A stretch of 64,000 bases of DNA. Source: Cyclina sinensis. Lineage: Eukaryota; Mollusca; Bivalvia; Venerida; Veneridae. The DNA lies in NCBI GenBank assembly GCA_012932295.1, contig JAAONU010000008.1, forward strand, positions 34,710,949 through 34,774,948. Reading direction: 5' to 3'. The notes beneath the pieces were generated by a model. That model was not told the origin of the DNA. It did no database searches and was given only the letters and a program-made list of their open reading frames with translations. Of this stretch, positions 1 through 64,000 are shown in pieces (position 1 is the stretch's first letter; every line of letters starts with the position of its first letter). A program made the position numbers and the translations under genes.

Positions 1-224
1 TAAATCATATATACTTTCTTTCTAGAACGGACAGCCTTTTAGATTTTCGTATACTCAAAATACTTTAAAACTTGAAGAAATTTTACGTCAAATAATCTTA
101 TTTTTATTATTTCTTTTTGCCAAATTGTTACATTGTACAAATCGTAAAACGGATCATTCTAATTTTGTATAGGGCCTGGTCGATTTTTATTTTTTAGATT
201 TAAACGAGTAATTTCACCAGGCAG

Positions 225-515
225 TTGAAAAGTTAATGTATATACTAAAGCTCGATATCAGCACGAGCCAGCACCTCCAAACTAGTTGTTTGGCCTTAAG
301 CTTTAACCGTAAATATGACGACTTCTTTAGGGAAAGCAACGCCACTGGATCAAAGTTGCCTGTGGCCAAGTGGACAAGTGTTGCATACATTGCGGATGCA
401 CTATCAAGGGAGTTCAACTTTTATATCGATGGACAATTGATTTATCAGAACTCCTCGTTGACAACCTCAAAACCACGTCTTTTAGAAGAAGGAGATTTAA
501 TAGAGTTACTAGGAG
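225..515 (+). CDS. Gene A exon: laminin-G/pentraxin-like domain, first part
   Basis: The exon opens after the acceptor at 223-224 and ends at a GTATG donor. It contains the pattern W-T-S-V-A-Y followed by FNFYIDGQLI and ends L-L-G-G, which matches the W..V......FYVDG....G core of concanavalin-A-like LamG_3/pentraxin folds. Phase 1 on both sides is inferred from the next exon. An upstream TAA at 209-211 limits how far the exon can extend in this frame. Earlier exons of this gene are not in the window. Confidence 0.75.
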
Positions 516-3500
516 GTATGTTAAACATTTCATTTATATGTACAAATAAAAAAATATATTGTACTTCAGTGATTCGTAAACATCTCAAGAATTCGAGACT
601 TGTTGATCTAAAATAATAAACTTTGTTCTTATTTTTTTTCTGTGGAAAGTATTTGAATTAGTAAAGGTACTTAACGTTTGACGAAACTCATCACACATCC
701 TTCTAATTCTGAGCCAAATATTTTTTCTCAACTACGAGTGGCTAAACGGCGTCCGTTGATGTTAACATAAATTATTTTTATATACATACATCTTAAGCCA
801 GTTCTACATTTCAGACATAACAATTTCGGGATTCAGAGTGTCAACACAGAAGGCAACTTCCATCGACATATCAAGCTGGGCCACAACGTGTACACCTTTG
901 ATAAATGATGTTGTTCTTTCTATTGACGATCTGGCTGAAGCTGAGAATGTTAATGTCTTGATCCCATCTGTGTGTGATGGTTTGTTAACTCTTTGAATTT
1001 CCATCATAAATTATATGTCCTTACTTTTAACTTTAAGTTTATTTCCAAAATCGACATAAATAGGAACAGAAATTTCACTTGATTTGAAATGAAATTTGGC
1101 ACAAATAAGAAACACTCCTCTTCAATTTTAGTTTGATGCAGGTTACTTTACGTTACTTTTATCATTGTTATTGTTTTTTTAATTAGCTGTTGATGAGTGC
1201 ACAAGCTCACCATGTGGAACTCATAAATGTATCAACAAACTTGGTGATTATGAATGTATTTGTTCGGATGGATTCACTGGAAAACAGTGTCATATCTCAC
1301 CTGATTTCTGCCAGGATAATTATTGTCAGAATAATGCTACATGTGTCAATGAAACAGCTAACTACACTTGCCAGTGCCAGTTTGGTTATCGAGGGCCACT
1401 GTGTGAAAAGAAAGCAGGTAAGTTGGATGTTATGTAGAGTCACATCTAATATTTCTCTTGATATTAAGATAAGTAACAAGGTACATAAGTATAATTTGGC
1501 AGTATCATCTTAACAAAAAACTATAATATTATAATAGAAAATGGCCTATGTGCAGCAATAGTTTGCAATTATTCTTTATTTTTGGAAAAGTTTCATTAAA
1601 GAAGGGGTAAGTCAGTATGAATAGTAAGTAAAATTATCATAAATAACAAAACAAAACATGCTGAGTTAGATAATTCTTAAATAAATTGAGATATTCTCTT
1701 GACATTCAATACTGGTCTTTTCAGTGTATATCTAATCTTTCATGCAACTAGTTTCATTTAATAGGGACTTCCTTCACCTTATGAGATTTTTTGTTATGTC
1801 GGCATGTTTTCAATTTTGTCAAGGACGAATAAACAAGAGTGGTGCAAAAAGCCAGGGGCCGAAGTATAGAAAACAACTATTCCACAGAACTAATAAATAA
1901 TGTTAGGTCTCACTGTATTTAGTTGACGGTCAGTGGTCAGGATGGTCAGACTGGACAAGCTGCTCCATAACGTGTGGTAGTGGCATTGCATTTAGAATGC
2001 GACGATGTGATAGTCCTCCAGCAGATCCAGAGGGCAGTGCGTGTTTCGGCAACAGCAGTGAATCACAGCCGTGCAAGGAAGGAAAATGCCCAGGTATCAC
2101 TTTTCTTGCCTTCTTTTAAAAACAAATTTGAAGTACAAAGTTATTTAAAAATAACACAGATCTAAACGATTATAATTAAATTTGCATTTAATTGAAAATA
2201 TTGCATTTTTTGGTAACAATTTAAGTAGTAAAGGAGACAACATCAGTGTGTTATATCTGTCATTGTTATGAAAAAGCAAAGTTAAATATTTATGTTTCAT
2301 CGCAATAATACCAGACTGCTTATTTTGTAATCGTTAGTAAACAAGGCGTCTATGTCTGGCACATATTGACGCAGTAACTCTATTCTTGACCAAAATAAGT
2401 ATTTTTTTTAAATGTGCTTTATTTAAAACCTTGAATTACGCTACTAGCTTAACGTTTTCTTCATTTTGTTTGGTTCCATGCCTAATGAATATATGTAAAT
2501 ATACCTTACAGTAGAGGGTATATGTCATCTGGTTTCGTTTGATTTCAGAATGTTCGGTACTTAGAAGAACTTACGGTTTGAGTATAACATGCAATGAAAC
2601 GTCAGAGCTTCAGCACTGTACAATTTCCTGTAGGCTAGGTCTATTTTTTACTACCCCGCCATTACCTTACTACGAATGTGGTGTTGCCACAGGCTACAAA
2701 TGGAATCATCAAAACGATGACAATCCTACAGGCAGGCTTCCTTCTTGCTCAGGTAGGATTTTTAATGCTGAATGAACGAAATGTTGTTTTGATGAGAGTT
2801 GAAGTGTAAAACAATGTGTTTTTGTTAAACTTATTTCAAAATTAGTAAATAAGCAATCATTAATATTTCAGAACTTGAGCCGCCTGTTAAGCTTGGTGTA
2901 GACTTTGAAGGAGAATACAACACCATTCCATGTACAAGTGCGGGCAAGAAAGCACTAAAGGAATCACTGGAATCTAATATGTTTAATCTTGACTGTAGGA
3001 AAAATGAGATATGTACTGTTGCAATTCAAGAACCGAGATGCGGAAACAGTCGAAAAAAGCGAGCCACTGAGAACTTAATGACTGTGACAATTAGCTTGCA
3101 GTCAAGTGTTAAAAGTGAGGCGGGGAGTTTTGATGTTGCTGGATTAGTTCAAAACAAATCAGGTACTTTGTATCTTCATAAAATCAGTATATAATCTTAG
3201 TACGATTAACAGGTCAATTGACTTCTGGTATTCACCTATACCAATACAGATATACATAAATAGCCTTTAAAATAAAGGACTCTTCTCTGTTGTAGAGTGG
3301 TTTTAGTCGTTGATTTAAATCATTTTACCTGTCACTGATTAATGGTCAAGTGTTGGAACCCAAGTGCCAATCCCATTTACACGAGAAAATTTTAAGTATC
3401 TTACAGAGAATGAATGTCTAGCGTTTGTCCTTTCCAGGAATGATGGTTAGATAAAATGATTGTGATAGTTTGAAGGCGTTTAACTTGAAATAATATAACT

Positions 3501-6500
3501 ATAAAAACAGAATCTAAAATACTAAGCAGTGATAACAATATCAAGATACATTGCTTTCAAATGAATTTACTATGGCTTTTTAGCTGAAACTTTTGATAAT
3601 TATCAGTAAGTACACCAGAAAAATCACTACCGCCACCTAACATTCGTAATATCCCAAACTGCAGCACTTAAGCTATTTGTCAACAGAAGGCTTCTGTTTT
3701 GATATTACAGCTCCGTCAGATGGGCTCATACGTTTTGTCAACCAGACGATTGAACTCGAACGAGCGGCCCAGACACTTGTCAATCATACAGCTGATTTCT
3801 TTCGAGTGACAGTAGATGGAAACAATCACTCTCTTACCTCTGAGTCTTCGTCACTAATATATAAACCTACGACTTTATGTCCTGCTGGTACAGTGCGTCT
3901 TGATGTATTCTGTGGTAGGTAGTGCATACACTGCTCTATCTCATACTCTCAGACTGTATTTCATTAGAAATAGGAATGCACAGAAGCATGCTATGATAAG
4001 GAATCATTCAATCTCTGCATGCAAGTCTATTAAATTCATTTCTTCGCAGATTGTTATTAGTCCCGTGTTTAATTCATCATAATTAGTTAGTTTTGTTAAA
4101 GAAGAGCCGATCATGCATTTTACGCTTAAACTCTATGTTAAAATGTAAACAATATTTATAAGAATTAAAAAAGTTGACACTTTCTTTCGGGCATAAATAT
4201 GTAAAAACTGAAAAGATCTATTGGGTTTAACTGCTATTTATCTAGGGTTGCAGGTTCGATCTCACCAACCCTGCAAGTTGCCATTTGAAGGACTTTATAT
4301 ATAAGTGATTATAGCATATAAATAGTGGGTTGTTATACAAACTGCTTTTTATATTATGATGTATTTTGGACAGATTTAAAACACCGTTTATATGAATTAT
4401 AGCTGAATGTCCTACCGGCTCATATTCGGATGGGAAAACATTGACATTGTGCCCAGTGGGCCAGTATCAGGATACTAAAGGGCAAACCAGCTGTAAACAG
4501 TGCCCAACTGGGACAACCACTTTAGGTCTAGGCTCCATTCAAGTCGAGGATTGTTCAGGTATTTTCAGTGCTTTTTACTCTTTGTTTCAAATAAAGGGTA
4601 ACACATTCTTTTCTTGTCATTCGTGGAGATACAAACTGATTTCTGCCTATATCTAGCTTTCAAAGAGCTACAAACGTCTTTAAATTGCTGGATAAGAAAA
4701 GGAATTATACTGTGGTTTTGCCTTTTTTCCACTTATAAACAAACCTACTATTCAATGTTATACAAATATTTTGAGTAATTTTGAAAGCACGATTGTATCC
4801 GTATAAACAATACGATTCCTAGTTTAATTTGTGTACTAAAACGCTGTCAAATACATTATGTACTGTTAATCCTCCGAACAGATCTAAACAAGAACCATCA
4901 CTGTAAGATGACAATGCCCCCGAAGTGGTGCTTTGAGCTTTGAGCTGAGGACCTGTTATTCAGGGGTCAAGGTCAAACAAATAGATCAATGGGAAGATCC
5001 TGTCTACGGGGGATTTGTTTCCAAGTATAAAGTATATCCACTTACTTATAAGGAAGTTATGGCCAATGTTAAAGTTTTTGGACAATTGGATCTTTAAGGT
5101 GAAGGTCATTCAGTGGTCAAGGTCAAATAAATATAAGTCAGTGGGAAGGACTTCTCCAAAGGGACGATGTGTCCGAGTATGCAGTAAATCTACTTACTAA
5201 AGGAAGTTATGGCCAAAGTTTTCGGATGGAATTATAGACTGACGGACGGACCAACAGCTCATAAACTGTATGCCTCCTTCCGGGGGCATAAGAAATAATC
5301 CATGATGAAATCATTGTATTCTAACAGTCAGATTGGTTGACTCTTTAATTATATATTAGGTAAATTATTGCAACAGTAGTCAAGACTACCAGTTTTCCCA
5401 ACATTATTTTAAAATCTCTAACACCTTTTATATAGGACGCTGTAGACTGCTTTGTTAAAGGACCTTTTCGTGAGCATTGGCGTTTAAATAATTCACATTC
5501 ACACATTGTTCAAATAGTAATATTCCTTTTAGTTACAGTAACCGAAAGTTTTTCAACTGAAAGAAGTCCTGGTCCTATTGAAGAAAGTAAGTAGAGGATG
5601 TTAAGTAATCATTGTTATTCAGATTTTTTTGGGGGGCGGGGAGGGGGGATATGCTAAGCAATCAAAATTTCTGACAAAAATGGCTGTAGATTTGAAATTT
5701 GTTAAAAGAACTTACTGACCAAAGCTTTTGTAATATCAGTTTGAGGACAATCTGATGGCTTTTATGAATTTTGAATATTTGAACAAATCTTTCTCTTACC
5801 CTATGAAGGAAACGTACGATAATGTGGTATTAGAAAACTGCTTAGCATAACTCAATTGAAGAAAGCAGAAATCATTCGCCATTTTTATTGTGGTTGAAAT
5901 TATCCAAATACATATAAACCACTATCTTTACTTTACATATGCATGTATCCATCCAGTCCATTATTACTAAAGACCTGAGGTTTTGTGTTGAGTGAGGGTA
6001 AGGTAGGGGGTGTGGAAGAGGTCGCTAGGAAATTGCAAATAACAATTAAGCGTTTCATACCAGATATAAAAATATTACTTTAATATACTCGGCGAAAGCA
6101 CCGATACACGGGACATGTTTAATTTATATAAACGAATATGTGCAACAATAAGATTTTCTTAGTACCTGAAATATATATGTTTCATTTAAAAGTTTGTTAA
6201 AAGAAATCTTGATCATTTGTACCCTTTAAAACACTATTAAAACGTCTCAACAACTTAAGTACCTGTCGCATTAAAAGATTATTTAATTTTTCAGGTGATG
6301 ATTTAACCACTGGCATTATAGTGTCTGTTTCTTTATCACTGCTTGCCCTCACAGTGGTTGCCGTCGTACTTGTGTACAGCTGTTTCATCAAAAGGTACAG
6401 CTTATAAAAATCTTTACATTTGAGCTAAATGTCTAGTTTTTGTTGCTGAAATTTGCTAGGTATTGTGCGTTTATTACCGGTTATGTTTTACAACTGTTTT

Positions 6501-6702
6501 GCGAGTTGCGTTAAAAGGGAGTTTAACAGGAAATTTATGACTCTTAGTTAATACGTACTTTCTATATTATCTTTACATTATATTATTAAACCTCTTCTTT
6601 CTTTTCAGACGCCGAACTGAACGAGAACATTGTGCTGATTTAAACACAAATGACAGTTTTCCTATGCTAAAGAAGCCCGAAGTTAAAAGTGACATTCTCT
6701 AG
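225..6702 (+). CDS. Gene A: SVEP1-like multidomain type I membrane protein (3' part, 5' end outside window)
   Basis: Eleven exons join in one open frame: 225-515, 815-979, 1187-1417, 1923-2093, 2549-2752, 2872-3162, 3687-3914, 4403-4558, 5533-5586, 6295-6394, 6609-6702. Together they give 661 residues of a protein whose N-terminus lies before base 1. Seen in order: concanavalin-A/laminin-G (pentraxin-like) part, two EGF domains, TSP1, sushi, a cysteine domain with RKKR, a linker, an ephrin-receptor-like Cys-rich repeat, a stalk, one membrane span and a 35-40 residue basic tail ending SDIL. All introns but the last are phase 1. This domain set is known from SVEP1-like and other extracellular adhesion/complement-type proteins; the exact orthologue is not recognised. 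It should sit on the cell surface and bind ligands through its ectodomain (inference). Gene B converges on it from the other strand. Splice sites are all GT..AG and the frame never breaks, so the model is strong. Confidence 0.88.
815..979 (+). CDS. Gene A exon: laminin-G/pentraxin-like domain, C-terminal part
   Basis: Acceptor TTTCAG at 809-814 and a GTTTGT donor. The translation continues the beta-sandwich, begins D-I-T-I-S-G-F-R-V, contains SSWATTC, and ends near a second cysteine (VCDG), as expected for the closing strand and disulphide of a LamG/pentraxin module. Phase 1 to phase 1. Confidence 0.75.
1187..1417 (+). CDS. Gene A exon: two EGF-like domains
   Basis: One exon encodes two six-cysteine EGF modules. 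The first starts VDECTSSPCG and holds the calcium-binding type D-E-C start and Y-E-C-I-C; the second starts DFCQDNYCQNNATC and has Y-T-C-Q-C. Flanked by TTAG and GTAAGT, phase 1-1. Cysteine spacing is the normal EGF pattern. EGF pairs in such proteins serve as spacers or binding units. Confidence 0.92.
1923..2093 (+). CDS. Gene A exon: thrombospondin type 1 repeat
   Basis: The translation contains WSGWSDWTSCSITCGSG followed by R-M-R-R-C and C-F-G-N-S-S-E-S-Q-P-C. The W-x-x-W-x-x-W-x-x-C motif (C-mannosylation type), the C-S-x-T-C-G step and the six cysteines are those of a TSP1 repeat. Phase 1-1. Confidence 0.94.
2549..2752 (+). CDS. Gene A exon: sushi/CCP-like domain
   Basis: Begins ECSVLRRTYG and contains C-N-E-T, C-T-I-S-C, YYECGVATGYKWN and ends LPSCSG. 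The cysteine order and the late W/Y/C spacing fit a sushi (complement control protein) domain of the diverged kind found beside TSP1 in invertebrate proteins. Acceptor TTTCAG, donor GTAGG, phase 1-1. Confidence 0.75.
2872..3162 (+). CDS. Gene A exon: unnamed cysteine domain with RKKR furin-type site
   Basis: The translation starts ELEPPVKLGVDFEGEY, has cysteines at NTIPCTS, FNLDCRK, EICTV and EPRCGN, then NSRKKRATEN, then a beta-rich stretch MTVTISLQSSV. R-x-K/R-R just after a cysteine is a furin-type cleavage motif. The last exon of gene B encodes the first half of the same domain (x-C-T-S-x(2)-K-K-A, then N-x(2)-C). The domain is not recognised by name. Cleavage with the two parts held by disulphides is a hypothesis. 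Confidence 0.8.
3687..3914 (+). CDS. Gene A exon: linker ending in start of Cys-rich region
   Basis: Several AGs lie upstream; only the acceptor at 3685-3686 keeps the phase-1 pattern and an open frame. The translation has FCFDITAPSDG, a likely strand-rich 50-residue stretch with sites for N-glycosylation (NQT, NHT, NHS) and ends KPTTLCPAGTVRLDVFCG, which opens an ephrin-receptor-like CPxGT repeat. Confidence 0.78.
4403..4558 (+). CDS. Gene A exon: ephrin-receptor-like (GCC2/GCC3) Cys-rich repeat
   Basis: Encodes AECPTGSYSDG, LCPVGQYQDTKGQTSC and KQCPTGTTTLGLGS. The repeated C-P-x-G-x-Y/T and G-Q-T-S-C-K-x-C-P-x-G pattern is diagnostic for the ephrin-receptor-like/GCC2_GCC3 domain that precedes the membrane or C-terminus in SVEP1-like and SCUBE-like proteins. 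Phase 1-1. Confidence 0.9.
4895..5295. repeat. Bivalve-type interspersed repeat (MITE-like) in gene A intron
   Basis: Begins near 'atgcccccgaag' (about 4914) and ends with 'ccttccgggggcataa' (about 5290). The ends are roughly complementary to each other, like short imperfect terminal inverted repeats. Inside are two copies of a unit with 'aggtcaaataaatagatcagtgggaag' type sequence, 'aaggaagttatggccaa', and a terminal 'gacggacggacc'. The nonautonomous DNA element label is inferred. Confidence 0.5.
5533..5586 (+). CDS. Gene A exon: short Ser/Thr-rich stalk
   Basis: A 54-nt exon with TTTTAG acceptor and GTAAGT donor. It encodes VTVTESFSTERSPGPIEE and the first base of a Ser codon, a short hydrophilic juxtamembrane stalk. 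Included because its phase is correct on both sides. Confidence 0.75.
6295..6394 (+). CDS. Gene A exon: transmembrane segment
   Basis: Encodes SDDLTTG followed by about 23 hydrophobic residues (IIVSVSLSLLALTVVAVVLV) and then YSCFIKR. Hydrophobic run followed by positive residues gives an N-out, C-in single-pass topology. This is the only phase-2 donor in the gene. Confidence 0.9.
6609..6702 (+). CDS. Gene A last exon: basic cytoplasmic tail and stop
   Basis: Acceptor TTTTCAG. Encodes RRRTEREHCADLNTN, DSFPMLKKPEVKSDIL and TAG at 6700-6702. The tail is short and basic, with no kinase or other domain. No family signalling motif is recognised. Confidence 0.88.
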
Positions 6703-7990
6703 TAAACAAGAAATCAATTAGATAGATCTAATTATATGCAAGCAAGTGTTTCGATGTCAAATATTGAGACGCTCATGATTAGCAAGTTCAGTTGTCTGTG
6801 ATATGTTTTTTTTTCTAATGTCGTAGTCAGACATGACGAGTACATTTAGTGTATGATGTAAAACTGGAAGTAATAGCTTAGCTGTATTTATCAGTGCAAT
6901 GACCTGTAACTTTTCGAAGGAAAGCATCATGTCTTAGTATCGAACATGAACAGTGGTGAACAGAAGTTAGAATTACAGGATGTGACTTATCTTAAACGTC
7001 CAGCGTGCTCAGTTCTCCTTTCAGTTCCTTCGAACGCCAATGGTATTTTTGTTTATAGTTATAATATACTCATGATCTTCATGAATTATTATCACAACGA
7101 TTGAGACTGATTTATCAAGTATGAAATGGACTATACTGAAATAATGTTACAATGCACCAGCTATTCAGTTGGCTTGAAGAAGTATTTTAAAAGAGTTACA
7201 TGTACATGTGTAATGTGGTTTGAAAAAAAACCCATCCAGGCTGACGACGAAGCACCAAACAAACACCGAAGATCTTTTGAACACAACTTATTATCAAATT
7301 TATCGATTATTGTTACTATGCTATATAATGTCCGGTTTTCAAGAGATTAATATATTGTCTGTAGCTTATATTTTTACACAGCACAATTATCTTAAGGTTT
7401 AAATCCGCCCTAATTCATCGGGGTAGACTTTGAAATGTCTGCCCAGACCTATGGCCTACACGGCCTCTAAGACTCACATAGGTCTCCTCTTGTTCAGTCT
7501 CTCCCCGAATTCGGAATTAAAGCTCATTTTTATAACAATCGTAACAGACGGACATTCATAAAATTACTTAATTTCTGTCTAGATCGTGTATGATTGTCAG
7601 TGTTTAACATAAATTTTATTGACCTTCGAGGTACTTGAGCCACCATATACTGGACTACCCTGTCAAGATTTGACAGCCATAATAAATATTTACATTATGA
7701 ATTTCTCAGATGATCTTGAACTCTTTGGACTAAATAAACCTTTACTGAAATTCAAAATTACAAAAAGTATATTTGGAAGTTTCTGTTGTAGAATCACTTA
7801 TTACACTACACATGATTGTAGTGAATTTAAGACAAATTGATAGCACGTGTCAAATAAAGAACAAGTTCTGGAAACAAGAACAATATTTGTTAAATGGGAA
7901 CAAGCTAAACATTATAAGGAAACTATTTCTAGATATTGTTAACATATAATAAATAATTTGAATAAAGAAAACTTGAACTTGAAAATTTGA
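6703..7990 (+). other. Probable 3' UTR of gene A
   Basis: AT-rich sequence with no coding signal that looks real after the stop at 6702. AATAAA hexamers occur at 7853-7858, 7948-7953 and 7961-7966, so the transcript may end near 7980. Open frames here (for example 7126-7350 and 7619-7840) have no recognisable protein similarity. Confidence 0.5.
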
Positions 7991-8856
7991 CCAAAAAACC
8001 TCATAGTTCTTGTTTTTCGTTTAAAATAAATTTGAATTAGAATCCATCCATTTATCAGTCATTACATCCTTACAATATTATTTAGTCTTTTTGCTCCTAT
8101 CGGTTTTTTAAGAACAATACTAAAAACAGGTACATTCTTGGAAAATGGTACATCACAGTAAACCTAAATTTGGCAATTTTCTACATCATTTTGTTTGTGC
8201 TACAGTGTTTACATACTAATACTCCAATCTGTTCTTTCGGTCGTAATAACTGTAGTTTTCTTAGACAAATGGTTTCATTGTTTTCAATACATCATCGTTA
8301 CTAGTTAAGTTACAGCTGCATTTGATGCGATTCTTGAAATGAATCTTCTTATGATACCCCAAGCTATAAATTACACAGCTTCAGAACAAATACGCTTTTC
8401 ACATCCCCTTTCTCTGGAGTATGAAAAAAAGAAAGGACAAAAGTCTACTCGTAAAAAATAGATAAAAGCATTTATTATTGTTATTCCATCAGCGCACATC
8501 GACTTCAGTTGCTTAGGAATTTACTTATCTTTCTTACAATCAAAAACGTCCATATGTAAAATACTACCAACTAGTTGAAAAGATAACGAATACAGATTGG
8601 TTGATTTACAGTTTTTATATTTGCTAATGAGCAATTACTTTCCAAAATTAGTCAATCTTCTTCACCTCTAAGATTATTGCTCAGCTATGCCCTTTTTTTA
8701 CTACATCAACGTTTCAAATTATTTTATTACACTATTAAAAACTGTTAAAATATTACAGTGGATTACTTTTCAAACCTAAGACACCCTAACAAAAATTTGT
8801 ATATCAGAAATGGTTTGCCTGACCTCTTTTCTAACCAGATCAACGTGCCATGATAA
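7991..8856. other. Intergenic, no feature seen
   Basis: AT-rich single-copy-looking sequence between the probable poly(A) site of gene A and the 26-bp minisatellite. No exon, RNA gene or repeat was recognised. Confidence 0.4.
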
Positions 8857-10822
8857 AAAAGCAAGTTGTTCTGAACTGAAAACATCAAATTGTTCTTGAA
8901 CTGATAAAAAAAAATTGTTCTTCAACTGACAAAAAGGAAGTTGTTCTTGAACTGACAAAAAGTAAATTGTTCTTGAACAGACAAAAAAAAATTTCTTGAA
9001 CTGACAAAAAGCAAGTTGTTCTAGAACTGACAAAAAGCAAGTAGTTCTTGAACTAACAAAAAGCAAATTGTTCTTAAACTGACAAAAAGCAAGTTGTTCT
9101 TAAACAGACAATATTAAGCAAATTGTTTCTGAACTGACAAAAGTAAGTTTTCCTTGAACTGACAAAAAGCAAGTAGTTCTTGAACTGACAAAAAACAAGT
9201 TGTTCTTTAACTGACAAAAAGTAAATTGTTCTTAAACTGACACAAAGCAAGTTGTTCTTGAACCAACAAAAAGCAAGTTGTTCTTAAACTGACAAAAAGC
9301 AAGTTATTCTAGAGCTGACAAAAAGCAAGTAGTTCTTGAACTAACAAAAAGCAAATTGTGCTTAAACTGACAAAAAGCAAATTGTTCTTAAACTGACAAA
9401 AGTAAGTTTTTCTTGAACTGACAAAAAGCAAGTTGTTTTTGAACAGACAAAAAGCAAATTGTACTTGAACAGATAAAAAGTAAATTGTTCTAGAACTGAC
9501 AAAAAGCAAGTTGTTCTTAGACAAAAAGCAAATTGTTTTTGAACTGACAAAAAGTAAGTTGTCCTTGAACTGACAAAAAGCAAGTTGTTCTTGAATGGAT
9601 AAAAAGCGAGTTGTTTTTGAACTGACAAAAAGTAAGTTGTTCTTAAACTGACAAAAAGCAAGTTGTTCTTGAACAAACGATAAGCAAGTTGTTCTTGAAC
9701 AGACAAAAAGGAAATTGTACTTGAACAGATAAAAAGTAAATTGTTCTATAATTGACAAAAAGCAAGTTGTTCTTAAACAGACAAAAAGAAAATTGTTTTT
9801 GAACTGACAAAATGTAAGTTGTTCTTTAACTGACAAAAAGCAAGTTGTTCTTGAACCGACAAAAAGCAAGTTGTTCTTGAACTGACAAAACACAAATTGT
9901 TCTAGAACTGAAAAAAAACCAGTTGTTCTTGAACTGACAAAAAAAAGCAAATTGTTCTTAAACTGACAAAACACAAATTGTTCTAGAACTGACAAAAAAC
10001 CAGTTGTTCTTGAACTGACAAAAAAAGCAAATTGTTCTTAAAGAGACAAAAAGCAAGTTGTTCATGAACTGACAAAAAAAACAAGTTGTTCTTGAAATGA
10101 GAAAAAGCACGTTGTTCAGGAAGAACAAAAAAGAAGATGTTCTTGAACTGACAAAAAGAAGTTGTTCTGGAATTGACAAAAAAAATTGTTCTTGAACTGA
10201 CAAAAAGCAAACTGTTCTTAAACAGACAAAAAACAATTGTTATTGAATTGACAAAAAGCAAGCTGTCCTTGGAAAGACAAAAAGCAGGTTGTTCTTGAAC
10301 TGACAAAAAACAAAAATTTCTTCAATTGACAAAATGCAAGTTGCTCTTGAACAGAAAACAATGTTCTAGAACTGACAGAAAGCAGGTTGTTCTTTAACTA
10401 ACAAAAAGCAAATTGTTCTTAAATTGACAAAAGCAAGTTGTTCTTGATCTGACAAAAAGCAAGTTGTTCTTGGATAGACTAAAAGCAAGTTGTTCTAGGA
10501 ATGACAAAAAACAAATTGTTCTTGAACCTGACAAAAAGCCAGTTGTTCTTGAACTGACAAAAAGCAAGTTGTTCTGGAAATGACAAAAAGCAAGTTGTTC
10601 TGGAAATGACAAAAAGCAAATTGTTCTTGAACCGACAAAAAGCAAGTAATTTTTGAACTGACAAAAAGCAAGTTGTTCTTTAAATGACAAAAAGCAAGTT
10701 GTTCTTGAAATGACAAGAAGCAAATTGTTCTTAAACTGACAAAAAGCAAATTGTTCTAGAACTGAAAAAAGCAAGTTGTTGTAGATTTGACAAAAGCAAA
10801 TTGTTCTAGATTTAACAAAAAC
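8857..10822. repeat. 26-bp minisatellite, about 75 units
   Basis: Tandem repeat with a consensus near CAAGTTGTTCTTGAAC plus TGACAAAAAG (26 bp). Units vary by point changes and small indels. Because 26 is not a multiple of 3, the minus strand is open in several frames and yields repetitive pseudo-proteins (SSRTTCFLSVQEQ type); these are not genes. Most units contain TTCTTGAA or TTCTAGAA, the head-to-head core of a heat-shock element. Confidence 0.95.
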
Positions 10823-10879
10823 CTTTCAACTTTATGTTGCATTTCTAAAGACAACAAGAACCATGTTGATATGACCATC

Positions 10880-11330
10880 CCCTATCAAATGTGTTTGCTT
10901 AGTTATTACTCTTGTGCACAGCACTACTCTTCAAAGATATTTTTCAAACTATAAAGTTTCAAGATGATATCCCAAACATTTGTTGAATTATTGTCCGAAC
11001 AAAAATTAAGCATGAAAAATAATAAAGGGCAATAACTAAAAATATGAAGGGTAAAGTTATCAGTATTGTGCTTTACACTCCTCCTAAATGGGATATGTCC
11101 ATCTGTGAAGTTTCGAGTTGATATCTCAAATATTTTTCCAGTTATGCTGTGGACAAAAATTAAGCATGAAAAATAACTAAAAAAAAACATTACTAAAATG
11201 TTGAAGTGTAAAGTTATCATTCTTAAGTAAAGCATTCCTCCTCAGTGAGATGTATCCACCTATGAAGTTTCAAGTTGATATCAGAAATACGTGTTGAGTT
11301 ATGCTCCGAACAACAAAATCCACCACAAGC
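10880..11330. repeat. Interspersed ~155-bp repeat units, left flank of GGTCA block
   Basis: Two to three diverged copies of a unit containing 'atgaagtttcaagttgatatc', 'gttatgctccgaaca', 'aattaagcatgaaaaataa', 'gggcaataactaaaa' and 'gtaaagttatca'. Similar units return at 14080-14420, on the other side of the GGTCA-rich block, so the two may be ends of one large composite element. Confidence 0.7.
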
Positions 11331-11459
11331 GGGGGCCACGCTCGAAGTTTTCCTTTTCTCTAAAGGCAAACACGTAAGAGGAAGCAAATATGGGTTAGGG
11401 TTTTCAAAGATAACATCATTTGGAAATATAATTATCAAATCCTCGATACATAACAAAGT

Positions 11460-13850
11460 TATGGCCAATTTTCAATAATTCAATGATTTAACCTTGATAG
11501 TCAAGGTTAAATCAAGGTCAAGGTCAAGTTCATATTAACCTTCTTTGGAGGTATTGTCTAAAAGGTAGTTATGTCCAAGTATGAAGACACTACATCTATT
11601 AATAACAAAGATATAGCAAATTGAAGCAATGTCAAGATCATTTCAAGATCAAGGCAATACTTGAATTATTCAACATTGTCGTTTTTTTCTTTTGTCCAAG
11701 TATGAATCAAATCCGTCCATAAGTAACAAAGTTTTGAATATTTTAGCAAAATTAAATATATTGAACTTGACGGTCAAGGTCATTAAAAAGGTAAAAGTCA
11801 TATATGAATAACCCTACGTATCAGTTTTGTCATAAGTGTTGTCCTGTCCAAGTCTGAATCAAATCCAATCAAAGTCGTGGCCAATTTAAGCAAATTCAAT
11901 AATATGACATTAACGTTCAAGATCATTTTAAAATCAAGTCATACTTGAACAATTTCAATTAACTGATCTGTCATTGTTGTTTTGTCCAAGTTTGAAACCG
12001 TAGATCTGTAAATAAAAGAGAAAGTTATGACAATTTAAGCACAATTCAATAATTTTACCTTGAACGTCAAGGTCATTTAAAAGTCAGGGTCTTTCTAAAA
12101 AAATTAACATGTCGGTTTTGGCCTAAGTGTTGTTTTGTCCAAGTATGATTCAAATCCAAACTAAAATAACTAAGAAAATGCCAATTTAAGCAAAATTCAA
12201 TAACATGACCTTGATCCCCAATGTCATCTTAAGGTCATGGTCATGATTGACTTATTCACTTCTATAAAAAGTGTTGTTTTATCTAGGGATGATTCAAATC
12301 TAACCATAAATAATAGAATTATGGCCAATTTAACAAAACTCAATAATTTGACCTTGACGGTCAATGTCATTTTAAGGTGAAGGTCATATTTGAATAATTC
12401 AACATGTTGGTTTTGTCATAAGTGTTGTTTTGTCCAAGTATGATTAAAATCCAACTAAAAGCACTCAATGTCATGTTAAGGTCAAAGTTATACTTTAAGT
12501 ATTCCCCATATCTTTTTTTTTCATAAGTGTGGTCTTTTCCAAGTATGAATCAAATCCGTAAATAAATGACAAAGTTACTACAATTTAAGGAACATTCAAT
12601 ATTTGGATCTTCACGGTTATGGTTTTTAAGGACAAAGTTATACTTGAATAATATAACTTGTAGATTTTGTCACAGGTGTTCAAATCAAATCAAAATACAA
12701 ATTAAAAAGTTATGGCCAATTTTAGCAAAATTAAAAAAAAATTACCTTGACCATCAAGGTCATTTTAAGGTAAAAAAAGTATGAACATAATATAACCATA
12801 ATTTACAAACGTATGGCTAATTTTAACAACGTTCAATAATTCGACATTTACGATCAGGGTCATTTGAAGATCAAAGTTATACTTGAATAAATCAGAATGT
12901 CGGTGATGTCGTAAGAGTTGTTTTGTCCGATGAATCAAATCCGCAAATGAATGAAAAAGTTGATAATGATTATATAAGCAAAAATCAATAAATTGTCTTT
13001 GACAGTCAAGGTCATTTTATTGCAAAGCTCATATTTGAATTATCTAAATTGTAGGTTTTGTTAAAAGTGTTGTTTTGTCCATGTATGATTTAAATCCAAC
13101 TAGAAACAAAGTAAAGGCCCATTAAAATCAAATTTAACAATCCGACCTTGATGGTCAAGTTAATTTTATGGTCACGGTCATAGTTGTAGTATTCAATGTG
13201 TCAGTTGTGTCATAAGTGTTGTTTTGTGCAGTTATGAATCAAATCCATAAATAAATGAAAATGTTATTACAATTTAAGTAAAATTTAACAATGTAAGGTC
13301 AATGTCATATTTAAATTATTCAACGTGTCAGTTTTTTCATATGTGTTGTTTTGTCCAAGTATGAATCTAATCCAGCCATATATAACAACGTTATTGCCAA
13401 TTTTAGCAAAAATCAACAATTTGAACTTGACTGTCAAAGTCATTGCAAGGTACTACTTGAAACAATCAAAATGTCGGGGTTGTCATAAGTGTTGTTTTAT
13501 CCCACTATAAAACAAACCGGCAAATAACTGAGAAAGTTATGAAAATTTAAGCAAAATTAAAAAAATGACCTTGACAGAATTATTCAGCGTGTCAATTTAG
13601 CTATAAATGTTGTTTTGTGCAAGTATGAGTCAAATCCATAAATAAATGACAAAGTTATTACAATTTAAGCAAACTTCAATTATTTGACCTTGATGGTCAG
13701 GGTCATTTTAAGCTCAAGGTAAAATTTGAATTATTCAACATGTCGGATCTGTGTTGTTTTATCCAAGTATGAATCACATCCAACCGTAAATAACAAGTTA
13801 TGGATAATTTTAGCAAATTTCAACATTTTTGAACATTGAAGATAAAGATG
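11460..13850. repeat. Diverged ~150-bp tandem repeat rich in TCAAGGTCA
   Basis: About 15 diverged units, each with parts of 'ttgaccttgacggtcaaggtcat', 'aaggtcaaagttatacttgaa', 'aacatgtcggttttgtcataagtgttgttttgtccaagtatgaatcaaatcc' and 'aaagttatggccaattta'. Unit length varies through indels. No protein is encoded. The unit carries inverted GACCTTGA...TCAAGGTCA motifs. Confidence 0.8.
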
Positions 13851-14079
13851 AGCCGATGTCAAGTTCAGTCTAATGTACTTAAAGGTCTTGTTCAAAGGCA
13901 TGTTGTTTCAAAGTATGAAGACAATCCATTCAGAAATAAAAATGTTATGATCAATGTTAAAGTTTTCGGACGAGAACGGCAACGGCAACAGCAACGGCAA
14001 CGAAACCATGACTGTAGTAATAGCTCGATTTGTTTTCTTCGAAAATGTCGAGCTAAACATTAAGCATTGAAAATAATTA

Positions 14080-14440
14080 AGAGCAATTACTAAAAAATAA
14101 TGAAGGGTAGATATATCATTCCTGTGCACTGCACTCTTACTTAAAAGGATCAATACACCTATGAAGATTCAAGTTGATATCTCAAATATTTTTCCAGTTA
14201 TGCTCTGGAGAAAATTTAAACATGGACAATATTAAAGGGACCAACTGAAAACTTATGAAGTGTACACTTATCAATTTTATGCACTGCACTCCTTCTCAAT
14301 GAAATCTATTCACCTATGAAATTTCAAGTTGATATCTCAAACATTTTTTGAGTTATGCTCCGGAAAATAATGTTGGACGGAAGGACGGATGGACTGAAGA
14401 ACGAACGGTTGGACGAAGAATAATTCTGTTTTTCTTCCTT
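14080..14440. repeat. Interspersed ~155-bp repeat units, right flank of GGTCA block
   Basis: About two units of the family seen at 10880-11330 ('cctatgaagattcaagttgatatctcaaat', 'gttatgctctggag'). It ends in 'ggacggaaggacggatggactgaagaacgaacgg', an ending typical of this bivalve repeat class. Confidence 0.7.
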
Positions 14441-14859
14441 CTGTTCTTATTCCACACTACATATAAAATAACACAATTCAAGTTATGTCGCAAAGTAGCT
14501 ACTTGCATTCGGACATTTTAACATGAATATATGCAGCTGAACAAATATGTAGATGACAAAAACAATTATAAAATTTTTTGAGCGCGACAACAAAAATGAT
14601 TAACTATTAATGAATTGATCAACGTCTGGTCAATTTCAAGAACATTTCTTTCTTTTCAACATTCTGTTAAATAACTTGCAGTAGAAACATTCTAAATCTC
14701 ATAAAGAAGGACAGACAATAGCGATCTGAGGTGACATAAAGCTGCTTGAGAACTCTCTTGTCAACTGTACACGTAACTTGTTTACAAGTTCGTTTCTCAA
14801 ACATATAGTTTGAGCCATTTGTTTTTTTTTTCTGATTTATAAGCATTATTTTCGAGATT
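14441..14859. other. Intergenic, no feature seen
   Basis: AT-rich sequence between the GGTCA block and the 35-bp repeat array. Nothing recognised. Confidence 0.4.
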
Positions 14860-15215
14860 GGTTGTGGTCCATTTTCTCGCTGATTGTTAACTTTGGGTTT
14901 AGTCCTATATCTTGCTGACTGTATAAACATCGAATTTAGTCCATTATCTTGCTGATTGTTAAACATTAAGTTCGGTCCATTATCTAACTGATTATAAAAC
15001 AATATCTTCTTCGATTATCTCGCTAACTGTTAAACCATACTTCTAGCACATTTTCTTGCTGAATGTAAAACTCTGAGTTTGGTCCATTATTTGCTGAGTT
15101 TGGTCCATTTTCTTTCTGATTGTTAAACATTAGGTTTTGTTTATATCTTTGCTCATTTGTTAACATTGGGTTTGGTCCATTATTTGCTGATTGTTTTATC
15201 ATCTATTTTTAAGTT
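14860..15215. repeat. Diverged ~35-bp tandem repeat, array 1
   Basis: Repeated 'tttggtccattatcttgctgattgttaaacattggg' with many substitutions and indels, about ten units. The same motif forms a second array at 16850-17390. Confidence 0.75.
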
Positions 15216-16849
15216 AGATACACGGTACAGAATACCTTTATAACATCTTAAAAATGTCTATTTAAGTTAAATACACATTGGGCTGGTAGGAATTTGTGAG
15301 CCCATATTTACAATTGTTAAAAATGAGAGAATAGTGATATGATTTGGGGGTATATTGCATTGCTTAAAACTTTTTCTTTTTCTAAAAGGTCATTCTATAT
15401 TAATTTCCTCAAGTTTCTGATGGGAGCAGTCATCTGTATTTCATGAATATTCTTTCTGAAAGAATAATCATGTTTATATGTTAGGTCATAAAAGCATTTA
15501 CCTAATTCATTTTATGAAACATAAACTTGACACACAAAAATTTGTGTAGCAGTTAACCTTTAGAAGTGTGCTTTCGTCCGAAACTGTGTGTCCGAAAACA
15601 GTTTTACTTGATAAAAGGTTAGTAGGTACTCTAGTTTTATGGTTTCCTTTGCAATACCGTATTTTTTGCTTCAAAATTTTAACTAATTTAAAATAACTAC
15701 ATTAGCAAATGTCTGGAATTTATGAAGTCAGTCTAATACATTCAATTACACAGTTTCTGATTTATGTTATATCTTTAGCCAAAAAGGAAGCAAAACATAC
15801 CTACTGGTTGTCACAAAAACAAAATTCCCCAGAAATCATGTTTCGTAATAGTTCTTGTGTAAAATTAAAGTTCTCTTACAAATAAGACAATCAGTCTGAG
15901 AGAGTAAAATGAAAATATCCATTTAATATATACAAACAGTTCTTTTGCTCTATAGTTATGGAAACATATTAATTAATCATGTTTAAAATGTTATGTTAGG
16001 GTTTTTCCTTCAAAGAAGACATTTTTTGTTATCCGTCGAGAAATAAAAAGAAAAGAGCAAGAAATACCATCTTTTAAACTCAAAAGGAGTGAAATGGCTT
16101 TCGTTGCCAAGGAAACGGCTTTATTAATATACAAAAATGCAAAGTTTATCATGTTAGTACTTCTTGTGTAAGAAAAATTTCTTGCCAACAGAAACTATTT
16201 TAGAAATGTAAATACTTGCAAGACTTTACTTTCTCTTCACTACAATATCGAAGGGTTTGTTTAAAAATAAATACTAGAATTTCGAAATTTTACAATTTTT
16301 TGACGTTTTGTAAACTGTCTGCTTATGAATAGTCCATGAATTTTATTTATATGAATTTAAAGTTTTACCATGGGACTATCAGAAAAAATAAACTGCTTGA
16401 GCTAAAGCCTTTTACTTTATGAAACATGAATACACAAGTATAAATATGTATGACCTAAAATTGACAATTTTCTTTTTTTAGACTCTTTTTACCCTGTGTG
16501 AAAAAAATTACAGCAAAAAAATCCAAACATATTTTACATGAAAAACAACAGTTTTGAAAGCGACAGTATGTATTAATATAATTTTGCAAGCAATATTTAT
16601 TTTCAAACATTCAAAGTTTTGTTTCAGAATTATTGAATTTGGACAATTTTGGATGCTTTTTTTTGGGGCTAAGATGGCTGTTTTTAGGAAAATTCTTTGA
16701 GCTCTGTTGCCATAGTAATAATTTCTATTTCGGACAAACTGAACTTTGATATAACATTTACAAAAGATTCCTCACAAAATATGGACATATGGGATGATTC
16801 TGAGACGGTGGGTGCCACACTCCTTCTGGTTTTTACAGAGAATTCATGT
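15216..16849. other. Spacer between the two 35-bp arrays, no feature seen
   Basis: AT-rich. A minus-strand open frame of 65 codons at 15991-16188 shows no domain and no repeat origin. Nothing else recognised. Confidence 0.35.
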
Positions 16850-17390
16850 TAAACACTGGTTCAATTAAACATGGTCCATTTTCTTAGTGATAGTTAAACA
16901 TTAGGTCTGGACATGTCCTCGATGATTCATAAAAATTGGTTTGGTCCATTATTTACTGATTGATAAACTTGGGTTTGATCCTTTATCTGACTGATTATAA
17001 AACATCAAATTTTGATATATTTCTTGCTGATTGTTAAACACTGGATCTGGTCCATTATCTTGCTGATTTTTAAACATTGGGATTTGATCCATTTCCTTGC
17101 TAATTGTAAACATTGTTTTTGGTCTTTCATCTAACTGTTTGTTAACATTAGATTTGGTCTATTAGCTTGCTGATTGAAAAAATATCCGGTTTTGTCCATT
17201 ATCTTGCAGATTAACTTTTGGTTTGAGCCATTTTCTTGCTTATTGATAAATATCGGTTTTAGTCCATTATCTTGATGATAATTTAAGCGTTTAGTTTGAT
17301 CCATTATTTAACTGATTTTAAACGTTAGGCTTGGTCAATTATCTTGTTAACTATTAAACCTTAGTTCTGGCCCTTTTTTCGCTGATATAA
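16850..17390. repeat. Diverged ~35-bp tandem repeat, array 2
   Basis: About fifteen diverged units of the motif seen at 14860-15215 ('ggtccattatcttgctgattgttaaacattgg'), same orientation. Confidence 0.75.
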
Positions 17391-17815
17391 TTTCAGGATC
17401 GTGGAACACACACCTTTGGGATTTTCTTAGATGTTAACTGAGGGATGATACATGGAAACAAAGAGCTACAGATCACGGAAGAACAAATCAAACTTTTGGA
17501 TACGACATTAAGGTGTTAAAGAGTATATGTCAATCAGAATGACCTTTTCTAAATGATATGAAGTCCTGACCATCAAAATTAAAATAACACATTAACAATT
17601 ACAAGTAATACAAATTAATAAATGTCATATATACAACAGTAAAACGCAAACACTTAATAATGACAAATTAAACGTTGATCTTCACACTAAAGCAGATAAT
17701 TAGGAAATTACCCAGTGGATTTCGTCATAAATACACCTGGCTTTCAGATGTTGTTTTCCATTTACCATTTCTTTTTTTGCATGTCTTAGTTAAAACATTT
17801 GTTTATGCATTTGTC
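17391..17815. other. Region just 3' of gene B
   Basis: Downstream of gene B on the minus strand and expected to hold its 3' UTR. No AATAAA was seen on the minus strand near the stop. No remnant of furin-site, ephrin-like or membrane exons was recognised. Confidence 0.35.
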
Positions 17816-17985
17816 TCAGCAGGTAATATGGACATTGCTATCAATGCAGTCACTAGGGTATTGCAAGCAAAGAGCATTAAACTTTGATTTCTTAAGGCGT
17901 TGTATGTACAACTCTGCAATGGCTTTCTTGTCAGCGAGGCTAGTACATGTTGAGAACTTTCCGGCTTCAGTATTTGGGAACAGAT
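17816..17985 (-). CDS. Gene B exon 6: truncated cysteine domain and stop
   Basis: Encodes DLFPNTEAGKFSTCTSLAD, KKAIAELYIQRLKKSKFN, ALCLQYPSDCIDSNVHITC and TGA at 17818-17816. It aligns with gene A 2872-3162 (G-x-F/Y...C-T-S...K-K-A...L...C...C...C). In A the frame goes on into CGNSRKKR; here it stops right after the last cysteine. Confidence 0.82.
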
Positions 17986-19919
17986 CTATGAAAACAATGA
18001 TTTAAAAGTACAAAACAAAATGAAGTTTGAGTTATATGACATTTCATACATTAATGAAATAGCGTTCGCCTTCGAAGCTTAGTTTAAGTGTCTATCATAT
18101 TATAGAAGCAGTCGCAGTAACTTTAATCTTCGGGCGAGTAATATTTATTGTCAACTTTTTACATTTAATTTTCAGAATACAGTTGAAATAATCAAAACAT
18201 CAGTATGCACTAGTTATCTATCGAAACAGTTCTTTAAATGTAAAATACAAGGCATTTGTTTAAGAAATGTTGTAACAGCTAACATAGCACTATAGCTACA
18301 CGCTGATATACCATATGGCACCCTTGTTAAAGCCCTACCAACGGCGTGTCGACGTTTAAAGCTATAGGAATTCTGTATGGATACCTTAATAAAGATACTT
18401 ACCTCTAGAAATGCACTGCAAAACTGGTTTGTTTGGTAACCAGTTGCCAGAAGCACCGCATACATAAATTTCATCTGCTTTGAAACCAGGTGGAAGGGTG
18501 TAATTTGTTTTGCAGGTGAATACACAGATCTGGGAATAATCTTCTCTCCAACCATTGCAAATTGTGATACCATTGGCAGGTGGATCCATCTTCTTACAGG
18601 GAAAGGCTGAAATCAGTGAAACGGGAAGTCAGCTACTTCATTCTCTGTCTTGATTAGTTGTTTAAGCAATGTATTGTCATTTTAATACGCGCTCACAAAA
18701 CTCAATTATTTATCATGTGTTCGGTGTATAACTTTATCACGCTAAGACTGTTTGCATTTTAAATCAAGCTGTGATTTAAAACAATGAACGCAAACAAAGT
18801 CTCATATATTACATACAAAAGATTTTCATCAGTTACTTCTGGACTTTATTAAAAACACACAAAAACCAAAATTAAGTGGATAATTTACCTTGCCATCCGC
18901 AATATATCTAGCTACAAAGCAACATGATAGAGTTAGTATGGTGTATTAAACGTCTACAAATTCAATATGAGCTCAATAAATATGTATAATAAAAACCTAC
19001 GTTTGATAGATATTTTGAACTTGCATTCAGCTCTCAGTCCATTGGACGGTTTTACTCCATTGTAAGATACCGTGTATTCACCCCAAGGAAAGTCGTATGA
19101 ACTGTTTACGTAGTTTTTTGTAATATAAACACTTGTCCCATGAGGATCGTAGATATTTGGTTCCGTCCAAGATTGTAATGTCGTAATGTTAACTACTTTT
19201 AGGTTTCTATCAGCGGGGCAACCACTTACGACTGGAGGCTGTATGTCTGCAAAATTTGCACAACTAAATAAATAAACCTGAAAATTTTAGATGCATAGTC
19301 TAAATTCTTTCTAATTTGGAGAATTATTCAAAACCTGTTCTCGGTATAAATTAAGACCTCCGCTACCATCCAGTAGGTAGTGTCGTTAACATATCTTTGG
19401 GAGCTGTCACTATGTTCAAAAGCTTTGGACCAAATAAATCACAAAATTTCCTAACTTTTGGTATAAGGAATCATATTGCTGATTAAAATTTAATTTTTTC
19501 AAACAAAAATTTAAAAGTGTTGTCAAGTTTTGAAACATTTAAGCATTATCTCAGAATACGAATAAGCATAGAAAAAGATAGCACTTATGCACAATAAAGT
19601 GCAATAGCATAAAGCAAAATGGTCATTATTGCTACTGGATAATTATATAAGACTTTAAAAAATGCTATGTATGGTTGTCACTGAACAAAAATAAAAATGT
19701 TAAAAAATGATCCGGCTAAAATTATGTCTTTTTTGTTGTCTTTTTGTTGGAATCATATCTCCTAAAGTATATTGTGTATGTATATGTATATTAACTGGGT
19801 CCTTATTTCACAAGTGTTTAAATCCCGTTTATAGTTGTTGAAACACCTTATATCTTTCCCTTATTTAATGTTATTTTCGGTAATGGCTTGTCAATGGATA
19901 TTAGTGTCTGAGATACTTA

Positions 19920-19952
<33 letters not shown>

Positions 19953-22900
19953 ATAAAAAAACGAGAAGACTAACTCTTTAACAATTTTTTGCAAATTTAT
20001 TCAAAATACCGTTGAAGTTTCCATCTCTAAACAATTGCCAAGCAGTTTTTGTTAAAAGTTTTATATTTAAGGTCGCCTTATTACCGCACTGTTTCCAACC
20101 CTTGAGAAGACCCCCCAGCTGGCCCGTTTGTAAAAAAAAGAAGAAAAGGGCTCATTTTTAAAGACTCTAAAACATTTTTTCAGCTCTTTTCATCTCGTAA
20201 CAGATACACAGTCAACCTTTCAATTTTCAATGGTCATGCAATATTGCGTAACAACTGATAACGAGTTCGCAACTTTAAAGCCGTGTATATTACACAATGT
20301 ACCGTATATTCGGTGGCACGGATTATCCGAGAGTTCTGATGCATAGTTTTCAAGCGTCTAGTAACCTTGACGTATTTGATAAAGTTGTTAAATGAGCGTC
20401 TGCTGACCATGATCAGTTGCCTGATGATATTGTGCAAACTCCAGTCGTAACAACTCGGCCTTTTCCGACAACTTCGTATAACGATATATTGAAGTCGCAC
20501 GAGGTGTTCCGAATGGTGCAAACTCCACACGGCGGTTACTTCCCTTCCATACTTTCAGTACAGTAATCACTGCCGACAGTCATGTCACGTGATGATGGTC
20601 GAAAGTAAATAAACAAAATTTTAAACTTTTTTCAAGTTACATTTTAAAAAAAAATCATTACAGCCAGGCATGTTTAATTCCAACTGTAACTAAACTAACC
20701 AGCTGAAATCCAGCTAAGGTTAACCCGTGTCTGCAGAGATCTTTCCAAAGAATGATGGGTAGATCACTGCGGGGAGATTGGATAATGTGATGACGGTGTA
20801 ATTTGTTATGCCAATTAATTTATTGATAAATTATTTGTTTTAGAGGACTTTATAAATATAAAATGAAAAAAGTTTTTTGCTTTAGTTGAACATTTCAAAG
20901 AATACCAGTATATTTCTTTTAAATTCTCACACAAATTTCATTATATTTTTATGCCTAAAATGCGCCAAAATGAGCCATTTACTCCACCTTTTTAGAAAAT
21001 TTTCTTGGGAGAGGCCCCCCAAACCCCCTACGGAAGGGGGTTATCCCCCTTCGTACCTTCCCCCAAGCCCCCCCCCCCCCAGTCAGAAATTTCTGGATCC
21101 GGCCCTGGAAGTATACCTCTTTTAAAAATCTTTTCACAATTAGTTGGCAAAAATATAAGAAATGTCATATAATCTCGTTATACGATTCGATGAAAGCGAC
21201 GAAAAACCTATAAAAATACACAAAAAAGTTATTGTCAGGGTCAGTGTAATTAAAAGGGTAAGACAAATTGTCATCGTTAAGAACTGATTCCGGGTTTTAG
21301 CTCGAGTCCTTGATTGTGTAGGCAAGGAGCTGTTTCTATCTGCTAATTTTCCAAAAAGACAGCAAAGCAAGTAGATATGTTGAGATTATTGATTTTCCCT
21401 TGTTTGCGCGCCTAAAAAAACAACATCACATCACTAAAGAGTAGGGGCGCAGCGGAGTTACTAAGGTGCAGTTCGTAGGAATTATTTATTTACTTATCTG
21501 TTTATTTTTATTTTATTTTTTTTTTGGGGTGGGGGGGGGGGGGGGAGGTGGGGTGGGGACACTGCTCATCTTTGAGTGCCTCTATTTTATTTCACCCTTT
21601 AAAGTAAAACATCAAGTAATAAACCAGAATTTTAATGGGCTTTACAAACTGGCTGAATTTAACTGATCGAAACAATGCAACTTGCAAAAGACACAATAAC
21701 CTAAACAAATTTAACATTTGAAAAAAAAAACAACAATAACAACAAAAACATTTGCAGTACTAAGCATGAATTTACTGTTTACAATAATTTATTACACCAC
21801 GTGTCACTATAGTATTGAATTTGACACTCTGAATATTGAATAAGACATAACTGGACTTACCAACTTCACAGTTCTTGCCAGTCCAACCTGTATTACATGA
21901 GCATCTGTAACCACCGAGCAAATTTATGCAGCGAGCTCCATTCTTACACGGACTGCTGTTACATGAAACAGCATCTGGAATCAATAGTATTGAAACAACC
22001 TTGAACGATTTTATTTTACGAAAACAATTGTAGGGACAAGGTGGCTTTTAAATTGATATGTTATGTTTGATTCCTACCGTATTATAATTATTATCATTAA
22101 TAGTATTGCACTAGAAGTGAAACAATTTAAAAGGAACAAAATAGCAAATAGAGGTAGCTTATCACTTTTAAACATAATCAAATATTTAAAAACAAACAAC
22201 AGCAACAAAAACCCATTAATAATCAGTCGGTGCATTCAGGTCTAAGACATGTATTTTAAATCTGGACGTTAAGTAGGTTAACTATTACTGAAATTTTCAT
22301 GATACATTTGTTTTAGTTTAGACTCATTTATATTACATCGATTGCGATACAAGTTCTTACAAATTAGATTCATCAGGCTCGATGACTGCTTCCTGGGTTC
22401 CGTACCAGTATTCGCGTAGCGTGGAGTAATGTGAAGATCGTGAGAGAATCTCGCCTCTGACGGATCCGGAGCCCTGCGCTCTACACCTGGACAACTGTGC
22501 CTATACATTTTTCTTTGGTGTGTATGACATTCCAATAAACTGGACCAAGTTTGTTTACTTACACAGACAAACAGGTGCCGATCCTGACCAATAACCGTCT
22601 TTGGTGCAAGTTCGGACGGCTTTCGAGGAGTCCACCATTTTGTAGCCACCATAACAAGAATATCTCACTCGACCGCCATATGTGTAGTCGCTACCAGAAA
22701 AACTACCGTACGAAATCGAGCTCGGCCGGCCACAGGTAACAACTGTCAAAGAAAAACAACATACACGTATAAGTTTCTACAGGGACAAGTTAAAAGAATT
22801 TCAAAATTGCCGATGTAATCAAGAATATTGGGAGGTACAGACATCGGTAGCTTTTTTACAAATAAAATACATCAGAAATGCTAACACAATAAATCACAAA

Positions 22901-23388
22901 TTTATAATAAAGAACGGCTGTTCTATTGTTCTCATTTTCACGATTAAAATAGTCCAACTTAATTAAAGAATTAATAGGAAAAATTCTTGTTCTGAAATAT
23001 CTTACATGCAATACTTACTTTGACTACAGCAAGACCCTTTGTACCTGTCCGGACAATAACAATACCCGTATAGATACGTTCCACCGTTGTAGCAATGGGT
23101 ATTACAGCTTCTAGAATCGTCAAAACCTAATCTTGCGATATCATAATCTAATCCACAGTCCTCCATACATAACCTTGCACTGTGCGCAAGATCTGCCTTG
23201 CAGCAAAAAGCCCGGTCTCGATGCTTGGTTCCACCAGCGCAAGAACTGCTACAGTCAGACCATGATCGCCAAGGAAGCCATTCACATCTATCAATATTTG
23301 CCGGGCAGTCGTCTCCCTCAACTAAAGACGGAAGAAGCTCTAAAAAAATCAAGCTGAACAAAAAAACATTTCGCTTACGATGCATCAT
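17816..23388 (-). CDS. Gene B: secreted TSP1-sushi-EGF-HYR-sushi protein
   Basis: Six exons join in one frame on the minus strand: 23388-23019, 22742-22563, 21974-21861, 19246-19001, 18606-18403, 17985-17816 (1284 nt, 427 residues plus stop). Order: signal peptide, TSP1, Cys-rich/EGF-like, sushi, EGF, HYR, sushi, and half of the cysteine domain also found in gene A. Every intron is phase 1. No membrane segment follows, so the product should be secreted. The start is one of three in-frame ATGs; 23388 was chosen because it leaves a short basic n-region, and an ATG at 23409 would add seven residues. An in-frame TAA lies upstream of both. The closest known architecture is that of SVEP1-like/complement-type extracellular proteins. 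Abrupt termination is the odd feature. Confidence 0.85.
18403..18606 (-). CDS. Gene B exon 5: second sushi domain
   Basis: Encodes PFPCKKMDPPANGITICNG, then YSQICVFTCKTNYTLPPG and YVCGASGNWLPNKPVLQC. Cysteines and the conserved W before P-x-x-x-x-C fit sushi. Acceptor TTTCAG, donor GTAAGT. Confidence 0.92.
19001..19246 (-). CDS. Gene B exon 4: HYR domain
   Basis: Translation starts DIQPPVVSGCPADRN, then WTEPNIYDPHGTSV, then FPWGEYTVSYNGVKPSNG and ends AECKFKISIKR. P-P-x(3)-x-C-P...W-x-x-P...F-P-x-G-x-Y-x-V-x-Y...C-x-F-x-I is the hyalin (HYR) pattern. Acceptor TTTTGCAG, donor GTAGGT, phase 1-1. HYR usually stands beside sushi domains, as here. Confidence 0.93.
19922..19951 (+). repeat. Poly(A) run of about 30 bases
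   Basis: Uninterrupted A tract in a gene B intron. It could be the tail of an old retroposed insertion, but no element body was recognised upstream. Confidence 0.7.
20990..21112 (-). repeat. C-rich DNA-transposon-like terminus
   Basis: Ends with 'agtcagaaatttctggatccggccctgg'. Read on the minus strand this is CCAGGGCCGGATCCAGAAA, which resembles the CAGGGGCGGATCCAG terminal repeats of some hAT/P-like elements. It is preceded by poly-C and 'ggggttatccccc'. The other terminus was not found. Confidence 0.4.
21861..21974 (-). CDS. Gene B exon 3: EGF domain
   Basis: Encodes CNSSPCKNGARC, INLLGGYRCSC and NTGWTGKNCEVG. Six cysteines in EGF order with G-x-R-C...Y-x-C-x-C...G-W-x-G-x-x-C. Acceptor TTCCAG, donor GTAAGT, phase 1-1. 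Confidence 0.95.
22310..22503 (-). mobile_element. tRNA-derived SINE, family 1, in gene B intron 2
   Basis: Minus-strand copy of the element at 31722-31945. It shares 'gattctctcacgatcttcac', 'ggaagcagtcatcgag', 'ttgtaagaacttgtatcgca' and the tail 'aaatgagtctaaac'. The head has the A-box-like 'gtccaggtgtagagcg', but about 20 bases with the B box are missing between 'ggatccg' and 'tcagaggcg'. Confidence 0.8.
22563..22742 (-). CDS. Gene B exon 2: sushi/CCP domain
   Basis: Translation starts IVTCGRPSSISYGSFSG, contains YGGRVRYSCYGGYKM and ends C-T-K-D-G-Y-W-S-G-S-A-P-V-C-L. Four cysteines, GxxVxYSCxxGY and the late W are textbook sushi features. Phase 1-1. Confidence 0.94.
23019..23388 (-). CDS. 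Gene B exon 1: signal peptide, TSP1, Cys-rich segment
   Basis: Encodes MMHRKR, a hydrophobic stretch NVFLFSLIFLELLPSLVEG with likely cleavage before DDCP, then WLPWRSWSDCSSSCAGG (W-x-x-W-x-x-W-x-x-C of TSP1) with R-x-R-x-F-C-C, and finally a cysteine cluster CNTHCYNGG...CYCPDRYKGSCC that is EGF-like. The donor GTAAGT follows the first base of a codon (phase 1). Confidence 0.88.
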
Positions 23389-23409
23389 ATCCTTTTCCTT
23401 TTTTTTCAT

Positions 23410-24802
23410 TAACAATCGGACATAATTTTAGTGTTTTTAATTTTCAAGGATATAAATGTCAATTTTGCATTTGAAATTAATTGCATAAATTTTGTAACAC
23501 ATATCTCTCACTTTAAAGAGATGTAACAAAACATGATAGTGGAATATCCAGTTGAATAAACACAGAGCTACAAAGCAGCGAATGGAGACATTCCAAGGCG
23601 AACTCACAATTTTAACCAGGCTTTCTTATAAGATACTCTAATTATTTATCTCTGACCTGCTTTTCCATTGCTTTCGTGTTATGTTATTTGTACACATGGG
23701 TTGATTAAAAAGTATCAATCAAAAGATATCTCTGACATATTGTAACAGAATATTAAAAACCAGGATCTGTTTTTAGAAGTTATCATTTAAGTGTTTAAAA
23801 ACGCAGAACTTTGATGAATTTTATCTACAGCTGCGTTTAGAAACGATTTAAAATGCTCGTTGTTATGATACAGATTCTTGCTTACGAAAAAGAAGACAAA
23901 TGATCAAACTTGACTGTTCCTCTTGATCGTATCGACCTCACTAGCAATGAACAAACAATTCCTGAGTTGCCTGCTAACAAAAAATAAAGATATCTTGTGT
24001 TGTAAAAAATGCATCATCCTGTACCACAATGTTTTCTATCTAAACAAATTTGCTATCTATTGCGTACTATGACAAGAAAATTCGGCAATTTTTATAGCTT
24101 AATCAACACACCGTTCAACCGCTACTTCGAACGGCCGTTGATCCGCGAAAGACAGCAGGCTGTGTACATGTCGATATTCCGATGCAGGTGAATATTTGTG
24201 CCTGATTTTTATATGTTCCCACAATATCTCGACATGAACAGTATTCTGGGTGATTCTCTATTCTCTAAGGACCCCTCTGTCGAAATTATGGTAAAGTCAG
24301 TGCTTTCAATAGCGTGAAATTGCTCAGAAACAGTGCAAACTTTTCACTAAATAAGACATTTATTGAATCGGCCGTAGCTATTCTTTCTTATTAGCAAAAA
24401 CTAAAATACTTGAAGTATGTCAATAAACAGTTTGTTCGTTTTTCTTTATTCAAACCAAACTACAGCTTCCAGTTCGCATCTTTTTGCAAAGGTATTATTT
24501 ACTCATGAAATGGACATATAGTGAGGATTTCGGTTTTTACAACCGTCGTCAATAGAGAAGTATTGATAATAATGAATGCCTTTAGATCAGTCGATATTAT
24601 AATGACAACGACGGTCAAATAAAAAAAAGAAAAATAAATTACGACTTTTAGTGAACTCTTTATGTTAAAAAAAACGAAAAAGTATTGACAATTTTTTTAT
24701 TTGATTGCCATATTTTTTCGGCAGAGGTTATGCTATTGTTATGTTAACATAACATTTGATATATATATTTGTCTGATCTTTAGACACAGGCCTAAAATTA
24801 AA
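23410..24802. other. Upstream of gene B, no feature seen
   Basis: Should contain the promoter of gene B, but no TATA or initiator could be assigned with confidence. AT-rich, no exon recognised. Confidence 0.35.
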
Positions 24803-25045
24803 GGTCCCTGTGACCTAGTGGTTAAAGCGTCCGCTTGGAGGTCGAAGGTTTGAGTCCCTTTAGGGGTTTGTTCTATTGTGGCCAGTTTGTGAACCGCCGG
24901 CTAGCTAAATAATGCTTTTTGATTGCCTGTCCACCTGGCGTCTGGCATATAGAGTAGGAAATCATAAGCCCGTTAGGCTGGCAATTACAGTACGAGTGAC
25001 ACCATGATAAAAAGCACTTCACTTCACTTTTACTTTTATAACAAA
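24803..25045 (+). mobile_element. tRNA-derived SINE, family 2
   Basis: The head has A box 'tgacctagtggttaaagcg' and B box 'ggtttgagtccc' at tRNA spacing. The body runs through 'ccagtttgtgaaccgccggc' and 'gcccgttaggctggcaatt', and the 3' end is 'aaaaagcacttcacttcac'. It does not fold as an intact tRNA, so it is a SINE head and not a tRNA gene. Confidence 0.75.
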
Positions 25046-27825
25046 ATTCAATGGCATTGACTGCAGTCTTTGAGGAACAACGGGCGTTCGCAAATCCGGT
25101 TGAACGGTGTGATAAATGTGACGTCATCTCGACGTGAAATGCAAGAATAAGAATATTAAGACGAAACATACACATATCAGCTACTTAATCTCCTTATATT
25201 GGCATCTGTTCGCAGTTAAGTTTGAAATCATTTCAATTTTTTTTTGTTTTTGAAATTGGTGAACAGGTAAACAATAGATACAAATAAGGTCATACAATGT
25301 TATTCAAACTACTTATTTATAGCACATTAAAGTCCGATTACCGTGGAGATTCGCTTGCGGTAAGGAAATGCAATAAATGGATATGGTAAAAGAAATATGA
25401 AACAACGTAGCTATGTTTATAAGACTAATGGTCAACACTATAGGTCACCGAACAACTACTATATTCACCCGTTATGATAAAATCCAAGAATAAGCCCGTC
25501 ATTGGTTTTGGTACGTATTTAGATCACAAACCCCCACTCAAACCAATCCTTGTAATTCTTGGCTTCAAGGTAAGTTTATTTATGTTCGAAAAAAAGGTTT
25601 TACTTCCTTACAGTATCTTAGATTGTCCACATTTTAAGTTAGCCAGTCCCATTTATTCCGAACAGGAAAACTTCACGTGTTTAAGGAAAGTTTAATATTG
25701 CTGACAAAAATGTAAATTCGACTGTGTATAATGCATGTCTTTTGTTTTAGTGACTAAAAAGACGTTATGTGGTAATCCACTTAAATTTACATTTAAAAGT
25801 CAATTTGCACATCTGTTTTGAATGCTAATAAACGATTGTTTCCCGTCCGACGAATATATGACGTTGTATTTCCATAAACGTAAAGAGGCTAATTAAAATT
25901 TTTAACAGGCGATTTAGTTGAGATCTAACTTTTTTACCATTTTTTTAAATTTAAAAATCATCTCCGCATGAGTTTATACTCAGTAAGTTAAGGTTCGTAC
26001 TTTTCTTTTGATTTGCCTTATTTTTTCTTCACTATATATATTTTATCTTTTATAATTAAATGAAAAAATCCATTATATCTTGATTTTTTAATGGCAGTTA
26101 TCTATATTTACTCGTTTAACTTTTTCCATTTCATTCATGTATTTGCATGACTACATTCATAAGGTAAAATCAGTTTATTATGATTGCGATATATAATTGC
26201 GGATTGCTTGCAGTAAGTGTCAAAAAAACGGATGTTATATTATCAATAACAAAATATATCATATTTCTAATTAAGGTAGGCTACTGAAACTAGAAAAACA
26301 AAGCTTTACGAAGACACGGAGAAAACCGACGGAGACTTCCGTCAGCCATGTGGTATAAATAAATTATGTGTCGATTATCAACAATAAAAATAAGTCATAT
26401 CGTTTTTTGTTTGTCAGTTCTGACTTCTGTTTTGGTATTGATGTTACCCTTTTGTATCGACGATGCTAATCAACATTCAGAATCGATCAATCTATACGGA
26501 AACTACCGAAGGGCAACGTAAAAAAAAACGAAAGAAAAATATGCGTTTCTGTTTGAGGTCGTAAAGTGTCTTTGCAACGCTTTTTCTTGACTATAATTGA
26601 GCGTGTCTTTTTATTAGTGTATATTGGGCAAATGTTTTTTTTAAATAAGACTCGATACAACTATATTTTTCATTGATAAACCATATGTATCTTTAAGCGC
26701 TCTCACTACTCTTTGCAGAGTACCGGAAATTCTTTGACAGATTTTCAAGCGAATTTGAGACATTCTGTAATAGTGAATGTCTAGCGTCGTGGAACCGGGT
26801 GTCTGAGTTTTGTCACGAAGATTACCATTCATATGGGCTGGTGCTTTCCGGGCGATTGTCGTGTTATATAGGCAATTTTGTCATTTTGTGAAGAGTCTAT
26901 ATGTTTAAGTATTCATATTGACACTCATTTTTAATGACCTGAACTTAACTACGTGTAGATACTAAAACCCAAATGCATCTTAATATATCATATCGCAACG
27001 GGAATCATCAATGTTTAAATTAAGATTTGGTGATGGTAAATTAATAACACTTTTGTCGTTGATACTCAAAAAACATGTTTAAACATATCACATCTTAACT
27101 AAGATAATTTTAAAAGTATTACTGATACTTTAAGGCTAGTTCTTAGGTGTTTTTAATTAACACTGAACGTTTTCTTGTGTGCTTTTGACATGTTTGCAGC
27201 ATTTCGTCTATTTCGTGAAAATCTATTATTTTGCTGGTAGAGTCATTGTGGGAAATAAAACCTGTTATGTTAAATGACATTGAATAGGAAAGAAATCAGT
27301 CTCTGAAGAGGTACCGAGATAATTGTATTTGACAGATTACAATGGTAAACGTTTTTACTTATTGTAATCATATTTTTTTCAAAACGAGTACTAGTAAGCC
27401 AGTCGGCGTCACCATAGTGAACTTCAAATTCAAATGACTGGTACGATATGACGCCATTTACGCAAACCAAATTTTCAACTTAGGATACCGAGGTGTGACT
27501 CCGCTCCACTACGCTACAACGACCCCTGGGACAATTAGCTAGAAAAAAAATCGGCTTCTTAAAATCAATAGGAAACGTCATAGCATACGGCCATGAGTCA
27601 GTTGGTTGTCAATGACTACCAAGAAGCCTGCCCCCACGATAAAGTGTCATATTTGAGAATTTGAAATAAAAAGTAAAATTTACAGATCACTGTCATTTGT
27701 AACAGAAATTGATCGATGGGGAACATTGTATAAAGAATGGAACATTATAGAAAAAAGTGCCGTAACAATGAGCACATGACACTTTCAATTTTCGTTCATC
27801 GCACGCCAGATTACAATATAGCTTA
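25046..27825. other. Intergenic, nothing firm
   Basis: AT-rich, with short open frames and no recognised domain. A tRNA A-box-like stretch on the minus strand at about 27540-27480 lacks a B box. Confidence 0.35.
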
Positions 27826-28086
27826 TTAACATAAACTTTTTCCACTTCCCGTTTTCACAGACAAAAATACATCTCTTTTTTTTGCGTTGACTGCATTACA
27901 AATTCCTTCTGAAAATCCTTTAAAGTCGAAACACCAATTTTCAACATGCTTATTTGAAGTATTCTGACAGCTAAACCAAAGCAATTTGTAAGGATTATTC
28001 TCATTAGTCGATTTGCCCATCAGAAAATGATGATGGAACCAATGAAATGACAGCATTCGTTCAGCGATAAAGCGAGGGAAATTCAA
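27826..28086 (-). pseudogene. RecQ-like DNA helicase fragment (Walker A)
   Basis: An 86-codon minus-strand frame whose last third reads NWCFDFKGFSEGICNAV, NAKKRDVFLSVKTGSGKSLC and then TAA. F-x-x-x-Q/E..I.....G.DVF.S..TG.GKSLC is the motif 0/motif I region of RecQ-type helicases (Walker A GSGKS). The Gln of motif 0 is not evident and everything after motif I is missing. It may be one exon (a GTTAAT donor could lie inside SLC), but no further helicase exons were seen, so a relic is more likely. Confidence 0.55.
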
Positions 28087-28590
28087 TTAATTGTTCCTGG
28101 GGTCGATGTTGGGTATGTAGAGCGTAGTTCCACTTAGGTATCCGAGATGCCAAATTTTAATATTGAATATTATCTATGTGCAGTATGTTTAGCAAAATGT
28201 CAAATGTTTTAACATGATGAGTAAATGGCAGCTTGTTTTTACAGATTTATGTTTTTTCTCCATCATGCTTGATAAAAAAAATAAGTTGGTCATAGTTACA
28301 AAAATGTTTGGCTCTTCTATGGAAAGCCATGGTGGTTTCTTATCGTTCTTTTAATTAATTCAACCGTTTCTGTCATATAGCTGTTCATTCGAAAGCATAT
28401 TAATTATAAAAATATTTACATTAAACCAAGAATGTTTATAGCAATTCACAATTACAATATATATTGAATAGAGTCGTCGATGTATGGAACCAAATGAAAT
28501 GAGGACCCTGATACCTTTATAGAGTTTCAATGTTTGTATATTTGTAAAGAAAACTTCATTTAATGGGACCCGTTTTGTAATTTATAGTTT
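28087..28590. other. Intergenic, no feature seen
   Basis: AT-rich sequence between the helicase fragment and the foldback repeat. Nothing recognised. Confidence 0.35.
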
Positions 28591-28604
28591 CATATTATAA
28601 TGTT

Positions 28605-28736
28605 ATTAATTAGTCGAATTCACATTGGCTTTGTTATTGGGCTGAAGACAGTCATATTGGCCTGAGGCCGAAGGCCGAAGGTCAATATGACGTCTGAAGC
28701 CCAATAACAAAGCCAATATGAATTCGACTAATTAAT
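28605..28736. repeat. Long near-perfect palindrome (foldback), ~65-bp arms
   Basis: The left arm starts ATTAATTAGTCGAATTCA and includes TTGGCTTTGTTATTGGGCT; the right arm is its reverse complement, ending TGAATTCGACTAATTAAT. The arms meet near 28670 at 'ggccgaaggcc'. A few mismatches only. It could extrude as a cruciform or form an RNA hairpin. Confidence 0.93.
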
Positions 28737-28743
28737 GACAATT

Positions 28744-29226
28744 TTATTAATTAACTTTATAATATTATGTTCAATTATCAAACTAAGTAATCCAAAACTC
28801 GTAATTTATAACAGGGTAAAACTTGTGATTGTCTGCTTTTCACTTCCGCGCAACATAATATTTGGTAAATATGAAAATCACTAAATGAAAGGTTGAACAC
28901 TGCTAAATTTACTGTGATCCGATAGCGCAGGGTCTCCGCGAACTTTTTTTGCTACTTTTTGAAGTTTTTAAGAGATAAAAACTTTTATGTAAAAACTAGG
29001 CTAAGCATATTCAAAATGGCGTCCAACATGGTGAAAATCCTAGGCTCATATAAGGCCGAGTTTTTCCTGAATCCTGATTGGCTAAATCTCGTATTGGCCG
29101 ACCTTTTACTTATTGGCCGTGTTTTTTTCGTATTGGCCGAGTTTAGAGCTTTATTGGCGAGGCTTTGGTTGTATCAAGCCAACAACATGGTCAGAATCTA
29201 GTTCAATATTATAAAGTTAATTAATA
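28744..29226. mobile_element. MITE-like element next to the palindrome
   Basis: 'ttattaattaactttataatatt' at about 28744 is matched in reverse complement by 'aatattataaagttaattaataa' near 29204-29226, giving terminal inverted repeats of about 23 bp around 480 bp. Inside are 'tattggccga' repeats. No transposase. With the foldback at 28605 it may be one composite element. Confidence 0.6.
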
Positions 29227-29457
29227 ATTCATTATATTGAACTTATCCCAGCCATTGCTTTTGAAGTTCGTTTATGAAATATATAAAGTGAAAAAAGCGC
29301 TTATAAAACCAATTGTCAAATTATTCAATTTAATATATCTACAAAAAAATGGCCTTAAAACATTTTAATCGGGATAAATTGAATATAATGACAAAAATAT
29401 ATAGTTGCTGTGTTTTAACAATTTGATTTTGAATACTTTCTGTTTTGAAGCTGTTCA
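29227..29457. other. Short spacer, no feature seen
   Basis: AT-rich, nothing recognised. Confidence 0.3.
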
Positions 29458-29935
29458 TATTATAATACAATACAATACAATATTATTTTATTGCATTAAA
29501 ACATGATAATGTTTTATAGCAAATAAATGCATTATACAAGACTGAAGACATAGATTAACAGAAGAGCACATGATGTTACAGTTCATATACAATTTACAAT
29601 GTATTATTAATTTCTAGTCGAATTTGCATAGTAAATATTTAGCTAAGTTTAGAACTATATTTTTTTGATGTTACAGACATAAGGTTAGTAAATTTCTGTT
29701 TTGTTGGCCATGTATAATAATATCGTTTTATATATTTCGATCTTATCTCTGAAAATTTTGAACAAATTAGCAAGAAGTGAAATTCGTTTTCGATAAGGCC
29801 CATATTGCAATTTCTACATTTCCTTTCATTTCTAGGTATATTGCTATGTCGCCCGCGTATATTTTTGGTATATCATTTCATAACGGTTACCGTATTTCAA
29901 TTCATAACTGAAATGCGCTTAAAGGGGCTGGCCTC
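29458..29935 (-). mobile_element. 3' end of a non-LTR retrotransposon (LINE), truncated
   Basis: The minus-strand frame reads RKCRNCNMGLIENEFHFLLI then CSKFSEIRSKYIKRYYY and ends at TAA. C-x2-C...I-E-N-E-x-H-F-L-L-x-C...R..Y is the C-terminal zinc-finger-like end of CR1/Jockey-type LINE reverse transcriptase proteins. It is followed by an AT-rich 3' UTR and a short (ATTGT)n tail at 29464-29484. The catalytic domain is absent, as in 5'-truncated copies. Frame breaks occur upstream of the finger. Confidence 0.8.
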
Positions 29936-30116
29936 CAGATGACAAAAAAGAAAGTTTTCTTGTGTTATAAATTTCTTCTAATATTTATGACTAATACTTA
30001 CAAACTAACTAACAGACAAAAAATAAGTCAGATTATCACATTATAATTTGATTTTTTCGTTTCATAGTGCTATACCGTAACGCGACGGTATAACTATATC
30101 GTATAAAATTAAAGTA

Positions 30117-30690
30117 CTGTCAAACCTGTGCTAACGACCACCTCCGAGTAGCGACCACCTGTCAACAACGACCGACAAAATGTCCCCCGAAAAAAAAACG
30201 CTCTTAAATAGGCTGTGAAAAACGACCACCTGGAGACTGCGACCAGCGGCCACTCAAACTCATTCCCCAGGGTAAATCCCGACTGCGAACAGCGACCACA
30301 TCAATGTCCTGTAGCATCCTGAAACCACTTAAGACACAGTTCATTAATATCATCGTATGTGGTGGCACGGCGCGGTCTCTTAAAGTCCGAATTAGCGTTG
30401 TTCTCATATTCTTCCATAATTTCACATTTGCGTTTAATAATTCCCTGAATCTGAGTTTTACCGACACCCATTACTTCCGCGATAGTCCTGCCACTTTTGC
30501 CATCGGAGAACAAAATTACAGGAACAAAAATATAACGTAATCGCCAGTTTTGAAACATTTTTATATTTATGCATACAGACATTTCTAGAATGAAAAAATA
30601 CTGCTCAGTTTCACTTACAACGTGATCGGCTTCGCAGATGTCAACGGATAGTAAAATGTCAGCTTTCGTTTTCCATAACTTCACCGCCAT
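30117..30690 (-). mobile_element. Internally deleted pogo/Tigger-like DNA transposon
   Basis: At 30117 begins CTGTCAAACCTGTGCTAACG after a TA dinucleotide, like pogo/Tigger terminal repeats, followed by several 'acgaccacct' subterminal repeats. On the minus strand 30690-30301 encodes a transposase N-terminus: SGRTIAEVMGVGKTQIQGI (psq-type helix-turn-helix), KRKCEIMEEYEN, then the start of a CENP-B-like helix (YDDINELCLKWFQDA). The frame runs straight into the terminal repeats, so the DDE domain has been deleted. The opposite terminal repeat was not found. Confidence 0.7.
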
Positions 30691-31721
30691 TCCTCAGATG
30701 CGTTCGAATTTAGTCGAAAGCTGCTAATTTCAATACGTAAAATATTTTTAGAAATAGATCTCAGATGATATTGAATGCTGTGAGTGGGGTTCATCTGGTC
30801 AACTGCTGATAAACAGAGCAGGTTAATAAACACAAATCGATCATGGTGCGCATAACGAGTAGATTTATTTGACAACGACCTGCACTATTATTTAAGTATT
30901 TTCCTTTGCATTTTCTGCCTCTTTCTCTCGGAATCTGTAAGAAACTGGCGACTACATCTCCAAGTTTGTTTTGGTTGATCCGCTATTGTTGTTTGTATTG
31001 CTCATTCAAATTTGATCACGTGATATTGTAAGCTTGTTTTACGGAAAACGACGAAGTGTGTTCGGCATTTCCCAAGCGAATTAATGGTCGGCGGGTCATT
31101 AAATAATTTGATAATTTTATCCTTATGTATCTCGAACACATCTTGCAATCCGCGAAAAAATTATTATGCAGATTGAAAGTTGATAATGTTTTTAAACGTA
31201 CCATTGTTCTTATAATATTTATTTTTATGAAGATTTTGGGCAGTTTTATAGCTTTAGGTATTTAAGAAACACAATGTAATAACCATACATTTATGTTTAA
31301 ATAATCAGATTAAAACGATAAGCAAAACTAAATCTTTTGAAAGATATGGAATTACACTTACAAATATGTTAGGCAAGTGTGAGGGTAAAGAAAAAGAACA
31401 ATTTAAAACAAACTGTAATAATAACTGAAACCAACTGATATAAACCAGGCCAAAGATTTAAGGGGGGATCTCATACCATTCATAAAAGAATAGAAGACAA
31501 ATCATGGAACAGAGGTGATAGCTGTGTATTAACGACTGAAATTTTGAAAAAAAGTAAATCATTGTTGCATACTCTGTTTTAAACCATTTTTTTGTTTTTT
31601 ACTAAAGAATAAACAAAGATATTGAAAGTTACTACATTGTACATTTGTACTGATTTCAAAAGGAAGCTTATAAATTTGCCTCACTGAAAAAATCTTTTAA
31701 TCCAGTTGACTTGGAAATAAC
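30691..31721. other. Intergenic, no feature seen
   Basis: AT-rich region that may include the lost 5' part of the pogo-like element. No second terminal repeat or exon recognised. Confidence 0.35.
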
Positions 31722-31945
31722 CTTGAGGGACCGTGGTCCAGGAGTAGAGCGAAGGACTCCAGATCCGAGGGTCGCGGGTTCGAATCCCGTCAGAGGCGAG
31801 ATTCTATCACGATCTTCACATTCTTCCACGCTGCGCGAATACTGGTATGGACCCCAGGAAGCAGTCATCGAGCGTGATGAATCTAAGTTGTAAGAACTTG
31901 TATCGCAATCGATGTAAAATAAATGAGTCTAAACTAAACTATAAA
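31722..31945 (+). mobile_element. tRNA-derived SINE, family 1, best copy
   Basis: The head has A-box-like 'gtggtccaggagtagagcg' and a good B box 'gggttcgaatccc' inside a 5-bp T-arm. The body is 'gaggcgagattctatcacg...ggaagcagtcatcgagcgtg...ttgtaagaacttgtatcg' and the tail 'aaatgagtctaaactaaac'. Related partial copies are at 22310-22503 and 35194-35298. Confidence 0.85.
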
Positions 31946-32844
31946 CTATCAAAGAATAAGATTATAAAATATCTGATGTTCTTTTTAGCAATTTGCGTTT
32001 ATTATTCGAACATATTTTAAAACAATAGGGCGATAATGGCCCTAGAGCGCTCACCTAAGTACACCTGCTAAGGAAAACAAGTGTCGTGTGATATATTTAT
32101 CATGCAATAATGACAGCACAGCCTTTACATTCGACTTTGCTTATGTCAAGCGTTGTATTAAACGGGAGCACAATCTACAAACCGTATAGGAAGGGAAGCA
32201 ACCCTCGATAAAATTATTAATGTAATGGTAAACAGAACAAAAGTTTTGTTCGCTTAAGATTTGTACAATGTTTAGTGACTAGGTCAATATTGCTTATCAT
32301 GTCCAGTAAGAATAAGAACCACCTGTCCGTTCAAATGTCCGTTTCTTCTTATAAGTTTAAACATTTTCGGCAAGTTGGATATTTGTCAGTTCTTATATGT
32401 AGTAAGTGGCATAAAATTTCACACAACTGTACTATATACTAAACCGTTTGTCGCCTGTGATTTCAAAAAAGTGAAGTTGGATGAAGCTAGGTTACTACAA
32501 TTACTCCAAAACATCAAAGAAATGTTTAATTACATTCAAGCCATGAGAAATCCAATTTTTCATTATTTATCTCACATTGCGATTTATTTTGTATTTTGCA
32601 CTTGTATTCATATATTAATTACTAGACGTGTACTTAATATTCCATATATGTGAACATATTATTATTTACCTAATACATATTGAGATATGGAAAATGAGTA
32701 CGATACTTAAAACTTTCGGCCGTATTCGGTAGACATTCATACTCATTGTGAAAAAATATTCAAAATAAATGTTTAAGTAACCTCAATATTTGATTCTGGC
32801 AGTAATAAGTTCAAAATTGAATATTTCTAGATCTAAATTTCTAG
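31946..32844. other. Intergenic, no feature seen
   Basis: AT-rich. A 92-codon plus-strand frame at 32375-32653 has a hydrophobic end but no recognised domain. Confidence 0.35.
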
Positions 32845-33027
32845 ATTTTCTATGCATGTTAAATTAGATTTTCAACACAAGTTACATTGGATTTTCTACG
32901 CATGTTAATTAAGATTTTCTACGCATGCTGCGAAAGTTAATTTAGATTTTCTACGCAAATTTATTAAGATTTTCTACGTAAATTGATTTAGATTTTCTAT
33001 GCGAGTTAATTACGATTTTCTATTTTC
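32845..33027. repeat. ~27-bp tandem repeat, about 7 units
   Basis: Repeated 'gattttctacgcatgttaattta' with variants ('ctacgcaaattt', 'ctatgcgagtta'). Confidence 0.85.
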
Positions 33028-33838
33028 AGTATAACCAGGAGACACGTATATAATATTTCGTGTTTTTTTCGGGAAGAAGCACAGTTATTCTTTCATAAGA
33101 TCTAGTTTTCTCCCTAAAGAAAGCCTAATTTGTATATCAGAATAGTTCGTATGTGGAGAAATACATTTCAACAACAAAACTGTTGAGTATCACTTTTTTT
33201 CTGGACGATTATTACATAGTTTTTTTTTTCTAGGAAATCTGTGGGAAAAACCGAAGGTATAGCCCTACAGGCTGGTATTTTAAGATGTTTTACAAGAAAA
33301 TATACAATATATCAACTAGGTACCGTGTTTTGTCATAAAAAGAGAAGTGCTTCTAGTAAAACTATAAAAATCAAAAGGATTTTCACATTACATATGATAA
33401 GGTACCTTTTCTTTATAATGTTCAATGGTGTTTTGATAGTATTTGAAATGACTCTGATTAAGAAAGGCCTGCAAATACTTCTGTTTGGGTTCGAAATAAA
33501 ATTAAAAATCGGGTATAGTATTTAACTTTATTGTTACTTTCAAATTTTAAAACATCAATCGGAATTATTCATAATAATGTATCTTGTTTATTACTATTTA
33601 GCTATTAACAACCCTTAAGTAAAACACAGTGCCGAGTCATCCAAAACTCCCATGTTTTAATGCAAAGGACTTGTTTTCAGTAGAGTAACTTTGGTATGCA
33701 TATAATAGAATCTTAATCTTGTATTTTTAAAAGTATTTCAATGTGAATTTTTGTGTAAACTTGTATTTCTCTGCGTTCACGGAAAACTGATGGAATGGTT
33801 GATTAAACGTGATAGGGATCGTGGACCAAAATCACACA
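33028..33838. other. Intergenic, no feature seen
   Basis: AT-rich. A 94-codon plus-strand frame at 33241-33525 ends in hydrophobic residues but matches no known family. The 3' end of the Tc1 element may lie near 33780. Confidence 0.35.
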
Positions 33839-34819
33839 TCAATACCGGGTATGGCCACTTTGAGCATTGAGTACTGCCTGTCATCGTTTGTGCAGAGAAC
33901 CGACAAGTGTGTTGATTACTTCCTTTGGAATGTTATTTCACTCTGGATTAAAACTTGTGTTAGTTCATTGATGTTCGGCGGAGGAATATGGCGACGTCCA
34001 ACACTCTGGTCCAAATTATACCACAGTCATTCGATTGGATTCAGATCTGGACTTTTGGCGGACCAATCATTAATAAACGCAATATTTTTCGTCCTGAGGA
34101 AATTCACAGTATCGCTTGCTGTATGGCTTGCGACATTATCCTGTTGAAACAGTGATATTGGCATTATTTTGAAACTGTAGGATGACGTGCCTTGCAAGAA
34201 TCGCATCTTTGTAGCGTTGGGAATTCAAATTCGATCACGAGGAGAGGTGTGCGATAACCAAAGTTCAATGCCTGCCCAGACCAAGACGGAACCTCCCCCC
34301 CCCCCCCCCCCCCCCGAAACGATCTTGTTCAAGTACACATCAATCGGCATAACGTTAATTTCTTCTACGGTATACACGAATCCTGCCATCACTTAATCTT
34401 GACTCGTCGGAGAAAAAATTCGCTATTCCACTGTTGCCTTATCCAGCGATGGTGTGTACGTGCTCAATTAGAATGATTTACGCGGTGACGTCCCGTCATT
34501 ACACAGCCAACATAAGGACGACGTACACGTAGACCACCCTCGCGCAAGCGATTACGTACAGTTTTGGCAGATTGGCGGATATTCGGTTGTTTTGTGTACA
34601 AAGGGTGTTAGGAGCAGTGGCAGTTTGAAAACGATTGCGTAGGTGTGTGTTCATGATGTAGCGGTCTTGACCAGGCGTCGTGACACGCTGACGTCTACTA
34701 CGTGGTAAATCTTTCCTTTGACCTGTTGCTTGGAAACGTTGCCTAAGGTTTCGAATAGAACAACTGTAGCAGAGGTATAATACGGCACTTGTACTCCCTT
34801 GCCTATCAGCTAGCTTTTA

Positions 34820-34873
34820 TGGCGACGTGGTAGAGTGTCCCCTTAGCAATTGAAGGTACCCGAGTTCAAACCC
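34820..34873 (+). promoter_or_regulatory. tRNA-like Pol III A and B boxes in 5' LTR
   Basis: TGGCGACGTGGTAGAGTG (34820-34837) resembles a tRNA D-arm/A box, and GAGTTCAAACCC (34862-34873) a B box. The gap is shorter than in many tRNAs but compatible with Pol III recognition. The flanks do not form an acceptor stem, so it is not a tRNA gene. Confidence 0.65.
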
Positions 34874-35073
34874 AGCTCGGAGCAGGTGGATTTTTCCGGG
34901 TTACATTTGGCGCCCAACGTAAACAACTCACGAGTTTAGATGTGATGGCACCCTTAGAAAGACCCACAGACATTCATTACTCCAAGAATTCGAGAACGAA
35001 TTCTGAGGAGGGGGTGTATGTAGCAGAGGTACAATACAGCACGTGTACTCCCTTGCCTATCAGCTAGCTTTTA

Positions 35074-35127
35074 TGGCGACGTGCTAGAGTGTCCGCTTAG
35101 CAATTGAAGGTACCCGAGTTCAAACCC
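35074..35127 (+). promoter_or_regulatory. tRNA-like Pol III A and B boxes in 3' LTR
   Basis: Same boxes as in the 5' LTR: TGGCGACGTGCTAGAGTG (35074-35091, one change) and GAGTTCAAACCC (35116-35127, identical). Confidence 0.65.
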
Positions 35128-35193
35128 AGCTCGGGGCAGGTGGATTTTTCCGGGTAACACAACTAGAACTGTCAAAAAGCCTAGCAACTTCAT

Positions 35194-35298
35194 TAGTTTA
35201 GACTCATTTATTTTACATCGATTGCGATACAAGTTCTTACAACTTAGATTCATCACGCTCGATGATTGCTTCCTGATTTCCATACTAGTGTTCGCGCA
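35194..35298 (-). mobile_element. 5'-truncated SINE, family 1, inside the Tc1 pseudogene
   Basis: The last ~105 bp of the SINE seen at 31722-31945, reversed, from the 'gagtctaaac' tail to 'gctgcgcgaa'. It is flanked by GCAACTTCAT (35184-35193) and GCAACCTCAT (35299-35308), a 10-bp target duplication with one change. The tRNA head is missing, as expected for LINE-driven 5' truncation. Confidence 0.85.
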
Positions 35299-35368
35299 GC
35301 AACCTCATGCGTCGCCATACAAGCATTCCAGGGGCATGTTTACGTAAATTTGGTGAAATTCTAGGCAT

Positions 35369-37429
35369 ATCAAATAGAAAAAAAACTTGATTTTTTCAAC
35401 GTTTTTTTTCTTATTGACAACAAAGTCTATAAAATCAGAGAGAAAGGTTTGATTTTATAAGCACTCATTATACTGGTCCTAGCATACACCAGAAGTTGTT
35501 GTTTTTGTTGTTGTTGTTGTTGTGTAATCGGTACAATTGAGTTATAAATGGGTTTATTTGACGCATAATCGTTCACCCTACCATATGTAGAGCATTTGAC
35601 ATGTTGATTTTTTGTTCATTACATTAAAAAGTATGCACATAACTCGGGAGTTTCTTGTTTTTATGTTCAGTAAAAAGAAGTAAAAGTATAAAACGGTAAA
35701 ACGTTTTATATACAGGTTAGAGCAAATTTTCTTTGCATTGTCTGAAAACCTGTATGCCGTATCTGAATTTTACTCTCACTGTAATCACTCAAAAACTGGC
35801 CACTTCTTACACTCTATTGTTAAGAAGCAATGGACCTTTGCAAAACAAAGTTATGTGAAAGAAAAAATAACCGAATCGTCAGACCAATATTTACGTTCAT
35901 AAAAGATAGTATTCGAAATTTGTGTTGCATTTTTGTACTTAGAGGAGGATTATTATTTGGATGTAAGTGATATAATTGTTTAAGTTTGATACTATTCTTA
36001 CATGAAGACCCACATACAAAATAATCCTTTTTAAAACATGTCTCAATCACAAATTATAAAAAAAAAAACTTCTTATATGTTATTATTGTTCGTAATTATT
36101 TACTTTTACAAAGTTGATAAGAAAAAAATATTTTTATTGCATGATTGATAAATATGAAGATCAATAAACTGAAAATGTATACTAGTACCCTAGTCATTTA
36201 ATTGGTGAAAATAACACAGTATTTTCGTCAAGATATCTTTCCATATTTCGTGTTCAACAATTTTTTTTTCATAATAGAAGAAGCCACAGACTCAGATACA
36301 ATTTCAAGGTTCATTAAAAATGCCCAGCATTCTCAATCATTGTTTTAAAATTCACGAATGTGGTACATACTTAAAACATCTTTGCTCCATTATTCTGTAA
36401 GAAGTAGAAGTTTCATAAATAAGAAATATATTCAAAATAAATATTTCTAGAAATCAATCGCTTTTTATGTCCGACAAGGAAGACAGGGAATAAACCATAT
36501 ATAGACCGTTCCATAATTGATAAATTGACCGCCGCCATTATGAAAGTCACCTGACCGTCCGCCATTAAAAGGCTGTGATACTTAAGTTCCGTATAGATCT
36601 GTATAACTTTAGTATTTTGTATGTTTTATTCCAGACTTGATCATATTATTATTTTGATTTATTTAACACATGAAAGAATGTAAAAAAAGACCATGGACTG
36701 TTCAAATTGTATTTGCATATTAGTGATATTACCAATGATTCATACTTACCGCTACTGGCGACACATTTCATTGGATTAACGATGTCATGTGATTAAGCTG
36801 ATCTTACAGGTCGTACGTCGTACGTAGCTTGAGTTGTATAAACCACAAAAATAATATTGAAAATACTTGTTTCCTTTTCAAAAGTTGAAACTATGATTTC
36901 AATTATTTGAACAACCCTGAAAGCTCACAAAATTATAAATCTTGCTCATTAACCGCATGCTCACTGTCTTTTATCTCAAACTTGTTTTGTGCTTTGACGC
37001 AGTTTGAAAAATTAGATTCTACTTTACAATAAATATTCATTAATTAGCACTTCATAAATTATCAGACAGACAGACAGTTAGTTTTCTTTATTATACCCAA
37101 TGTAATCTTTAACAACATGGGGATACAATAAAAAGGAAAAGGCAAACGTATAACTTCAATTAATACCTGAAAAAGTAAAGAATTTAATATTGATATTTTT
37201 TAAAGTTTTAACTTTGGGGGAATCTTCGTGTTGAAAAAATCATAAAGTAATATATTAACAGTTATAGAAACAGTATTTATAAAATTTCTGAGACAGTGTT
37301 AAGTTATACATAAAAAATTGATAACAGTTATACAGACAGCTTGAAGTTATAATAGTAACTTGAATTGCCATTATCTTTGTAGTAAGGAGTAGTAAACTTA
37401 GAGCGTAGACTGAACTGTCTCTTGTCAAG
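35369..37429. other. Intergenic, nothing firm
   Basis: AT-rich. Contains a short (GTT)n near 35497-35522 and 'cagacagacagtt...tttattatacccaatg' near 37067-37110, which resembles a LINE 3' tail. No exon recognised. Confidence 0.35.
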
Positions 37430-40400
37430 TAAAGGTATTATATACAAATACAGACTTTGAATACTCTAAATATGGTCTGTAGAGGTATATAATACAAATA
37501 CAGACAGTGAATATACTATATATAGTCTGTAGAGGTATTATATACAAATACAGACTGTGAATATACTATATATAGTCTGTAGAGGTATAATATACAAATA
37601 CAGACTTTGAATACTCTAAATATGGTCTGTAGAGGTATATAATACAAATACAGACAGTGAATATACTATATATAGTCTGTAGAGGTATTATATACAAATA
37701 CAGACTGTGAATATACTATATATAGTCTGTAGAGGTATAATATACAAACACAGACTGTGAATAAACTACATATAGTCTGTAGAGGTATTATATACAAATA
37801 CAGACTGTGAATATACTATATATAGTCTGTAGAGGTATAATATACAAATACAGACTTTGAATACTCTAAATATGGTCTGTAGAGGTATATAATACAAATA
37901 CAGACAGTGAATATACTATATATAGTCTGTAGAGGTATTATATACAAATACAGACTGTGAATATACTATATATAGTCTGTAGAGGTATAATATACAAACA
38001 CAGACTGTGAATAAACTACATATAGTCTGTAGAGGTATTATATACAAATACAGACTGTGAATATACTATATATAGTCTGTAGAGGTATAATATACAAATA
38101 CAGATTGTGAATATACTATATATAGTCTGTAGAGTTATTATCTACAAATACAGATTGTAAATATACCATATATAGTCTGTAGAGGTATAATATACAAATA
38201 CAGACTGTAAATATACCATAAATAGTCTATACAGGTATAATATACAAATACAGACAGTGAATATACTATATATAGTCTGTAGAGGTATAATATACAAATA
38301 CAGACTGTGAATATACTATATATAGTCTGTAGAGGTATTATATACAAATACAGACTGTAAATATACCATATATGGTCTGTAGAGGTATTATATACAAAAA
38401 CAGACTGTGAATATACTATATATAGTCTGTAGAGGTAAATAATACAGACAGTGAATATACTTTATATAGTCTGTAGAGGTATTATATACAAATGCAGACA
38501 GTGAATATACTATATATAGTCTGTAAAGGTATTATATACAAATACAGACAGTGAATATACCATATATAGTCTGTAGAGGTATTATATACAAAGACAGACT
38601 GTGAATATACAAAATATAGTCTGTAGAAGTATATAATACAAATACAGACAGTGAATATACTATATACAGTCTGTAGAGGTATAATATACAAATACAGACT
38701 GTAAATATACCATGTTTTGTCTGTAGATGTATAATATACAAATACAGACTGTAAATATACCATGTAAAGTCTGTAGAGGTATAATATACAAATACAGACT
38801 GTAAATATACCATGTATAGTCTGTAGAGGTATAATATACAAAAACAGACTGTGAATATACTATATATAGTCTGTAGAGGTATAAAAACATACACAGACTG
38901 TGAATATACTATATATAGTCAGTAGAGGTATAATATACATACACAGACTGTGAATATACTATATTTAGTCTGTAGAGGTATAATATACATACACAGACTG
39001 TGAATATACTATATATAGTCTGTAGAGGTATAATATACAAATACAGACTGTGAATATACTATATATAGTCTGTAGAGGTATAATATACAAATACAGACTG
39101 TAAATATACCATGTATAGTCTGAAGAGGTATAATATACAAATACAGACTGTAAATATACCATGTATAGTCTGTAGAGGTATAATATACAAATACAGACTG
39201 TGAATATACTATATATAGTCTGTTGAGGTATAATATACATACACAGACTGTGAATATACTATATATAGTCTGTAGAGGTATAATATACAAATACAGATGT
39301 GATTATACTATATATAGTCTGTAGAGGTATAATGTACAAATACAGATGTGGATATACTATATATAGTCTGTAGAGGTATAATATCAAAATATAGCCTGTA
39401 AATTTACTATTTATAGTCTGTAGAGGTATAATATACATATACAGACTGTGAATATACTATATATAGTCTGTAGAGGTATAATGTACATACACAGACTGTG
39501 AATATACTATATATAGTCTGTAAAGGTATAATATACAAATACAGATGTGATTATACTATATATAGTCTGTAGAGGTATAATATCAAAATAAAGCCTGTAA
39601 ATTTACTATTTATAGTCTGTAGAGGTATTATATACAAAGACAGACTGTGACTATACTATATATAGTCTGTAGAGGTATAATGTACATACACAGACTGTGA
39701 ATATACTATATATAGTCTGTAAAGGTATAATATACAAATACAGATGTGATTATACTATATATAGTCTGTAGAGGTATAATATACATTCACAGACTGTGAA
39801 TATACTATATATAGTCTGTAGAGGTATAATGTACAAATACAGACTGTGAATATACTATATACAGTCTGTAGAGGTATAATGTACATACACAGACTGTGAA
39901 TATACTATATATAGTCTGTAGAGGTATTATATACAATTACAGACTGTGAATATACTATATATAGTATGTGGTGGTATTATATACAAATACAGACTGTCAA
40001 TATACTTTATATAGCCTGTAATGTAATTATATAAAAATTCAGACTGTGAATATACTATAAATAGTCTGTAAAGGTATTATATACAAAGAAAGACCGTGAA
40101 TATACCATATATAGTCTGTAGAGGTAATATATACAAAGACAGACTGTCAATATACTATATATAGCCTGTAACGGTATTATATACAAAGACAGACTGTGAA
40201 TATAATATATATAGTCTGTAGAGGTATTATATACAAATGCAGACTGTGAATATACTATATATAGTCTGTAGAGGTATTATATACAAATACAGACAGTGAA
40301 TATACTATATATAGTCTGTAGAGGTATAATATACATATACAGACTGTGAATATACTATATATAGTCTGTAGAGGTATTATATACAAAGACAGACTGTGAA

Positions 40401-41237
40401 TATACTATATATAGTCTGCTGAGGTATAATATACAAATGCAGACTGTGAATATATAATATATAGTCTGTAGATGTATTATATACAAAGACAGACTGTGAA
40501 TATACTATATATAGTCTGTAGAGGTATTATATACAAATGCAGACTGTGAATATATAATATATAGTCTGTTGAGGTATAATATACAAATGCAGACTGTGAA
40601 TATATAATATATAGTCTGTTGAGGTATAATATACAAATGCAGACTGTGAATATATAATATATAGTCTGTTGAGGTATAATATACAAATGCAGACTGTGAA
40701 TATATAATATATAGTCTGTTGAGATATAATATACAAATGCAGACTGTGAATATATAATATATAGTCTGTTGAGGTATAATATACAAATGCAGACTGTGAA
40801 TATATAATATATAGTCTGTTGAGGTATAATATACAAATGCAGACTGTGAATATATAATATATAGTCTGTAGAGGTATTATATACAAAGACAGACTGTGAA
40901 TATACTATATATAGTCTGTAGAGGTATTATATACAAATGCAGACTGTGAATATACTATATATAGTCTGTTGAGGTATAATATACAAATGCAGACTGTGAA
41001 TATATAATATATAGTCTGTAGAGGTATTATATACAAAGACAGACTGTGAATATACTATATATAGTCTGTAGAGGTATTATATACAAAAACAGGCTGTGAA
41101 TACACTATATATAGCCTGTGAAGGTATTCTATACAAAAACAGACTGTGAATATACTATATAATATTATAGTCTGTAGAGTTATTATATACAAATACAGAC
41201 TGTGAATATAATATATTTAGTCTGTAGAGGTATTATA
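37430..41237. repeat. 50-bp satellite array, about 76 units
   Basis: Consensus near TATAGTCTGTAGAGGTATTA + TATACAAATACAGACTGTGA + ATATACTATA. Each unit holds ACAGACT and AGTCTGT about 17 bases apart, able to pair as a 7-bp stem. Variants form higher-order blocks: a 'ctttgaatactctaaatatgg' variant recurs at about 37455, 37605 and 37855, and a homogeneous 'aatgcagactgtgaatatataatatatagtctgttgagg' block covers about 40535-40860. Minus-strand open frames here (YIIPLQTIYSIFTVCICI type) are by-products of the array. Confidence 0.97.
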
Positions 41238-41242
41238 TTAAA

Positions 41243-41392
41243 TGGATAGATAGATTGGATGGATAGATAGATTGGATGGATAGATAGATAGATGGATAGA
41301 TAGATAGATTGGATGGATGGATGGATGGATGGATGGATTGGATGGATGGATGGATGGATGGATGGATGGATAGATAGATAGATAGATAGATT
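41243..41392. repeat. GGAT/GATA tetranucleotide microsatellite
   Basis: Mixed (GGAT)n and (GATA)n starting right after the last satellite unit. Confidence 0.95.
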
Positions 41393-42161
41393 CTTCCCCT
41401 CTTTATTCTGAAATTTGTGCCGACTTATCAACATGTAAGAAGTAATGATTGGAACATACAGGGAACCATAGAAATTTGACAAGTTAGACTTGCCACATAT
41501 GAACGTTAATCTTGAATCTGCGTTGGCAAAGCAAGCTCATTTTAGATCAGTTTTCATATTGTGATAGATATGACGACAAATTATCAGTAAAAGATATGAT
41601 GAATTTAATATCTCAGTGACTGTAAATCAAAGCAAAAAAATTCTTCAGAATTTCTATGAATTTAATCATGATTAGTGCTCAGTTGAGAGTCCTTTTACGA
41701 AACAAGTGATAATTGTCTTAACCAAACAACATTTTGCAAAATCAGTCCTATTCGACTTGGATGTTGAGAAACAGGGCGGTGTTTTTTTCAATGATAGTTA
41801 TAGAATTCCAATACGTGTAGCTACTGATATTAACATACTTGTTCTTTCAAAGTATGATGTGAAGTTTTGTCCGTTTCAGATTTTAAGTCAAGTTAAATGT
41901 ATATTTAAGTGATGGTTTATACCCCTAGAGATTACGTGCGAGACGAGACTAGGTTGACTGAGTTTATATTATAATAGTTATATAATTTTGTGTTAGCAAA
42001 CTCTGGCCTGCTATCAAGATAAAAAAGTGAGAAATACTTAGCATATATCTTGCATATGTACTGTCCGTTTTTCTTTCATTATTGGAGTTATATATCTATT
42101 ATCAAGTATGTGACTTAAATGACACCCACGTTTTAAATACAACAGAAATGTATGGTCTTTG

Positions 42162-42262
42162 AATGAATGAATGAATGAATGAATGAATGAATGAATGAAT
42201 GAATGAATGAACGAACGAATGAATAAATGAATGAATGAATGAATGAATGAATGAATGAATGA
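42162..42262. repeat. (GAAT)n microsatellite
   Basis: About 25 copies of GAAT with two GAAC/AAAT interruptions. Confidence 0.97.
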
Positions 42263-42785
42263 ATTATACTGTGTTTTCTAGTTCGTTCATTCAACGTACG
42301 TGTGACAATTATTACCTTGTAGCCTTGTAGTGACACCTTGCGTACATTATCCAGAAATCCTTTCGGAACGTGTATGTTATGAATTTTAACAGATCAAAAT
42401 CTGTCTTTCGCACGAATTCGACGGGATAATCTTTCCATTGATACGAAAGAAGTTTATCAATAATACTGATATATACAAGTCACGTGTCATTTTCATTTTT
42501 AAAGGTTTGTGCCCTGATTTACACAATCTTTATTTTTTCTCTTTTTTTTTTTGTTAAAAAAAGATCAAACTTACAGAAGTACGATTAATCAAACATATTT
42601 TTTAAAAGTGAATTATATATTTATAATTTACTATAATCGTTATCTGAGAGTCGGGCAAAAATTAAGCTGGCTTGATTATTTAAGTGAAATAGATGACAAT
42701 CACGAGATTATCGTGAAGCGATGCTCTTTCAGAAAGCAGACGGCACTTTGAAGCCAAAGCTAAAAAACTATGATTCAAAACATAT

Positions 42786-42810
42786 TATTATTATTATTAT
42801 TATTATTATA
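42786..42810. repeat. (TTA)n microsatellite
   Basis: Eight TTA units. Confidence 0.9.
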
Positions 42811-43621
42811 CTTAAATCTGAATACCCTTGTTAAAAAACCGGTATCAGATTTTAAGGGAATATAAATGTCTATTTACAAACATATCCTAAAAATTTGGTA
42901 GATCTGTACTATAGACGGATTGTAGGATTTGAGAAGTAATAAAATGAGTGGAGATAATGGCCTTTTCTCCAGAAAGTGTGTGTATATACAGAAGAATTAA
43001 ACTTTGAAAAGATATATTCTGTGAAGAAATCTCCAACTTTTACAGATGAAGATTTTTTGCCGGACGTGTACACTTGTACAAAGCCCGGAAAGTAGCAAGA
43101 GACAAAGAAGTAGTATTGACATAATTTGTGAACGACTGTTAACTAACTTTTGGTAGTATACACATACGCAAACTGATCGAATATGGTGTTTATGTTTGAA
43201 ATGGCTACCGGTGTTGAACCTATAGTATTATTTAGAAAATGTGAAATTCTTTCATGGTCTACAGACAGTAAGATTGCATTCAAAACAGGTAAAGGTTCTC
43301 CTATACTTTTTTGTTTTGTTTCAAAGACTGTGACAAATAACTGTATTACAATGTTTGTTTCCGTTACTGATTACTTACGGCGTCTACCAGTGAAATCGGG
43401 AATAGTAGTTTCGAGCTTAACATACAGCTGTTACTCTGAAACGTACAGTGCCTACCGCCTAGTTAAAAATGAACTACAGGGGAAATAAGAAAGTTGACTT
43501 GTTACGCAGTTTTTCCTTTTCAGACTAACTTTGATTTGGTATACTGGTATGTACATAGTAACTCTCCTAACATGATCTTCAATATTTACCCTCTTTCTTT
43601 CCTTTTTGTATTACAGTTACG

Positions 43622-46322
43622 ATGGACAGCCAGGAAGATTTGTATAGGAGTGGAGAGAAGAAAAGAAAGAGAGAGAGGCATGAAGAAAGGTTATTTAACT
43701 TGTTTTGTATCATTCTACAGCAATCTGTGATGTCTTAGTATATATTAAACTTAAAAAGTCCATCTTATTCTCACTGTCAAAAAAAATTTTCTCAGACAAG
43801 AATGTCTCGTCGGCTTGTCACTTAACTTTTAAATTATGCCACAAATAGTTGTAACTCTTCTTTAGCAGTGTCGTATTTACTTGGGCATTATTTGTACGTT
43901 CATACAGATTCATTTGAACTTCAAAAGGTCTGTTCAATTCACTACGAATGGAAACAGCTTTAACTGATGAAACACTGTTGAAGCAATGATAACAATGATA
44001 ACAGATTTGTAGTATATTTCAAAAGTCGTTTAAGCTTAAATATAAAAAATGGCTGTATTGTGATGATTGAATTATTTGTCTGCTAAAATCTTAATGACCT
44101 TGATCAGTTTACCTCAGCTTTCAGAACCCTACAATGTAACCTTATAAATGGTCTTTTTGGTGATTTTATTTTACATATTGTCAGACTCTCTTTTTCGACT
44201 TTTTTTTAACGGGAATGAAAGATAAAAAATGTAATAAAAGTTGTAAAAATGATATTTCAAGCGAAATACCAAGAAGAACTGTTATATTTTACTGCAATAT
44301 TTAACGAATATCGAGCTATTTATTCATGCCCAATATAAAGCATTTATGAGAAAAAAATGATTGTTTCTTTTGTATATCATAGTATTAAGTACCGACATCA
44401 GGTTTCAAGTGGATAACGCAGTCGAACAACAAAGAAAACTGTCTTGATATTTTTGTATGGGTCGCCAAAGGTTGTCTGAGTAAACTGTCAGCGAGTAGTG
44501 TTTATCGATAGTGGGTCATTAATATATTACATTCTAAATGTTTGAATAAAATGTAGACGAAATTGATTCTATTTTTGTATGCATGCCTGTTTCATGTTGG
44601 TAGCGACTTTTACGTTTTCAAGCAGAAAAAAACAACTGTCGAACTTCTGAGGGATTTTTGTTACAAAGGCTGACAATAGCGCTTATTTACAAGTCTAATC
44701 GAGTAACAAAAGTTTGCAAGGGCCTTAACTCGTAGCTTGTGCTGAAACGAGCAGTTGGTAGCAAAGAGGCGCGTCCATTATCTGTCATGCATGAAAAAAT
44801 TAGACAGAAACTTTTGAAAATAGCTAAATCACGATAGTCTCCCCTTTCAGTCAAGTCTTAAGATCAGTGCGGTTCTTTGACGTTTATAAACTAGACGGAA
44901 CTAAGAAAATAAGGGAGCGAAATAATAAATTGAAATATTGCCTCCCCGTTTTGGACTTTTAACCCAGTAGGTCAAACTGGGTTTCACCAGAGACAAAGAT
45001 TATCTATGTATCTGGTTTCACATGATATCAAATTGACTGGACGCCGAATGATAATTTTTTTAATTATTTTTTTTTTAATTTGCAGTAGCGAGTGTAGTAA
45101 GAACAAGAGGTTGAAGACAGAGACTTCAAAGGGGGTAAATATTTATGTTTTATTTCAAATAAACGTCTACCTCACGTAAACAGAAACTCGCCAAAAAAAA
45201 AAGAGCTCAAAGCTACTCTGAACGACCTAGAAATTTTGTATATTATACAGGTGAATTAAGACTTTTACAAAATACTGCCTTAATCTTCATGGGATATAAT
45301 CCTGGCAGTAACTTATGATAAACTGCATATGCTTTTATTCTCAATAGAATGAAACATATTGAGTGCGCTCAAAAATGTCCCCATAGGCCATATGTAGATT
45401 TGTTAATTTTATTGAAGGGGTTTAAAAATCACCAAGTGTCCTTTGGAAATTCATGTTCTTATTTTTTTATCAGTCACTAAATTTCAAAGTTTTCTGAAAA
45501 GTAACAAACATTCATAAAAAAAACGTTTTTTTAATCCCATGTCTTCTTGAATATATTACTTATTCCATAAAGTCAGTAATACTGTGTAAAAACTATACCA
45601 GAAAATAGGACATTTTACTTTGATAAACAACACTCATCAGTCTGTAAGAAACAAATCTACCCATATATCTAACTGAAAGATCCTTTTTCATTAAAAATAA
45701 AAATGATACAAAACAAAATGCAAATATTACAAAAGATATGTGTTATCTATATATTTCCAGCCCTCTGAAGACATGATTGAACACCATTGCAGATGTGTAG
45801 AGAAAGACATACAGATACGAGCTTTGAGGGGTAGTTATATTTTCTAATCAGTGTATAAACAGTAAAACACGTCACCAGATTAAACCAGATCAAATTACTT
45901 TATAACCAACACTAAAGAATCGAAGGCACCCTGTATAAAACCTCATAAAAATGTGGACTGTAAGAACATAGTCAACAACAGCAGTATTGCAGTATGGTAG
46001 AAAAATCAACTACAAAAGCCTTTTATAAAATTTTATTAAAGAAAAAGTACTGCATGAATACAGACAGGACCCGGGAGTTTGTGTAAAAAATACACAGCTA
46101 TTCTCTTTACATTTTATTTAACTCCCCATTGAAATTGTATAGAACTAAACGAATTCACGTGATAAACCTTTTCTGTTGCTGTTTTCTGTTTTTAAAAGAC
46201 GCTATGGTTTACATGGCTAGAATATTGTAAAATGAACATGTTTCATAGGGAAATAACTGTCAGTGGTTAATGTATTCTAAATTTCAGAACGTGTTGCCTA
46301 CCTGGAGAACGAATTAAGACGG
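43622..46322 (+). CDS. Gene C exons 1-4: basic N-terminus and short coiled coil
   Basis: Exon 1 MDSQEDLYRSGEKKRKRERH, exon 2 KNKRLKTETSKG, exon 3 PSEDMIEHHCRCVEKD then IQIRALR, exon 4 ERVAYLENELRR. Phases are 2, 0, 1, 0. The exon 1 donor is GTTATT, the weakest in the model. The heptad-like IRALRERVAYLENEL suggests dimerisation (inference). Confidence 0.75.
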
Positions 46323-49300
46323 GTAAGTCTTATTAAAACAATGAATTTTAAAATTTTAATCTTTTTTAGTTTGAATATATATATTATATTTGATGTAATA
46401 CTTTGTGTTTTTGCTGCGCTATACTTTTTAAGCATTGAAAAACCTTTTACATTTTAGTGATCTGAAAAGCATTACGTTTCTAAAACGTAAATATATGTGT
46501 ATGGTATGATATTTTTCGTCCTAAAATATGCCTCAGGCACTGTTGAGGATTCAAACCTCAGCAATCTGATACGCTTCTGCAACTGCGGCACATGAAAGAG
46601 GGAATAAGTATACTGCATACACATTGCAGCTTCAACAAAGTTTAAGTAAGGTATACGTAGCAGATAAGTTAAATGAAGCAAGTTCAAATATTTTTCCCTG
46701 AGAAATATAACTGAAATAAAGCGAAAATGAGTACTTTGATATTTAGTATAATATTCAAACACAGTGGACTGATAATCGGTTAAAACTGACACACTTTCCA
46801 CAATGTTCTAATGCAAAGCTGAAGTGAACATTCATAGCTTGAAACTATTCTTCCTAGAAATGACAATTGTTTTATGCCATTTTACTTAGTGACCTGGGAT
46901 TTCAAGACATAGCTCCGGTCGGATTTTTTTTTCAAAATTGTGTGCGAGTACCCTTTTTGTAACACTTGTTGTATATATATCCATATAAATAATACAAGTC
47001 ATTAAAATTGAGTGATGTATTATTCCCGGTATACATTCTTAATGTTTGTTTTCCTTTTGCAGTACAAGGCAAGGGAGACAACAAACAGGAGGTAATTGAT
47101 TTTTTTGACAAGGGTTAACAAACCTCACGCTGGTTATTTTAAGTTTTTTGACGGGGTGGATTTTTTGAAGAGAAGTGTCGATATATTTTTTCCAAAATAA
47201 AAACGGATTTTTTATTTGCCACCCAGAATAAGTCATTCTACTTTACTTGCACTGATGTTATTTGAGGTGAAAAAAAGGAAACATGGTAATACCACAGTTA
47301 AAGTGAAAAACTAAATGAGCTTTATATATTTGAAATTCAGATTGTACGGCATGGTCTGCAGATATTATACTACGGTGGTTTCCCGTATTTGTTATTTGTG
47401 GTATTTCTACAAGCAGTGATCAGCTTATTTATATACATTTTCTCTCTTATTTATTCTTATTCTTTCTGAATAATATGATCATAGATTTATATTCAATTTG
47501 TTTTATATCTGAAACATTACTGTCGTTTTAGGCCAGTTGCGAGTGCATCTACCAGCACAGGAGAAACTGTTTTAGAGGTAAGTGTATTCACTAGCTGGTC
47601 AGGTTTTTAGGAATACTTATTTGCTTAAGTTTCTTTAGTAACATAACTTTCTTCAGTTGCAAATCAATACCTTCTTCTCAGGCCTACAGTACGTACACAT
47701 TCATGTTGAACATCCTTGCCATTCCTGACATAAACAAAATAAGTTGTGGGAGAATCTTTAGGTCTGAATGCCTTAGAACTGCTTAAAAAGAATTGTGCCC
47801 AATTATTACTCTGAGAATGTTACTGCGAATAAAAATAGTTAATGGTAGAGGCCTGTGTTAACTCAGGATGGATAAGTTTGACTAGTTTAAGAATAGTGAT
47901 GGAGTAGAGGTATAAATAATTTTCTAAGGAAATGTTTTCTCACATCAATAGCCATTCTTCAGATTCAAAGTTTTTATTCAGCCTGTGATGTTTGTGTTTT
48001 TGTGTCGCCCTTTCGAAGAAAAGGTGATACATAGGGATCGCTTTGTCCGTCGGTCCGTCGGTCCGTCACGAAAACTTAACGTTGGCTATAACTTTGCCAT
48101 TTCTAAACATTATCTTATCAAACTTTCAAATTGTATTGCTTATGACAACAGGGTCAGGTTGATGCCAAAATTTCTAGGTCAAGGTCACATTTGACAGAGT
48201 TATGCCCCTTTTTATACATGGATTTTGTCATGAAAACTTAACGTTGGGAATAACTTTGCCATTTTTTAACATTTCAACATCAAACATCCAAATTATATTG
48301 CTTACCACAAAAGGGTCATGATGATGCCAAAATGTATAGGTCAAGGTCACAATTGACAGAGTTATGCCCCTTTTTGTACTTGGATTTTGTCATGAAAACT
48401 TAACAATGCCTATAACTATGCCATTTCTTCATGTTTCTTCATCAAACTTTCCAGTTGTAATGCTTACAATTGTATCACTTAAGACAACACCATTTTCAAG
48501 GGCAGATAACCCTCAAATTTTTTTTGCAATGTTATGCCCCTTTTTCAAGTTAAAATTTCTTGGTTAACCTTTTTCTTTATGTCCATGTCTCAAAAAGTGT
48601 CAAGGATATTCCATTCAAACTTGGAATACTTGATCACCAGCAAGACCCCTGCAAAGATTGTTGGTACCCATGTCCCTAGGGTCACAGTTAGCCCCACCCC
48701 CGGGGTCACTTAATTTTGCTTAAACTTATATATAAAAAAAACTTCTTAAGGCTAGAAATAAAATATTAACTGACATGAGATGGGTAAGTACTCCCCCCCA
48801 CTGTCCCCTCTGCATGGGAATCCGCCGCCCCCCCCCCCCCCAACCAGTCACCCCCCCCCCCCCCCCGGGCCCAATTTTTTTTTTTTAATTTTAAAACATA
48901 GGTACTTTACTTCCCATCCTACCTCAACCCCCCCTCAAAAAAACGCCATAAACCTTGAAAATGTAAAATTTAAACAATGCCAGAGTGTTAATAGAGCATG
49001 GATATCAGATGGGTTACATGCAGAGTACTGAAAGCAGATAGTGAAAAAAAGATTTTGTAATGGATAGATCAATCTTTCCATTAAATTTTGATTTTGGGTT
49101 TTTAATAAGTGACGTTAACCGTACAAAGTTGCTGAAATTCTAGATTCTCTCCTATTTTGTATCTTAACAAATCATTACTTTTCAAGAAGAGAATATAAAG
49201 TTTACCTATTTTTTTATTTTTATTTAGGAAGACAGGGGTGATATTTTGGTTGAAGAGGAGAGGAGGTAAGAAGCATTCACTTCAAATTGTATGGATATCA

Positions 49301-52300
49301 TCTGTCTCTAACTTTTATTCTTTATAAAATATCATTACCAAAGCGACAAAAAAATGGAAATATTTTTTGTATGCATACATATCTATGCATTAGCTGAGAT
49401 GTGGTTTTTCTTTCGAAAAATTGTACAAATTTTGCATTTGAATACAAAACAATTGTGTCTCGGAAGATGTTTGCCTTAACTTGACAGTTCATTATAAATA
49501 AATCACAATGTGAAATGTTAAATTGTTTCAGGCATGTTAAGCACGAGAATGATGAGGAACAGAGTGGAGATGATAGAACGTTAGTAGAGGTAAATTTCTT
49601 TGAAATAAAATCTGACAAATCCACCAGATTAACCCATTGGTAAAGAAATTTATAATTTGTCAACATAAGTCAATCTTCAAATTTCAAAATTTAACATTTT
49701 GCATGTCCGTATGACAGGAGACATGTTGACATGTATTGTAAAAATATTGAATAGAATGAAAAAATACCAGGGCTTCAATGAATGACTGCTCAGGGTTATA
49801 ATGATTCTTTGAAGGAATCTACTGTATATACAAGTTTCATTATTGACTGAACAGTTTATTAACAAAAGTATTTGAGAACAATATAAATAAGATTCTCAAA
49901 TGTACAAAGAAGGTGTCATGGATAAGGTATATTTTCTGGACAGACAGCATTGGTGTTTTTCTTTATTTTTATTTGGGTAATCTTTTCCTTACAGACCACA
50001 TGAATGTTAAGAAAACTTTTTACAATTGTCTTAATGGTATCATATATATCTTACTCTTCAAGTACCTTGATGTTTTTATGATATGAATGGTGAACTAAAA
50101 TACGTATCTGTTGTTGTTGGTAATTTTGACACATCTTTAACAATGCATAATAATTGAAACCAGCGGCTTTGGTATTTAAATGAAATTGCGAGATAATTGG
50201 CTGAGGATGCTTAAATAGAACAGAACAGAACTGAACAAAAACTTTATTTCACTCAATATGTTATACATGTTAACACTTATGAGTATAACGATTCATATAA
50301 CTAAACATAAAGCTGATACTTCAAACGTGACATGAATTATACAACAAATAAATAGTTTAAGTGAAATGAAAAAAATGGTACAAACCTTGAAAATGTAAAA
50401 TTTAAACAATGCCATAGTGTTAATAGAGCATGGATACCAGTTTGGTTACATGCAGAGAATTGAAAGCAGATAGTGAAGAAAAGCTTTCACTAAATTTGAT
50501 TTTGGGTTTTAAATAAGTGATGTTAACCGAACTAAGTTGCTGAAATTCTAGTTTCTTTCCTATTTTGTATCTTAACAAATCATTACTTTTCAAGAAGAGA
50601 ATATAAAGTTTATCTATTTTTTTATTTTTATTTAGGAAGACAGGGGTGATATTTTGGTTGAAGAGGAGAGGAGGTAAGAAGCATTCACTTCAAATTGTAT
50701 GGATATCATCTGTCTCTAGCTTTTATTCTTTATAAAATATCATTACCAAAGCGACAAAAAAAATGGAAATATTTTTTGTATGCATGCATATCTATGCATT
50801 AGCTGAGATGTGGTTTTTCTTTCGAAAAATTGTACAAATTTTGCATTTGAATACAAAACAATTGTGTCTCGGAAGCTGTTTGCCTTAACTTGACAGTTCG
50901 TTATAAATAAATCACAATGTGAAATGTTAAATTGTTTCAGGCATGTTAAGCACGAGAATGATGAGGAACAGAGTGAAGATGATAGAACGTTAGTAGAGGT
51001 AAATTTCTTTGAAATAAAATCTGACAAATCCACCAGATTAACCCATTGGTAAAGAAATTTATAATTTGTCAACATAAGTCAATCTTCAAATTTCAAAATT
51101 TAACATTTTGCATGTCCGTATGACAGGAGACATGTTGACAGGTATTGTAAAAATATTGAATAGAATGAAAAAATACCAGGGCTTCAATGAATGACTGCTC
51201 AGGGTTATAATGATTCTTTGAAGGAATCTACTGTATATACAAGTTTCATTATTGACTGAACAGTTTATTAAAAAAAGTATTTGAGAACGATATACATAAG
51301 ATTCTCAACTGTACAAAGAAGGTGTCATGGATAAGGTATATTTTCTGGACAGACAGCATTGGTGTTTTTCTTTATTTTTATTTGGGTAATCTTTTCCTTA
51401 CAGACCACATGAATGTTAAGAAAACTTTTTACAATTGTCTTAATGGTATCATATATATCTTACTCTTCAAGTACCTTGATGTTTTTATGATATGAATGGT
51501 GAACTAAAATACGTATCTGTTGTTGTTGGTAATTTTGACACATCTTTAACAATGCATAATAATTGAAACCAGAGGCTTTGGTATTTAAATGAAATCGCGA
51601 GATAATTGGCTGAGGATGCTTAAATAGTTTAAGTGAAATGAAAAAAATGGTACAAACCTTGAAAATGTAAAATTTAAACAATGCCATAGTGTTAATAGAG
51701 CATGGATACCAGTTTGGTTACATGCAGAGAATTGAAAGCAGACAGTGAAGAAAAGCTTTCACTAAATTTGATTTTGGGTTTTAAATAAGTGATGTTAACC
51801 GAACTAAGTTGCTGAAATTCTAGTTTCTTTCCTATTTTGTATCTTAACAAATCATTACTTTTCAAGAAGAGAATATAAAGTTTATCTATTTTTTTATTTT
51901 TATTTAGGAAGACAGGGGTGATATTTTGGTTCAAGAGGAGAGGAGGTAAGAAGCATTCACTTCAAATTGTATGGATATCATCTGTCTCTAGCTTTTATTC
52001 TTTATAAAATATCATTACCAAAGCGACAAAAAAATGGAAATATTTTTTGTATGCATGCATATCTATGCATTAGCTGAGATGTGGTTTTTCTTTCGAAAAA
52101 TTGTACAAATTTTGCATTTGAATACAAAACAATTGTGTCTCGGAAGATGTTTGCCTTAACTTGACAGTTCGTTATAAATAAATCACAATGCGAAATGTTA
52201 AATTGTTTCAGGCATGTTAAGCACGAGAATGATGAGGAACAGAGTGAAGATGATAGAACGTTAGTAGAGGTAAATTTCTTTGAAATAAAATCTGACAAAT

Positions 52301-55300
52301 CCACCAGATTAACCCATTGGTAAAGAAATTTATAATTTGTCAACATAAGTCAATCTTCAAATTTCAAAATTTAACATTTTGCATGTCCGTATGACAGGAG
52401 ACATGTTGACAGGTATTGTAAAAATATTGAATAGAATGAAAAAATACCAGGGCTTCAATGAATGACTGCTCAGGGTTATAATGATTCTTTGAAGGAATCT
52501 ACTGTATATACAAGTTTCATTATTGACTGAACAGTATATTAAAAAAAAGTATTTGAGAACGATATACATAAGATTCTCAACTGTACAAAGAAGGTGTCAT
52601 CGATGATGTTTTTATGATATGAATAATGAACGAATATACATATCTGTTGTTGTTGATAATTTTAACACATCTTTAACAATGCATAATAATTGAAAACAGC
52701 GGCTTCGGTATTTAAATGAAATCGCGAGATAATTGGCTGAAGATGCTTAAATAGTTTAAGTGAAATGAAAAAAAAAGTGATCAACCTTGAAATGTAAAAT
52801 TTAAACAATGCCAGAATGTTAATAGAGCATGGATATCAGATTGGTTACATGCAGAGTATTGAAAGCAGATAGAGAAAAAAGCTTTCGTAATGGATAGATC
52901 AATGTTTCCTCTAAAATTTGATTTTGGGTTTTAAATAAGTTACGTTAACCGCAGAAAGTTGATGAAATTATAGATTTTCTCCTATTTTCTATCTTAACAA
53001 ATCAGTACTTTTCGAGAAGAGAATATACAGTTTATCTTATTTTTTTTTTTTTATTTAGGATGACAGGGCTGATTTTGTTTTAGAGGAGGAATGGAGGTAA
53101 GAAGCATTCAAATTGTATAGCTATCATCTGTGTCTGTCTTTTGTTTTTTTTTATGATTACGTTACCAAAGCACCAAAATTTGAATGTCATTTGAATGTAA
53201 AATTGCCAAAAACGTGTTTCGGATGTTTTTACCTTTACTTGACAGCTTGTTATAAAAGTAAATCACAATGGAAATTTTTTATGTTCTTAGATACGTTAGA
53301 GAGGAGGAGGAGGAGGAGGACTCAGTAAGTGAGGAGGAAATAACTGTTGTTGTGGTATGTTTTCTTTTAAATAAAATCTGAAAGCTTTGAGAAATGAGTT
53401 TGTTACACTTAAGTTAACTTTCATCATATTAAGTCAATCTGTTTAAATCCGTATAAAACTTGTGACTATTATCTTAATGAGTTATTCCAGGACAATGCTG
53501 TCTATTTGACATGAATGAAGAACTATTATTACTATCCATTGTTTATTATGATACATCTCAAACCATGAATGGCAGTTGAACCTAGAACCTTGCTGTTTGG
53601 GGCAGCATGCCAGTCAATTTGTACAGCATGCTTAATTAGCTCAAATTTCATGAAAATTTATTTTTCATTTTGCTAAATTAAATTTAACATCATAAAATTA
53701 TATGCAATTTTCAGAATCCTGATTGGAGAGATGAAGAGGATGATCAGGCAAGGAGGTAAGTTTTGGTGTCACTGTGTGGGTAAATTATCTCTTTATTCTA
53801 CTCTCATCTATCCCTCTGTGCATTCATCAGAATTCTATTCATGTGTTTATCAGAGTGGAACTGTGACTTTCTTCTTACAAACCTTAAGAGACTATAGCCT
53901 GATTCATGACAATGTGTTATTACTTCTTTAATGAACATCAGATTAGTTAAGTCTTTGGCTACATTTAAATAATTATTTGCTTTTGATATTACATTCATAA
54001 CAAAGTTGAAATAGTAACACTAGTTTTTATTTCGAGGTGTGTTTTACACGCAGAAAATAAACATTTGGCTCAACATATTGTAGTGAGAGTTTGTCACCTG
54101 CCAGTCTTTATAAATGTACATAATTTAACTATTCTTTTACAGTAAAAGCTGCTATTAAACATGGACGTGTTTAGTCATGAATACTATATGTTTTTACACT
54201 GCATGCAGATGTCTTTCTTGTTGTTGTGAGGCTTCAGCTTTCATAGTTCATTCCTCCACTATATCCAAATATTGTTGTTTTTTTCAGTGAAGAGAGTGAA
54301 GAAGAGGAAATGATTGTTATGCCTGTCATGGTAAATTCCTTTTTGTTTTCTTTAGAAAAAAATTTTCTTCTTTTTTTTCTCAAATTAAAAGGTTAAGGTT
54401 GCAGAAGCTACTGTGCTCAAACATTGCTAGTGGTTTCTATGTATATTACAATATATATTATGACTCGGGGTTACGTTGTCCAGCATTTTTCTATCTGTAC
54501 TGATGCATCTATACATGTAATGATTAAAGCTAATAAAAGTATTGTTACAAACATAATGTTGAGATGAAAATGATGCAAGCTGTATTTTACAACTGTTTGA
54601 GCATGTTTAAGAACATTTCTCTGAGACAACAGTCCTTCACCAGATGAAGGAAATGGAAATGCTGCCTTCAGCTTTGTGCAAAATTGTATCTGAAAAACAA
54701 ACAACAGTAGTCTTGATTTTCTTCAAAAGCCTATTTCCATCACTTTATATGACAAAAATAATACAAACATATCATAACATTTCAGAAGCACGCATAAAAT
54801 AAAGTATGTTGGAACAGAACAAAAATAAAAGCACAACAGTTTTTACATAGAAATGTATTTTGGGGTGTTATTTTTCTTACTTTGTTTTTTTTTCTCACAT
54901 TTTAGGAGATAAGACCACGCCAACATCGGCAGTCCTCAGACAGAGTAATATCTGCTCAACATCACTTGGTATTTTTATTTCTGGATTGTTGTTTCCCCTA
55001 GCAATGACATGTGAGAAGGAAAGTTCTACTTAAAAGAAAATTCCATTTACTTTGCTCTCTACTGAGTTACCAATACTGGATTTACTTGTATGTAGAGATC
55101 ATGCAAAAAAAAAAAAAACTGTAACTTAACGCTTCAATCATTATTTATCTCTTGGCATAATACAGTCTGTATCATTTTTACATTCTCTTGCAGTCTGTCT
55201 TCTTCTTGACTGGCTTAAAACATATCAATTAAAAACAATCTAAACTTAAATAAAAGTCTTCAAAATTTTAACTACTTCAGTTTTCTCGCTTTATTTTTTT

Positions 55301-56265
55301 CATGTGTTTTTATACTTGTGTACTTGGCTCTTGCAAAGAATTTGTTTGCATTTACAACAACAGCTTATCCAATTCATTATTATACCTTACAGATTTTACC
55401 AAGGCTTGACTTCGGTAATGGAATCAGACGTGTAAGTATCTCAACATTAATGTGCAAAAATAATATCATGAAATTTACATTAAATTTTAGGTTAAGGATC
55501 TTTAATATGAATAATTCATTCATATTTTTGGGGGACAGTCATTTGATTTTTGTCACTGAGGAATCTGACTGAATCCAGTTTTCATATGGATATTGACTTT
55601 AAAAGATTTGTATGTTTTGCCAGGGTCACCAAAGTTAGTACCTCATCATTGTAGATGTTAAATTTCTCTGATCAAAAATCATGAAAAATCTTTTGATTTA
55701 TCTGTCACTGGTGCTCAACATTCAGACATTGTTAGGCTAGACAAAATATGCCAGGATAGAAATTGCAAAAAAGGTTCCACAGTTACCTCTGCTATATTGT
55801 ACTATGGATTTATTAAAAATAATTTACAAAATATAGAAATAAATAAACAAAATGCAAAATCATATACAATTAAGTTCAATCAAAATATTTTGTTTGTTAG
55901 GTTAAAATTTTAGATGCAGATCAGCATTCTGTTATGTTGTTTTACCTTTTTTTAATCAGGGGAGGCAACTGGACATGACATTATATATTTAAAGGGAGAA
56001 AATATAAGTGACTTATTTTTCTGAATGCAGCCTCAGTGACACATTCCAATGGTTGTCTTGTAAAAATGTGTCTTCTTTGTTTCAACAGAAATGAAAAGTA
56101 AGAAAATATCTGCCTTAACTTTCTTATTTCAACTTCATAGGACACACAAAATAAGATGTGTTGATCTCTATAGACTTTCATTCAAGAGTTTTAATGTTGG
56201 CTTCTTTCTGTTTTCAGTCTGGAAGGATACGCCGGCCAGTTCAGAGGCTTCAGATGCAGTGGTAG
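43622..56265 (+). CDS. Gene C: Glu-rich repeat protein, 19 coding exons, family unknown
   Basis: Exons 43622-43689, 45086-45134, 45761-45830, 46288-46322, 47063-47091, 47532-47577, 49228-49265, 49532-49589, 50636-50673, 50941-50998, 51908-51945, 52212-52269, 53059-53096, 53291-53354, 53715-53755, 54288-54330, 54906-54968, 55393-55431 and 56218-56265 join without a frame break: 921 nt, 306 residues plus TAG. The start ATGG follows TTAC. Protein: basic N-terminus with a KKRKRER nuclear-signal-like cluster, short coiled coil (ALRERVAYLENELRR, ~60-74), Ser/Thr-rich linker, acidic modules (~100-257), and a basic end SGRIRRPVQRLQMQW. Probably nuclear and largely disordered (inference). No enzyme or binding domain is recognised. 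Exons are 29-70 nt, far too short to stand out as open frames. An upstream coding exon cannot be excluded. Confidence 0.8.
46515..46590 (-). mobile_element. tRNA-like SINE head in gene C intron
   Basis: The minus strand reads 'tgccgcagttgcagaagcg' (A-box-like) and 'tgaggtttgaatcctca' (a perfect 5-bp T-arm with B box). No matching acceptor stem, so a tRNA-derived repeat rather than a tRNA gene. Its body was not delimited. Confidence 0.5.
47063..47577 (+). CDS. Gene C exons 5-6: oldest two-exon module
   Basis: YKARETTNR-R + PVASASTSTGETVLE. Exon 5 is phase 0 in and 2 out, ending AGG AG|; exon 6 is 2 in and 0 out, ending T-V-L-E. Same phase and end pattern as the later modules, so it is probably an early diverged copy. 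Confidence 0.7.
47990..48560. repeat. Interspersed repeat, three ~162-bp units
   Basis: Starts 'gtgtcgccctttcgaag...gtccgtcggtccgtcggtccgtc'. Then units start with 'gtcacgaaaacttaacg' at 48065, 48227 and 48389 and include 'aactttgccatttct' and 'ggtcaaggtcacatttgacagagttatgccccttttt'. Lies in a gene C intron. Confidence 0.8.
48785..48870. repeat. C-rich low-complexity tracts
   Basis: Several runs of 8-16 C with short spacers ('ccgccgcccccccc', 'cacccccccc'). Length may be assembly-sensitive. Confidence 0.9.
48945..50212. repeat. Gene C segmental duplication, copy 1
   Basis: Unit starting 'aaccttgaaaatgtaaaatttaaac' and ending 'gctgaggatgcttaaatag', with exons 7 and 8. Nearly identical to copies 2 and 3. 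Confidence 0.95.
49228..49589 (+). CDS. Gene C exons 7-8: acidic module copy 1
   Basis: EDRGDILVEEERR (exon 7) and HVKHENDEEQSGDDRTLVE (exon 8), 32 residues and 96 nt, entering and leaving in phase 0. TATTTAG and TTTCAG acceptors, GTAAGA and GTAAAT donors. Confidence 0.85.
50219..50355 (-). mobile_element. 137-bp retroelement 3'-tail-like insertion between copies 1 and 2
   Basis: Present only here. The corresponding junctions at 51628 and 52755 lack it. It is bounded by TAAATAG (50212-50218 and 50349-50355), a 7-bp target duplication, and reads on the minus strand toward 'tattgagtgaaataaagtttt' and a TTCTGTTCTGTT tail, like a truncated LINE or SINE 3' end. Confidence 0.8.
50356..51627. repeat. 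Gene C segmental duplication, copy 2
   Basis: 1272-bp unit starting 'tttaagtgaaatgaaaaaaatgg', with exons 9 and 10. Confidence 0.97.
50636..50998 (+). CDS. Gene C exons 9-10: acidic module copy 2
   Basis: Same as copy 1 except G to E (SEDD). Surrounding intron sequence is also nearly identical, so the duplication is recent. Confidence 0.85.
51628..52754. repeat. Gene C segmental duplication, copy 3
   Basis: Same start as copy 2, with exons 11 and 12. A deletion of about 145 bp joins 'ggtgtcat' to 'cgatgatgtttttatgat'. Confidence 0.95.
51908..52269 (+). CDS. Gene C exons 11-12: acidic module copy 3
   Basis: As copy 2 except E to Q (LVQEE). Splice sites intact. Confidence 0.85.
52755..53360. 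repeat. Gene C segmental duplication, diverged copy 4
   Basis: Starts like the others ('tttaagtgaaatgaaaa', 'atgtaaaatttaaacaatgcca') but is clearly more diverged and loses similarity after exon 14. Confidence 0.85.
53059..53354 (+). CDS. Gene C exons 13-14: diverged module with poly-Glu
   Basis: DDRADFVLEEEWR + YVREEEEEEDSVSEEEITVVV. The Glu run is encoded by a GAG trinucleotide repeat (53301-53321), likely length-variable. The intron between is a diverged version of the other copies. Confidence 0.8.
53715..54330 (+). CDS. Gene C exons 15-16: most diverged acidic module
   Basis: NPDWRDEEDDQAR + SEESEEEEMIVMPVM. Same 0-2/2-0 phases and AGG AG| junction as the other modules. Confidence 0.75.
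54906..56265 (+). CDS. Gene C exons 17-19: basic C-terminus
   Basis: Three phase-0 exons: EIRPRQHRQSSDRVIS then AQHHL; ILPRLDFGNGIRR; SGRIRRPVQRLQMQW and TAG at 56263-56265. The closing basic motif resembles R-x-R-R-P-x-x-R-L tails seen in many unrelated proteins, including transposon-encoded ones; no assignment is made. Confidence 0.72.
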
Positions 56266-57000
56266 AAATCACTTGGTAAATTTAACCATATACCATATTT
56301 ACAGCTGCTGTTGCAAGGTTATACAATTTGCTTACTTAATATACATGCATATTAATGTTCATATGAGAATTGTTATTTATTTGATCATGCCTACTGCCTA
56401 TTAACAATCTTCTTTTATAGTTGTATATCAGTAGAAAAACTGGTACTTGAAATATTATTTAGATACAATGTCATGTTAATGTTATTACATTGTAATTAAA
56501 AATTAAGTAAATTTGCTTTACCATGTGTCAAACACAAATGAGGTTTTATGTCCCCAATACTTTGGGGGGCATAAAGATTTGCCTTTATCCGTCTGTTTGA
56601 CTGTCATGCTGTCTGTATGTTGACCTGAGTGTGGTTTGTGTCGTATGAAACTTAAAACTTACAACGGCTATATCAGAGTAATAAAACTTTCTAAGAATAG
56701 TTGCCAGCATGTGAACTTATACACTTAGGTATTTTGATGAAAATCTATTGGATAGCACAGTTATGCCCCCTGATAAAGCATTTTCAGACTTTATATACAC
56801 CTGTTATTGGACAGGATTTTTTTGTGGAGATACAGTGCAATGTAGGGGCATCTGTGTCCTATGGACACACCTCTATTTTAAACAGGGCCTTTTTTGAAAA
56901 TTCACACCATGTTTGGCAAATTTTGACAGGTATTTTAGCTATATATTGCCTTATGTTCATTGATGTTGGTTTAATGTAAAACTCTGAAATAAATTAAGGG
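56266..57000 (+). other. Probable 3' UTR of gene C
   Basis: AT-rich. AATAAA at 56680-56685 and 56988-56993. A bivalve-type repeat lies within it. Confidence 0.4.
56546..56878. repeat. Bivalve-type MITE-like repeat
   Basis: Starts 'tatgtccccaatactttggggggcataaag' and ends 'gtaggggcatctgtgtcctatggacac', with 'gttatgccccctgata' inside. The short GGGGCAT/ATGCCCC ends resemble those at 4895-5295. The grouping is inferred. Confidence 0.5.
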
Positions 57001-58134
57001 GAATCAGGTAAGGAGTTTAATATAACCATTATGTTCTCTGTCCCCTTTTTGCAGAAACACTTTTCAGGGTGATGAATCAAAAAACAGAATATTATCTATT
57101 GGCCCTTTTTATGATGAAAATATTATTTAATATCTGAACTGCAAACATTTCTAAGTATTATTAATTTGTTTGTCTTTACACTGAAATATTTAGGTATACA
57201 AATCAAAACTACAAGTATATTTGCTGGAAAAAAGTGCAAACTCTTGAATAATGTTCAATAGCTCAGCCTTAAAACATTCCTTATATTATCTTATATTCAA
57301 ATTATGATAATGTAAAAGCAGAGAGATGGCAAACAAAATATGTCAGAGTGACAGATAAAAAAATGGTTCTGCACCTTTAAAATTTACTGTAAACAGTGTG
57401 TCTCCTTTTGTAGACACTGATTGGTCAAATAGGTCGTTTGGTTTGGTTGTGGCAGGGATTTATCCATGTGAAACTATCTGAGCTAATCCTACTGTGTGTG
57501 TAAGCATGCAACATTGTAATTGATTTGTTTTTGCTGAACAACTGGATGAAATAAGCATGTTTTGCATAATTTCAAACTTCAGTAGACTTTGGAGGATTGT
57601 CAGGTTCTTTAGCAAATACTAGGTTTATTAACGTGAGGTGATACAGAGATGGATACCATGTTCCAAACACAGGAATTTCCAGGTAAAGTTAGCAATATTT
57701 GGTAGTCATTCATCAAGCCAAATTGTATGTCTTCACTGTATAGTATAATGTATATTGTTTGCCAACAGCAATGCAATTAAACTCTTTGGTCATGTCGAAT
57801 GTCATTTAATTTACAAAAATGAAAAAAAAAAAATGCAACATAGGGGAACAGAATTGAAGAACTCTGTAAATAACTTGAGAACAAGTGCTTGAAAACCCTT
57901 TAGTCTTTAAAGCGACTACCGCACAGACAATGAAAAAAAAGAAAATATTTATACATCTTGAAATTCTTGCTGTAATTGTGAAGAACATATTTAAACTTAG
58001 TCACTGGCTCAGTTTTTGCTACAGAAAAACATCAAAATATAAAGTTTTAACCAACTTTTAATAGTAAAAACTTTACCCTGTTAGTCACAGGATAGATATT
58101 TTAGTTATAACATAATTTTGACATGCATAGTTAA
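57001..58134. other. Intergenic, no feature seen
   Basis: AT-rich, with no exon or repeat family recognised. Confidence 0.35.
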
Positions 58135-58345
58135 CTTGGCTCTGTGGCACAGTGGTGTAGAATGCCACCTCATATTTTACTGACCGAAAGGTCATGGGTT
58201 CGAATCCTGGTTATGTCAAAACTTTATTTTTTCAGTTTTCATTGTGTATATAAGCATATTATTGTGTTTTTTTCCATAGTATATCAACTTTCTTTAAATT
58301 TTAAGAAAAAAAAAAATCAGCTACATTCTGTGAGTCAGTCGCTTT
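58135..58345 (+). mobile_element. tRNA-derived SINE, family 3
   Basis: The head has A box 'tggcacagtggtgtagaatg' and B box 'gggttcgaatcctgg'. The body is AT-rich and ends near 'gtgagtcagtcgctttaaag'. No acceptor-stem complement, so not a tRNA gene. Confidence 0.75.
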
Positions 58346-58778
58346 AAAGGTTAATTGAACACAATGAGTAGATGTTTATTTTGACTTTTGGCTCTGAAAT
58401 GTTTGACTATTATGAGAAAATCAAATATACCATGGCAGTAAATGTGATTCAAAATGTTTTTATATAGTCTTAGAAAAATAATATTCAGAACAATTGTACT
58501 CAAAAAGTTAAATATCAAGCTATTTTTTGAATGGCTGATATCCACCTTCAGAGTAAAGGCAGAAGTCGCATAACTGAGAATAAGAAAAATAATAAAAATA
58601 AACAAAATAATTGATGATGTTGATAATGATGATGATGCTTATAATGATGTAAAATTTTATTATGGCACTTGGATGGCATCACATATATGGTGATATTTGA
58701 GTGATTAAAATGTTGGAATGATTTGATAATTTCAAATGATACCAATGATGTTTCATATCAGTTGTTCATATTTGGTGC

Positions 58779-59035
58779 CGGCCTGGCTAGCTCAATCAGT
58801 TGAGCATCAGATTGTCAGTCTAGATGATCCCAGTTCAGTCCACATCAGGGTCGGCAAAATTTCTTTGTGATGATTTATCTATAAGTCATTTGTCCATCAC
58901 CTTTGAAGCAAATGAGGAAGTAGTCACTTAGAGATAAATTGGTTAGTAAACTGATTGGATACCAAGGAACAAGGATAGGTGGACTGACTGCCAGGTTATG
59001 ACCTTAGCTGCAAAACTGGTGTTAAACACTGATAA
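58779..59035 (+). mobile_element. tRNA-derived SINE, family 4
   Basis: The head 'gccggcctggctagctcaatcagttgagcatc' is A-box-like with D-arm pairing, followed by 'ccagttcagtccac' as a weak B box and 'agggtcggc', which nearly closes an acceptor stem with 'gccggcct'. The body ends 'tgcaaaactggtgttaaacactgataaa'. Confidence 0.75.
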
Positions 59036-59085
59036 ATGCAAATCATATGTGGTGATTATGATGCGAGTAATGGTGGTTGCAGTGA

Positions 59086-59112
59086 TGATGATGATGATGA
59101 TGATGATGATTC
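59086..59112. repeat. (GAT)n microsatellite
   Basis: About nine GAT units; a shorter run is near 59202-59220. Confidence 0.9.
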
Positions 59113-59789
59113 AAGTGTTGCTGGATTTTCATTTACTGATGTTTCATATCAGTTTTTTATGATTTGGCAATTATTATGAAAGTAATGAGGGTAGTAGTAA
59201 TAATGATGATGATGATGATAATGATTTACTGTGTACTGTCTGACACAGCATCACTTAGATTAGAGGATTCCATATTTATCAATTCCATAGCTAGGAGAGA
59301 TTATGTTTTAGCAGTGGAATACTAAATCTAGCAGGGTGATATATAAACTGGTCATTTAAATAGATTATCAACTTATAAGTAATAAGATAAATTGAAATAT
59401 AGGCAGATAAGTTCCAAGGATTTTACTGTTGGCTCATGGAGTGTACATTTTTTATTGATCTCATAGATATCTGATGTGCATAATAAAATGGTGGTATTGA
59501 AAGCTGAATCAGTATGACTGCTAGTTTTGCATTTTTGAGTGTCAAAAAAGATGAATTGAGTTGCAAACCCACGTTTAGTATCTGTTACTAAAATCATTTA
59601 ATCTAGGTAGGGTAAACCTTTTATTGCTCGTTTAAATTGTGGTATTACACTTTAGGCTAACATACAGTTGTAGGCATTAATTAATGGCAATAAATTTGAG
59701 CCACAAATCCAACACTTCAAACATTGCTTTTAAAACTATACAGGGTGGTAATATATTCTATGTTACAATTGATCAGTCATGAAACAAAG
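59113..59789. other. Intergenic, no feature seen
   Basis: AT-rich, nothing recognised apart from the second short GAT run. Confidence 0.35.
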
Positions 59790-60530
59790 ACTTAAATCAT
59801 ATTAAAATCCGAATACTAATGAAAGAAGACTTAAAAATGTTATAATTCAGATACGAATGAAACAAAGACTGAAATTATGATATAATTTAGATACTACTGA
59901 AAGAAAGTCTAAAATAATGTTAAAAATTAAGATACTTATGAAAAAAGACTTCAATATTGTTATAATTCTGAAACTATAAAAAAGAAAGACTTAAAAAATG
60001 TTATAATTATGATATTAATGAAAGAAAGTCATAAATGATGTTATTATTCAGATATTTATGAAAGAAAGACTTAAATATTGTTATAATTCAGATACTGGTG
60101 AAAGAATGGCTTAAATAATGTTATAGTTCAGATACTAGTGAAAGAAAGACCTAGATAATGTTATAGTTCAGATACTAGTGAAAGAAAGACCTAGATAATG
60201 TTATAGTTCAGATACTAGTGAAAGGAAGACCTAGATAATGTTATAGTTCAGGTACTAAAAAAAGAAGACTTGATATTAATGAAAGAAAGACTTAAATGAT
60301 GTTATAATTCAGATACTAGTGAAAAAATGACTTAGATTATTTTATAGTGCAGATACTAATAAAAGAAGATTGAGATACTGTTATAATTGTGATACTCATG
60401 AAACAAAGACTTAAATAACTTAATAATTCAGATTCTTATGAAAGAAGACAGACATAATTATCTAATTCAAATACTCATTTAAAAAAGTCTGATAAAATGT
60501 TATTTATATATATTCAGATACTAATGGAAG
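59790..60530. repeat. 40-bp tandem repeat, array 1 (diverged)
   Basis: Unit 'gatactaatgaaagaaagac' + 'ttaaataatgttataattca' with frequent changes. Three units at about 60130-60250 ('ctagataatgttatagttca') are nearly identical. Confidence 0.92.
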
Positions 60531-61299
60531 AAGACTGAGATAATAGTACAATTCAGACAACAAAAACAACGACAACAATCACTTCTTTTCATCAGGTTAC
60601 AATTTTGTAACAATGTGGTTAATGTTAACAAATATTTTGCTGTAAACTAGAGTAATCAGGTTTTAATTTGTTTGTTATAGTAACACTAATTTCAAAACTT
60701 GATGAGAGATAAAATCTATATAGTATACTTAGTTAACCTGTTCTGTATGTGTTTGTTCCGTATACAATGTTATGTATACCATGGGGATAGTGTTTTAAGA
60801 CTGTCAAAAACGATCAATTAAAACAAAAACAAGTATTTTCTTTCTTTCAAAAATAAAAAAAATGTAGGCTTACTAAATGACTTATCGATTGAAAAATGAA
60901 GTTGGTAATGAGACATTATTCTACCTGCAAAACATTGTACTGCATTGACTTTAAGTAGTGATGAAAGTCGTGTCGATGGACTACTTTTAAAAAGAATTCC
61001 ATTGATAATAGTTTATGTTCATTCATTTGTGGGAAAAAGTCACTGTATAAACACACACTACAAAGCATAGTATGACTGTTTCAACTGTTATTAAAAGCAT
61101 AATTCATACATAAAACTATAAATACAAGACTAAGACAGCATGAAGTGATTTATGAGGATTCAAATAAAAAACACTAAGTCACTTAAGTTTATCTTCCAAT
61201 GCAATGGAAAGGATTTCTTTGATTTAAGCATATTTGGATGATGTCTGTAGTAAGACGGAATATAAGATTTTTTAGATTCGCTGAAATACTGACAATCTA
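60531..61299. other. Spacer between the 40-bp arrays, no feature seen
   Basis: AT-rich single-copy-looking sequence. Confidence 0.35.
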
Positions 61300-63430
61300 G
61301 AAGATAATGGTATAATTCAGATACTCATGAAAGAAAGACTTAATGTTTTAATTCAGAAACTAATGGAACAAAGACTTCAATAATGTTAATATTCAAACAC
61401 TAATGGAACAAAGACTTCAATAATGTTAATATTCAAACACTAATGGAACAAAGACTTCAGTAACTTTATAATCATGCAGATACTATAATGAAAGAAGGCT
61501 GAGATAATGTTATAATTTTGTGATACTTATGAAGGAAAGACTTTATAATGTTATAATTCAGATAATAATGAAACAAAGACTTAAATAATTTTATAATGCA
61601 GATACTAATGAAAGAAGACTTAGGTTATGTTATAATTCAGATACTCATGAAACAAAGACTTCAATAATGGTATATTTCAGGTAAAAATGAAACAAAGACT
61701 TCAATAATGGTATATTTCAGGTAAAAATGAAACAAAGACTTCAATAATGGTATATTTCAGGTAAAAATGAAACAAAGACTTCAATAATGGTATATTTCAG
61801 GTAAAAATTAAACAAAGAAATAATGGTATATTTCAGGTAAAAATGAAACAAAGATTTTAATAATGGTATATTTCAGGTAAAAATGAAACAAAGACTTCAA
61901 TAATGGTATATTTCAGGTAAAAATTAAACAAAGAAATAATGGTATATTTCAGGTAAAAATTAAACAAAGACTTAAATAATGGTATATTTCAGGTAAAAAT
62001 TAAACAAAGACTTCAATAATGGTATATTTCAGGTAAAAATTAAAGACTTCAATAATGGTATATTTCAGGTAAAAATTAAACAAAGACTTCAATAATGGTA
62101 TATTTCATGTAAAAATGAAACAAAGACTTAAATAATGGTATATTTCAGGTAAAAATTAAACAAAGACTTCAATAATGGTATATTTCAGGTAAAAATTAAA
62201 GACTTCAATAATGGTATATTTCAGGTAAAAATTAAACAAAGACTTCAATAATGGTATATTTCAGGTAAAAATTAAAGACTTCAATAATGGTATATTTCAG
62301 GTAAAAATGAAACAAAGACTTCAATAATGGTATATTTCAGGTAAAAATTAAACAAAGAAATAATGGTATATTTCAGGTAAAAATTAAACAAAGACTTAAA
62401 TAATGGTATATTTCAGGTAAAAATTAAACAAAGACTTAAATAATGGTATATTTCAGGTAAAAATTAAACAAAGACTTAAATAATGGTATATTTCAGGTAA
62501 AAATTAAAGACTTCCATAATGGTATATTTCAGGTAAAAATTAAACAAAGACTTCAATAATGGTATATTTCAGGTAAAAATTAAACAAAGAAATAATGGTA
62601 TATTTCAGGTAAAAATTAAACAAAGAAATACTGGTATATTTCAGGTAAAAATTAAACAAAGAAATAATGGTATATTTCATGTAAAAATGAAACAAAGACT
62701 TAAATAATGGTATATTTCAGGTAAAAATGAAACAAAGACTTAAATAATGGTATATTTCAGGTAAAAATGAAACAAAGACTTAAATAATGGTATATTTCAG
62801 GTAAAAATGAAACAAAGACTTAAATAACTGATAATAATAACTGAAGACACAGGTTATGTTGTAATTCAGAAAGTAATGAAAGAAATACTTGAATAATGTT
62901 ATAATTGAGATTCTAATGAAAAATATATGCAGGTACTAATGAAAGAATACTGAGATAATGTTGTAAATGTGATTCTCATGAAGAAAAGACTTAATATTAT
63001 TATAATTCAGATACTAATAAAAAAGACTTTAATAATTTTATAATGCAGATCCTAATTAAAGAGACTTTATAGAATGTAATAATTCAGATACTGTTGAAAG
63101 AAGACTGAGATAATGTAATAATTCAGATACTATTGAAACAAAGACTTAAATAATGTTGTAATTCAGAAACTAATGAAAGAATTAAAGACTTAAATAATGT
63201 TAAATTCAGATTCTCACAAAACAAAACTTATTGTTGTTATTCAGCGACTGATTAAAGAAAGACTTTAATAATATAACTCTGATACTATTGAAACAAAGAC
63301 TTAATTAAATAACTTAATTTTGCAGATACTAATGAAAGAAGACTTTTATAATGTTAAAGTTCAGATATTTATGAAACAAAGACTTAAATAATTTTATAAT
63401 GCAGATATACTAATGAAAGAAAGACTTAGT
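61300..63430. repeat. 40-bp tandem repeat, array 2 with homogenised core
   Basis: Same family as array 1. The core 61661-62825 is made of near-identical 40, 36 or 35-bp units 'aggtaaaaatgaaacaaaga' + 'cttcaataatggtatatttc'; the shorter units lack 'aaaca' or 'ctt'-type pieces. TTTCAGGTAAAAAT occurs 28 times in the core. Both flanks are diverged, as usual for arrays homogenised from the middle. Confidence 0.95.
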
Positions 63431-64000
63431 AGCCTTTTTGTCTATAAATAGTTTTTTTTTTCAATCCTTGATACAACTAGACACACATGTGAGATGGCAA
63501 TGAATAAAGTGAGTTATACTGGTTTGCCCTAGATCTACCATTGATGCAACCAAATTCATATAATGTTGCCTTGTCAGATTTGACATATATGCAAATGATA
63601 TGACTTAACACATTGTGCAAAGAAACAAGAGCTTTTATCTTAAGGCCCTATTCCTATTAGGATTGCTTAATGTGTGTAACCCATTGTTGGCATCTGCCAT
63701 CTGTGCATCCATGTCTATCCATCTTTCAATCTGTATATAATGCAGTTACATTCAAAGGACATATCTTCTGAATCCACCTACCCTTACCAGAATGCTTCTT
63801 GCTCAGACACCTTTTATTTCTCAAATAAACTGAGTTCCATGCATAAGTTTGGTTGCTATGGTGACTAGAAGGAAAAACTACAAAGCTTCACCTTGACCAA
63901 TTTGAAAATTATACCATAAATGTAGCATTATTGGATGAAACTATATAAATACTGCGGTACTAATCTTTTTTATATAAAAAACAAAACAAACAAAATCATG
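63431..64000. other. Window end, nothing firm
   Basis: AT-rich with a few low-complexity runs. 'tgtgcatccatgtctatccatc' and 'ggttgctatggtgact' resemble interspersed bivalve repeats but could not be assigned. Confidence 0.3.

Follow-up and report, generated by a model that had tools for sequence, protein, structure and literature searches.

A 395-bp miniature LTR element with tRNA-like promoter motifs that resembles the Helenus TRIMs of bivalves

The 64,000-nucleotide stretch of DNA analysed here (the window) contains a single, real miniature LTR element of 395 bp at positions 34765-35159. At a probability of roughly 0.82, we read it from its sequence as one copy of a Helenus-type TRIM (TRIMp3), promoted by Pol III and copied in trans by a Ty3/gypsy element. 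This figure is limited because the A box is unspecific and because the Pol III step competes with a Pol II alternative. The initial annotation had proposed a miniature LTR element with Pol III boxes of tRNA type in its LTRs. As a structural reading, this agrees with the features that are testable from sequence, the boxes being imperfect; the interpretation as a whole, its claim of novelty included, is partly supported.

The observation is sound, but it is not new, as this kind of element was published as Helenus in 2024: TRIMs with tRNA-derived sequence in their LTRs, a primer site and a purine tract (Kojima, 2024; PMC10886601). It had been thought at the outset that no tRNA-type counterpart of Cassandra was known in molluscs. 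This fails, since 51 Helenus families are described from pteriomorph bivalves of five orders, with oysters, mussels and scallops included (PMC10886601). In the literature from 2023 on, we found no work on Helenus TRIMs beyond that of Kojima, which, judged by title, was also the only relevant work on TRIMp3. For bivalve TRIMs, the same paper and the one describing biv-TRIM rank top among the matches listed, and the whole word ‘trim’ is absent from the available portion of a survey of bivalve transposons (PMC10294476). For the field, the element amounts to at most one more Helenus copy or family. Reading from the letters alone was enough to pick out a rare, already published type of element and to place its ends.

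Anatomy and insertion site of the element

The element consists of two LTRs around a short centre and interrupts a decayed transposase copy, with the following parts:

33900-35197 (limits approximate), minus strand: host site, a decayed transposase copy of Tc1/Tc3 type that the element interrupts (PF01498 match)
34761-34764, no strand: left target-site duplication, CAAC, letters identical to 35160-35163
34765-34905, plus strand: 5' LTR, 141 bp, TGT...ACA (direct-repeat search, BLAST)
34906-35018, plus strand: internal region, 113 bp, maximum coding length 37 aa
34908-34920, plus strand: primer-binding site TGGCGCCCAACGT, tRNA-Lys1,2 (CTT) type (motif scan, 13-base tRNA match)
34985-35004, plus strand: hairpin directly next to the purine run, with a perfect stem of 8 bp and a loop of 4 nt (stem search and fold)
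35005-35014, plus strand: polypurine tract GAGGAGGGGG, then TGTA before the 3' LTR (read from the letters)
35019-35159, plus strand: 3' LTR, 141 bp (direct-repeat search, BLAST)
35160-35163, no strand: right target-site duplication, CAAC, letters identical to 34761-34764

The two LTRs are identical at 134 of 141 bases (95%; BLAST E = 5.5e-61), start 254 bases apart, and are the sole direct-repeat family in 34000-36000 at a minimum length of 14 nt. Three transitions and four transversions make up the seven differing sites (K2P 0.051). Repeat search and BLAST thereby bear out the 395-bp element with two 141-bp direct repeats of the initial annotation, and the ACA at which it had ended the LTRs is found in the letters as part of TGT...ACA. 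The G+C content of the LTRs and centre is 46-51%, compared with 32% for the window. No second copy of the element occurs within the window, where the remaining LTR matches are 12-15 nt long (BLAST, E up to 1), and no open frame of at least 120 aa overlaps the element. Exact patterns from the LTRs had no match in viral contigs (three patterns) or in prokaryote genome contigs (one pattern), results of low weight for an animal element.

The element ends in TGT...ACA and is flanked on either side by CAAC, in this one copy. A 5-bp duplication, ACAAC, is formally possible with an element one base shorter; the 4-bp duplication is favoured because both LTRs close with ACA, opposite TGT. Removal of the element together with one CAAC had been said to restore the reading frame of the Tc1 host, and this had been taken as proof that the ends are exact. 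We reject it as such proof: the 399 bases removed make up 133 whole codons, and the frame is kept whether the insert is there or not, so that the restored frame is weak evidence for the ends. The host itself was assigned to its type by a match to PF01498 (HTH_Tnp_Tc3_2; E = 2e-6), obtained with a read-through in which two frames were joined; its 28.4 bits lie below the curated cut-off of 31.5. Translation of the empty site gives a weak match to PF13518 (E = 0.11, below the cut-off), which crosses the junction without net gap (residues 3-37 against profile positions 17-51). A pattern search for relatives of the host transposase in viral contigs matched 87 stretches, none of which was confirmed. 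When the PDB was searched with the N-terminal part of the transposase, the one match was to a nanobody (E = 0.65), which we take as chance.

Two bases past the 5' LTR lies the primer-site 12-mer TGGCGCCCAACG (34908-34919); with the next base included, the match to the end of tRNA-Lys is 13 bases long. A primer-site-like motif had been noted at just this distance, and it can now be assigned to the tRNA-Lys1,2 type. At up to one mismatch, the 12-mer is present at this one place in the window and in none of 100 shuffles. In the available portion of one source, the tRNA-Lys1,2 primer site is printed as TGGCGCCCAACGTGGGGC, of which TGGCGCCCAACG is the beginning (PMC1084362); in that of another, a nearly identical string is the primer site of a foamy virus (PMC3386198). 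At the other end of the centre, the purine run previously placed ahead of the second repeat is present as GAGGAGGGGG, 10 purines that end 4 bases upstream of the 3' LTR. The intervening TGTA (35015-35018) repeats the first four bases of the LTR; it may have come from slippage or from an unusual plus-strand priming point. When the centre was shuffled 2000 times by mononucleotides, a stem comparable to the 8-bp hairpin arose in 10 cases, and the centre as a whole folds slightly better than its shuffles (z -1.62; 9 of 200 at least as good).

Several other repeats lie in the window. Three of them, at 31725-31950 (plus strand), 22312-22502 (minus) and 35193-35300 (minus), belong to a SINE-like family whose head is tRNA-like and whose tail is shared; the last of these is a tail only, adjoining the host transposase and separated from the element by 33 bases. 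Identity to the 31725 copy is 94% both for 22312-22463 (152 nt) and for 35193-35300 (108 nt). An exact-pattern scan of viral contigs with one pattern from the neighbouring SINE gave 0 matches. Two more SINE-like stretches, 24811-24860 and 58137-58210 (both plus strand), have A and B boxes at tRNA spacing; their likeness to the LTR is not above that of shuffles. Tandem arrays occupy 37429-41238 (3.8 kb; 50-bp unit, about 76 copies, 89% matches), 8856-10821 (2 kb; 26-bp unit, about 76 copies, with 9309-10037 left open on the minus strand as a frame of 242 aa) and 61304-62836 (nested, with periods of 40, 76 and 116 bp). A 141-aa open frame at 23002-23427 (minus strand) encodes a thrombospondin type 1 domain (22.2 bits; Pfam cut-off 21.6).

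tRNA-like promoter signals in the LTRs

The consensus for the A box is TRGYNNARNNGG and that for the B box is GGTTCRANYCC. Measured against these, and against tRNA-Lys-TTT, the LTRs contain the following signals, all on the plus strand:

34811-34822: A-box-like, first candidate, TAGCTTTTATGG (2 mismatches to TRGYNNARNNGG; fits TRGCY and YGG of Helenus)
34820-34831: A-box-like, second candidate, TGGCGACGTGGT (2 mismatches; inside the tRNA-Lys-TTT alignment)
34819-34880: 5' LTR, stretch resembling tRNA-Lys(TTT) (score reached by 2 of 1000 mononucleotide shuffles)
34863-34873: B-box-like, 5' LTR, AGTTCAAACCC (1 mismatch to GGTTCRANYCC)
34891-34895: T5 run, Pol III terminator-like, 5' LTR (letters)
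35065-35076: A-box-like, 3' LTR, TAGCTTTTATGG (2 mismatches)
35073-35135: 3' LTR, stretch resembling tRNA-Lys(TTT) (score reached by 1 of 1000 mononucleotide shuffles)
35117-35127: B-box-like, 3' LTR, AGTTCAAACCC (1 mismatch)
35145-35149: T5 run, 3' LTR (letters)

Both LTRs carry an A box with 2 mismatches and a B box with 1 mismatch at tRNA spacing, as the initial annotation had claimed, though in imperfect form. The A box is not specific, as at 2 mismatches it can be placed 6 times in the 5' LTR and 3 times in the 3' LTR; two and one of these placements, respectively, have the tRNA spacing to the B box. The second candidate, TGGCGACGTGGT, exceeds 2 mismatches in the 3' LTR. The A box of Helenus includes TRGCY and YGG parts (PMC10886601). 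The B box starts with AGTTC rather than GGTTC. Within the same limits, the plus strand of the window has 9 such pairs, these LTRs accounting for 3, and the minus strand has 4; the box motif alone is therefore not rare here.

These imperfections leave room for a second reading, the strongest of the alternatives although itself unlikely, in which the element is an ordinary TRIM transcribed by Pol II and the likeness to A and B boxes is a relic or a coincidence. The 5' LTR has TATAATA at LTR positions 12-18, where the 3' LTR has TACAATA, and the T runs inside the LTRs would hinder Pol III. No tRNA was called in the window by ARAGORN, and Rfam gave no tRNA match at the element at E values up to 10. 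A recognisable tRNA gene is rejected on these two negatives; the LTR sequence is better described as promoter-like, a decayed tRNA. Against the Pol II reading, dinucleotide shuffling of the 5' LTR produced paired boxes at tRNA spacing with 2 and 1 mismatches in 20 of 5000 cases (320 of 5000 when 2 and 2 were allowed), and the tRNA-Lys-TTT alignment covers about 60 bases in both LTRs. LTR positions 55-117 are collinear with animal tRNA-Lys-TTT, with six one-base gaps. The same comparison with tRNA-Lys-CTT gave no standout, as 358 and 432 of 1000 shuffles were equally good. Folding of the LTRs is no better than that of shuffles (z 0.40 and 0.88; 1.15 for the tRNA-like part). Finally, a tRNA-derived stretch in the LTRs is common to published Helenus elements of several phyla (PMC10886601), which also counts against coincidence in this one.

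Transcription and copying

On the favoured reading, that of a Helenus-type TRIM, we infer from its motifs that the element may use Pol III; by Kojima's statement, Pol III transcription of Helenus has not been validated (PMC10886601). Pol III would start near or slightly upstream of the A box in the 5' LTR, read through the T5 of this LTR and stop at that of the 3' LTR, for a predicted RNA of 338-355 nt (three start points tried). Proteins of a Ty3/gypsy element would package this RNA, tRNA-Lys would prime its reverse transcription, and the enzymes of the Gypsy partner would integrate the copy with a 4-bp duplication. In line with Kojima's proposal, the tRNA-like part itself probably derives from a SINE that landed in the LTR of a TRIM ancestor (PMC10886601).

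The terminator-like runs bear directly on this scheme. Both LTRs have TTTT at LTR positions 51-54 and T5 at 127-131, which would tend to halt Pol III early. Because a T5 run follows the promoter in both LTRs, a full-length RNA would need read-through; the product predicted without it, from the same start points, is 84-101 nt long and, ending at the 5' LTR T5, could not be a full template. The main text of Kojima has no word on terminators in Helenus (‘terminat’ appears 2 times, for Cassandra, and ‘tttt’ 0 times; PMC10886601). With a T5 in both LTRs, it can be tested concretely how an LTR element driven by Pol III escapes stopping in its own 5' LTR. A different use of the same signals, which we consider improbable, is that promoter and T5 terminator make either LTR a Pol III unit complete in itself, yielding mainly a short, LTR-only RNA of about 84-101 nt. 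This RNA, tRNA-Lys-like and next to a tRNA-Lys primer site, could serve as a decoy or recruiter for the reverse transcription complex of the partner. Full-length RNA would then arise by read-through only.

Comparison with known systems

tRNA-headed SINEs share A and B boxes with the element, and the initial annotation had itself raised a dimeric SINE as the outcome that would displace an LTR element. A dimeric or tandem SINE would account for the tRNA-like boxes in each unit, and SINE-like stretches do exist elsewhere in the window. However, neither unit has a 3' tail, and the duplication, at 4 bp, is short; the TG...CA ends, the primer site two bases past the first repeat and the purine tract before the second are all anatomy of an LTR element. 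We consequently reject this reading as very improbable. Comparison of the LTR with the three SINE heads of the window gave a likeness not above that of shuffles (52 to 900 of 1000 equally good), and an origin of the LTR from these heads is rejected as well.

Equally remote is a copy of biv-TRIM (Satovic et al., 2019), an LTR element of bivalves that is likewise small and non-coding and whose inner domain contains inverted repeats. In the available portion of its description, biv-TRIM has repeats of 202-218 bp and an inner domain of 77-80 bp (141 and 113 bp here), the purine tract GGGGAGA in most copies (GAGGAGGGGG here), no clear primer site (tRNA-Lys type here), and a segment, TGATCCCAAAGGAC, conserved in all its species but one (PMC6934838). 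As TGATCCCAAAGGAC is absent from the element at up to 3 mismatches, biv-TRIM is rejected on this and on the lengths, a comparison made by published description.

Cassandra of plants is, according to the available portion of one source, also a non-coding TRIM with a Pol III promoter and terminator inside its LTRs; it differs in that its promoter is of the 5S rRNA type (PMC7215508). The ends of its RNA share 18 bp, as far as the text consulted describes them (PMC10886601), compared with a repeated RNA part of about 84-101 nt here if the T5 is the end.

The closest likeness is to Helenus. Like its members, the element has two LTRs around a short non-coding centre, here of 113 bp and with no frame of at least 120 aa, and a tRNA-derived LTR stretch with boxes A and B, present here imperfectly. 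Its primer site is complementary to a tRNA, here over 13 bases and of tRNA-Lys1,2 type; the primers of bivalve Helenus include tRNA-Lys, and the primer sites of animal Helenus resemble those of Gypsy elements only (PMC10886601). A polypurine tract precedes the 3' LTR, here with four intervening bases, and CAAC, in one copy, corresponds to the 4-bp duplications of animal Helenus (PMC10886601). The length of 395 bp falls within the published range of 311-1263 bp (PMC10886601). Should the host lie outside Pteriomorphia, the host distribution published for molluscan Helenus would widen. The B box is AGTTC here, whereas GGTTC is given as conserved in Helenus (PMC10886601); compared by published description, this is no defining difference. 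The tRNA-Lys-TTT that aligns with both LTRs is the same tRNA type with which Kojima aligned molluscan Helenus, using that of Aplysia (PMC10886601, legend to Fig. 2d).
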